Shown one piece after another: positions 1 through 40,743 of a DNA stretch of 40,743 nucleotides (position 1 is the first letter of the stretch; the number at the start of each line of letters is the position of its first letter). The translations under genes were made by a program, and so were the position numbers. Origin of the DNA: a virus; IMG/VR virus record IMGVR_UViG_3300027782_004568, positions 1-40,743 of that record; one strand, written 5' to 3'. Under the pieces are notes generated by a model that worked only from the letters and a program-made list of their open reading frames with translations, was not told the origin of the DNA and did not search any database.

Positions 1-1316
1 TCTTTTTGTTGAATAGTTTCCAAAGGCATGCTCACCATTTTGCTTAATTCAAATTCTACTTCAGTAGAATCTACTTTGCGATCATCTTTGGGTTTAATAT
101 TGAATCTACTACATGCCAAATCAATCAAATCAATGGCTTTGTCAGGTAATTTTTTATCTGTTTGATATTTGCAACTTAATTTCACTGCTGTTTCAATGGC
201 TTCGTCTGTGATTTCAGCTTTGTGATAATTTTCATAGTATTTTTTTAATCCTCTTAATATATCCATGGCCACTTCTTGACTGGGTTCATCCACAGTGATT
301 CTTTGGAATCTTCTCATAAGAGCACGATCTTTTTCAAAGTATTTTCTGTATTCTTCCCAAGTGGTACTGGCCACAACTTTTAGTGTGCCTTTGGTCAGCA
401 CTGGTTTTAATAAATTTGCTAAATCATTGGATCCTTTGTCTCCACCACCTGCTCCTGCTCCGCTGATATTGTGTGCTTCGTCTATGAACACAATGGTTTT
501 GCCTTTTTTCTTTAGTGCTTGCAACACCATTTTGAATCTTTCTTCAAAGTCTCCTCTGTATTTGCTACCAGCCAACATGGCACCAATGTCTAAATTATAC
601 ACCTGATACTCTTTTAAAAAGTCTGGAACCTTATTGGTCACAATGTTCAATGCCAATCCTTCTGCTATGGCAGTTTTACCCACTCCTGGATCACCCACTA
701 ATATCACATTGTTTTTCATTCTACGACCCAAAGCCAATGAAATTTGATCCAACTCAGCATGTCGACCTATCACGGGATCTATTTTTTCTTTTTTTGCTTC
801 CGAATTCAAATTTGTGGTGTATAGATTCAATGCTCTTTGAGTGGCAGAACTGTTTTCTTCTGCTTCATAATCAGTTTCTAATTCACTGTTTAAAAAATCA
901 GCAAATTTGTCTTTGCTGATGTTGCTTTTGGCAATGTAATAATAACTCCAGCTCTTCTTTTCACTCATCATGCTCAAAAACACATCAGTCAGTTCAATCT
1001 GTTGACGACCACTGAACAACACCTGTGTGAATGCTCTGTTGAGTACTCGCTCCACAGCCACAGTCTTTTTGGGTTTGAATTTTGCAGGCACTTCCAACAG
1101 TTCAATCTCTTTTAGATTGTCCTTAAGATATTTTTCAAGATTTTTTTTGATTGATTCAGCATCTGCGCCAAAGTCAGACAAATTTTTCACAAATTTATCA
1201 TAGCACAGCATGGAGAACAACAGATGTTCCACTGTGATGTATTCATGTTTGAGTTTGGCAGCATTTTCTACTGCTTTGTCAAATATGCGTTGTAGTTCGT
1301 CGCTGGGTTCTACCAT
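1..1316 (-). CDS. clpA: ClpA-type AAA+ unfoldase, 3' end cut by window
   Basis: Partial gene: about 438 N-terminal residues are visible and the frame runs off the left edge. ClpA is the hexameric ATPase that unfolds substrates and feeds them to ClpP; ClpS docks on its N-domain. Residues about 1-145 look like a Clp N-domain. The first AAA+ module has Walker A GDPGVGKT at 208-215, Walker B FIDEAH with D279-E280, and a pore-loop KYRGDFE. These positions nearly match E. coli ClpA (Walker A near 214), which favours ClpA over ClpB, as does the absence of a long middle coiled coil in what is visible. The second AAA+ module and any ClpP-binding loop lie outside. The start ATG is 1 nt after the deformylase stop, so translation is probably coupled. 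Last gene of the dnaJ-def-clpA operon. Confidence 0.93.
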
Positions 1317-1317
1317 A

Positions 1318-1812
1318 TTATTTTAGCAATCTCTGTTGTTTCTTAAGGGCCATATCTAATTTTAACTTGCTGACTCTGTCGATAAAGTTGATACCGTACA
1401 AATGATCAAATTCATGTAAAAAAATTCTAGCATTTATTCTATCTAATTTTATTATACATTCTTTTTGATCACTGTCAATATATTTAACCACTATGGTGTT
1501 TGGTCTGAGTATTTTAAGATATAATTTTGGAAAGCTCAAACAGCCTTCTTCCATCAGAACCAAATCTGTGGAAGCTTCCTGTATCACAGGATTTATCACT
1601 GCAAATGGTTGGGTTTTTCCAAGCACACTGTGTGGTTGCATCACAAATATTTTGGCATCCAATCCAACCTGATTGGCAGACAGACCAATGCCCATTTCTG
1701 TTTGCATGGTTTGAATCATCTCATGCTCTATTTTTTTAGCATCCAAAGAATTGAAATCAAAATCTTTTACAGTCTGTTGCAGTCTCTGATCAGGATATTT
1801 AATTAAGTTCAT
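1318..1812 (-). CDS. def: Peptide deformylase
   Basis: 164 aa, the usual length for a compact deformylase. It removes the formyl group from the N-terminal Met of nascent proteins, using a divalent metal. All three family motifs are visible: GIGLSANQ at 41-48, EGCLS with metal-ligand Cys91, and HEFDH with His133, Glu134 and His137. The C-terminal helix is short, as in other phage deformylases. The start overlaps the end of dnaJ by 14 nt, without a clear Shine-Dalgarno sequence, so it is probably coupled to dnaJ. Marine phage deformylases are known, and in cyanophages are often linked to turnover of photosystem proteins. Here the neighbours are a chaperone and an unfoldase, so general processing of phage proteins is the simpler reading. 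Confidence 0.96.
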   Translation of the reverse strand: MNLIKYPDQRLQQTVKDFDFNSLDAKKIEHEMIQTMQTEMGIGLSANQVGLDAKIFVMQPHSVLGKTQPFAVINPVIQEASTDLVLMEEGCLSFPKLYLKILRPNTIVVKYIDSDQKECIIKLDRINARIFLHEFDHLYGINFIDRVSKLKLDMALKKQQRLLK

Positions 1813-2635
1813 CTTTTAAATTTTTTATTTTTTGTAATAATTCTGCGTCATCCACTCGTGGCGTATCTGCCTGCACTGTGACATAGATGTTGCCTTTCTG
1901 TCTAGGATTATGCACATTGGGCAATCCTTCTCCTGTGACATTGAACACTGTGCCGTTCTGAGTGCCTTTGGGTATGCTGATTGAAAGGTTCTTGCCAGAC
2001 AGTGTGTGTATTTCTTCCTTTGTGCCCAATATCAAATCCAATATATTGACTTTTATTCTTGTGAGTAGATGAGGGCCATCTCTTTCCCATGTTTTATGTC
2101 TTAGAATTTTTACTCTCACAATCAAATCTCCTCTGGGAGCATTGCTCACTGAATCAGAACCCAAACCATTAAATTTGATCATGTTGTTGTGTTCCACTCC
2201 TGGCGGAATGTCAATGTTCACACTCTCCTGTCGACCGTTGGGTAATCTATAACTGGCAATTAAGGATTTTCCATTTTGCACATCTACTAAATCCAATGTG
2301 GCTTCTATGTTTATGTCGGCGTTGCGAGGTCTGTGTCTCGCACTGTTTGCTCTATTGAAACCACCACCAAAGAATGTGTTGAACACATCATTGATATCAC
2401 CATTAAAATTAAAATTTTGTGAATTCATTTGATTGGGATCTGCAGTGCCGTATCTGTCATAGGCAGCTTTTTTTTGTGGATCTTTCAGTATGTCGTAGGC
2501 TTCGTTTAGTTCTTTAAATTTGTTTTCATCACCACCTCTGTCAGGATGATGTTTCATGGCCTTGCTCTTGTAGGCTTTTTTCAAATCGTTTTCGTTGATG
2601 TTGCGATCAACACCTAAAACTTTGTATGGATCCAT
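1799..2635 (-). CDS. dnaJ: DnaJ/CbpA-type Hsp40 co-chaperone
   Basis: 278 aa. Residues 1-65 are a J-domain with the HPD tripeptide at 30-32, which stimulates the ATPase of Hsp70 (DnaK). A short Gly/Phe-containing linker (about 70-100) is followed by the two beta-sandwich substrate-binding domains. The four CxxCxGxG zinc repeats of class I DnaJ are absent, so this is a class II (CbpA-like) Hsp40. No DnaK is in the window, so it presumably works with host DnaK. First gene of an operon with def and clpA. A promoter with a TTGACT -35 box ends 5-7 nt before the ATG, so the message may be leaderless. The J-domain and C-terminal domain assignments are secure; the in vivo partner is inferred. Confidence 0.95.
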   Translation of the reverse strand: MDPYKVLGVDRNINENDLKKAYKSKAMKHHPDRGGDENKFKELNEAYDILKDPQKKAAYDRYGTADPNQMNSQNFNFNGDINDVFNTFFGGGFNRANSARHRPRNADINIEATLDLVDVQNGKSLIASYRLPNGRQESVNIDIPPGVEHNNMIKFNGLGSDSVSNAPRGDLIVRVKILRHKTWERDGPHLLTRIKVNILDLILGTKEEIHTLSGKNLSISIPKGTQNGTVFNVTGEGLPNVHNPRQKGNIYVTVQADTPRVDDAELLQKIKNLKDELN

Positions 2636-2640
2636 ATGCT

Positions 2641-2670
2641 ATAATATAGTGTATTTTGATAAAAAGTCAA
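2641..2670 (-). promoter_or_regulatory. Promoter for dnaJ-def-clpA (TTGACT class)
   Basis: On the minus strand, -35 TTGACT (2665-2670) is followed by TATTAT (18 nt spacer) or the overlapping TATATT (16 nt spacer). The ATG is only 5-7 nt further on and there is no Shine-Dalgarno sequence. Same -35 box as the promoters at 7802, 27662, 35176, 36973 and 38463. Confidence 0.7.
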
Positions 2671-2674
2671 GTGA

Positions 2675-2698
2675 TTGAAAGGTTTATTTTTCTTTCAA
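2675..2698 (-). terminator. Weak hairpin at end of lysis unit
   Basis: Inverted repeat TTGAAAG / CTTTCAA (7 bp, 10-nt loop) overlaps the stop of the 2684-3058 gene and lies next to the dnaJ promoter. There is no U-run after it on the minus strand, so it is at best a weak terminator. Confidence 0.3.
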
Positions 2699-3058
2699 GA
2701 TATATTTGATGGGATATTCGGCTTTTACTTTGACTCTTTTTTTGGTGTCTGTGTCTTCATACTGTATCATATTGGGAGCCAATTCCACAAAATCATCCAC
2801 CTGCACCACATTCTGTACTCCATCATGCCAATAGGTCAATTCTGCTGGCACTTTGCGAAACATGTCTGCTATGATGTTGTAGATCCACATCATGCCAGAC
2901 CACGTATTTTTGAAGATTATTACAGAATATTTGTAAATTGCACAAAATAAAATTTTGCATTGACTGTATGCTTGTGTACTGAAATTCTTCACACAAGGCC
3001 ATGCATTTTTGGCAACGGCAACTGTGGAATTAATTATTTGTTTTAGTTGTTCCTTCAT
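2684..3058 (-). CDS. Unknown protein downstream of the spanins
   Basis: 124 aa, not recognised. The N-terminal half has a Cys-containing hydrophobic or amphipathic stretch (about residues 30-68); the C-terminal half is polar and rich in Lys, Val and Asp. Its start lies inside the 3' end of the outer-spanin gene (29-nt overlap in another frame), and it is the last gene of the lysis cassette. The position suggests a lysis-related or membrane-associated role. A holin is possible, but there is no clean pair of transmembrane helices, so no function is assigned. Confidence 0.7.
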   Translation of the reverse strand: MKEQLKQIINSTVAVAKNAWPCVKNFSTQAYSQCKILFCAIYKYSVIIFKNTWSGMMWIYNIIADMFRKVPAELTYWHDGVQNVVQVDDFVELAPNMIQYEDTDTKKRVKVKAEYPIKYILKEK

Positions 3059-3392
3059 AGTATTCTTTGTAGCGTTCCAGTATGTCTTGTGTCTGTTTTA
3101 GAGTGCTGCGAATCTGTGCAAAATTTTTAGCCAATAGCTCATAGTCTTCATCACTCAATCCAAACAGCACGGGATCCAATCCTTCTGCTTTCATTTTGGC
3201 AAATACTTCTGTGGCATTGTTGCTGGTGATCACTATCCATCTCAACTTCTCCATCTCTTCCAGTGTGGGAGTCTTGAAATTTAATTTTTCACGAGACTGT
3301 TCTTGTGTCAACACTTTGATCACTTTTTCTCCAAGGATGCTGCAATTGGTCAGCAACAAACTCAAAGCTATCACGGAAATTATTTTAATCAT
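3030..3392 (-). CDS. Putative outer-membrane spanin lipoprotein (Rz1-like)
   Basis: 120 aa with an N-terminal lipoprotein-like signal: a positively charged start, hydrophobic residues 4-15, then a lipobox-like LLTNC with Cys17 as the likely lipidated residue. Asn at -1 is unusual. The mature part is mainly helical and charged. It directly follows a gene for a membrane-anchored coiled-coil protein, the standard arrangement of an inner/outer spanin pair, which joins inner and outer membranes in the last step of Gram-negative lysis. The start is 1 nt after the i-spanin stop. Assigned from architecture and position, since spanins diverge beyond sequence recognition. It is longer than lambda Rz1 and is a separate gene, not embedded in Rz. 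Confidence 0.72.
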   Translation of the reverse strand: MIKIISVIALSLLLTNCSILGEKVIKVLTQEQSREKLNFKTPTLEEMEKLRWIVITSNNATEVFAKMKAEGLDPVLFGLSDEDYELLAKNFAQIRSTLKQTQDILERYKEYYEGTTKTNN

Positions 3393-3393
3393 A

Positions 3394-3879
3394 TTATTCG
3401 TTGTATGGCTTGTAAGCCGGGTTGGCTATGGCTGGACACTCGGAATTGATCTCTGATTTTTTAGTGGCTGTTTTTTCTGCTTCTGTCAGTTTGGCACCAC
3501 CTGCGATCTCCACACATCTCAGTGCTTTGTCTGATGCTTTGTTGATAATTCTTTCCATGGCTTCAGGTCTTTCTATTGCTGTCTTGCCCAAGTCTCTGGT
3601 ACCTTTGTTGAATCTTTTGTCCAAATCATCGATGTCTTTTTTCAGTGTGCCCACCAATTTGTTCACTTCTTGATTGGCTTTCATAATAGCCTCAAAGTCT
3701 CTCTTTTGATCTTCGATGAACTTGGTCTGTGTTTCCAAGGCCTGTTCCATCTTGACCTGATTGCCTTTGAGTGTGGCATTGTCCGCTTTGAGTTTGTACA
3801 CATAACTAACTCCTCCAGACAATCCTATCACCATGATGCCTATCATGATTAATTTGGCTGATCCAAACAATCCAAACAT
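3394..3879 (-). CDS. Putative inner-membrane spanin (Rz-like)
   Basis: 161 aa. One N-terminal transmembrane segment (about residues 9-29) is followed by a long, charged, coiled-coil-like region (about 30-105) and a Cys-containing tail. This is the layout of Rz-type i-spanins, which span the periplasm and meet the outer-membrane lipoprotein. Its ATG overlaps the endolysin stop as TAATG, and the putative o-spanin follows at once. The endolysin, i-spanin, o-spanin order supports the call. No sequence motif is diagnostic. Confidence 0.75.
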   Translation of the reverse strand: MFGLFGSAKLIMIGIMVIGLSGGVSYVYKLKADNATLKGNQVKMEQALETQTKFIEDQKRDFEAIMKANQEVNKLVGTLKKDIDDLDKRFNKGTRDLGKTAIERPEAMERIINKASDKALRCVEIAGGAKLTEAEKTATKKSEINSECPAIANPAYKPYNE

Positions 3880-4346
3880 TATTCGTACACTCCTAATCCG
3901 TTGCTGTAGATGGGTTTGCCATTCACAAACACTGCTGTGAGACTTTGTTTTCTATTCTTGCCTTCTTTGTAGCTCACATGCACCCAACCTGCTGCTGGAT
4001 CATCTTTTTTGGCTGCTTCCAGTATCAGTTGATCATATTCACAATTTTGTTCAATCCATAGTGCCACATCATAGTTGGCCACTCCAGGCACTTCTATATC
4101 AGCTGCTTCACCGTTGCAATGTTGACTGGTGGATGCACCGCCCACTGCTTTGTTCAGTGCTGCGCCTCTGTATCCAGAGTTAATAGTGGTGGCACCAAAG
4201 TGATCTCGCACTCTCTGTACCACATTTTCAAATAATCTTTTGGCATTTTCCAAATGCTCAGGTGTGGGCATGTTGTCTATACCCAGACGAGCTGCTGTTT
4301 GACTTTTGGTAAATTCTGTCACGGTAAAATTTTCTGATAGATTCAT
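3879..4346 (-). CDS. Endolysin, peptidase M15A family
   Basis: 155 aa. It is a zinc D,D-carboxypeptidase/endopeptidase-like enzyme that cuts the peptide part of peptidoglycan. The M15 signature SxHxxGxAxD is at 74-83 (zinc ligands His76 and Asp83), and the second motif WVH at 121-123 gives the third ligand, His123. Glu110 or Glu108 may be the catalytic base. It has no signal peptide or wall-binding domain, so release needs a holin. A GGAAAA Shine-Dalgarno sequence precedes the ATG at 4346. First gene of the lysis cassette; both spanins follow. Confidence 0.9.
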   Translation of the reverse strand: MNLSENFTVTEFTKSQTAARLGIDNMPTPEHLENAKRLFENVVQRVRDHFGATTINSGYRGAALNKAVGGASTSQHCNGEAADIEVPGVANYDVALWIEQNCEYDQLILEAAKKDDPAAGWVHVSYKEGKNRKQSLTAVFVNGKPIYSNGLGVYE

Positions 4347-4347
4347 G

Positions 4348-5058
4348 TTATTTTTCCAGTATCACACATTTGTTATCATTTTCAAATATGTATTTGTTGC
4401 CATAGATACTTATGTTGTAATTTCCCATGTACTTGCTGAGATAGAGTATTTCAGGAAATTTGTTCAAATTATAACCTTCTTTGAGCTCTTGCAGTTTGTC
4501 CACTGTGATACCAAAATCCACAAATCTAAATCTTAATGGCTCAGCATATTTTTTACTGAACACAATGTGATCGCCTTCCATTATCACTTCATCCACATAG
4601 CTGTTGGCAAAAAAGTTTTTGTAATTTTCCATTGCAGTTTCATTTTTGCGTATGCTGTACTCATTGCCATCCTTGGGCACAATGTTTTCCAGTGTGGCCT
4701 GATCTGCTGGTTGACTTCTAAAATTTTTGTAGTATCTAAATTTAAATTCTTTCAAATCTGATAATTTTTTTACACCATCCAGTACTTCCATAATTTGCGC
4801 ACCAATCTTTTTGCTTCTTTCAATCTCCACAAATACTCTGTAGTAACCATCAGATTGTTCACCACTGGTTTTGTCTGCATCCAACACAAAGTCGTAACCT
4901 TTTTCAATAAAGTTTACCAAATCTTCTGCTGCTTGTGTGGGTTTGACTCTGAAACTCAACACCACAATCTTGTCATCCATGCCCATTTTGGATTGATATG
5001 AATCCACTTCAAAAATATCATCCACGCAGTATTGAAGATCTCCTGTTTTGAGTGACAT
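4348..5058 (-). CDS. Conserved phage protein, function unknown
   Basis: 236 aa with no recognised motif, signal peptide or transmembrane helix. The composition is that of a soluble mixed alpha/beta protein rich in Lys, Asp and aromatics. It sits between an unknown 169-aa gene (upstream, 1 nt gap) and the endolysin (downstream, 1 nt gap), so it is co-transcribed with the late lysis genes. A virion or morphogenesis role is plausible from that context only. Confidence 0.75.
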   Translation of the reverse strand: MSLKTGDLQYCVDDIFEVDSYQSKMGMDDKIVVLSFRVKPTQAAEDLVNFIEKGYDFVLDADKTSGEQSDGYYRVFVEIERSKKIGAQIMEVLDGVKKLSDLKEFKFRYYKNFRSQPADQATLENIVPKDGNEYSIRKNETAMENYKNFFANSYVDEVIMEGDHIVFSKKYAEPLRFRFVDFGITVDKLQELKEGYNLNKFPEILYLSKYMGNYNISIYGNKYIFENDNKCVILEK

Positions 5059-5059
5059 A

Positions 5060-5569
5060 TTATATTTCTGGATTTATGGGTTGAACTGCAGCAGTATCTT
5101 GAATATCAGTAATGGTATTGTTCTTGGTTGGCTCTTGATTAAAGTCCACTTGATTTTGCATGCCATCAAATATATTTTTCATAAGATTAATTGGCATGGT
5201 GATTTCCACAATCCACACAGGCACAGTGTCCAACTTGCCTTTTTTAGTGCCTGGTCTCACATCATCAGGTTCCACAATTTTTCTAGCAGTGACCAATTGA
5301 TCTTTTTTATAAGTTACTCGGCAGTCATAATCCAATAATCTTTTGCCGCCCATGGGGTCTGGCATTTGCAGCATAGGCCACATAAATTTGCAGGACACAT
5401 AATGTTTGGTCATGATTGGTCCTTCAATCAATTCACCATCCTGCCAATTGGCATACACATATAGATCCAATTCGTCCAGTACTCTTTCAAAATCTTTAAT
5501 AATAGCAAAAGCATTATCATTGCTGTAGATGCTTTCTATATTTTTTAAAATATCTGCTGTATCGTGCAT
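5060..5569 (-). CDS. Conserved phage protein, function unknown
   Basis: 169 aa from the ATG at 5569, preceded by AGGGA as Shine-Dalgarno sequence. The frame is open for 55 more codons upstream, but that stretch is hydrophobic, unlike the rest, and would cross the phoH promoter, so the shorter start is preferred. The protein has a central beta-rich part with several Met-Pro and Trp residues and a polar, disordered-looking tail of about 35 residues. No family recognised. First gene of the leftward unit that includes the lysis cassette and divergent from phoH. Confidence 0.75.
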   Translation of the reverse strand: MHDTADILKNIESIYSNDNAFAIIKDFERVLDELDLYVYANWQDGELIEGPIMTKHYVSCKFMWPMLQMPDPMGGKRLLDYDCRVTYKKDQLVTARKIVEPDDVRPGTKKGKLDTVPVWIVEITMPINLMKNIFDGMQNQVDFNQEPTKNNTITDIQDTAAVQPINPEI

Positions 5570-5643
5570 ATTATATCCCTGATATACATTATTTAGCCAT
5601 AGCAATAGGTATAACATGGTAGTTTTATAGACACTTAATCTCC

Positions 5644-5650
5644 ATAAATA
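5644..5650 (+). promoter_or_regulatory. T4-like late promoter for phoH
   Basis: ATAAATA on the plus strand, 31 nt before the phoH ATG. AAGGAG at 5671-5676 is the ribosome binding site and fixes the start at 5682 rather than the in-frame TTG at 5652. Confidence 0.65.
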
Positions 5651-5681
5651 CTTGTACATTACCATTAACCAAGGAGCGTCG

Positions 5682-6401
5682 ATGGGTTCAAAAAATGCTT
5701 TCAAAAAGCAATCCAAGCACAATAATGTACTCAAAATTAATCAATATCAAATAGAAAAACAAAAAGATGTCCAAATAATACCCCGCAATAAGAATCAAGA
5801 ATCCTACCTAATCAAACTGTTAGACCCCAGCAAAGACATTGTATTCGGTGTGGGACCTGCTGGCACAGGCAAAACATTGCTGGCAGTTCAGGTGGCCATC
5901 AAAATGTTCAAACAAAGACAGGTGGATCGCATCATCATCACCAGACCAGCAGTGAGTGTGGATGAAGACATTGGGTTTTTACCTGGCACACTGGAAGAAA
6001 AAATGGCACCATGGACACGCCCTATATTTGATGTGTTTCAAGAATACTTTCGCACAGAAGATCTTAGAAGTATGATGTATGAAGGCGTGATTGAAATAGC
6101 ACCTTTGGCATTCATGCGAGGCAGGAATTTTGTAAGAGCATTCATAGTGGCAGATGAGTGTCAAAATACCACACACAGTCAAATGAAGATGTTGCTCACA
6201 CGTTTGAGTCAAGGATCTAAAATGGCTGTGACAGGTGATTTAAATCAAGCAGACAGACAGCACGATAATGGATTGTTGGATTTTATAGAAAAATTAAATA
6301 AAACAGACAAAGCTCAACGCATTGATATAGTGAGTTTTCACAAAGGGGACATTGAACGTCATCCTGCTGTGAAAGAAGTGTTGGATATTTACGGAGATTA
6401 A
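5682..6401 (+). CDS. phoH: PhoH-family ATPase
   Basis: 239 aa from the ATG at 5682. A single P-loop domain of the PhoH family: Walker A GPAGTGKT at 58-65, a TRPAV motif near 88-92, and Walker B VADE with Asp158-Glu159. PhoH is nearly universal in marine T4-like phages. Bacterial relatives are linked to phosphate stress and RNA metabolism, but the phage role is not established. It is one of four plus-strand genes and has its own late-type promoter. Its stop overlaps the stop of the convergent PPIase gene: the four bases TTAA serve both strands. Confidence 0.95.
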   Translation: MGSKNAFKKQSKHNNVLKINQYQIEKQKDVQIIPRNKNQESYLIKLLDPSKDIVFGVGPAGTGKTLLAVQVAIKMFKQRQVDRIIITRPAVSVDEDIGFLPGTLEEKMAPWTRPIFDVFQEYFRTEDLRSMMYEGVIEIAPLAFMRGRNFVRAFIVADECQNTTHSQMKMLLTRLSQGSKMAVTGDLNQADRQHDNGLLDFIEKLNKTDKAQRIDIVSFHKGDIERHPAVKEVLDIYGD

Positions 6402-6709
6402 TTTTTTCGGATAATATGATATCCGTACACAGTGGGACAAACTCCACTGACTTCAGACACTTGTAATGTGTCAATAAAAGCAATAAAATCTTGATCCATT
6501 GTGCTGGGTTTAAATGTGCCTAAATTTCCTTGATTCTGTTTGCTGGGACAATCACTGTATTTCACAGCAGCATCTTCAAATGTGATCACACCTTGAGCAA
6601 TTTCATTTCTTATTCTTGCAGTTTCAAACATGGCTTCTTCCTGTGTTCTAGGACCTGTGTATCTCATTGCACCTTGATAACCGATTAATATATGACTGGC
6701 TCTGTACAT
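6398..6709 (-). CDS. Parvulin-type peptidyl-prolyl isomerase
   Basis: 103 aa, essentially one rotamase (PpiC/parvulin) domain. The family pattern is clear: RASHILI at the start, a helix with EEA, FEDAAVKYSDCPS in the middle, GNLGTF, and a C-terminal YGYHIIRK. It catalyses cis-trans isomerisation of peptidyl-prolyl bonds during folding. It has no signal peptide, so it acts in the cytoplasm. The ATG is 1 nt after the clamp-loader stop. It adds another folding factor to a genome already rich in chaperones. Confidence 0.93.
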   Translation of the reverse strand: MYRASHILIGYQGAMRYTGPRTQEEAMFETARIRNEIAQGVITFEDAAVKYSDCPSKQNQGNLGTFKPSTMDQDFIAFIDTLQVSEVSGVCPTVYGYHIIRKN

Positions 6710-6710
6710 G

Positions 6711-7628
6711 TTATTCCATATGGGAAAGTTTGATCATGGTGGCAGCAAGATTTATTTCAGGATCTCCCACCAGTGTATGATCCACTAGTCCTTGTTTTAT
6801 GATTATAATAGCTTTTTCTTGGCGTGTGTCATTACCAAACAATGTGATATTATCATACATCCATTTGTAAATGTCTTCCACTTCATCGGGTCTCACTTGA
6901 CTGCATACCAACTTCCTTGCTTCAGTGATTTTACCTGCTTTGAATAATTCTACCATGCCCAGTTTGTAATCTGATTCTCCTGTGTCGCTTTTTTGTGGTT
7001 TTAATAACACGCCATTCTGTGCGTTCATTTGTACCACATTGATACACTTTCTAAGATCTGGATATGTGGCTTTAACATAAGTGTCCAATGTTTCTAAATC
7101 TGGAGTTACTCCTTCTTTCATTAATATTTCAGCCACTCTGGCTGTGAATTCTGTTTGATCCACACGTTCAATGTGGAATCCTTGACATCTGCTGTGTAAT
7201 GCTGGTATAACTCTGTTGGGATAGTTGCAAGTTAATATAAACCTTGATGTTGTGTGATATTCTTCCATCACACCACGCAGTGCTGCCTGTGCGTTGGGAG
7301 ATAGATAGTCTGCTTCATCCAATAATACCACTTTAAAATCACCAAACGGAATCATCTGCACAAAGTTAACAATTTTAGCTCTGACATCATCCACAGAGTT
7401 TGTTCTGCTGGCGTTGATTTCCAACACATCCAGATCATTCACTTGTAATTCATTCAGCAGTATCTTGGCCAATGTGGTTTTTCCTATGCCAGCATTGCCG
7501 CTGAACAACAAATGAGGAATGCTCTTATCTTTGATCCAAGTTTGAATTTGTTTTTTCTGATGTTCATCTCTAAACACATATTGATCCAGTGTTTTAGGTC
7601 TGTATTTTTCTGTCCAAAGTTCTTTCAT
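6711..7628 (-). CDS. 44: Sliding-clamp loader large subunit (T4 gp44-like)
   Basis: 305 aa (T4 gp44 is 319). AAA+ ATPase that loads the sliding clamp for DNA replication and, in T4, late transcription. Walker A GNAGIGKT at 44-51, DEAD-type Walker B at 104-107, sensor-1 region TCNYPN near 133-138, and the SRC trans-acting Arg finger at 146-148 are all visible. The start at 7628 is chosen because AAGGAAC lies just upstream and the N-terminal WTEKYRPKTLDQ is family-typical. Its ATG overlaps the stop of a 55-aa membrane-protein gene as TAATG. The partner gp62 and the clamp gp45 are not in the window. Confidence 0.95.
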   Translation of the reverse strand: MKELWTEKYRPKTLDQYVFRDEHQKKQIQTWIKDKSIPHLLFSGNAGIGKTTLAKILLNELQVNDLDVLEINASRTNSVDDVRAKIVNFVQMIPFGDFKVVLLDEADYLSPNAQAALRGVMEEYHTTSRFILTCNYPNRVIPALHSRCQGFHIERVDQTEFTARVAEILMKEGVTPDLETLDTYVKATYPDLRKCINVVQMNAQNGVLLKPQKSDTGESDYKLGMVELFKAGKITEARKLVCSQVRPDEVEDIYKWMYDNITLFGNDTRQEKAIIIIKQGLVDHTLVGDPEINLAATMIKLSHME

Positions 7629-7795
7629 TAGTTCCTTTTTAAAAATTCTTGTCCCATGCCTGACAGTATCAAAGGTATGTATATCAACATCCACCACCAT
7701 CCCATAAGATATCCTGTGATATGCAATATCATCAATGTGATACCCAACACACCAGTGGTGTTTAATCCAGGATTTCTAGTTTCAGGAAATTTCAT
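7628..7795 (-). CDS. Small two-helix membrane protein
   Basis: 55 aa, not recognised. It has two hydrophobic segments (about residues 14-31 and 33-46) joined by a short GWWW turn, and ends in a basic tail. Support for a real gene: it starts 6 nt after a near-consensus -10 box, fills the space between promoter and clamp loader exactly, and its TAA overlaps the clamp-loader ATG (TAATG). It is too short for routine gene callers. No Shine-Dalgarno sequence, so a leaderless start is likely. Confidence 0.6.
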   Translation of the reverse strand: MKFPETRNPGLNTTGVLGITLMILHITGYLMGWWWMLIYIPLILSGMGQEFLKRN

Positions 7796-7801
7796 ACCAT
7801 C

Positions 7802-7830
7802 AGTATATGACAGATTGTGTGGAAAGTCAA
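7802..7830 (-). promoter_or_regulatory. Promoter for the small membrane protein and clamp loader
   Basis: On the minus strand, TTGACT (7825-7830), a 17-nt spacer, then TATACT (7802-7807). The next ATG is exactly 6 nt further on (7795). This is a near-consensus sigma70-type promoter with the ATG at about +1. Confidence 0.8.
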
Positions 7831-7835
7831 GTGTT

Positions 7836-8195
7836 TTAGAGTTGATTTTCTTTGTTCACGTAGGATTCTTCTGGTTTTTCTTTTGCCCAAATCATCACAC
7901 TTTTGGCTTCCACCATCTGTAGCACCTGTTCTGTGTGGTTGGTTTTGATTTTGACACCTCTGGTCCATCTGCCATGCTCCACCAAAATCCAATCACCCAC
8001 AGTGTATTCATCTGTGTTGTCTCGACCTTTGGCGTACACTTTGGCCCATCTAGGTTTGATACCATGCACCTTGCCATCATCTGAATTCAATATGATGCCA
8101 CCTTTGGTGGTTATAGAATCGAAACTCATGTCGCTCACAATCACACGATCCTTGATCGGAATCAATTCTCCCTCAAGAATCTTGTATGAGCTCAT
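7836..8195 (-). CDS. GroES-like co-chaperonin (gp31/Cpn10 type)
   Basis: 119 aa. It starts with the GroES-fold signature IPIKDRVIV, continues with a mobile-loop-like stretch ending in GGIIL (32-36, the hydrophobic residues that bind GroEL), and then has VGDWILVEHGRW. It caps the GroEL barrel; T4 gp31 replaces host GroES to fold the major capsid protein. A C-terminal acidic/basic tail extends beyond the core. No GroEL is in the window, so the host chaperonin is the presumed partner. It is the last gene of the unit starting at 8498; the clamp-loader promoter follows. Confidence 0.88.
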   Translation of the reverse strand: MSSYKILEGELIPIKDRVIVSDMSFDSITTKGGIILNSDDGKVHGIKPRWAKVYAKGRDNTDEYTVGDWILVEHGRWTRGVKIKTNHTEQVLQMVEAKSVMIWAKEKPEESYVNKENQL

Positions 8196-8198
8196 AGT

Positions 8199-8498
8199 TT
8201 ATTTTTTCTTAACGAAATTACCTTCAGCATCTTCCACCCACTCTTCATTGGTGTTGTCTGCTTTTGCTTTTGCTCTTGTGGTAGGCACAGTCTTAGGATG
8301 ATCTCTGTAATAATCAGCCAAAACTTCCTCACGTTTGCGAACAATTTTTCCACCAGCGCCTAATTCGTCACCGCGAGCATTCACTCTAGCATTGCCCACA
8401 GCTGGAGTTAATTCGTTGCGTTGTCTCAACAGATCAATATCAATCTGTTTGCCCTGCATACTCTTGTAAACTTTGTTACCACTCTGTTTGATAGCCAT
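8199..8498 (-). CDS. Conserved small marine T4-like phage protein
   Basis: 99 aa, highly charged and probably partly disordered. The N-terminal half (KSMQGKQIDID, NELTPAVGNARVNARGDELG) resembles a small protein conserved in marine T4-like phages whose function is not known to me. It has a clear GGAGA ribosome binding site and a late promoter 24 nt upstream, so it is a late product and possibly a virion or assembly protein. The GroES-like gene follows after 3 nt. Confidence 0.8.
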   Translation of the reverse strand: MAIKQSGNKVYKSMQGKQIDIDLLRQRNELTPAVGNARVNARGDELGAGGKIVRKREEVLADYYRDHPKTVPTTRAKAKADNTNEEWVEDAEGNFVKKK

Positions 8499-8522
8499 AT
8501 TTGTTGTCTCCTATTATGTGTG

Positions 8523-8529
8523 TATTTAT
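8523..8529 (-). promoter_or_regulatory. T4-like late promoter
   Basis: ATAAATA on the minus strand (in AGATAAATAC), 24 nt before the ATG at 8498, with GGAGA between them. It overlaps the stop region of the upstream polymerase-fragment gene. Confidence 0.7.
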
Positions 8530-9041
8530 CTAAGGAACTCTCGCCAGTCCAAGCCATATTGGATGGAATCAATTCTGTGTACACCCAACAGATACAGCAC
8601 ATAGGATGCCACTGAACTGCCTCGACCCACTCCCCAAAGAATTTGGTTCTCACGCATGTTTTGTACCAAATAATGCAAAAATTTCAATAGATTCAAATAA
8701 TTGTGTTGTTTGAATGCTGCCAATTCTTCCTGTACTCTCGCCTGAGCATGTTTGGGAGCAATGTTTAATATGTGTGATTCAATGTCAAATTTTTTCATAC
8801 TGTCTGGCATGAACCATTCACTCTGCAGCAACTTGTCAAATTCTTTCACATCCACCAGCATGGGCTTGTACACTCTCAAAGGTGTGCCTACTCCTGTGAG
8901 CTGTGCTGATTGATTAAAAATATCGATTTCTTGATGAGATTCAAACTGAAGATCTGTGAGCACTGATAATTTATTTTGGTAAATTAAATCCACAGCGTCA
9001 TGATGATCGAATATGGGTAAACCTAAACTGTCTGTTCGCAT
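8526..9041 (-). CDS. C-family DNA polymerase (DnaE)-like fragment
   Basis: 171 aa. The C-terminal 36 residues match the palm-entry motif of bacterial DNA polymerase III alpha: WGVGRGSSVASY, then LLGVHRID and REFL, corresponding to VGPGRGSGAGSLVAYALxITxxDP and FERFL. The preceding helix-rich part (about 100-135) also fits that region. The protein stops right where DnaE continues into its PDFDVDF catalytic aspartates, and neither the rest of the palm nor the fingers are found nearby. Probably not a polymerase; it may be a DNA-binding or regulatory remnant with a conserved new role. The next gene downstream is unrelated. Confidence 0.75.
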   Translation of the reverse strand: MRTDSLGLPIFDHHDAVDLIYQNKLSVLTDLQFESHQEIDIFNQSAQLTGVGTPLRVYKPMLVDVKEFDKLLQSEWFMPDSMKKFDIESHILNIAPKHAQARVQEELAAFKQHNYLNLLKFLHYLVQNMRENQILWGVGRGSSVASYVLYLLGVHRIDSIQYGLDWREFLR

Positions 9042-9062
9042 AATGTAATATTATGCTGTATA

Positions 9063-9296
9063 TTAATCGATATTGATGAGATTGTCAAGATCTTTTCCGG
9101 TATCTTTTGCCATTTTCAATTTTTCTGCTGCCAATCTCTGTTTGAGCTCTTGATTGTACACTTCCACAAACACACCAATCTGCTGACGCAGTTGTGGATT
9201 GCGGCTTTGAAAATATTTGGTACGTAAATCCGATAGTTTGGATTCCAATTGACTGATGCTGTACTGATTAAGATCCTCGCTGAGTGGATGAAACAT
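9063..9296 (-). CDS. Small conserved phage protein, unknown
   Basis: 77 aa. Mostly helical and charged, with heptad-like spacing of Leu and Ile in residues 12-60, suggesting a short coiled coil. The N-terminus (MFHPLSEDL) resembles small proteins of marine T4-like phages, but no function is known to me. It lies between a tail protein gene (upstream, 9-nt gap) and the DnaE-like fragment. Confidence 0.7.
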   Translation of the reverse strand: MFHPLSEDLNQYSISQLESKLSDLRTKYFQSRNPQLRQQIGVFVEVYNQELKQRLAAEKLKMAKDTGKDLDNLINID

Positions 9297-9305
9297 GACA
9301 GTGAA

Positions 9306-9869
9306 TTAGTTGCTGAATGAACCCAAGTATTTGCCAAACACTGTGGCGCCCTGATTGTAGGTCCAAAATTCCACATACAGAGGATTTTGATTGGCAGGCA
9401 CTGTGAATGGTGTGGGGAAATCTGAGTCTTTGTAGATCAATCCTGCGTTCTCTGTGCTCCATACCACAGTTCTCAGTGTGCTATCACTTTTTAATTCCAC
9501 AATGATGCTGGACAAGCCATTGGTTACTGTGGGCCAATCAGTGAAAGTCAGTGTTAAATTTGCTCCCACGATGAATGTTTGAAAATTTCCATTCTCTATG
9601 CTGATATTTTGTGGAGTGGTTATGGTGCCTGCACTGTACACTGTGGTGGTGTTGTTGATAAATTTAGCACCTGTGATGCTGTTGTTGCCAAAATTGTTGG
9701 CAGCATTCAGTTTGGCAGTATTGGTTTGTAATGTTTCTATTTCTGTTTTGGCTGTGACAAAATTACTTTTGATAGTGGTAAAATTATCTCTAAATCCTTG
9801 GCTGTTGTTGTCCTGTCCTGCCACAGGGTATGTCTGATCAATGCTGGTTGTGTTGATGTTGCTGGGCAT
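9306..9869 (-). CDS. Tail-fibre or baseplate-associated structural protein
   Basis: 187 aa. Residues about 3-35 (INTTSIDQTYPV, then GFRDNFTTIKSNF) look like a version of the N-terminal module seen in three larger tail proteins here: a short strand, a Gly/Asn turn, then a helix ending in NF. The rest is Thr/Asn-rich beta structure, typical of tail appendages. It has a strong AAGGAA ribosome binding site and a late promoter. Probably a short member of the tail-fibre group; the exact place in the particle is unknown. Confidence 0.78.
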   Translation of the reverse strand: MPSNINTTSIDQTYPVAGQDNNSQGFRDNFTTIKSNFVTAKTEIETLQTNTAKLNAANNFGNNSITGAKFINNTTTVYSAGTITTPQNISIENGNFQTFIVGANLTLTFTDWPTVTNGLSSIIVELKSDSTLRTVVWSTENAGLIYKDSDFPTPFTVPANQNPLYVEFWTYNQGATVFGKYLGSFSN

Positions 9870-9891
9870 ATTTTTCCTTACTGTTTGTACT

Positions 9892-9898
9892 TATTTAT
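9892..9898 (-). promoter_or_regulatory. T4-like late promoter
   Basis: ATAAATA on the minus strand, 22 nt before the ATG at 9869, with AAGGAA as ribosome binding site in the leader. Confidence 0.7.
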
Positions 9899-9914
9899 CT
9901 GTTTGCTTCATGCT

Positions 9915-12434
9915 TTAAATGTTATATTGATAATTGGGGAACATAACATACTGTTCTGTGCCGTTTTCAGTGGTGCTGTCTATGATGTATCTGTCTATTT
10001 CGAAATCTATCTGTTTAAAATCAAAATCATTGTTCTTTAATGCTGTCACAATGGCAGCACTGGTGCCTGGTTTGCAATAACACAATGGCACTGCTGTGAT
10101 ATATCCCAATGGCTGTGTTTGTTCTTTCTGTGCTGTACGCATCCATAAGGGCAAAAACTCTAATTCTGTTTCACCTATCAATTTAAGATTGGCACGCATG
10201 TTGGTGGTATTGCTCACATATCTTTCGATGTCATTGGGATTGGCAATGTTTAATATGTTGCTGTCCACTCTGATCACACTGTGATTGGGTCTGAATCTAA
10301 ATGCGTCTGTGGGATTATTCACCACTGTGCCCACATTCAACACGGTGCCATTCTGTAGAGTCACACTCAATATGCCAGTCACTGTGTTTAAAATAAGACT
10401 GCCTGTTCGGGCATAGATCTGCAGATTGTTGCCTATGGTGCCCACAGCAATGGGCAGATTATTGTTGGCATACAATGTATAGGTATTGCCACCCACATTT
10501 AATTTGGTCACATCATCCAACACTTCAATTTCAGTTTGGCTGATGGTTATGATGTTGTTGTTTTTGATCTTGATCTTGCTGGCCATCTGCTGTGACGCAT
10601 CATCTAGGGGATCCACAATTTCCACATACACCACTTCATACAGCACTGTGTTGGTGCCAGGTTCCTTGGCCTCTGCAGTCTTCACTGAGCCCAACTGATA
10701 TCTTTTTCTGCGATGATTTTTTGCTGTGGCAGCCACGTAATAATTGATGGTCTTGGTTTCAATACCAGCATACACCAACATTTTTAATTGTTTTTGGATG
10801 CCAAACAGTTCGTCATTGGGTCTATATATGGAACTGGGTTTAAAAATTTCTGGATCTCCTATCAATGCTAGATAAGAATTTCTTTGATCAATTTTTAAAA
10901 AAGGTCTCACATAAAGATTGCTGTACAATAAATCACTGGCAGCTATCACTTTCAATGTGAAAGTTCTTGTGGTAGCACTGTATCCAAATTGATCTCTGGC
11001 TTCCACAGTGAACACAAAAGTTCTGTCCACGCTGGTTTGATTGTTGTCCAAAGTTAAATCTCTGTTGTCAAATGTGGTGAGTCCCAACAATCCATTCAAA
11101 GGAAACTGTCTCACTTTGCCTAATATTTCTCCATCCAATGCCAATGTTAATCCGTTGGGCAATGCACCTGCAGTGATCACATATCTCAATTGAGCATTGG
11201 GCACTGTGGTAGTGGCTGCAATGAATAGAGTGCTCACAAAGTTAGCATTGATACTGCCCAAATCATTGTCAGTGTTCCAGGTGATCACACTGTCCACTTC
11301 TCCCAATATTTTCACCACAAATGTTTTATCTTTGATGGCTAGACTTTCATTGTTGGCTCCAAATCTTGTGGCTCTCACAGTGAATTTATATTCTTTGGTC
11401 ACTGCTGGTTGATAAGGCACTCGGCCTGCCACTTCACCCGATGTGCTGTCCAGTGTGCAACCTGGAGGCAGTGTGCTCACTGTGGCGTCATCATTGGTGG
11501 GTCTCAGTGTGTAGGCCACATAACCTGTGATGGTGTTGGGGTCATACAGTTCTAGATACAGTGTGACATAATTGTTGGCTCTTCTGTAGCCCAAATCTCT
11601 TGGAGTGAGCCACTGTGGAGTTCTGATATAAGTGCCATCTGAAGTGAATGTTCCGCCACCCACTTGTAATATGGTGTTGTCTGCTCGTAAAAAATCATCT
11701 CCCACCACAAATATTCTAAAAGTGCGTTTGACTGTGCTGTCACCATCACTCACACTCACTGTGAATTCATAATAACGATTTAATTTTTTGGGTGATTTGG
11801 TACCTATGGCATAATCATAAAATTCCACGTCATAATAAAAACTTTCAAATCCACTGGCACTTCTCAATCCAAAATCATAAGGAAATGCACTGAAAGTATT
11901 GACATCATAATGACCACTGCTGGCTGCTATGTCCAAAGCCAACACAGGATCTATCACTCCGGTCAATCTGCCTGTTTTGGTGAGTGTGATGCCTGGTGGT
12001 AATTCTCCATCACCTCGGGCAATATAATATTCCAATTCATCACCAGCTGAAAGATCTGTATCAGTGGCTTCCAATTGATAATCTATGTAAGCACTGTCCA
12101 ACACAAATAATGCATTGTTTACACCCACAGGCAATTGACCTGATGGAGTGATCCAAACAGGATCATCTGATCCTGCCACTGTGATACTGTAGGTTCTATC
12201 TTGAATATCGTTGCCCAATCGAGCTCGCAGCACAAATCTTGATTGTGTGGTTCTAGCAACCTCCACTGTGGTACCAACGATAGCAGTGCCCTGCAGTCTC
12301 AAACCACCAGGCAAAGTGCCTGCTATCACAAGTATGGAATCCACTGTGTTCACTGGCAAACTGATGGTGGTTACAGTTCTTTCAGCAATAGTGCCCAATG
12401 AATATCCGGTTGGCTGTGTCCACAAGTTGCTCAT
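9915..12434 (-). CDS. Large structural protein with putative Ig-like repeats
   Basis: 839 aa. It contains several copies of the pattern LPxGxxLxxxGxxxGxV (for example LPPGITLTKTGRLTGV, LPNGLTLALDGEILGK), characteristic of putative Ig/cadherin-like domains of the He_PIG type, alternating with strands such as YEFTVSVSDGD and FVFTVEARDQFGYS. Such domains build elongated surface appendages and bind carbohydrate or protein. The C-terminal quarter (about 600-839) lacks the repeats and may attach to the particle. Member of the late tail block. Its late promoter ends 6 nt before the ATG and there is no Shine-Dalgarno sequence. Confidence 0.82.
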   Translation of the reverse strand: MSNLWTQPTGYSLGTIAERTVTTISLPVNTVDSILVIAGTLPGGLRLQGTAIVGTTVEVARTTQSRFVLRARLGNDIQDRTYSITVAGSDDPVWITPSGQLPVGVNNALFVLDSAYIDYQLEATDTDLSAGDELEYYIARGDGELPPGITLTKTGRLTGVIDPVLALDIAASSGHYDVNTFSAFPYDFGLRSASGFESFYYDVEFYDYAIGTKSPKKLNRYYEFTVSVSDGDSTVKRTFRIFVVGDDFLRADNTILQVGGGTFTSDGTYIRTPQWLTPRDLGYRRANNYVTLYLELYDPNTITGYVAYTLRPTNDDATVSTLPPGCTLDSTSGEVAGRVPYQPAVTKEYKFTVRATRFGANNESLAIKDKTFVVKILGEVDSVITWNTDNDLGSINANFVSTLFIAATTTVPNAQLRYVITAGALPNGLTLALDGEILGKVRQFPLNGLLGLTTFDNRDLTLDNNQTSVDRTFVFTVEARDQFGYSATTRTFTLKVIAASDLLYSNLYVRPFLKIDQRNSYLALIGDPEIFKPSSIYRPNDELFGIQKQLKMLVYAGIETKTINYYVAATAKNHRRKRYQLGSVKTAEAKEPGTNTVLYEVVYVEIVDPLDDASQQMASKIKIKNNNIITISQTEIEVLDDVTKLNVGGNTYTLYANNNLPIAVGTIGNNLQIYARTGSLILNTVTGILSVTLQNGTVLNVGTVVNNPTDAFRFRPNHSVIRVDSNILNIANPNDIERYVSNTTNMRANLKLIGETELEFLPLWMRTAQKEQTQPLGYITAVPLCYCKPGTSAAIVTALKNNDFDFKQIDFEIDRYIIDSTTENGTEQYVMFPNYQYNI

Positions 12435-12440
12435 ATGTTG

Positions 12441-12447
12441 TATTTAT
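12441..12447 (-). promoter_or_regulatory. T4-like late promoter, leaderless arrangement
   Basis: ATAAATA on the minus strand (CGATAAATAC) with only 6 nt to the ATG at 12434. T4 late transcripts start about 6 nt after this box, so the mRNA would begin at or next to the ATG. Confidence 0.7.
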
Positions 12448-12455
12448 CGAGAGAA

Positions 12456-13157
12456 TTATATAGCGCCGAAGTCAAACACAGTGGCGTTGGGAGATGCAAT
12501 GGTGCCCATGTCCACTGGATTTTGGCTGAAATAAAAGTCTAATAAGTTGGTGATGTTCTCATTGTTGGCAGCATCCAGTTGAATCTCACCCATGTCAAAA
12601 CCAATGAATGAATTTCTATCACTCACATCAATATCATACACCAATGCATCCACATTGGCAGCTTGAATGTTGTCAATGCCCACTATGTCATTGCCAGCAC
12701 CTGTAAGAGTGGCACTGAGTGTGGGATTACTTTCATTGGCCAACAAAGATTCTATTTCTAAAGTGGTTCCATTGCTGAGAGTTCTTGTGGCAGCACCACC
12801 GGTGCCAAACACTTCCAACATGCCCACGCTGTTGATGGTCAAATGAGGACCTGTGTCACCAAACACCAATATGCTCACCACTCCTGATGAAGTGATGGTG
12901 ATTTTGTCATTGTTGCTGGTGAATGATATGTTACTGCCTGCTTCTAAACTTTTGAATTGTAGATCCACACCTGATTTTTGATAAAATAACCCTTTAATAG
13001 AGTTGGTGTCAGTGAGTCTGTTGCTGACTGTGGTTGATTCAGGATCTCTTGCGTTGAGTTCAGCAAAATTATTATTGACTTTGATAAACGCTTCGCGTAA
13101 ATCATCACCTGTGCCGTCATTAGCAATGGTACCTATGTTTATTGTGGATATTGTCAT
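12456..13157 (-). CDS. Tail-fibre-like protein with NDGTGD N-terminal module
   Basis: 233 aa. Residues about 4-34 carry the module INIGTIANDGTGD, LREAF, NNNFAEL shared with the 491-aa and 2185-aa tail proteins in this window. The rest is low-complexity Thr/Asn/Gly beta structure, with a C-terminal part that may trimerise. It probably attaches to the baseplate or to another fibre through the shared module. The start follows a late promoter by 5 nt. Confidence 0.8.
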   Translation of the reverse strand: MTISTINIGTIANDGTGDDLREAFIKVNNNFAELNARDPESTTVSNRLTDTNSIKGLFYQKSGVDLQFKSLEAGSNISFTSNNDKITITSSGVVSILVFGDTGPHLTINSVGMLEVFGTGGAATRTLSNGTTLEIESLLANESNPTLSATLTGAGNDIVGIDNIQAANVDALVYDIDVSDRNSFIGFDMGEIQLDAANNENITNLLDFYFSQNPVDMGTIASPNATVFDFGAI

Positions 13158-13162
13158 ACAAC

Positions 13163-13169
13163 TATTTAT
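13163..13169 (-). promoter_or_regulatory. T4-like late promoter, leaderless arrangement
   Basis: ATAAATA on the minus strand (in GATAAATAGT), 5 nt before the ATG at 13157; no Shine-Dalgarno sequence fits in between. Confidence 0.7.
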
Positions 13170-13181
13170 CTTGTTTTGTTT

Positions 13182-14993
13182 TTAACCAAATCTTCTGATC
13201 TTTGTTCTTGGGTAAGCAGCACCTGAAACAGGTCTTTTACCTTGTGTTTGATTTCTTTGAAAACTTTGAGCATTAAAAAATGCTCTTTTCGTAGTGGTTC
13301 CTGCCAGTTCTCCTAATCGAAATCCTCCATTGGGAGAGAAAAAATTATTTTGAATCCAATTTACATAACTTGTGAGTCCATCAAATGCTGCGATACTATA
13401 GTTGGTTGAGGCAGCTGGTCTGTTGTTCCATGTAGTACTATCAACATTCTCTACCACGGATTTAGCTTCTGAAAGTAATATAGTTTTTATTTGCGTATTC
13501 GTAGGCCATTGATTATTATAAAAGTAATATCTTTCCATCATACAGGCTGCTTTACCTACCACTGTGGGAGTAGCACAACTAGTGCCACTAAACATTCCCC
13601 AACTATTACCATCAGCGTAAGTACTCAGTGGATATGCAGTCCAGGTATTTTCTCCCAATCCTACAATATCTATTCCTGGACCTCTATTGGAATAAGGATC
13701 AAGTATTTGATATGTTTCTGAATTTTGTCCAGCAGCCACATCTATACTTTTATCTAAACCATGCGGACCATATGCTCTAAAAGGATAAGCTGTGGTTTGA
13801 TTTGTTGTTGTGCGTGTAACAATTGTGGTGCTAGAATAACTTATATCATATCTAGTAATTGTACCACTAGAAGAACAAAAAGTGCCGCTCCATCTTGGAT
13901 CAGAATCTTTCACATACACTCCTCCATTGTTTCCAGCTGCATTAAAATTGACTATGCCAGCGTCCCAAGCAGCTTCTAAGGCAACTTTAAGTGCAGTGTT
14001 TTGAAAAGGGTAAGGAAATACTGCACACCATTCAAAATTTAATGTGTTAGGATCTTGAATTCTAAAAGGTATTATATTTCTTGATGTGAACGGAGTTAAA
14101 TCCACTCCCCAACTTGCTCCTGGTCTATTAACTGTTCCACTGGGAGTAGTTATACTGTTGATATCATCTATTTTAATTCCATAAGATCTATCTAAAAGAT
14201 ACTGATATTCAGCTATCATGATGGTAGGATTAGGAACACCTGTGATAGGATTTACAGGTTTACTATTGTGCCAAGAAATTATAGCATTAATACATTCAAC
14301 TTCTCCATCTGCGAACGATAAGTATGCAACATAGAGATTTGATTTTTTAGCAAAACCACATATAGTTCCTGCAGCCGCACTGAGTACTCCCATTGCATGT
14401 GAACTAAAAACTCTATTGGAAGATATTTGATTATTGCTAGTATCTTCTAAATCTGTCCAATTTTTAGCAATTACTCTGGGAGTTCCAGGAGATTCTAAAT
14501 TTGAAAAATCTGGATGAGTTGCATGTACTCCTTGCAAAGTATTGTTAACAGGTCCTACTTCAAGACTGACTATATCCACATTTTTTCCAGTCCATCTATT
14601 AAAATAAGTTGCATTATTTAAAGATGAAACTGGATCATTACTGCCTAATTTTTGCGAAGAATATATTATGTCTGTATCAAGATAAAACTGCATGGGCATA
14701 TAATTTGAACCACTTAAAAGTGTGCTAGGAGCAACAGCAGTAATAGTTTTAGTAGTTGTAAAAAAATCAGGTAGTGAAGCAGAAACTGGCTTGAATAATC
14801 TAAAATCTATATTTTTTATTTGAGAATTATTAGAAAACTCTGTTATATAATCTTCATCGATATTGACAACAATTAAATTATCTATGGATTCCATAATGTT
14901 CCATAGTTCTACTTTATCATTATTAAATTGATCAATAAATTGTTGTTTATTTACATCATCATTTAAAATTACATCTATTATTTTTTTTGGCAT
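13182..14993 (-). CDS. Subtilase (S8) family protein in tail block
   Basis: 603 aa. Subtilisin-like core at about 135-500. The His motif is SSHAMGVLSAAAG (His199), the oxyanion-hole motif is AAGNNG (Asn355), and the Ser motif is GTSCATPTVVG (Ser472). The Asp motif aligns as GKNVDIVSLEVG, which puts Glu145 where the catalytic Asp is expected, so activity is uncertain. An N-terminal region (about 1-75) resembles a pro-domain-like fold, and a C-terminal extension of about 100 residues is Arg/Gly-rich. There is no signal peptide. Its place inside the fibre operon suggests a virion protein that processes fibres or attacks the host surface. The coding sequence is visibly more AT-rich than its neighbours, suggesting a separate origin. 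Confidence 0.88.
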   Translation of the reverse strand: MPKKIIDVILNDDVNKQQFIDQFNNDKVELWNIMESIDNLIVVNIDEDYITEFSNNSQIKNIDFRLFKPVSASLPDFFTTTKTITAVAPSTLLSGSNYMPMQFYLDTDIIYSSQKLGSNDPVSSLNNATYFNRWTGKNVDIVSLEVGPVNNTLQGVHATHPDFSNLESPGTPRVIAKNWTDLEDTSNNQISSNRVFSSHAMGVLSAAAGTICGFAKKSNLYVAYLSFADGEVECINAIISWHNSKPVNPITGVPNPTIMIAEYQYLLDRSYGIKIDDINSITTPSGTVNRPGASWGVDLTPFTSRNIIPFRIQDPNTLNFEWCAVFPYPFQNTALKVALEAAWDAGIVNFNAAGNNGGVYVKDSDPRWSGTFCSSSGTITRYDISYSSTTIVTRTTTNQTTAYPFRAYGPHGLDKSIDVAAGQNSETYQILDPYSNRGPGIDIVGLGENTWTAYPLSTYADGNSWGMFSGTSCATPTVVGKAACMMERYYFYNNQWPTNTQIKTILLSEAKSVVENVDSTTWNNRPAASTNYSIAAFDGLTSYVNWIQNNFFSPNGGFRLGELAGTTTKRAFFNAQSFQRNQTQGKRPVSGAAYPRTKIRRFG

Positions 14994-14996
14994 AAA

Positions 14997-17255
14997 TTAT
15001 GCTTCTAATTTTATCAAGGTCAATGTCACTGTGACAGCAGAAGTGCTGCCACTCTTATTGGTCACTCTCACAGGGATGGTGGTTGTGGGTGATGCTTCAT
15101 TGTTGAATCCTATCACTCCAGGCGACATCAGTATGGTTTGATTACCTGTGGTGATCACTTCTGCTATCACTCCTGCATCCGGAGAAGGATCAACTCCTTC
15201 CAGTCTACTTGAATCTGAGGAACGACTGGCAGCGTCTGTGTACAATCTAATCCAAGCAGCCACCGATGTTTGAATTTTTAAAAGAGCATATCCTTTGAAT
15301 CCTGTGATGTTTAAATCCGCTGAAGCACTGTTGGCCAATGAACTGGTGGTGCCTGCGGCTGTGCTTCTGCTTTCCAATCCACTGCCACCTCCGCCGCCTG
15401 TGATAGTTAAAGTGTCTGTGCTGTCGTTGGTTGTGATAGTAATACCGCCTGCACCTACCAATGTGAGTGTGTCATTCACATTGTCTGCCAGCAGTGAACT
15501 CTGTCCTGCCACAGCAATGTTGGTGAATGTGTTGGGATGAGTGGCATTGATGGTGATGCTGTCTGTGCTGTCATTGGTTGTGATGGTCACATTATTGCCA
15601 GCCACCAATGTTAATGTATCTGTGCTGGTGTCTGCCACCACTGATGATTGTCCTGCCACTGCTATGGTAGTGAACACGTTCTGTGTCACGTTGGGAGCAG
15701 AGTTGGTAATGGTGATGGTGTCTGTGCTGTCATTGGTGGTGATACTGATGCCTGTGCTGGCTGTCAAGGTTAATGTGTCTGTGCTGGTGTCTGCCACCAC
15801 TGATGATTGTCCTGCCACTGCTATGGTGGTGAATACATTTTGTGTCACATTGGGAGCAGAGTTGGTAATGGTCAAAGTCTTGCTCAATGCTGTGGGTGCG
15901 ATGGTTATACCTGTGCCTGCTGTGAAAGTGAATGTGTCATCCAAGGTTGCGGGAGTGATGGTCACTGCTGATCCTGTGGTGGCAATGATGCCAAAGGTAT
16001 TGATGGGTACCACACTGTTGACCCAGGCTGCTCCATTGTATTTTAAAATCTGTCCATTGGCTGCTGAAGTGATAGTGACATCTGTGAGATCATCCAAAAC
16101 CACTGCGCCTCCACCTCCACCACCTACTGATTGATCCACAAAACTCAAAACTCCCGAACCATTGGTTTTGATCACTTGGTTGGGCGTGCCTCCTGTGATG
16201 CTGATGTTGGCAATGTTGACTTCTATGGGTCCTACCACTTTGCCAGTGACACCATTGATCATCTGTGTGGAATTGTCTGAATACACAGAACCTGTGAGAT
16301 CTCCTTCTATACCTGCAGTGACTGACAGTGTGTTGCCCACATTCACTGTGGTCAAGTTGGCAGTGCCTGTGGAACTGATATTGAAACTGTAGGCAGTGCC
16401 GGACACTGTGGCATCTGTGACTGACACACCAGTGCTGTTGATCACTCCTGTGCTGGGATTGTAGGTATAACTTGTGTCGGTTCTGATGGATTCATTGCCA
16501 GTGGCAGAGTCCACAAAAATGGGAAAATGAGTGGCATTGGTGGTGTTGGTGGCTGTCAGTGCCACTGTGCTGGCCACATCTGCTGTGCCTGTTAAATTGC
16601 CTGTGACATTGCCAGTGACATTGCCCACCACATTGCCTGTGAGTGTGCCATATAGATTGGTGAAATGTCCTTCAGCCCATTTTACTGCACTGGATCCTAT
16701 GTCTCTGGTGTTGTTGGTGTCTGCTATCACATCTGACTGAATATTGGTGTAACCTATGATGGAATTTCCTGAGCTGTTGCGTATGTCACCACCCGCTGGC
16801 AGAGTTAAATTGCCCACGCTGCTGAATTGCCAAGTTTTTACACCACTGCCTGTGCTGCTGGTGCGTATCTCAGCAGTGACATTGATGGGTGCTTCCAATC
16901 TTCTAGCATTGATAAAATTAAATTCTACATCGTCAGTGGTGTTGAGACTTTGATCGTAGTTGCCCAATGTGCTCCAGCTGAGTACTCCGGTGCCATCTGT
17001 GGTCAACACCTGACCCACTGTGCCACCTTCTATGGTGAGACCTGACACATTGCCCAAATCAGCTGTGGTGTTCACAGTGATATTATTGCTGGTGAGTGTG
17101 CCAATGCTGCCAGTGGTGGTGGCCATGGAATTGGCTTGAATGCTGCTGGCACCACTGATGCCTGAGCCTGTGAGATCTAAATTATCACCTATGGGTAATT
17201 CTTTGATCTTGTTGCCGTCTCCGGTGTCCACTATGAGTGGTATTCTATTTGCCAT
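14997..17255 (-). CDS. Tail-fibre protein with 53-residue tandem repeats
   Basis: 752 aa, dominated by Thr, Ser, Gly and Asn in short beta strands, as in trimeric phage fibres. The N-terminus (MANRIPLIVDTGDGNKIKEL) differs from the NDGTGD module of its neighbours. Around 190-215 are short repeats of the type GNVTGN. Residues about 415-640 contain degenerate tandem repeats of 53 residues, with a GGGGG-type break before (near 380) and after. The C-terminal 110 residues look like a separate globular tip (FKGYALLKIQTS onward). Strong AAGGAAG ribosome binding site and its own TATAAATA late promoter. Confidence 0.85.
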   Translation of the reverse strand: MANRIPLIVDTGDGNKIKELPIGDNLDLTGSGISGASSIQANSMATTTGSIGTLTSNNITVNTTADLGNVSGLTIEGGTVGQVLTTDGTGVLSWSTLGNYDQSLNTTDDVEFNFINARRLEAPINVTAEIRTSSTGSGVKTWQFSSVGNLTLPAGGDIRNSSGNSIIGYTNIQSDVIADTNNTRDIGSSAVKWAEGHFTNLYGTLTGNVVGNVTGNVTGNLTGTADVASTVALTATNTTNATHFPIFVDSATGNESIRTDTSYTYNPSTGVINSTGVSVTDATVSGTAYSFNISSTGTANLTTVNVGNTLSVTAGIEGDLTGSVYSDNSTQMINGVTGKVVGPIEVNIANISITGGTPNQVIKTNGSGVLSFVDQSVGGGGGGAVVLDDLTDVTITSAANGQILKYNGAAWVNSVVPINTFGIIATTGSAVTITPATLDDTFTFTAGTGITIAPTALSKTLTITNSAPNVTQNVFTTIAVAGQSSVVADTSTDTLTLTASTGISITTNDSTDTITITNSAPNVTQNVFTTIAVAGQSSVVADTSTDTLTLVAGNNVTITTNDSTDSITINATHPNTFTNIAVAGQSSLLADNVNDTLTLVGAGGITITTNDSTDTLTITGGGGGSGLESRSTAAGTTSSLANSASADLNITGFKGYALLKIQTSVAAWIRLYTDAASRSSDSSRLEGVDPSPDAGVIAEVITTGNQTILMSPGVIGFNNEASPTTTIPVRVTNKSGSTSAVTVTLTLIKLEA
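15400..15990 (-). repeat. Tandem 159-bp repeats inside tail-fibre gene
   Basis: Two copies are almost identical in DNA: the segment starting at 15621 recurs at 15780, an offset of 159 bp = 53 codons. Flanking copies at either end are more diverged, giving four or five units in all. Each unit encodes a pattern like AGQSSxxADxxxDTLTL followed by ITTNDSTDTITI. This could allow repeat-number change by recombination and so altered fibre length. Confidence 0.85.
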
Positions 17256-17273
17256 AATGCACTTCCTTTTTAA

Positions 17274-17280
17274 TATTTAT
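17274..17280 (-). promoter_or_regulatory. T4-like late promoter
   Basis: On the minus strand the sequence reads TATAAATA, the full T4 late consensus, 18 nt before the ATG at 17255, with AAGGAAG in between. Confidence 0.75.
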
Positions 17281-17283
17281 ATA

Positions 17284-18759
17284 TTACCAAGTACCAGCAC
17301 TATACGCTGTACGTTTCCATATATCAGTTGAATTATTTACATAATTCGCTACACAATAGTATATGTAAGAAGTATCAAAGGCTATCATACCTGTTTTATC
17401 ACCAGCTGCGCCATAACTATGAGTAGGAGGATTAGTTGATAAAATTAATCTATCAGCATTGATATACTGACTGTATGAAATAGCTGCCAGTGAAATGCCA
17501 CCGAATGTAGAGTTTGTTTTATCATAAACAGAATGAAGAATAGAATAATATCCGCCAAAACTATTTCTTGCCACGTTTGATAAATCAGGTATTAATGTTT
17601 GGCAATTATTTACTGTTAAAAATGATCCAGCACTTTGCGTTATGGCATTGGACGTATTTGTGGCAGAGTAAATCAGTGTATCGGAAAGTTGTAGTATTCC
17701 TGCTGTTAAAGTTGTTGGACCCAATGTAATTACTGCTTTAGCTAAAACTCCAGCAGAAGCATTGTTTACTGTAAGAGAACCATAATTACCACCAGCCAGC
17801 ACAACTGAACCAGCACCAGTAATACTTAATGTAGATGAAGATAAATCGCTTAATCTAATATTTGTATATGCTGAAGATGTTTTTGTAGTTGCTGTTGTCA
17901 CTGTACAATTAATAATATCAACTGAACCAGTTGCTGAAGTTGCTGAAATAACAAGATTTGTCATCTTCAGTCCATTAACAGTACAACCTTTTGAGATAGT
18001 TAATGTGCCAGAAAGAGATGTATTTTTACCTATTGACTCGTGTGTAGTTAAAACAATATATTGAGTATCAAGTGTGACATTTTCTACATAATCTCCTGGA
18101 TGCAATATAATTGTTTTTCTTTGACCAACTGCTGTTGTTTCGAAAGCAAGTGCAGCCAATTCTAATGCTTTAGCAATAGTTTTAACTGGATCACCAATAG
18201 TTCCATTACCTGTATCATCAAAAGCAACTGGACTAACGTGAATTTCTGAACCATATCCTGTAATGTATGGACTTACAGCATCTAGTTTATTACTATATGT
18301 AATTACTCCAGTTCCTTCGTTGTATTGTAAAACTCGTTTAGTTGCATATGCACTTGTACCACCACTTTGAGCAAGAGTAAAAGTTTTATTCGTTAATGTT
18401 TCTGTTCCAGCTAATGTGGCAAAATTATCATCACTCAATGCTGTATTAAATTGTGCAGTTGTGCCAGATAATGTATTAGAAGTTAAATTAATTGTTTTAT
18501 TCGTTAATGTTTCTGTTCCAGTAAGAGTGGTATATGTGTTAGTATCCAGTGCCCAAGAATTGGCAGCAGTTTTCTTTAAGAATCCGCTAGTTCCAGTTAG
18601 TGCAGCAATGGCAGTTAAGTCAGCGTCGCTGGACTGTAGACTATCAACAGAAGTATATAACTCTGTAAAGTTATCGTTGATCTTAGTGAATGCTGTGCGT
18701 AATGGATCACCATTGCCCTTGTTGGCAGATGTGCCTATATTAACTGTTTGTTTGGCCAT
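17284..18759 (-). CDS. Tail-fibre protein with NKGNGD module and beta-helix
   Basis: 491 aa. Residues about 4-36 are the shared N-terminal module (VNIGTSANKGNGD, LRTAFTK, NDNFTELY). Two copies of TGTETLTNKT follow, then a pectin-lyase-like parallel beta-helix entrance (about 165-235: HVSPVAFDDTGNGT, KTIAKALELA, TIILHPGDYVENV) and a Ser/Thr/Val-rich helix body. The C-terminus (YYCVANYVNNSTDIWKR) resembles a receptor-binding tip. Only the first part of the gene matches its neighbours in base composition; the rest is more AT-rich, as in the subtilase gene, suggesting an exchanged C-terminal region. The start is coupled to the end of the giant fibre gene (2-nt gap). Confidence 0.83.
   Translation of the reverse strand: MAKQTVNIGTSANKGNGDPLRTAFTKINDNFTELYTSVDSLQSSDADLTAIAALTGTSGFLKKTAANSWALDTNTYTTLTGTETLTNKTINLTSNTLSGTTAQFNTALSDDNFATLAGTETLTNKTFTLAQSGGTSAYATKRVLQYNEGTGVITYSNKLDAVSPYITGYGSEIHVSPVAFDDTGNGTIGDPVKTIAKALELAALAFETTAVGQRKTIILHPGDYVENVTLDTQYIVLTTHESIGKNTSLSGTLTISKGCTVNGLKMTNLVISATSATGSVDIINCTVTTATTKTSSAYTNIRLSDLSSSTLSITGAGSVVLAGGNYGSLTVNNASAGVLAKAVITLGPTTLTAGILQLSDTLIYSATNTSNAITQSAGSFLTVNNCQTLIPDLSNVARNSFGGYYSILHSVYDKTNSTFGGISLAAISYSQYINADRLILSTNPPTHSYGAAGDKTGMIAFDTSYIYYCVANYVNNSTDIWKRTAYSAGTW
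18383..18521 (-). repeat. 28-bp exact direct repeat in fibre gene
   Basis: The same 28 bases occur at 18383-18410 and 18494-18521 in the same frame, encoding the TETLTNKT motif found in many marine phage fibres. A possible recombination point for fibre module exchange. Confidence 0.8.
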
Positions 18760-18761
18760 GT

Positions 18762-21700
18762 TTATCTACCTATCGCGATTTCAATCACGCCCACTTGATT
18801 GCTGTCATAATTTTCTAGAGATTTACCAATCACTGTGCCTATTTTAATTTCACCTTCAGCTGCACAAGCCACACCTGGCATTGCACTGGCCACCAGCATG
18901 TCACCTTTGTTAATCTTTCCTATCACTTTGCATGGCACACGACCCTGCAGTGCCACTGCCACTGTGTTCTCTTCATTCAATTGATCATTCATCAAAAATG
19001 CTGGTGCTGTGGTCACCACACCTGCTATCTTGTTGGTGTTGGCTTCCATCGCGATGGTAACTTCTTTGTCACCACCAAACTGCAACACAGTGCCCGAATC
19101 ATATTCCTGGTCTGCCAAATATTTCTCTGCCAAATCTGCGTACAATGCGTTGGTTGCTGTGCCGTGAAACACTTCAGCAAAAATTGTTTTGTATCTGGCC
19201 GAAGCATTACCAATGGTGTATGTGTCAGTTGCGTCAGGATAAACTCCTGGTGTGGTGATAGTGGAATCGTCTGCATCACCTGCAAATATGAATGGCACTG
19301 CTCCTGCCAACACAATACTGATCTTGCCTGCGCCAGCCAATGTGCTGCCACCTGCTCCCAGTGCTATACCTGTGCCGCCTGATTCCACTGAATCTGTTTC
19401 AATGAATTTTGTGAACAAGTGAGGTGTGGCTATGCCTCGGCCTTCATTCAATGCCGCGCTCTGCAGTGCATCAGCAGTGGGTGAATTGGGCACTGTGCTA
19501 CCACCAAATTGAAATTTTCTACCTGTGAATGTGAGTGTGGTGTTGGCAGTGGTATTGCCCACTGCTTGTAAGAAATTGATGCTGCCTCTAGTGTAGAACA
19601 ATGAAGTGTTGGTGCCGGTGTTGCTGTCGATCAACAGTTGTCCATCCAACTTCAATGCTGCCACATCCACAATGCCTGTGGCATCTGATTTAATAATACT
19701 GTTCACTTCGCCTGAGGTGCTCACATTGGTTCGAGCATATGAAGTGGCACCTGTTTTGATCAGTGCTTCTCCTGGATCCAATGCAGCCAGTAATTCTGTG
19801 GCAAAATCTCCATCTTCTAATCCTCCACCATCACTGATCACTGTGCTGAATGCTATGGCGCTGGGAGCTCCTGTGCCAGCTGCACTGCGACCTACCACTG
19901 TGTCAGTGGCCATGTTCTCAATCTTGCTGATGGCCAAATCACCTGAATCAATCTGCACCCAGCCGTTGGTCACTGTGAAAGTGCTGGAATCAAAGCTGGC
20001 CAATCCAAGATCTGCCTGACTGATGCCTGTGGCGTTCACTCTGGTGGTGGCAGCTGTCATGGCCAACTTGCTCTGCTGAATGGCTGCGGCTGCGTTCACA
20101 TCTGCATTGATGATGCTGCCAGCTACTATTTGTAAATTTAAATCTGTTTGTGCAGTGCTTCTTGTGGCTGTGATTGAAATATCTGTGCTGCCACTCATCA
20201 CTCCATTGGCCAATTCATTCATTGGACCATCAATTATTTGTGCTGATACTCCACCACCTGTGCTGATAGAATCCAATGTGCTGAAGCCAGGACCTGACAC
20301 TGATGCAAAAGTTATGCGTCTTGCATTCAATGCACCCGGCAATACCACTGATTCATAATCCACTATGGTGGCCACTGTGCCTGTGCTGCTGCCTGTGATG
20401 GTGTTACCCACCACAAATATTCCGCCTGTTTCTGGATTGGTGAATATTCTAAGTCTGCCATTGAACACCAATATCTGATTGGCAGCAAACCCTGCAATGT
20501 CCACATTTCTTAAATTTTCTACCTGATCACTGGCATACAATGTTTGATCCACATAGGCTTTGTTGGCAGCATCCTGTGATGAAGTGGGAGCGCCCAATGT
20601 GATCAGTTTGAATCCGCCTGCACTGATGTTGGCAGTGAATGAAGTGCTGCCGTCTCTGGCAATGACTCCTGATCCTATAGGGTTGGCCACCAATGTGCCT
20701 GCGTCGGTGTAGTGTAATCTGCGATCCACATAGCCTCTCACAGCTGATTCTGTGGGCACTGTGTCTGAAGCATTGTCAGTCATGGCAGAATCTGTTGAAA
20801 ATTCTGCTGCCACCACACCTCGTTTGAATCCTAATCCGTCTAGATTGCTCAATGCAATGGAAGCAGCAAAAGTCACAGATCCTGTGCCTTGATCCACTGT
20901 GAAGAATCTTCCCACACGAAATACTCCGTCTTGGTCTGTGCTCACAAAGAATACTCTGCCCTTGCCGCGTTCTTCCACTTCATTGTCCTGCACAGGTGTG
21001 TTGGCTGATTCACCAAAAATAGAGTTGGGATAATTGCTGCTGTTGAATCCACCTGAACCTATGTCCAAGAAGTCATGTCCAGTGGCTCTGCATGTGGATA
21101 TTTTAATAGTGATATTGGCGTATTCTCCAGACAACAGTCCGCAACGCAGTGAAATATTTTCTGTGCCGGCTCCTCGCACCACTGGTGCATAAAGTCCAAC
21201 ACCTGCATAGCCACCCGAGTGAATGTGGTTCAATGTGGTGATCTGCACCGTGGCATAGGTAGTACGATCCACATAATTGCTCACTCTATGCACCACTCCC
21301 GCCCAAGCAAAGGCCATGCTGTTGTTGTTGATTCTGGTGATGTCTGAAGCTTCAGTCAATTGTTCAATAGCAATCACCACATCTCCCACTGTGGCTCCCA
21401 TGGTGGTTCCAGCACCAGCATAGGTGCTTGTTAATGCTGCCGCAGGTGCCACCTGCAATCTCACATTGTCGAATCCAGTGTCGAATCCTGCTATCACGTT
21501 GTTGGCAGGCAACGCAGTACCCACAGCGTCATTGATGCCGAAGGACACAGTTCTGTACACCGTGTTTGAATCGTTGGGGAATACCAAGGCAGTGCTGGGT
21601 CTTGTGGGAGCCACGTTGCCCACGCCGCTGAATCGATGGTTTGAATTGGATCTGATGGTTATAGTTTGATTGTTGCTCAATACTGCTTTGATTCCAGTGG

Positions 21701-24700
21701 TGGAAGCAGAAAGAGTGCCGGCAGTGCTGAGGTTAATTTTGTACACCCTGCCATCTCGAGTCACACTGGGACCAACCACAGTGACCAATGGATTTGTCAA
21801 CTCCACACTGGCTATTTCATATCTTTCCACGCCTAAAACTAAAGATGAATCAAGGGTGTCATGATCTATTTCAATCTCTCCTCTGTTGTTAGGCACATAT
21901 TCCAAATCATACACATACACACTGAGAGCCAACAATGGATGATCATAAACTGCACCATCGTCGTAAACTTTACACACCTGCGTCATGTTGTGGAAAAGTG
22001 TCACATCATCTGGTTGTTCGTTGGGATCTGATCCTTCTGCAACCAATGCATAAACACCATTGGCATTGCTGCCGTTCAATGATCTGATCTGTGCGCCGTT
22101 CAATGCATAATAAGCCACGTGACAGTAGTAGGTGAACATGGAAACTTGTTCACTCAAAGCGCCGTTGGTGGCCAACAGTCCATAACCCAAATCATTCACC
22201 TGAGTGAAATCATTGCTCAACAAAGATTTATTGCCTGCAGTCTGCAACACCAATGGATACGGTATGGGACTGGTGATGGTGAATCCTAATCCACCATTGC
22301 TGCTGGCGTTCAACAACAGAGTGGCAGTGCCGGCTGGTCCATCATAATTGCTCACAGCATCCACTTGATATCTTTGTCCAGCGATGTAGAAACTTGTGGG
22401 AGTGAGTGGTTTTCTTATGAACAATCCTTCTCCTGGATCGCTGTTCACTGTTAATTCAAATGCACTCACCACATTCTGCACATTGACAGGCACATTGCCA
22501 CAGGATCCATCCACAAACATACCTCCTCGGAATGCTTTGGCATTGATGCTTTGTGAAAAACTGCTGGCTGTTTGTATGTAGGGTGATTTGTTCAAAACTT
22601 GTGATTCAGGATCCAACACACACATGAATCCACCGTGGCCTTGACAGGTCACATTTCTAATTATGGTGGCTTCTCCCATTAAAAACACATCCATCTGTCT
22701 GTTGTTTTTGGGAGGATTATAAGATACATTGAAAGCAAAACTCACTGATGTGAGCATGTTTGTCACAATGCTTTTAATTGTGGCTGAAAAAGCTGCGATC
22801 ACTGAAGCATTGATATATGTGCCCACATAGGTAATTCCTTGTTTGCGTTGAGCGCTCAATGCCACTCCAAAAAATCCACCTTGTACTTCTAAAATATTTT
22901 CTCGGCCACCTCGAATTAAATCATTGTAAATTGCATCCACAATCAATCCAGTGTCGCGTCTGCTGGCAGCTTCCGCTGTGGGACTCAACGAGCTGGGACT
23001 CAGCAATGAATTGGTGTAGGTCACCACTGCTGTTTGAATGGTGGGCTTGGCGTCTAAAATTTGTTCAGCTGCTGCTGTGTATCCACCTACGTTGGTATAA
23101 CTAGATCCAACATTCTTCAAAGCTGTGGGATCATTCAAGTATTGACGACCAAAGTTTGTGGTTGCAGTGGTTAATCCATCTATGGTTAAATCTCTGTAGA
23201 AATAAATGTCAGCCCAAGGTGATTGTGAAATTCTATTTTTGGGTCTAATAATCACTCGACGGAATTCATCTCCTTTGATAGAAACATTGTTGACCACTTT
23301 TATGGGATAATCTTCCAAGTATGTGCCACTTTCCACTCTAATGGTTATGTTCTGATTTTTTATTGGAGCAGCAAATTCCAATTCCTCACCCACATCAAAT
23401 TCTCTTGGCTCTACCAGTATCATTCGCACAGTGTCCACAGCACCACCTGCTAGGATGCTCACCACACGGCCCAGTGCATTGCTCTGCTTGCCTCTGATCA
23501 ATTTGCCTGGAATTAAATCTTGATTGTTGGGATTGTTCTGATCCACAAATCCAAAACTGCCATTGCTGATGGTGATGGTGTAGGTACTGCCTTCCACTTC
23601 GGGAGCAGCTGATGTGGGACCATTGCTGATGATGTTGGTAATGATATCAAACTTGGCAGCCACTGAAGCTCTGCCAGTTGAATCCACTGTGCTGGGTGCA
23701 TTAATGGTCTGTGTAAAACCTGCATCATAAGTGGGAGTCACTGTTAAATTTTGCAAAATAGTGTTGGTGATGCTTTTGGCATAGTTGATGCCAGCCAATG
23801 TCTGTGTCAACTGTTGGTTGATAGCAGTGGCAGCACTCACATTGCTGTAGTATCTCAATCCTGCCTGCAGTGATCTCACGTTGGAGTTCACACTGGCCAA
23901 CACATCTATCACAATACCATCCAAAATTAAACCCAAATCACGTTCACAGATTGCTTCATCATAGATGAAATCAGGATAAGTGGTATTGATGAAACCAATC
24001 ATCTGTTTGATTATGAAAGTTCTATTGGCATCTATCAACAATTTTACATTGTTGTATCCACTGCTGCTGGTGACTCCTTCAGACACCACCAATGAATTGC
24101 TGGCTCCTGTATTGTAGGTAATGGTTTGTGTGTAAGGTCCTAGTGCCACAGGAGTGGTCAATATTAATTCTTCTGCTTTGCGAGCTGCAGCATTGATTGA
24201 TTTGTAAGCATAATTAAGAGCTCTGCCTTCTTTGCCTGGTGGAACTCCTTGCATACTGTCATCACCTGAGGTGGCCACATATAAATTAACCTGAGAACTG
24301 AAGCTGGTGTTGTCCACATAAAATTTTGTGGCTGCTTGAAGATCATCCACACCGTTGGGAGTGCCTTCACCTGCCAAATCTCCTGGATGGTCATGTAGAT
24401 AAAGAGCACCAGTCATGGTGTCTCCTTGACGTCTCACAATGGATTTTCTTGGCATGGTTTCTGTGCTTAAGAAATATCCTGCCAATGCGTCATCATAATC
24501 AGCATCCAACAAAGTCTGTGTGCCTGTGCCACCTGACACAGTGATTTTAACTCTGGTGCTGTCATCGTCATTGGTGGCTTGAGCAAACGAAGCATGCATG
24601 CTCATCTGATTCACATTTACAAAACGCAAGTAATATGTAACACCATTGCTCAATCCCACAGCTGGAGTGCCTGAGCTGTTGTAGATGTAGGCAATACCGT

Positions 24701-25319
24701 TGGCACTGGTGTCAAAACCATGTGCAGTGATCACAGCATTGCCGGCACTGTAGCTGGCAATGGTGATGGTGTATTCTGATGCATTTGGTGGTTCATCTCT
24801 CACTCGTATTTGTCCAGCAGTTCCACTGCCGCCACCACTTAATTTTAAATATCTTTGATCTGCGTAGCCTTTGGTGATTAATAATTCATCTATGGTGATG
24901 TTGGTTCCATGTGTGGAATTAAAATTGCTCACTGCTTGGCTGGTGACTTCTGCGTTGCCCACTGCAAACCCATTGGCATTGAGCGGACCTCCTAGACTGG
25001 GTGAAAGGTCATCTACCAACTCACTGCCGGTGTTGCTGATCACAATCTGACCTGCTGTGGCTAAACTCACAGAGATACCCACACCACCAGACAATGATCT
25101 CATTTCTAATTCTGTGCCGGTGCTGTTGCTGATAGGCAGTTTGAATATGCCCAGTGTGTCAGGAGTGTCACTCAGTGATGTGAAAGCAATCTGTCCACCT
25201 TGTCCAAAAACTGCATAAAGTTCCGTGAAGTTTTCATTCGCTTTCCTAAACGCATCGCGAATACTATCGCCGGTACCGTCGTTACCTTCCACTCCGATAT
25301 TGATATTCTGTTTGGCCAT
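18762..25319 (-). CDS. Giant tail-fibre protein (2185 aa)
   Basis: Largest gene in the window. Residues about 4-36 are the shared module (INIGVEGNDGTGD, IRDAFRK, NENFTELY). Around 345-385, YVATSGDDSMQG and NYAYKSINAAARKAEE mark the entrance to a pectin-lyase-like beta-helix, with ITIRVESGTYLEDYPI and an RNVTCQGHGG motif further on. The last 150 residues (ADLAEKYLAD, SGTVLQFGG, GRVPCKVIGK, KGDMLVAS) match a C-terminal domain common in marine T4-like phage fibres. It probably forms long fibres for host recognition. Good AAGGAG ribosome binding site; the gene starts 3 nt after the A-type Fe-S carrier gene ends and is transcribed with it from a late promoter. Confidence 0.9.
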   Translation of the reverse strand: MAKQNINIGVEGNDGTGDSIRDAFRKANENFTELYAVFGQGGQIAFTSLSDTPDTLGIFKLPISNSTGTELEMRSLSGGVGISVSLATAGQIVISNTGSELVDDLSPSLGGPLNANGFAVGNAEVTSQAVSNFNSTHGTNITIDELLITKGYADQRYLKLSGGGSGTAGQIRVRDEPPNASEYTITIASYSAGNAVITAHGFDTSANGIAYIYNSSGTPAVGLSNGVTYYLRFVNVNQMSMHASFAQATNDDDSTRVKITVSGGTGTQTLLDADYDDALAGYFLSTETMPRKSIVRRQGDTMTGALYLHDHPGDLAGEGTPNGVDDLQAATKFYVDNTSFSSQVNLYVATSGDDSMQGVPPGKEGRALNYAYKSINAAARKAEELILTTPVALGPYTQTITYNTGASNSLVVSEGVTSSSGYNNVKLLIDANRTFIIKQMIGFINTTYPDFIYDEAICERDLGLILDGIVIDVLASVNSNVRSLQAGLRYYSNVSAATAINQQLTQTLAGINYAKSITNTILQNLTVTPTYDAGFTQTINAPSTVDSTGRASVAAKFDIITNIISNGPTSAAPEVEGSTYTITISNGSFGFVDQNNPNNQDLIPGKLIRGKQSNALGRVVSILAGGAVDTVRMILVEPREFDVGEELEFAAPIKNQNITIRVESGTYLEDYPIKVVNNVSIKGDEFRRVIIRPKNRISQSPWADIYFYRDLTIDGLTTATTNFGRQYLNDPTALKNVGSSYTNVGGYTAAAEQILDAKPTIQTAVVTYTNSLLSPSSLSPTAEAASRRDTGLIVDAIYNDLIRGGRENILEVQGGFFGVALSAQRKQGITYVGTYINASVIAAFSATIKSIVTNMLTSVSFAFNVSYNPPKNNRQMDVFLMGEATIIRNVTCQGHGGFMCVLDPESQVLNKSPYIQTASSFSQSINAKAFRGGMFVDGSCGNVPVNVQNVVSAFELTVNSDPGEGLFIRKPLTPTSFYIAGQRYQVDAVSNYDGPAGTATLLLNASSNGGLGFTITSPIPYPLVLQTAGNKSLLSNDFTQVNDLGYGLLATNGALSEQVSMFTYYCHVAYYALNGAQIRSLNGSNANGVYALVAEGSDPNEQPDDVTLFHNMTQVCKVYDDGAVYDHPLLALSVYVYDLEYVPNNRGEIEIDHDTLDSSLVLGVERYEIASVELTNPLVTVVGPSVTRDGRVYKINLSTAGTLSASTTGIKAVLSNNQTITIRSNSNHRFSGVGNVAPTRPSTALVFPNDSNTVYRTVSFGINDAVGTALPANNVIAGFDTGFDNVRLQVAPAAALTSTYAGAGTTMGATVGDVVIAIEQLTEASDITRINNNSMAFAWAGVVHRVSNYVDRTTYATVQITTLNHIHSGGYAGVGLYAPVVRGAGTENISLRCGLLSGEYANITIKISTCRATGHDFLDIGSGGFNSSNYPNSIFGESANTPVQDNEVEERGKGRVFFVSTDQDGVFRVGRFFTVDQGTGSVTFAASIALSNLDGLGFKRGVVAAEFSTDSAMTDNASDTVPTESAVRGYVDRRLHYTDAGTLVANPIGSGVIARDGSTSFTANISAGGFKLITLGAPTSSQDAANKAYVDQTLYASDQVENLRNVDIAGFAANQILVFNGRLRIFTNPETGGIFVVGNTITGSSTGTVATIVDYESVVLPGALNARRITFASVSGPGFSTLDSISTGGGVSAQIIDGPMNELANGVMSGSTDISITATRSTAQTDLNLQIVAGSIINADVNAAAAIQQSKLAMTAATTRVNATGISQADLGLASFDSSTFTVTNGWVQIDSGDLAISKIENMATDTVVGRSAAGTGAPSAIAFSTVISDGGGLEDGDFATELLAALDPGEALIKTGATSYARTNVSTSGEVNSIIKSDATGIVDVAALKLDGQLLIDSNTGTNTSLFYTRGSINFLQAVGNTTANTTLTFTGRKFQFGGSTVPNSPTADALQSAALNEGRGIATPHLFTKFIETDSVESGGTGIALGAGGSTLAGAGKISIVLAGAVPFIFAGDADDSTITTPGVYPDATDTYTIGNASARYKTIFAEVFHGTATNALYADLAEKYLADQEYDSGTVLQFGGDKEVTIAMEANTNKIAGVVTTAPAFLMNDQLNEENTVAVALQGRVPCKVIGKINKGDMLVASAMPGVACAAEGEIKIGTVIGKSLENYDSNQVGVIEIAIGR

Positions 25320-25322
25320 GTG

Positions 25323-25670
25323 TTATGCTGTCTCCTTTTCAAAACTGATGCTCTCACCACAACCACATGCGCTCTTGGCATTGGGATTGCGAATGTCAAA
25401 ATGTGATCCAAACACTTCAGTCACATAATCCAACTCAGTGCCTAGAATATACATCACACTGGCAGCATCTATGGTGAACTTGGTTCCATTGCCAAAGTTT
25501 AACAGCTCATCTGCAGGTGCAATTTCTGATTGATCAGCAAATCCCCAATCGTAGGAATAACCTGCACACCCACCACCTTTGATGCTGAGTCTCACAGCAT
25601 ATTTGTTGTTGTGATGACACAACTCTTTGATCTTTTCGATTGCTCTTTCAGTGACAGTGATTACAGCCAT
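25323..25670 (-). CDS. A-type iron-sulfur carrier (IscA/ErpA/HesB family)
   Basis: 115 aa, the typical family length. It holds and transfers Fe-S clusters or iron. The three invariant cysteines are present: Cys35 in GGGCAG, and Cys102 and Cys104 in SACGCGES. The body (VRLSIKGGGCAGYSYD, then FTIDAASVMYILGTELDY) follows the family pattern. Related genes occur in other marine phages. It lies directly ahead of the giant tail-fibre gene (3-nt gap) behind a late promoter with a CGGAAA ribosome binding site, so it is expressed late with virion proteins, unlike a typical auxiliary metabolic gene. No Fe-S client is evident in the window. Confidence 0.95.
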   Translation of the reverse strand: MAVITVTERAIEKIKELCHHNNKYAVRLSIKGGGCAGYSYDWGFADQSEIAPADELLNFGNGTKFTIDAASVMYILGTELDYVTEVFGSHFDIRNPNAKSACGCGESISFEKETA

Positions 25671-25691
25671 GTGTTTCCGTTCTGTTTCAAT

Positions 25692-25698
25692 TATTTAT
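25692..25698 (-). promoter_or_regulatory. T4-like late promoter of the fibre block
   Basis: ATAAATA on the minus strand (TAATAAATAAT), 21 nt before the ATG at 25670. It heads the unit of iscA-like gene, giant fibre and following fibres. It lies in the 63-bp divergent gap to the plus-strand gene at 25734. Confidence 0.7.
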
Positions 25699-25733
25699 TA
25701 AAAAAACACAAATCCTAATGTAAATACAAGTAT

Positions 25734-26021
25734 ATGTTTTTAGAAAAAGTTGTGAAACAACATCTTACTGAACGCATCAGTAAACTGGGCACAAAACACA
25801 CCTGTGTGCGTCACAAAACCTACTATAGGTTCCAGTGTGACAGTTGCAATGCACTGTTTGAAAGGGAGAAAGGCAGCATAGCCATCAAACGCATCAGCAA
25901 TGATTACAAGCATGTGTGCGGTGCATGTGATCCCAAGCGTTTTGCACAGCAACAAGGTGTGCGGCAACGCAAAATACTGGACATGAATGTCAGCAGTGAT
26001 ACACCTATAGATGAATTGTGA
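25734..26021 (+). CDS. Small zinc-ribbon-like protein
   Basis: 95 aa. Two CxxC pairs, Cys35/Cys38 (CDSC) and Cys62/Cys65 (CGAC), 23 residues apart, suggest a single zinc ribbon. The protein is basic with many Lys, Arg and His, consistent with nucleic-acid binding. No enzyme motif is present and no family is recognised. It is divergent from the iscA-like gene and abuts the SOD gene tail to tail. A TGTAAATAC sequence about 8 nt before the ATG could be a variant late promoter; there is no Shine-Dalgarno sequence. Confidence 0.72.
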   Translation: MFLEKVVKQHLTERISKLGTKHTCVRHKTYYRFQCDSCNALFEREKGSIAIKRISNDYKHVCGACDPKRFAQQQGVRQRKILDMNVSSDTPIDEL

Positions 26022-26591
26022 TTATTTTGTGTTCAAACGGTCGTTGATTGTAGACCAATTGATTATTTTAAAAATATTTGTAATGTAGCGTTTCTTGGCA
26101 TCTTTTGCCGGCACATAATCCATAAATGAATGTTCCCACATATCTATGGGCATTAAAATATCAGTTCGATATGTTTGATTGGGAGTGGTTTTGATCTCTC
26201 CTGATCGAGACAAGTACACCCATCCAGATCCTTGCAGTTTCATAGTGGTCAAAAGTAACGTTTCTTTAAAACTGTCATAATCTTTATGATGTTCGTTTAT
26301 GAATTCTTTTATTGTGCCTTGAGGAAGATTGCTGCCTCGGGGTGCTTGCAATTGAGCCCAAAATAAATTGTGCAATTTAGCACCACCATAATTGAAATCA
26401 GGATCACCTTCTCCTGTGTTGTATCGATTCACATAACCTCGGCTCAATACTCCATAATGATATTCCACATTGGCACGGCTCAGCACAGGATCCAAATCAC
26501 CCATGCCATAAGGCAATGTTTCCAACACTAGGGTTTTTTCACGTTTTTGTTTGGTTTCGAACAATTCGATCCACTGCTTCATGTCTTGCAT
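26022..26591 (-). CDS. sod: Iron/manganese superoxide dismutase
   Basis: 189 aa, the usual size. It dismutates superoxide to oxygen and peroxide. Metal ligands are in place: His45 (YHYG), His74 (AKLHNLFW), Asp150 and His154 (DMWEH). The gateway Tyr53 is kept, but the usual KHH after YHYG is replaced by VLS, so the second-shell His is missing. LPYGMGDLDP at the start and GSGWVYL in the middle are family-typical. It has no signal peptide, so it is cytoplasmic. A late promoter 5 nt before the ATG at 26591 fits a leaderless start; Met4 at 26582 is an alternative. Whether Fe or Mn is bound cannot be read from the sequence. Confidence 0.93.
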   Translation of the reverse strand: MQDMKQWIELFETKQKREKTLVLETLPYGMGDLDPVLSRANVEYHYGVLSRGYVNRYNTGEGDPDFNYGGAKLHNLFWAQLQAPRGSNLPQGTIKEFINEHHKDYDSFKETLLLTTMKLQGSGWVYLSRSGEIKTTPNQTYRTDILMPIDMWEHSFMDYVPAKDAKKRYITNIFKIINWSTINDRLNTK

Positions 26592-26596
26592 GGCAG

Positions 26597-26603
26597 TATT
26601 TAT
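26597..26603 (-). promoter_or_regulatory. T4-like late promoter, leaderless arrangement
   Basis: ATAAATA on the minus strand, 5 nt before the ATG at 26591 and overlapping the last base of the upstream uvdE stop. No Shine-Dalgarno sequence. Confidence 0.65.
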
Positions 26604-27655
26604 TACAGTAGACCCAGAGCTTGTGCCTGATTGTGCAGTTGTTCAGCTGCCAAGTTCTTGGCCTTTGCTTCCACCTGAATGTCCATGCATTCTAAAAATG
26701 ACAGTGCCCATTCATTGTGTGCTGCATTGGGCAACAGATCACTGTGAGATCTCAATTTTACCTTTTGACAGCCCAACGTTATTAAGTCTTTCATGGGCAA
26801 CATATTTTTATGCATCATGTGCTGTGTGTCAGCATCAAATGCTGGCATTAAAGCTTCATCTCTAAAATAAGAATAATGCATGGTGGGTCGCACGCCTCTC
26901 CAACTGTCTATGACTCTTTTGACTCTGTCATCAGTGGGACGTATGTATTCTTCATCTCGTATAAGGTGATGATGTATGTCCAGCACCAATGCCACATGTT
27001 TTTCCAACTGGAGTGTGGCATCCAATCCCCAACTCATTTCATCATTCTCTATGGTGATAAGATTGCGTGCTTCAGGTGATAATCTAGGCAATGCTTTTAT
27101 GATACCTTCTGGACCTTGACGACCTGATATGTGTACATTGATTTTACAACCATCCTGCCATTTCTTACCAAACCCCATCATTTTCGCCATACGCACATGA
27201 TATTCAAATTCGTCTATGCTTCTTTCCACTATGTCTGGATTATCCGATGCCAACACCGTGAATTGTCCTGGATGGAAAGATACTTTAACATTGTGTTTGC
27301 GAGCCAAATCGCCTGCTTCAGCAAAATGTTGTTCGCAATACTTTATAATTTCTGGTTTATCCCAATAGTATCTCCAAGTGTTTTCAGTGGCCACTGGCAG
27401 TATGGGTGATGATATTCTGCACATTCTTCTGCTCACAGGCAGTTCAGACACTTTTAATATTAAATTCTTGATGCCATCTATGTTGTGTTTGAACACAAAT
27501 GCCAGTTTTTCTTCGGCTTGTTCTTTATGCTCATTCAACCAACGCACTGTGGTGGCTCTGGTATTGTAAGGACGTTCTAATTCTTCCAGTTGTTTTTTTT
27601 TGAGTGTTCGGTCATGATGAAACCATTGACAGCAAAATCCTATTCTTTTGACCAT
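26603..27655 (-). CDS. uvdE: UV-damage endonuclease (UvdE/UvsE family)
   Basis: 350 aa. A TIM-barrel nuclease that nicks DNA 5' to UV photoproducts and starts repair without photolyase. Family motifs: RIGFCCQW at the start, RRMCRISSPILP near 76-88, VSFHPGQFTVLAS near 124-136, NVHISGRQG, ENDE, and DIHHH, which supply the metal-binding His, Glu and Asp residues. The full domain is present. UvdE occurs in several marine phages. It has its own strong promoter with the ATG about 6 nt after the -10 box, suggesting expression early in infection. Confidence 0.95.
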   Translation of the reverse strand: MVKRIGFCCQWFHHDRTLKKKQLEELERPYNTRATTVRWLNEHKEQAEEKLAFVFKHNIDGIKNLILKVSELPVSRRMCRISSPILPVATENTWRYYWDKPEIIKYCEQHFAEAGDLARKHNVKVSFHPGQFTVLASDNPDIVERSIDEFEYHVRMAKMMGFGKKWQDGCKINVHISGRQGPEGIIKALPRLSPEARNLITIENDEMSWGLDATLQLEKHVALVLDIHHHLIRDEEYIRPTDDRVKRVIDSWRGVRPTMHYSYFRDEALMPAFDADTQHMMHKNMLPMKDLITLGCQKVKLRSHSDLLPNAAHNEWALSFLECMDIQVEAKAKNLAAEQLHNQAQALGLL

Positions 27656-27661
27656 ACTATT

Positions 27662-27690
27662 AGTATATGCGATATTTTGACTGCAGTCAA
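27662..27690 (-). promoter_or_regulatory. uvdE promoter with palindromic -35 region
   Basis: On the minus strand, TTGACT (27685-27690), a 17-nt spacer, TATACT (27662-27667), then 6 nt to the ATG at 27655. The -35 box is the left half of a perfect 14-bp palindrome, TTGACTGCAGTCAA (27677-27690), which could be an operator. Confidence 0.8.
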
Positions 27691-27704
27691 TGTGAATTCA
27701 ATGG

Positions 27705-28409
27705 CTATTTCCAATGGGTTTGACACCAAGGATCCACGCATTCTCTAGGATTGGGATCACCGTGAAACACAGCCACAGCAGTGTCTGATTTAATTTTGGG
27801 CTCACCAGGTGATGTGAAGTTTTTGAAACCTGTCTTCTGTCTCACCAATTTGGGATTGCCACGCATCTCCCACTTGTAGGATTGTATCCATTCATCAGGC
27901 CAGAACTGATAGTGTTTTTTGACCTGATCAAACAACCAGTCTTGATCTCCATGAAATCTCTTGCTGATGGTGTGTGGATCTTTGATAAAATTGTTGTAAA
28001 TCTGTGGGTGTTGTCCTGTGCTCCAACGCACCACTGAACTGTTCATCTTCTGCCAGTTGGGTTGAAAACATCTGTTGAAGTCTCTGCACACACAAAATTC
28101 TCCAGGCTTGTGGGTGAACAATTTGTCTATGTTTTTAAAAATAATCACATCCAAATCAATGAACAGCATGGTGCCTTGTATGGGCAAGTGGGGATTGAAC
28201 AGCATGGTTTTGTACCACCATCCTTTGAGAACAACTGCAGGCAGTGGCAATATTCTGATGTCTGGATCTATGCCTTTGGGATCTTCAGTGAAACACACAA
28301 ATTCATGTGCCACTGTGAGATTGCGTTGTGTCATTTTTTTTAACACATTCACATATTCAGCACTGTATTTGTTGCCGTGTTTGAGACACAACACATAATT
28401 GTTAGACAT
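27705..28409 (-). CDS. Putative GT-A fold glycosyltransferase
   Basis: 234 aa. LFIDLDVII contains a DxD motif (Asp85, Asp87), the nucleotide-sugar/metal site of GT-A enzymes. HGDQDWLF (153-160) and a C-terminal VFHGDPNP resemble the second metal-binding His region of glycosyltransferase family 8-like proteins. No signal or membrane segment. It could modify phage DNA, virion proteins or host surface sugars; the target cannot be told. It follows the QueD-like gene, and a late-type box overlaps that gene's stop, 9 nt before this ATG. Confidence 0.82.
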   Translation of the reverse strand: MSNNYVLCLKHGNKYSAEYVNVLKKMTQRNLTVAHEFVCFTEDPKGIDPDIRILPLPAVVLKGWWYKTMLFNPHLPIQGTMLFIDLDVIIFKNIDKLFTHKPGEFCVCRDFNRCFQPNWQKMNSSVVRWSTGQHPQIYNNFIKDPHTISKRFHGDQDWLFDQVKKHYQFWPDEWIQSYKWEMRGNPKLVRQKTGFKNFTSPGEPKIKSDTAVAVFHGDPNPRECVDPWCQTHWK

Positions 28410-28418
28410 GGTCAGGAG

Positions 28419-28425
28419 TATTTAT
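28419..28425 (-). promoter_or_regulatory. Possible late promoter for the glycosyltransferase
   Basis: ATAAATA on the minus strand, 9 nt before the ATG at 28409, overlapping the stop codon of the upstream gene (28422-28424). No Shine-Dalgarno sequence between. Confidence 0.55.
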
Positions 28426-28949
28426 TGTGCTTGATATATGGCCGAATTCCCTGCGTGTTCAAACACTTCCACTGAATGCAATTTGACTCCTTGACCCACA
28501 GGATACCTGCAATCAAATCCTTTACCGTTGGGCAACTTGTAAGTCTTGCCTGACTGAAAAGTTTTCAATATCTTGTTCATCTCATTGTAAACCAACTCGC
28601 TGAATTTTTCACAGCCCACTGCTGGCACTATGCGTAGATCACAGATGCCGCCCACTGAATTTAATCCCAATGCTGCCAATGCTTTAAATTTGTCTAGGTG
28701 TGGATCATTTTCAGCCACCACCAATGTGTGATCAAACATGTGTTCACTCCATTCTTTGAATGCTTTCAATCCACCAAAGTCCATGACCCAATTGCGATCA
28801 TCCAGAGTCTCTGATTCAAAAATTAATTTAATACCTATGCTGTAACCATGCAGCAAAGAACAGTGTGAATGAGTGCTCTGCCACTGTCTAAAACAACAAC
28901 TCAAACCTCGGTCGTTGCCGTATGTTTTTGTACTGTAATATTTTACCAT
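28422..28949 (-). CDS. QueD / 6-pyruvoyl-tetrahydropterin synthase-like protein
   Basis: 175 aa. It matches the family around the active site: Cys30 in HCSLLHG, WVMDFGGLK near 54-62, and FDHTLVV near 72-78. Family members make 6-carboxy- or 6-pyruvoyl-tetrahydropterin, the former a precursor of queuosine and 7-deazaguanine. Of the usual three zinc His residues, the HGH pair reads HGY (His34, Tyr36), and the first His position reads FRQWQ, while THSH (His27, His29) lies nearby and may substitute. Similar variants occur in marine phages. No other queuosine gene is in the window, so its role in DNA modification or cofactor supply is open. AGGAGA ribosome binding site. Confidence 0.85.
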   Translation of the reverse strand: MVKYYSTKTYGNDRGLSCCFRQWQSTHSHCSLLHGYSIGIKLIFESETLDDRNWVMDFGGLKAFKEWSEHMFDHTLVVAENDPHLDKFKALAALGLNSVGGICDLRIVPAVGCEKFSELVYNEMNKILKTFQSGKTYKLPNGKGFDCRYPVGQGVKLHSVEVFEHAGNSAIYQAQ

Positions 28950-28988
28950 ATTATCTCCTATTGTTTAATATGGTAGAAGAATTTTTAA

Positions 28989-29011
28989 AGAGGGATTATA
29001 CCAAGTCCTCT
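28989..29011 (-). promoter_or_regulatory. Extended -10 promoter inside an inverted repeat (queD-like gene)
   Basis: On the minus strand TGGTATAAT (extended -10, TATAAT at 28995-29000) lies inside an imperfect inverted repeat with arms AGAGG and CCTCT. There is no good -35. The leader to the ATG at 28949 would be about 38 nt and includes AGGAGA. The rest of the 104-bp gap (28950-29053) shows nothing else. Confidence 0.45.
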
Positions 29012-29053
29012 ATGTGTAATTGTCATAAATTACAAACATCATATATTATTACA

Positions 29054-29638
29054 TTATTGCCGCAGCATTGTCAAGCTCTGATATTCTAAATTGGTATGAT
29101 GCCATTCAGTGGGTTCGACGAAAGATTCTGTCACATGCATCACAAATTTTATTTTTGGATGCAATTCAAACAACTGGTGCAACTGATGTATCCAATATCT
29201 AGGATCCACTGCTCTTTCATGCGATTTTTTATAACCCACACTGTCTTTGTACACATTATTGATTCTCTCTCCGGTGCCATATAGATCAAATCCCAACAGG
29301 TGGATGGTTTCATCGGAATGAATAAGTTTTATGGCCAACAGCACAGCATAAGGACCACTGCCCCAATGAATGGGTTGATCCTGTCTCAGTTTGCTCTCAT
29401 AAGGCAAATCTGGCACACAACTCAATCTTGAATCCATACTGATATATTCAGCTCTGGTGTGTATTTTGGTAAGGTCTGGATTAGTTTCATGCAGAGCTTC
29501 CAACACCATCTTGCGATCACAACAAACTAGATGATCCATTTGCCAATCTCTAAACACAGCATTGCAGCCTATCTTGGTTTGATTAATTTTGTCGAGGTTT
29601 ATGTGCTTTCGACTTTCACCGTTGCCTATTACAAACAT
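29054..29638 (-). CDS. Conserved phage protein, Rossmann-like, DUF115-type
   Basis: 194 aa from the ATG at 29638. The N-terminus MFVIGNGESRK is a glycine-rich nucleotide-binding-like loop, followed by GCNAVFRDW and DHLVCCDRKM; the middle has WGSGPYAVLLA and LLGFDLYG. This pattern is common in marine T4-like phages and resembles DUF115/sialyltransferase-like proteins, but I know of no proven function. A start at 29710 would add 24 residues over the divergent promoter and is unlikely. A late promoter ends 5 nt before the chosen ATG. Confidence 0.78.
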   Translation of the reverse strand: MFVIGNGESRKHINLDKINQTKIGCNAVFRDWQMDHLVCCDRKMVLEALHETNPDLTKIHTRAEYISMDSRLSCVPDLPYESKLRQDQPIHWGSGPYAVLLAIKLIHSDETIHLLGFDLYGTGERINNVYKDSVGYKKSHERAVDPRYWIHQLHQLFELHPKIKFVMHVTESFVEPTEWHHTNLEYQSLTMLRQ

Positions 29639-29643
29639 GTCTA

Positions 29644-29650
29644 TATTTAT
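29644..29650 (-). promoter_or_regulatory. Late promoter in a 25-bp divergent gap
   Basis: ATAAATA on the minus strand, 5 nt before the ATG at 29638. The same gap (29639-29663) reads TTAAATAC on the plus strand toward the gene at 29664, a possible second, variant late box. Confidence 0.6.
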
Positions 29651-29663
29651 TAAATACACATAT

Positions 29664-30110
29664 ATGTCTATGAAATCACACATCAAGCTCTGGACCAAAC
29701 ATCTCAGCATGGTTCAATCAGAATTGGGAGGGTTGGCAGTGTGTCCTTATGCTGTCCGTGCCCGATATAAGATCCTAGACAGAGTACGCAAAAAGATTAG
29801 ATTTGAAAAAGACCAAACACTGTTGGAAACCTTGGACGTGCTGTTGTATCTCAAAGAATTTCGCATGAAAAAGAAAGACATGTATGAGTTATGCGATCAA
29901 TTGAATGATACTCATAAGGAATATGTATTCCTAGCTGATCATTGGGATGAAGAAACTCAAATTAAAAACGTGAGAACCAACAACGGTTTGTACAATCTTA
30001 TACTGTGTCAAAAAAGATCCAAATTAGAGTCTGCTAGAAAATTCTTGCGATCAAAGAATTATTACAAATATTGGAATAAGAAATATCTCAAAGATGTGAT
30101 GAGTACTTAG
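29664..30110 (+). CDS. Conserved phage protein, unknown
   Basis: 148 aa from the ATG at 29664 (a second ATG at 29670 is possible). The frame is open further upstream but overlaps the divergent gene, so the later start is preferred. A Gly-Gly-Leu segment leads into CPYAVRAR near 24-31, reminiscent of the CPFAxxAR motif in a conserved marine-phage family of unknown function. The rest is charged and helical, with a very basic C-terminus (LRSKNYYKYWNKKYLK). It meets the tail-fibre gene at 30112 tail to tail. Confidence 0.75.
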   Translation: MSMKSHIKLWTKHLSMVQSELGGLAVCPYAVRARYKILDRVRKKIRFEKDQTLLETLDVLLYLKEFRMKKKDMYELCDQLNDTHKEYVFLADHWDEETQIKNVRTNNGLYNLILCQKRSKLESARKFLRSKNYYKYWNKKYLKDVMST

Positions 30111-30111
30111 A

Positions 30112-31002
30112 TTAATTGGCTATTGCGCCGAATGATTTCCACTGTCCTGGAGTGCCGGTCAACACACACACCCAACCTATTACGTTGCCTGGAGTTGGTG
30201 CACTGTTCCATACCACATCACCCTGAGTGTAAGATCCTGCTAAAGGCTCACTGTTGCCAATTTCAAATTTTTTGTTTTGGAATTTTACTGCTCCTGAAGT
30301 GCTGAGACTCACATCTGATTCCACACTGGTAACACCAATACCCACTCTGCCGTACATATTAATTTTAGTTTCAGTGTTGCCTTTCAATCCCAAAGTGATA
30401 TGGCCATTGGCTGTGATTGAAATTCTATCTGTGTTGTCAGTTTTAATATTAAGACCACTGTTGGTATGAGTGCCTATGTCTGCTGCAGACACACCTGGTT
30501 GCACAATAAATTCCACAGTGTTGCTGGCCACTGATAATGTGGCATTGGGAGTTTCTGTGCCCACGCCCAGTCTGTTCATGCCCGAATCAAAAATAACAAA
30601 TTGACTCACGTTTAAATTGCCTGACACCACCAGATTATTCAATGTGCCCACCTGACGTAGATTGCTCTTGGTCACGGTTTTGCCCAACTCATTGGCACTC
30701 AATACTGATGTGTTGTCAATGCTGTAATGATTCTCTGGTTTTAAATCTATGTTGACGTTGCTCCAAATTCTGTCTGGAGTGGCCTGCAGCACTAGATATT
30801 TGGTTTGTCCAACTCCGGTCCACTGTAGTCCTTTGCCGTAGATACCATTGTCAGCAGTGCCCATGAACTCAATGGGTTTCTCTTGAATATGCTTGTTGTT
30901 GATGGCATCTGCTGCAGATTGTGCCAACTGTTTTAAACCAGTGGTAAAATCGTCTGCTCCTTTATTAACTGATGCTATATTGCGTTCAATGGATTTTGAC
31001 AT
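30112..31002 (-). CDS. Tail-fibre/tail-spike-like structural protein
   Basis: 296 aa. The N-terminal 30 residues are helical and start with MSKSIERNIASVNKG. Residues 135-150 contain NRLGVGTETPNATLSV, a module common in phage fibres, followed by Asn/Thr/Gly-rich strands. The C-terminus (GDVVWNSAPTPGNVIGWVCV, then PGQWKSFG) matches a tip domain found in many tail spikes. It is apart from the main fibre block but has a TATAAATA late promoter 7 nt before its ATG. Probably a receptor-binding or accessory tail protein. Confidence 0.83.
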   Translation of the reverse strand: MSKSIERNIASVNKGADDFTTGLKQLAQSAADAINNKHIQEKPIEFMGTADNGIYGKGLQWTGVGQTKYLVLQATPDRIWSNVNIDLKPENHYSIDNTSVLSANELGKTVTKSNLRQVGTLNNLVVSGNLNVSQFVIFDSGMNRLGVGTETPNATLSVASNTVEFIVQPGVSAADIGTHTNSGLNIKTDNTDRISITANGHITLGLKGNTETKINMYGRVGIGVTSVESDVSLSTSGAVKFQNKKFEIGNSEPLAGSYTQGDVVWNSAPTPGNVIGWVCVLTGTPGQWKSFGAIAN

Positions 31003-31009
31003 ACACTAC

Positions 31010-31016
31010 TATTTAT
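31010..31016 (-). promoter_or_regulatory. T4-like late promoter, leaderless arrangement
   Basis: The minus strand reads TATAAATA, full late consensus, with 7 nt to the ATG at 31002 and no Shine-Dalgarno sequence. Confidence 0.72.
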
Positions 31017-31018
31017 AT

Positions 31019-31888
31019 CTAAACTTTTAATAATACGGTGTCCGAATTAATGCGTCCTGAGAGGGCAATTTCCATGCTGTTGATCTCTGTGAAAAAGGTC
31101 TTGGATTTAACTGGGCCACACTTCATAAATTCATTCAGTTGCAGTTCAGGCTTTCTAAGGGTCTTTTGTATGCTTTTTTCTGGGTTAAATCCTTGTATGC
31201 TGGCACCTTTCACACTCAATCCTGTGCCCTCTCTGTTGAGTCCTCTGGGATCCAACACACTGGCCACATATATGCCTAATTTTCTAGTTTTTGTATTGAA
31301 CACCCATACCTGTTCGGCTGTGATAATATCTTTGGGATCAATGCTTTTTAAATTGTACTTGGTGTCTTCCACACAATATTGTAATTTGGATACCATTTTT
31401 TCTTTGCTGATGAGTTTCTTCTTGCGTGGTTTACGATTGGCATTGGCAATATCTATCATATAATCGCAGGCTTTGAATATGTTATCATGAGCTTTGATAC
31501 CTTTTTCTATCACTTCATTGCTGACGTCTTCGTATGATTCCAACAGTTGTCTTTCTTCAGAATCACCTTCTCCTTCTTCGTCAATCTCTTTAAATTTTAA
31601 ATTCTTTTTTCTCAGTTCCAATAGATCCTTGTATTCTTTGTATTGAGTTTCGTACATTTCTATAATCTTACGGGCATGCACGCCACCCACTTTTTCTTTT
31701 TTGAAATGTTCTATCAGTTGGAATGTTTCAGGATTAAATCTATCAGGCATGGTAATCAATCGATCCAACCAGTCTTCCACTGGCACAACTATTTCACGCA
31801 CTCTCTCTGCGATTCTATCCTGTATGCTGGGACGATATTTTTCTGCGGTATCATTCATGCTATAACAGCTATATAGCCATTTGAACAT
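31019..31888 (-). CDS. Conserved phage protein, unknown
   Basis: 289 aa from the ATG at 31888, or 279 aa from the Met at 31858 (MNDTAEKYRP), which reads more like a natural start but has no Shine-Dalgarno sequence. The protein is soluble and Lys/Glu-rich, with a probable coiled coil at about 70-120. A basic patch KPRKKK near 153-158 precedes a more globular C-terminal half. No motif recognised. It is the last gene of the ATPase-ligase operon; co-expression with DNA ligase suggests a role in replication or nucleic-acid metabolism, but nothing proves it. Confidence 0.72.
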   Translation of the reverse strand: MFKWLYSCYSMNDTAEKYRPSIQDRIAERVREIVVPVEDWLDRLITMPDRFNPETFQLIEHFKKEKVGGVHARKIIEMYETQYKEYKDLLELRKKNLKFKEIDEEGEGDSEERQLLESYEDVSNEVIEKGIKAHDNIFKACDYMIDIANANRKPRKKKLISKEKMVSKLQYCVEDTKYNLKSIDPKDIITAEQVWVFNTKTRKLGIYVASVLDPRGLNREGTGLSVKGASIQGFNPEKSIQKTLRKPELQLNEFMKCGPVKSKTFFTEINSMEIALSGRINSDTVLLKV

Positions 31889-31897
31889 AAAATCAAC

Positions 31898-32113
31898 CTA
31901 TTTAGGTAAATTGTCTTGATCTTGAAGATTTTTTTCTTTGTGTTTGAGTATGTCTTGCCACAGTGTGATGGTGGCTGCATTTAATTTTTTGCACTCTTCC
32001 AGTATGATAAAAAGTCTTTGGGAATACCATCTTTCACTCAGATACCAACCGATTAAAGCACCCAACATCAGCAATAATACTATGCCCATCAGCAGTGTGA
32101 TATCAGTATTCAT
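31898..32113 (-). CDS. Small single-helix membrane protein
   Basis: 71 aa. One N-terminal transmembrane segment (about residues 6-26, LLMGIVLLLMLGALIGWYL) is followed by a charged amphipathic helix. No family recognised. It overlaps the preceding 71-aa gene by 4 nt and lies in the ATPase-ligase operon. Confidence 0.68.
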   Translation of the reverse strand: MNTDITLLMGIVLLLMLGALIGWYLSERWYSQRLFIILEECKKLNAATITLWQDILKHKEKNLQDQDNLPK

Positions 32114-32325
32114 CGTTTCTCCTGCAGTATCTGCTTGGGTGTCTTAGACCCTGGTGTTAATTTACTCAATCTACAACTGAATAATTTTTTAGGTCCTTTG
32201 TTGGTATAAATCACTGGTTGACCATGATCGTCCATTTGTATATCTGTAATTTTAGCCACCACATTACGGAATCTACCCACTTCCACTGTGTCGCCCACTG
32301 ATATTTCTATTGTGTATTTTTTCAT
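32110..32325 (-). CDS. Small basic beta-rich protein
   Basis: 71 aa. The N-terminal part (EISVGDTVEVGRFRNVVAKITDI) looks like a small SH3-like or KOW-like beta barrel, followed by a Lys-rich tail. No membrane segment or catalytic motif. It overlaps both neighbours by 4 nt, typical of translational coupling. Function unknown. Confidence 0.68.
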   Translation of the reverse strand: MKKYTIEISVGDTVEVGRFRNVVAKITDIQMDDHGQPVIYTNKGPKKLFSCRLSKLTPGSKTPKQILQEKR

Positions 32326-32609
32326 TCGTGCTCTCCACCCTGTGCTCTACCATTGTAGCCGTCAATTCTTTGATTTAATTTTTTTCTTGTGAAGATTATG
32401 CCACCTATCACCAAAGCATGTGCAATCACACTGGTGGTCACAGTGATTCCAAATGCAATAAACTCTGCCACAATCAATGCAAATATAAAAGCCCACATGG
32501 TGGCAAGCACCATCAGTATTTGAAATCTAGTAACCTTAGGCAATGAACTATTAAAAGCAGTGTCTGCGTCAAATATTTCTGGTAATATGTGTTTGAATAT
32601 ATTTTTCAT
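32322..32609 (-). CDS. Two-helix membrane protein, holin candidate
   Basis: 95 aa. Two hydrophobic segments (about residues 30-50 and 52-72) with a short turn between, a charged N-terminus and a basic/acidic C-terminal tail. Size and topology fit class II holins, but the gene is far from the lysis cassette and in an operon with DNA ligase, which argues against it. No family recognised. It overlaps both neighbours by 4 nt. Confidence 0.68.
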   Translation of the reverse strand: MKNIFKHILPEIFDADTAFNSSLPKVTRFQILMVLATMWAFIFALIVAEFIAFGITVTTSVIAHALVIGGIIFTRKKLNQRIDGYNGRAQGGEHE

Positions 32610-32794
32610 TTGAATAATTTTTTAAATTTATCTATGCTGTTGCTCAACGGAGCATACACCTGTTCAATGAATGATATGTGTTTGCTTAATTTGGTATTCA
32701 AAGCATCCACCTTGTCATTCAATTGTTTCATCTCACTCAAGAACAGTTTCTTGTTTTCCATCATTGCTTTTTTAATGATCTCCAGTTCACTCAC
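32606..32794 (-). CDS. Small coiled-coil protein
   Basis: 62 aa, almost entirely helical with Leu/Ile/Val at heptad spacing (MSELEIIKKAM to KLSKHISFIEQV). No motif. It starts within the last 4 nt of the ligase gene and overlaps the next gene by 4 nt. Probably an oligomeric helper protein; function unknown. Confidence 0.62.
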   Translation of the reverse strand: MSELEIIKKAMMENKKLFLSEMKQLNDKVDALNTKLSKHISFIEQVYAPLSNSIDKFKKLFK

Positions 32795-34125
32795 AGTTTT
32801 TCTCCTTTGTCAAACCCTCTGAACTTCATAAATCTTGGAAAACGCAGGGAATACTCATCCACAGCATCTTGATTTTGTGTCACAGCATCTGCTCTCACTT
32901 CAATCACTTGTCCAATCAGTGAATCTTTGTCTTTCCAAAAAGTCTCACGATCTTCATCTGTTAATCCTGAGCCTACATTACTTTTGATCAATTTGTTATC
33001 ATCCATGCCTTCCACAATGAAGGCTCCCAATTTGCCCACATTCTTACCTGTGCCTTCTTCCACATCTTTTATTGTGAGGCTCACTTCAATAAATGGTTTT
33101 AGTTTTAACCAAGCATGACTTCTTTTGCATTCATAGCCTGCTGACAAGTCCTTGATCATAATGCCTTCATATCCACCTTCTACTGCCCTCTTATTAACCT
33201 CTGTGTAAGTCTTTTGTCCTTCTGCTGTGTCCAAGTCCACAATCTCATGAGCCAACACTGTAACGGCGTTTAAATCGCTCTTGTGTTGATCATACCAAGC
33301 CTTCAGCATGATGGTTCTATCTGTTTGTTTCTTATTCCAACTACCTTCCATAAAATCGGACAATGGTAAGAAATCAAACAAGTGCAACACAGCATCCAAA
33401 GCACCCACTGATTCTTTACGGTGTACCTGCTTCATTAAATCCTGAAAATTTTCACTCATCACTTCACCATCCAATACCACAGGATAGGGAGGAGGTGATT
33501 TTTTAACCACTTGTGATATCTGATCTGCTATGTGTCCAAAGTTGGTAAACTCTTTGCCATTACGGCTGAACATGTCCACTTTGCCATCTGGATACACAAT
33601 AGTGATCACTCTCACACCATCCAATTTAACTTCCAACATTTTCTTACCCACCAACTTCTTTTCGTGGTTGGCGCTGTCATGTGCTAATTGGCAAGTGAAC
33701 ACTGGCACTTCATATTGCTTAAATTTGTTCTTAGTGGCCACACTGTTTACAGTTTTTTCACTCACTCCACATCTTAGGTCTTTGATTAATATTCTTCTGT
33801 AAAAACCATTCCATTGTTCTGCTGTGGCTGTGCCCATCACAAGATTAATGGCATCACGAGCCGCATGACCTGTGAGCTCTCTACGATGTAATTGTTCTGC
33901 TAATTTTTTAAATATCTTCCATTCGCATCCTTGAGCAGATATTACAGTGTCTTTTTCAGGCACTTGCTTAACACCAAATGTGTACAGTTTGTCCAAACAC
34001 ATACGCACACCTTCAAAGAACTCATCCAATCCTTCCTGCATGGCTGACAACAGAATGGCTTCCTTGGCCAATCTGCTGTTGTCTGCTTCCAATTTAGCAA
34101 TTACTTCTTGTGGTTGAGTTCTCAT
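32791..34125 (-). CDS. 30: ATP-dependent DNA ligase (T4 gp30-like)
   Basis: 444 aa (T4 gp30 is 487). Seals DNA nicks using ATP. Motif I is EVKLDGVR with the adenylated Lys at 167, followed by FSRNGKEF (motif III-like region), LDGEV (motif IIIa/IV area), EGIMIKD (motif IV-like) and WLKLKP (motif V). The N-terminal 150 residues are the helical DNA-binding part seen in T4-type ligases. It lies 10 nt downstream of an AAA+ ATPase gene under a TTGACT-type promoter, fitting expression with replication. Confidence 0.95.
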   Translation of the reverse strand: MRTQPQEVIAKLEADNSRLAKEAILLSAMQEGLDEFFEGVRMCLDKLYTFGVKQVPEKDTVISAQGCEWKIFKKLAEQLHRRELTGHAARDAINLVMGTATAEQWNGFYRRILIKDLRCGVSEKTVNSVATKNKFKQYEVPVFTCQLAHDSANHEKKLVGKKMLEVKLDGVRVITIVYPDGKVDMFSRNGKEFTNFGHIADQISQVVKKSPPPYPVVLDGEVMSENFQDLMKQVHRKESVGALDAVLHLFDFLPLSDFMEGSWNKKQTDRTIMLKAWYDQHKSDLNAVTVLAHEIVDLDTAEGQKTYTEVNKRAVEGGYEGIMIKDLSAGYECKRSHAWLKLKPFIEVSLTIKDVEEGTGKNVGKLGAFIVEGMDDNKLIKSNVGSGLTDEDRETFWKDKDSLIGQVIEVRADAVTQNQDAVDEYSLRFPRFMKFRGFDKGEKL

Positions 34126-34135
34126 CTTACTACTA

Positions 34136-35140
34136 TTATCTAGGTTTTAATATGGTATGCACAGCAGTTTCTGCCCAAGTGTCAGGAAATGCTTTGGCCA
34201 AATCTGCCACCTTCAGCACAGTTCTAAGACTGATCTCTCTCAGTCTGCGTTGATGTTCCACCACAAACTCCACTATCTGATTTTCAGTTTCTGGTGACAA
34301 CTCATATTCTTTCAACATGCCATCAGTCACAATCTGTCTAATTCTCAATATTTTTTCTCTGATAGTATCTATTGTGAGATCAATATAGTGACTTCTAGAC
34401 TCCAGTGCCTCCAAATGATCTCTTAGTTTTTTGCTCTTAACATTATCAAATTTAATATTGGTAATGAATATAGCAGATCCTTTGAATTCAAAACTGCTGG
34501 GCACACCTTCTTCTCTCAGTCTGTATGCTTCTGTGTTCCAACAAATTCTTCTAGATCTTTTGGAATCTAATGCTGCCTTCAATATGTTCAATGATAGGTC
34601 TTCCAACAATATACTATCGCAATCGTCAAACACCAATACATTGTCTTTTTCTTTGAAATGATACAATTTACAATACAAGCCCAAAGCACTCATAGCGCCT
34701 TTGACCACTTCATACTTGGGTTTACTCTCTCCCAATGTGGCTAGGATGTCGTGTTTTTGTAGCACAGCTTCCACACCAAATGACTTGCCCACTCCTGGAG
34801 GACCTGACACAATCATTGCTCTCACATCACCTTTTTTACAAGCCTTGGTCATGGCAGTTAATATGTCAAATCTTTTTCTTAATCTTTCCACCACTTGCTC
34901 ATCTGATTCTTCTTTGGGAGTTTCTGGTGCGTTGTCTCTCAGTTGGGATTCTGAATCCACTGATACTCTGATCTCTTTATCTGAGGCTCCTGGAAATTCT
35001 TTGATGTCTTCCACCTTAACAGTGACAAAGCCACCTTCTTTGTGTGGATATGGATGATATGGTTTCACAAGTTCAAATACCTGATTTTCAATTTTTTTAT
35101 TTCTGTAACTGCCTTCTAGAACGTAGATTTGCCTTTTCAT
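34136..35140 (-). CDS. AAA+ ATPase
   Basis: 334 aa. Walker A GPPGVGKS at 113-120 and Walker B VLVFDDCD with Asp172-Asp173; a sensor-1-like IFITN follows. The N-terminal 85 residues are beta-rich, then acidic and probably disordered; the C-terminal part is a helical lid. Similar single-domain AAA+ proteins are found in marine T4-like phages, role not established. It is the first gene of an operon with DNA ligase, which suggests replication, recombination or remodelling of a DNA-bound complex. Not a gp44 or gp41 orthologue. Promoter upstream with a leader of about 30 nt. Confidence 0.88.
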   Translation of the reverse strand: MKRQIYVLEGSYRNKKIENQVFELVKPYHPYPHKEGGFVTVKVEDIKEFPGASDKEIRVSVDSESQLRDNAPETPKEESDEQVVERLRKRFDILTAMTKACKKGDVRAMIVSGPPGVGKSFGVEAVLQKHDILATLGESKPKYEVVKGAMSALGLYCKLYHFKEKDNVLVFDDCDSILLEDLSLNILKAALDSKRSRRICWNTEAYRLREEGVPSSFEFKGSAIFITNIKFDNVKSKKLRDHLEALESRSHYIDLTIDTIREKILRIRQIVTDGMLKEYELSPETENQIVEFVVEHQRRLREISLRTVLKVADLAKAFPDTWAETAVHTILKPR

Positions 35141-35175
35141 ATGTTTTGCCTATAGTTTGTTTGCCTAATATGTAT

Positions 35176-35204
35176 ATATTAACTTCTTTGAAGCAAAAAG
35201 TCAA
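35176..35204 (-). promoter_or_regulatory. Promoter for the ATPase-ligase operon
   Basis: On the minus strand, TTGACT (35199-35204), a 17-nt spacer, TAATAT (35176-35181). The ATG at 35140 is 35 nt downstream of the -10, so this member of the TTGACT class does have a leader. Confidence 0.65.
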
Positions 35205-35274
35205 AATATATTGTTGCCTTAAACCCATCTAAAAGGTCATATAAATCAATGACTTAAAATGGATTGTCTTAAAA

Positions 35275-35308
35275 TAAAAAAGGCGACCCCTAAGAGCCGC
35301 CCTTTTTA
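35275..35308 (-). terminator. Rho-independent terminator after the winged-helix gene
   Basis: On the minus strand the stem GGCGGCTC/GGGTCGCC (8 bp with two G-U pairs, TTAG loop) is flanked by an A-run and followed by TTTTTT. It lies about 25 nt after the stop at 35328 and ends the 36523-35328 unit. Confidence 0.85.
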
Positions 35309-35327
35309 AAACTAACAGAAGTAGAAA

Positions 35328-35702
35328 TTAGTCTACTTGTACTAAACCTCTAGCAATGGCCTGATAACCAGCACCGATTACTTTTCTTGGGGCTTTTCCT
35401 GTTCTGTAAACTTTTGCACCAGTTTTTTTATTTGTGTTTAAAAATACTGGGAAGCCTTTGAATCTTAGGCTTTGAATTACAGCACCTGGATTTGCGGCAC
35501 CGAATCTATTTTTGATCGCTGACGCTGTAAGAGCTTGACCAGCTTCTAAAGCAGCTTCCACTCTATCTTGGATACTTGTAGTTTTTCTCATTGAGAGTAC
35601 TCCTTCTTTTTTTCTTGTTGTTGCATTATCAGAAACAAAGTTTCTAAATAATCTTGTTATTATATTACTAGATTTTTTGGTTCTAGTCAATGTATTTTTC
35701 AT
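35328..35702 (-). CDS. Putative winged-helix protein with two possible starts
   Basis: 124 aa from 35702, or 87 aa from the internal ATG at 35591. Both starts have strong ribosome binding sites (GGAGG before 35702, AAGGAG before 35591). The extra 37 residues are basic. The core (SIQDRVEAALEAGQ, LTASAIKNRFG, PGAVIQSLRFKGFPVF) reads like a helix-turn-helix with a beta wing, suggesting DNA or RNA binding, and resembles a small protein common in marine T4-like phages. It follows clpP by 17 nt, and a strong terminator follows it. Good ribosome sites and a terminator suggest high expression. Confidence 0.8.
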   Translation of the reverse strand: MKNTLTRTKKSSNIITRLFRNFVSDNATTRKKEGVLSMRKTTSIQDRVEAALEAGQALTASAIKNRFGAANPGAVIQSLRFKGFPVFLNTNKKTGAKVYRTGKAPRKVIGAGYQAIARGLVQVD

Positions 35703-35719
35703 AGTTGGTCCTCCGTTTT

Positions 35720-36310
35720 TTAGTCTTTTTTAGATAGAATTTTATCTATCAATCCATACTCAAAGGATTCTTGGGCGTTCATGAATTTATCTCGTTCCAT
35801 GTCAGCACTCAATTGCTCAAAGGTTTTGCCTTTGGAATTGTGATTAACATAGATCTGAGTGAGTTCCTTTTTAAGTTTAAGGATCTCTTGAGCATGAATT
35901 TGTATGTCTGTGGCCTGACCTTGAGTACCACCTGATGGTTGATGTATCATGTGTCTGGCATGTTTCAACATGTATCTGTGACCTGCTTCACCTGATTGTG
36001 ACAATAGACTGCCCATAGAGCAAGCCTGACCAATCACATAGGTGTACACTGGAGATTTGATATATTGCATGGTATCGTAGATTGCCATGCCTGCTGTGAC
36101 CAATCCTCCTGGTGAGTTGATATAAAAATGTATGGGTTTGGTATTTTCGCTTTCTAAAAATAGCAGTTGACTCACAATAAGACTGGAAGACACTGGAGAT
36201 ACTTCTGTATCCAACATCACCAATCTATCTTTGAGCAGTCGGCTGTAAATGTCGTAGGAACGTTCGCCTCTGGCTTCTTGTTCAATCACTATGGGAACCA
36301 ATGCTGGCAT
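35720..36310 (-). CDS. clpP: ClpP serine protease
   Basis: 196 aa, normal length, without an obvious propeptide. ClpP forms the two-ring chamber that degrades proteins fed by ClpA or ClpX. The catalytic triad is visible: Ser98 in GQACSMGS, His123 in MIHQPSGG, Asp174 in MERDKFM. SPGG at 66-69 forms the oxyanion region. Phage clpP genes are known in marine myoviruses. Here clpA and clpS are in the same window, so a complete phage set is possible, or mixed complexes with host ClpX/ClpA. It starts immediately after the stop of a 70-aa gene. Confidence 0.96.
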
Positions 36311-36523
36311 TTATTTTGGTCCTTTCGCTGTGAATTCCAAATTGGCCATGTTGCCCACATATTGATCATGTTTGGCATCATACCTCATTGTGAGCCTGAT
36401 GGATCTCTCCACGGCCACGTTTAAAAATTGTCTAGGTTTGAATTCTAATACTTCTGCCATCACAGTTTTGTCTGTGTCTGAGCAGTACACGGGAATTTTG
36501 TCTAAATGAGTTGTTTGATTCAT
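36311..36523 (-). CDS. Small protein upstream of clpP, unknown
   Basis: 70 aa. Mixed polar/hydrophobic, no membrane segment; a central FKPRQFLNVAVERSIRL suggests a small beta-rich fold. No family recognised. Its stop directly abuts the clpP ATG, and it is the first gene behind a strong promoter with the ATG 6 nt after the -10. The link to clpP makes an adaptor or substrate role conceivable, but this is speculation. Confidence 0.72.
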   Translation of the reverse strand: MNQTTHLDKIPVYCSDTDKTVMAEVLEFKPRQFLNVAVERSIRLTMRYDAKHDQYVGNMANLEFTAKGPK

Positions 36524-36529
36524 GTTTGT

Positions 36530-36558
36530 ATTATACTATCTTTCTAATCGTTTGTAAA
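36530..36558 (-). promoter_or_regulatory. Promoter for the 70-aa gene and clpP
   Basis: On the minus strand, TTTACA (36553-36558), a 17-nt spacer, consensus TATAAT (36530-36535), then 6 nt to the ATG at 36523. It overlaps the 3' end of the 64-aa membrane-protein gene. Confidence 0.78.
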
Positions 36559-36738
36559 GTTTAATTTTTCATAAAAAATATAGTAGATAACATCAAAAAT
36601 TATAAAATTATTAAAATAATGAATGCTATCCAATGGTCTATCCAAAATGTACATAGGCATGAACACAGTGATGATCATCAGCATGATGCCATAATGCACC
36701 ACCAGATGCTCTGGCACCTTGTACATCAACCATTTCAT
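36544..36738 (-). CDS. Small membrane protein after bS21
   Basis: 64 aa with two hydrophobic stretches (about residues 12-31 and 44-56) rich in Ile, Met, Tyr and Phe. No family recognised. It starts 3 nt after the bS21 stop and its end overlaps the promoter of the next unit. It has no Shine-Dalgarno sequence and probably depends on coupling to bS21. Confidence 0.6.
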   Translation of the reverse strand: MKWLMYKVPEHLVVHYGIMLMIITVFMPMYILDRPLDSIHYFNNFIIFDVIYYIFYEKLNFTND

Positions 36739-36741
36739 TTT

Positions 36742-36939
36742 TTATCTAAGCTGGTCTCTAAGTTTCTTAGCCCGTCTCCAATTGGCAATATTCTTCTTGC
36801 GTTCTTCACGTTTTCGCTCACTGGGCTTGGAATAAAATTCTTTGTCCTTGAGCAGTTGGAAAAAACCATCACGTTTCTGCTTCTTCTTGAGAATACGCAG
36901 AGCTTTCTCCACATTGTTGTTTCTTACTTCAACTTTCAT
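36742..36939 (-). CDS. rpsU: Ribosomal protein bS21
   Basis: 65 aa. The family pattern is clear: MKVEVRNNNVEKALRILKKK, then a Gly-containing turn, EFYSKPSERKREERKK, and a Lys/Arg-rich helix ending in KKLRDQL. bS21 sits on the 30S platform near the mRNA exit and affects initiation. Phage-encoded bS21 is known, including in the SAR11 phage HTVC008M, and is thought to enter host ribosomes. It has a TTGACT-type promoter and a leader of about 33 nt without a clear Shine-Dalgarno sequence, interesting given the leaderless starts elsewhere in this genome. Confidence 0.93.
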   Translation of the reverse strand: MKVEVRNNNVEKALRILKKKQKRDGFFQLLKDKEFYSKPSERKREERKKNIANWRRAKKLRDQLR

Positions 36940-36972
36940 TCGATGTTTTCTAGTTTGTGTTAAATATACTAA

Positions 36973-37001
36973 AATATAGCACTATTTGGTGCCTAAGTCA
37001 A
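36973..37001 (-). promoter_or_regulatory. Promoter for rpsU
   Basis: On the minus strand, TTGACT (36996-37001), a 17-nt spacer, TATATT (36973-36978), and a leader to the ATG at 36939. The plus-strand gene at 37020 begins only 18 nt from the -35 box. Confidence 0.72.
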
Positions 37002-37019
37002 CCTTAAGATAAGTATTGT

Positions 37020-37199
37020 ATGTCCAAAAAGAGTTTAAGACAGATCAGAAGAATAGAAGCCAAAGCGGACAAGGAAATGTCTTATAAATCTTGGGCAAAA
37101 AGCAAATCTTTTGCGAAGAACGCATCAGAGTCAGAAGTTTTACCAAAAGATGAAATAATCACCCTAGAACACCTGACTAATCCAAATCTTGATAAATAA
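37020..37199 (+). CDS. Small basic protein, unknown
   Basis: 59 aa, Lys/Ser-rich in the first 40 residues (SKKSLRQIRRIEAKADKEM) with an acidic end. No family recognised. It fills the space between the rpsU promoter and the convergent metallopeptidase gene (6-nt gap) almost exactly, which supports a real gene. A GATAAGTA sequence just before the ATG could be a variant late box; no Shine-Dalgarno sequence. One of four plus-strand genes. Confidence 0.5.
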   Translation: MSKKSLRQIRRIEAKADKEMSYKSWAKSKSFAKNASESEVLPKDEIITLEHLTNPNLDK

Positions 37200-37205
37200 G
37201 GTTTA

Positions 37206-37667
37206 TTATCTACTTAAATTTAATCCAAATTTTTTGAAACGATTCTTCCAAGCATAGAAGCTGTCATTGTGATTGGCAGTAGAATCTTCTTCCACTGTCA
37301 TTTGATATAAATGAATCATTTCATGTGCCAGTGTTTCAATATAGTCTCTCCAAGTGTCAAATTTGTGATGCATTTCAATCAAGTATTTTATGGTGGGGTT
37401 ATGATAGGGAATTTTCTTTTGATCCCATTCGCCCTTGCGTCCCAATACTCTAGCGTCCCAGTTGGCCACACACTGCCCAAATAAAAGTTTCTTTTGACTC
37501 ACAGTGATCTTGGGTCTTTTTAATTGAGATTCAAATATTTCTTTATTGATTATATTGAACCAAATCTTAGTTTGGCTTTGAGTGGGTCTAAAATCTTTAA
37601 TGTGGCTATGGCGATGCAATGCATTTTTAATTCTATTAACATGAGCAAATGAACTCTTTTTTTTCAT
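37206..37667 (-). CDS. SprT-like zinc metallopeptidase
   Basis: 153 aa. A zincin with LAHEMIHLYQ (His115, Glu116, His119) and a likely third ligand His133 in NHNDSFYAWKNRF, where SprT proteins have HGxxFxxxM. An IFxxQLKRPKI strand and a FGQCVANWD segment upstream also fit the SprT domain. Eukaryotic Spartan proteins of this family cut DNA-protein crosslinks; bacterial and phage SprT roles are unclear. There is no C-terminal zinc ribbon. Last gene of the unit starting at 38456, in which a second metallopeptidase is encoded. Confidence 0.85.
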   Translation of the reverse strand: MKKKSSFAHVNRIKNALHRHSHIKDFRPTQSQTKIWFNIINKEIFESQLKRPKITVSQKKLLFGQCVANWDARVLGRKGEWDQKKIPYHNPTIKYLIEMHHKFDTWRDYIETLAHEMIHLYQMTVEEDSTANHNDSFYAWKNRFKKFGLNLSR

Positions 37668-37691
37668 AATAACACACCAAACGTTTCAGCA

Positions 37692-37799
37692 TTATTTAAG
37701 TATTCCCCACAAACAAAACATCATCAACACCAGCATTATTGTTAAAACTGTGTAAAAAAACTTGATTAAACTGGGAGTTTTATTCTGTGTTTTAGACAT
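37692..37799 (-). CDS. Tiny single-helix membrane protein
   Basis: 35 aa: a polar Lys/Gln/Thr N-terminus, then one hydrophobic helix (about residues 11-33, FFYTVLTIMLVLMMFCLWGI). It starts inside the last codons of the upstream metallopeptidase gene and has a good AGGAG ribosome binding site 5-6 nt before the ATG, which is the main evidence for it. Below usual gene-calling limits. Function unknown. Confidence 0.55.
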   Translation of the reverse strand: MSKTQNKTPSLIKFFYTVLTIMLVLMMFCLWGILK

Positions 37800-38274
37800 A
37801 TTGCTCCTGGGTCCAAGACTCTTTGCTCAAATCATTGTGTTCAGCCCATCTAATAAACAGTCCTAATTCTTTGCCATGTGCTTCAATCTCCCATGGGCGA
37901 TCCCAATATTGCCACTTGGTTAGATCTATATGTTTCTTTTTCCATTGCACAATGTTGGAATGGTCAGTGTCGCTCATTTCTCCCACTGCATACTGTTTTA
38001 AATGTACCATTTCATGAGCAATGGATTCCATAATGCGTCTCTGTGGCACTGTGCTGTCCACAGTGATAGTAAATTCTCTAGGTTTATTTGTTCTGTCATC
38101 AAAGTCTATTTCAGCCAACATGCCATCTTCTTTGAGCAGTGTTCTACTGAATTCTATATCCACTATTAATTTTTCTATTAATTTTTTGTTCAACAACAAT
38201 TCAGCTGAATATCTTGTGATACTTTCTGCTAGGTCTTTGAGTTTGGCACTGCCGCCTGTGATAGAAATAATCAT
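37792..38274 (-). CDS. Zincin metallopeptidase-like protein
   Basis: 160 aa. Active-site motif SIAHEMVHLKQY (His87, Glu88, His91) and a downstream PWEIEAHG (Glu131, His133) that may give the third ligand and is typical of small phage metallopeptidases. The N-terminal 75 residues form an alpha/beta part with FTITVDS strands. It shares the HExxH logic with the SprT-like protein at 37206 but differs in the C-terminal half. It lies in the same operon, overlapping the previous gene by 4 nt. Substrate unknown. Confidence 0.82.
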   Translation of the reverse strand: MIISITGGSAKLKDLAESITRYSAELLLNKKLIEKLIVDIEFSRTLLKEDGMLAEIDFDDRTNKPREFTITVDSTVPQRRIMESIAHEMVHLKQYAVGEMSDTDHSNIVQWKKKHIDLTKWQYWDRPWEIEAHGKELGLFIRWAEHNDLSKESWTQEQYV

Positions 38275-38456
38275 TGTGGTATCAAATCGTAAGTGTTGGC
38301 AATTTCTCTGGCCAATGTTTGAATATCATTGATTAAAAATCTTAACTCTTCTTCGGACACTGTGCAAGGTGTTTCATTGATCAATCGGTTTAATTCTAAA
38401 GACTTTTCATACATGGCTTGAGTTTTTTTAATCACAAGATTGTAAGTAGTGTGCAT
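38271..38456 (-). CDS. Small helical protein, unknown
   Basis: 61 aa from the ATG at 38456; an ATG immediately before it (38459) would add one residue. The longer open frame upstream runs through the promoter and is rejected. Helical and charged, no motif. It is the first gene of the metallopeptidase unit. The chosen ATG lies 6 nt after the -10 box, so it is probably leaderless. Confidence 0.65.
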   Translation of the reverse strand: MHTTYNLVIKKTQAMYEKSLELNRLINETPCTVSEEELRFLINDIQTLAREIANTYDLIPQ

Positions 38457-38462
38457 CATTAT

Positions 38463-38491
38463 AATATAACAGGATTGCTCGCACAAGTCAA
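38463..38491 (-). promoter_or_regulatory. Promoter for the metallopeptidase unit
   Basis: On the minus strand, TTGACT (38486-38491), a 17-nt spacer, TATATT (38463-38468), then ATG after 3 or 6 nt. It directly follows the terminator of the bilin unit. Confidence 0.75.
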
Positions 38492-38504
38492 ACAGTGTAG
38501 GGCC

Positions 38505-38540
38505 AAAAAAAGCCACAGTTTATGCGACTTTTTGCTGTGG
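38505..38540 (-). terminator. Terminator after the bilin reductase gene
   Basis: On the minus strand CCACAG and CTGTGG form a stem around a 16-nt loop and are followed by CTTTTTTT. An alternative stem, AAAAAG with CTTTTT, is also possible. It begins 1 nt after the stop of the gene at 38542 and separates it from the next promoter. Confidence 0.75.
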
Positions 38541-38541
38541 A

Positions 38542-39237
38542 TTATTTTATTTTTGGAAATAGTGCGTCTGTGCAAAATAATTCTACGTCTGCTTCTGCCA
38601 AACCTAAACTTTTCATCACTCTAGGTGTGTGTGGATTCTGTTGCTGATTATGACAATAATAGTTTTGTGCCTCAATGGTATCTGCTTCCTTGGCAGTGTG
38701 AGCATATTGTCCTATGCTGTCAAAATACACTTGTAGGTTGTTCACTGCAAGATTCACAATGGTGTTGGCTTCTTCGTCTGTTTGCACATTGCCTGCGGCA
38801 ATCATGCTGCCTGAAAATATATTCAGTGCCCACTCTGGTAGTTTTCTTCTTTTAGAAGGAATGAACTCTGCCACTGCTTGGTGATACCATTCTATCAGTG
38901 GATGTTGATCACCACCTGAGCTGCGTGAAAAGTCATGAAATGCGCCGGTCATTTTGTGTTCTCCGGCAATCACATCGAATCCATAGATAGGACCATTGTT
39001 GTGCAAATGTGGAAATACACACACATGCATCATCCAAAGACCTTTGCTTTGTCTAGCATCCACCACGTCTATGTGACAACGACGACAGTGTTCAGTTTCC
39101 CACACTCTATTGATCCAACCATTTTCGGGTTGATTGAATCTGCTCATGCCGGGTTCTTGAATCTCTTTGCCGCGTGAATTGAATTCTGTGATGATATTAT
39201 TCTGACATGCAATCAAGGTATCCCAAATGAAACTCAT
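38542..39237 (-). CDS. pcyX: Ferredoxin-dependent bilin reductase, PcyX-like
   Basis: 231 aa. FDBRs reduce biliverdin to coloured bilins with electrons from ferredoxin. The family core is visible: His71 in MMHVCVFP (PcyA His88 region), Asp88 in YGFDVIAG (PcyA Asp105), LPEWALNIFS near 133-142, and a C-terminal YCHNQQQN, TPRVMKSLG, LFP pattern. Where PcyA has the catalytic Glu76, this protein has Asp57 (HIDVV). Closer to PcyA than to PebS by motif. The viral enzyme PcyX, described from uncultured oceanic phages with a heme oxygenase, is PcyA-like yet makes phycoerythrobilin, and this gene fits that description. The exact product cannot be read from the sequence. Last gene of the hsp20-clpS-ho unit. 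Confidence 0.85.
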   Translation of the reverse strand: MSFIWDTLIACQNNIITEFNSRGKEIQEPGMSRFNQPENGWINRVWETEHCRRCHIDVVDARQSKGLWMMHVCVFPHLHNNGPIYGFDVIAGEHKMTGAFHDFSRSSGGDQHPLIEWYHQAVAEFIPSKRRKLPEWALNIFSGSMIAAGNVQTDEEANTIVNLAVNNLQVYFDSIGQYAHTAKEADTIEAQNYYCHNQQQNPHTPRVMKSLGLAEADVELFCTDALFPKIK

Positions 39238-39238
39238 G

Positions 39239-39421
39239 TTAATATTCTTCTCGGATGCCTTTTAACTCTCGTACTCTGTCTTTTAATGTGTCTATGGTGG
39301 TGTAGATATGACCTGTGTCGTGTTCTTGAATCTGTGTTTTAAAATAACTTATCTCATCTTCCAATACTTTTATTTTGATCAAGTTGCCTGGAAAATCTTT
39401 AAATTTTTTCTTCTTAGTCAT
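39239..39421 (-). CDS. Small charged protein between ho and bilin reductase
   Basis: 60 aa from the ATG at 39421, which overlaps the heme oxygenase stop by 8 nt. It starts with MTKKKKFKDFPG and continues with a helical, coiled-coil-like region rich in Glu, Asp and Lys. No motif. Its position inside the heme-to-bilin gene pair suggests a linked role, but nothing in the sequence shows one. A longer start at 39475 lies inside ho and is less likely. Confidence 0.65.
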   Translation of the reverse strand: MTKKKKFKDFPGNLIKIKVLEDEISYFKTQIQEHDTGHIYTTIDTLKDRVRELKGIREEY

Positions 39422-39947
39422 TGAGCATGTCCTGAAACAACCCAGTGGCGAAATCAAAACATTTTTTAGCTTCATCTGCCATGGAATCGTTTATTCTTGA
39501 TCGGATAATCTCTTTGGCTTGATCTTTGTCTGCAAAATCAAACATGGTGCCAGCACCTGGAACTTTTTTACGTATCATTTGTCCACCTGACAGATCTCCC
39601 ATGTGTCTCACATACACGTGAGCCATCAGTGCATCCTTGTTGTCTTTGATTGTGAGTAAATGATCCAAATATGTCTTGGTTGCGTTTTTGGGTTCAGGCA
39701 ATGTTTGATCCTTGGGCCAAAGTTCTTTGAAATCTGCTAATATTTTAGGAGCTCTTCTCACATCTTCCATTCCATTGAATATGCCGTGCGACATGGCCAT
39801 CATTTCCAACAGGTCGTATGCCATGTGTTGATTGAATAAAAATTCTGCGTACAATTTGGGATCAATGCTGCCTGAAAACATAACCTTCACAAACTTTTGA
39901 CGTTCTGCGTTCTTATGATGTTCCCAAGTGAGATCTTTGAGGCTCAT
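39414..39947 (-). CDS. ho1: Heme oxygenase
   Basis: 177 aa, shorter than cyanobacterial HO1 (about 240) as in other phage versions. Opens heme to biliverdin IX-alpha, CO and iron using ferredoxin. Proximal heme ligand His11 lies in TWEHHKNAE; the distal helix motif HMGDLSGGQMI is at about 115-125 with Gly117, Asp118, Gly121 and Gly122. It starts 2 nt after the clpS stop and is followed, after one small gene, by the bilin reductase that would use its product. It could also serve iron release, but the linked reductase argues for bilin production. Confidence 0.94.
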   Translation of the reverse strand: MSLKDLTWEHHKNAERQKFVKVMFSGSIDPKLYAEFLFNQHMAYDLLEMMAMSHGIFNGMEDVRRAPKILADFKELWPKDQTLPEPKNATKTYLDHLLTIKDNKDALMAHVYVRHMGDLSGGQMIRKKVPGAGTMFDFADKDQAKEIIRSRINDSMADEAKKCFDFATGLFQDMLND

Positions 39948-39949
39948 TG

Positions 39950-40252
39950 TTATTCCATTCTTACTTGTAGAGGAAAGCCTCTGCTTCTGGCATCTTCTAT
40001 GGCTTCTTTGGTTTTCTGTTCAGCTATTTCATAACTGTAGGAACCCACCACACTGCTGCCTTCTGTGTGAATTTTAAGTGTGATTTCTTTGGCACTGTCT
40101 TGAGTGTGTTTGAATATTTTTATCAATAGTTCTACCACATAGTCTACTGGAGTAACATCATCATTCAACATGATCACTTTGACCATTTCTGGTTCTAATA
40201 TTATCTGTTCTACTTTTTCGTCTAGGACTATATCGGTTTTGGTTTTGCTCAT
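39950..40252 (-). CDS. clpS: ClpS N-degron adaptor
   Basis: 100 aa. ClpS binds proteins with N-terminal Leu, Phe, Trp or Tyr and delivers them to ClpA-ClpP. The substrate-pocket residues are conserved: Asn30-Asp31-Asp32 in VIMLNDDVTP (E. coli Asn34-Asp35-Asp36) and His62 in LKIHTEGSS (E. coli His66). The N-terminal 20 residues form the usual flexible arm. The rest (VVGSYSYEIAEQK) follows the ClpA-binding face. It is transcribed in the same direction as hsp20 and ho. With clpA and clpP in this genome, the phage would have a complete ClpA-ClpP-ClpS system. Confidence 0.96.
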   Translation of the reverse strand: MSKTKTDIVLDEKVEQIILEPEMVKVIMLNDDVTPVDYVVELLIKIFKHTQDSAKEITLKIHTEGSSVVGSYSYEIAEQKTKEAIEDARSRGFPLQVRME

Positions 40253-40267
40253 ATATTTTATATTTAG

Positions 40268-40291
40268 TTAGGGCGTGTTGCCACGCCCTAA
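40268..40291 (-). terminator. Hairpin between hsp20 and clpS
   Basis: Perfect 10-bp stem TTAGGGCGTG/CACGCCCTAA with a 4-nt loop, 9 nt after the hsp20 stop. There is no U-run on either side, so it may be a pause, attenuation or mRNA-protecting element rather than a full terminator. A TATAAAATAT sequence next to the clpS ATG could be a weak promoter. Confidence 0.6.
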
Positions 40292-40299
40292 GATTTGTA

Positions 40300-40743
40300 T
40301 TATAGTATTTCTATTACTCTGGCTTTTTTGTTTTCTGGAACGATTCTTTCCATAGAAACAGTTAGTAAACCATCTTTTAATTCAGCACCTTTGATTTCTA
40401 CATCATCGGCCACTGTGAATGATTTACTGAAGTATCTTTTGGAAATACCTTTGTGGATAATGTTATCATCCGCATCCTGTTTCTTAGACTCTGTTCGGTC
40501 TTTGGATTTGATGGTCATTACCCCTTCCTCAAATTCCACAGAAACATCGTCTCTGTTGAATCCTGCCAAAGCCACTTCAACGTTGTACGTATTAACGCCA
40601 GTTTTTACAATATTGTAAGGTGGATAGTTAACAGTAGGTACGTTAAAGAAATCGTCATTGACCATTCTTTCGAAGTGATCAAAAACGTTATCAAAGCCCA
40701 CTGTAACGGGTCTTAGTTGATTAAAGATAGTTAGTGCTCTATT
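40300..40743 (-). CDS. Hsp20 small heat-shock protein (IbpA-like), 5' end outside
   Basis: 147 residues are visible and the frame stays open to the right edge. The upstream part (RALTIFNQLRPVTVGFDNVF) matches the normal Hsp20 N-terminus, so the start lies outside the window; an internal GTG at 40701 is not needed. The alpha-crystallin domain runs from YPPYNIVKTG (with VEVALAGF) to GAELKDGLLTV, followed by PENKKARVIEI, where the I-x-I/V motif is found. It holds unfolded proteins for refolding by DnaK or ClpB. Phage Hsp20 is common in marine T4-like genomes. It may share a transcript with clpS and ho through the hairpin at 40268. Confidence 0.93.
   Translation of the reverse strand, partial: NRALTIFNQLRPVTVGFDNVFDHFERMVNDDFFNVPTVNYPPYNIVKTGVNTYNVEVALAGFNRDDVSVEFEEGVMTIKSKDRTESKKQDADDNIIHKGISKRYFSKSFTVADDVEIKGAELKDGLLTVSMERIVPENKKARVIEIL

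Follow-up and report, generated by a model that had tools for sequence, protein, structure and literature searches.

What use bilins are to phages whose host bacteria have no phycobilisomes is the question raised by a 40,743-nt stretch of viral DNA (the window; IMG/VR record IMGVR_UViG_3300027782_004568) that encodes a heme oxygenase (HO) and a ferredoxin-dependent bilin reductase (FDBR). The hemO-pcyX cassette of marine phages has been published, the pelagiphage Mosig being an isolate with the cassette, and its use was described as enigmatic (PMC11480375). So far viral PcyX has been treated as a pelagiphage gene without a known use, and it yields phycoerythrobilin (PEB) in the cyanobacterium Synechococcus (PMC13197396). 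Since both the cassette and the activity of PcyX have been published, the enzymes themselves are not new. Very large phages had also been linked to HO and bilin reductase before: the Crystal Bog phage CB_2 (527 kb, predicted Methylocystis host; PMC7674155), a large phage like those of the window's lineage, has an HO, a bilin reductase, and a 5-ALA synthase, and these vHemO, vPcyA, and vAlaS enzymes are active (PMC11480375). The CB_2 reductase, however, is set apart by its published description in that it does not have the PcyX-specific Asp and makes phycocyanobilin (PMC11480375). What is putatively new, as judged from the genes and their order, is the setting of the pair: in a jumbo-phage lineage they belong to a near-fixed operon that also has ClpS and HSP20.

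The bilin reductase is PcyX

The reductase scored 60.5 bits against the PF05996 profile (cut-off 31) and its top match in the PDB was the solved PcyX_EBK42635 (5owg; E = 4e-84, 285 bits), while the best PcyA in the PDB gave 59 bits (E = 5e-15). Against the NCBIfam PcyA profile it scored 82.9 bits, the cut-off being 206. The sequence-only reading had placed His71 and Asp88 at the positions of PcyA His88 and Asp105, with Asp57 where PcyA has Glu76, and the alignment confirms this; all three residues are invariant in 92 of 92 distinct relatives. In a tree of 55 rows, in which those of PebA, PebB, and Synechocystis PcyA are partial sequences, the window reductase falls inside a 48-row PcyX clade (support 100/99) together with EBK42635 and Mosig, and PcyA, PebS, PebA, and PebB all lie outside it. 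In a fold comparison the AlphaFold2 (AF2) model of the reductase (pLDDT 92.6) came out nearest to 5owg (TM 0.96 on target), and it also matches the PcyA fold. The match to viral PcyX that had been noticed from the sequence is therefore borne out by the 5owg match and by the two checks proposed with it, phylogeny and structure prediction, and since clustering with PebS or with cyanophage PcyA, which had been named as grounds for abandoning it, is absent, the identification stands.

The reductase combines the family profile and fold of the FDBRs with a place in the PcyX clade, an Asp at the Glu76 site, and a cassette with HO. It is not a PcyA, having Asp57 and not Glu and lying outside the PcyA clade, and it is not a PebS, since it does not group with cyanophage PebS in the tree and matches its fold only distantly. 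By sequence, tree, and predicted structure it is a clear PcyX, and by analogy with the characterized PcyX EBK42635 its product would be PEB. The window enzyme resembles EBK42635 in its clade, its fold, and its Asp at the PcyA Glu76 position but is well diverged from it: EBK42635 pairs with the SAR11 phage Mosig, whose PcyX is 55% identical to that of the window, whereas the window enzyme falls into another and broader group of PcyX sequences, found in jumbo-phage contigs.

The heme oxygenase and the organization of the operon

The HO scored 70.6 bits against PF01126 (cut-off 23) and has the proximal His11 and, at residues 115-123, the distal-helix motif HMGDLSGGQ. His11 is conserved in 88 of 91 cases and the glycine-rich GDLSGG of the distal helix is also conserved. 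Although this HO is short, its AF2 model (pLDDT 94.9) spans the all-helical heme-oxygenase fold and matches HmuO and HO-1/HO-2. Profile, proximal His, glycine-rich distal helix, and fold together place it in the HO-1/HmuO family. Both ho and pcyX are under purifying selection, with dN/dS of about 0.06-0.15 against close relatives, and since E-values go down to 4e-84 as well, the two genes are not chance reading frames but real, functional-looking members of known enzyme families.

As the sequence-only reading had it, the two genes are co-directional on the minus strand with a 60-aa gene between them (Table 1). They make up the 3' part of an operon with all its genes in one direction, HSP20-ClpS-HO-(60-aa gene)-PcyX, in which hsp20 lies upstream of clpS, 2 nt separate the end of clpS from ho, there is an 8-nt overlap between the ho stop and the 60-aa gene, and 1 nt lies between the end of the 60-aa gene and the pcyX start. 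This tight spacing suggests a single translationally coupled operon, probably read as one transcript. Homologues of the 60-aa gene occur near 35 of the 101 distinct pcyX loci, its dN/dS is 0.02-0.14, and a Pfam search with the copy of one relative (L007) gave no match. The unit had also been described as closed by a terminator. A hairpin with a T run is indeed present 3' of pcyX, but the terminator scan did not call it and its RNA fold has only a modest advantage over shuffles (z = -1.8; 12 of 200 shuffles were equally good).

Table 1. Features of the operon and related genes in the window
Feature	Position	Strand	Basis
ho, heme oxygenase, 177 aa, complete	39414-39947	-	PF01126
pcyX, ferredoxin-dependent bilin reductase, 231 aa	38542-39237	-	PF05996, 5owg, tree, AF2
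pcyX catalytic codons	Asp57 39067-39069, His71 39025-39027, Asp88 38974-38976	-	
60-aa gene between ho and pcyX, without known family	39239-39421	-	
clpS, Clp protease adaptor	39950-40252	-	PF02617, 98.8 bits
hsp20, small heat-shock protein, incomplete at window end	40300-40743	-	PF00011, 60.2 bits; PHROG 432
Hairpin CCACAG...CTGTGG then T run, 3' of pcyX, possible weak terminator	~38505-38540	-	
IscA/HesB-like Fe-S carrier protein (context)	25323-25670	-	PF01521, 63.9 bits
ClpP-type protease (context)	35720-36310	-	PF00574, 245 bits
ClpA-type unfoldase, cut by window end (context)	3-1316	-	Clp_N, AAA, AAA_lid_9

Conservation of the operon among relatives

At least 590 IMG/VR stretches encode a relative of the window PcyX. 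The best-scoring 80 loci were taken per search, some contigs being common to more than one search, and distant relatives are under-sampled. There were 101 distinct pcyX loci, and the 87 with at least 2.6 kb upstream were used for counting neighbours. Among these best-scoring loci with room, HO is present in 85 of 87, and ClpS, with HO, lies ahead of PcyX in 84. The exceptions are Mosig, without ClpS, and the loci L178 and L193, without HO and ClpS nearby. In the reverse search, which counted HO loci followed by 1.5 kb or more of sequence, ClpS lies before HO and a bilin reductase after it in all 76 of the best-scoring loci. The order HSP20-ClpS-HO-PcyX is almost fixed in the jumbo-phage lineage of the window.

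Some variation was seen. In L178 and L193 pcyX lies a few genes from an apparent DNA polymerase gene, which is a second setting of pcyX. A tryptophan-halogenase-like gene stands between HO and PcyX in L053-L055, L059-L061, L075, L076, and L081 (that of L059 matches PF04820 with 301 bits), and a nitrilase-like gene is found there in a few loci. Genes like those for CsgG and curlin, of the curli system, were seen by eye 3' of pcyX in L056, L062, and L107. Curli-system genes have been reported for pelagimyophages.

The phage lineage and its host

Most of the window is collinear with each of three contigs, of 148 kb (44 reciprocal best hits), 335 kb (36), and 357 kb (38). The last two are independent assemblies with 233 orthologues in common, and each has a terminase, a major capsid protein (MCP), and the HO-PcyX operon together. 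The window itself does not have the MCP gene, and MCP and terminase (TerL) were compared in its collinear relatives. The MCP of the 357-kb contig shares 67-70% identity with those of Sinorhizobium phage Phosso, Vibrio phage 2.275.O, and Pseudomonas phage PA5oct, and its TerL is 55% identical to those of PA5oct-like phages and 51% to that of Agrobacterium phage Atu_ph07. HO and PcyX were searched for in these four jumbo phages, whose capsid or terminase is akin to that of the window's lineage, and were not found, and a search by DNA found no nearest cultured phage for the window. Jumbo phages with ClpP, ClpS, SprT-like, and Hsp20 genes are known (PMC7824862).

A pelagiphage origin was suggested for the marine contigs of PMC11480375, and Mosig (EXVC030M; MT647606) is the first isolate match of the window and the single cultured phage with HO and PcyX that the analysis turned up. 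In this 141-kb pelagimyophage PcyX also comes directly after HO (HO is 45% and PcyX 55% identical to those of the window), and the pair has genes for 2OG-Fe oxygenases and ferrochelatase as well as neck genes on its flanks. Unlike the window, Mosig has no ClpS adjoining HO and no 60-aa gene. The MCP of the window's lineage is only 35% identical to that of Mosig, and the structural genes of the relatives are not nearest to those of HTVC008M or Mosig. A pelagimyophage origin of the window was therefore rejected on capsid, terminase, and collinearity. On the sequences compared here, the lineage is one of very large phages, distinct from the pelagiphage group to which the HO-PcyX pair had been assigned, and the suggested pelagiphage origin does not hold for it. 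In the 55-row tree the long branch with Mosig and EBK42635 is nested among the contig sequences. This gives a hint that pcyX passed from the jumbo-phage lineage to pelagiphages, although long branches make it uncertain.

The earlier idea that the phage infects alphaproteobacteria is not established, as the hosts of the cultured relatives by capsid and terminase are Sinorhizobium and Agrobacterium among the alphaproteobacteria and Pseudomonas and Vibrio among the gammaproteobacteria. Two other routes to the host were tried. The phage-borne DnaK of one relative (L059) was uninformative, its best identity among 398 genomes being 73%. The phage operon also occurs in metagenome-assembled genomes (MAGs; L106-L109) labelled Halobacteroidaceae, Pirellulales, Neomarinimicrobiota, and Rickettsiales, one contig being 335 kb, and since four unrelated bins have the same phage operon these host labels were rejected; they apparently represent mis-binned phage contigs. 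The window also encodes a subtilase-domain protein of 603 aa (13182-14993) that shares 44% identity with a tail fibre protein from Synechococcus phage S-CAM1.

Tetrapyrrole, iron, and redox genes

The Shemin route starts with 5-ALA synthase. A gene for this enzyme (545-577 bits) was found in six of the seven searched contigs of more than 230 kb and was absent from the 345-kb contig; it was also found in G417, which has a PcyX with 92% identity to that of the window. A phage copy of 5-ALA synthase is a functional enzyme (PMC11480375). In five relatives a 7Fe-type ferredoxin gene is beside the clamp loader gene or within about 0.3 kb of it; the 7Fe ferredoxin gene of G013 is at 240343-240690. 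In the window the clamp loader is adjoined directly by a peptidyl-prolyl isomerase (PPIase), with no ferredoxin at the corresponding site, and neither a 5-ALA synthase nor a ferredoxin was recognized in the window, which is a fragment. A plant-type ferredoxin as the phage's own redox partner was rejected because none occurs on the phage contigs, the single match (G009) being on another contig of a bacterial MAG.

IscU was found in four of the eight relatives searched (177-186 bits), namely G013 (L217:13659-14039), G015, G002, and G009:C57, and with the IscA-like gene of the window it is part of an Fe-S assembly system. Genes resembling those for 2OG-Fe(II) oxygenases are common in the long relatives. 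In G013 several successive genes at about 167-190 kb (L214, L215) have, as seen by eye, cysteine motifs like those of radical-SAM proteins. The absence of photosystem genes nearby, remarked on from the sequence, extends further, as no photosystem reaction-centre gene (PF00124) was found in the window or in ten relatives. The phytochrome PHY domain and phycobiliproteins were likewise not found in ten relatives, and no bilin-binding protein was recognized.

Proposed role of the operon

The purpose of the phage bilins had been called a puzzle. This still stands, but HO and PcyX are no isolated oddity since they lie in a conserved operon and 5-ALA synthase is encoded elsewhere. We propose, with about an even chance of being right, that the phage boosts a route from newly made heme to PEB and that the reduced bilin, and not only iron, is the wanted product. 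HO would open heme to biliverdin IX-alpha, releasing Fe2+ and CO, and PcyX, by analogy, would reduce biliverdin with four electrons from ferredoxin to PEB, while the phage 5-ALA synthase would push new tetrapyrrole through the host heme pathway into PEB. It is the presence of 5-ALA synthase in the same genomes that argues for the bilin itself as the wanted product. The sequences show the enzyme families, catalytic residues, operon order, lineage, and 5-ALA synthase of the relatives; we infer the PEB product (from EBK42635), the single transcript, the redox partner, and the purpose. The coupling of HO and reductase (76 of 76 and 85 of 87 loci with room) and the purifying selection on both count for it. 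Against it count the failure to recognize a bilin-binding protein, the location of 5-ALA synthase and ferredoxin outside the operon, and the 2OG-Fe(II) oxygenases, IscU, and IscA, which fit an iron purpose equally well.

The main rival is that HO frees iron from host heme, aided by Clp proteolysis under the control of the phage through ClpS, while PcyX mainly clears biliverdin, which keeps HO turning over, and PEB is a by-product. An iron role was suggested earlier (PMC11480375), and the company of HO in the operon (ClpS and HSP20), the ClpA, ClpP, and IscA of the window, the IscU of half of the relatives searched, and the many 2OG-Fe(II) oxygenase-like genes fit it. However, the 5-ALA synthase of most long relatives would make heme and consume iron, and a pure sink for biliverdin need not hold the PcyX-specific Asp57 invariant in 92 sequences. 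We regard heme-iron recycling as a serious but somewhat improbable explanation; the present data do not separate it from the PEB route. That the operon removes heme so as to disable or re-tune the host, through respiration or heme-sensing regulators, with ClpS redirecting proteolysis to the same end and the bilin as waste, would account for the fixed linkage to this proteolysis adaptor but is improbable, as a 5-ALA synthase in the same genomes counteracts heme depletion. That PEB helps a cyanobacterial host to harvest light, like the products of cyanophage PebS or PcyA, is very improbable in spite of the S-CAM1-like tail gene and of the HO and bilin reductases of cyanophages, because genes for photosystems, phycobiliproteins, or plant-type ferredoxin were not found on the phage contigs of the relatives, the closest capsids and terminases are those of phages of Proteobacteria, and PcyX is no cyanophage type.

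With the PEB route as the preferred explanation, a wider and more tentative reading, which as a whole we think doubtful, is that a large unrecognized lineage of jumbo phages, with a fixed HSP20-ClpS-HO-PcyX operon, 5-ALA synthase, Fe-S assembly proteins, and its own ferredoxin, runs a dedicated heme-to-PEB route in a non-photosynthetic host, that this route is tied to Clp proteolysis and its bilin is not for light harvesting, and that PcyX resides chiefly in these jumbo phages, from which it reached pelagiphages. The setting of HO and PcyX is more orderly than could be seen from the window, and the purpose of the pair has become testable: a near-constant operon with ClpS and HSP20, together with 5-ALA synthase, makes a concrete system with specific predictions on heme flux, the bilin in infected cells, the redox partner, and the dependence on ClpS. 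These predictions could settle the question with which we began.

Other genes of the window

With ClpA, ClpP, and ClpS the window holds a complete Clp protease set. Its ClpP is 65% identical to the copy on the 357-kb contig, and the orthologue of its ClpA-type unfoldase in a relative is full length (748 aa). Further genes encode a peptide deformylase (1318-1812), DnaJ (1799-2635), PhoH (5682-6401), the PPIase next to the clamp loader (6398-6709), and a GroES-like protein (7836-8195).
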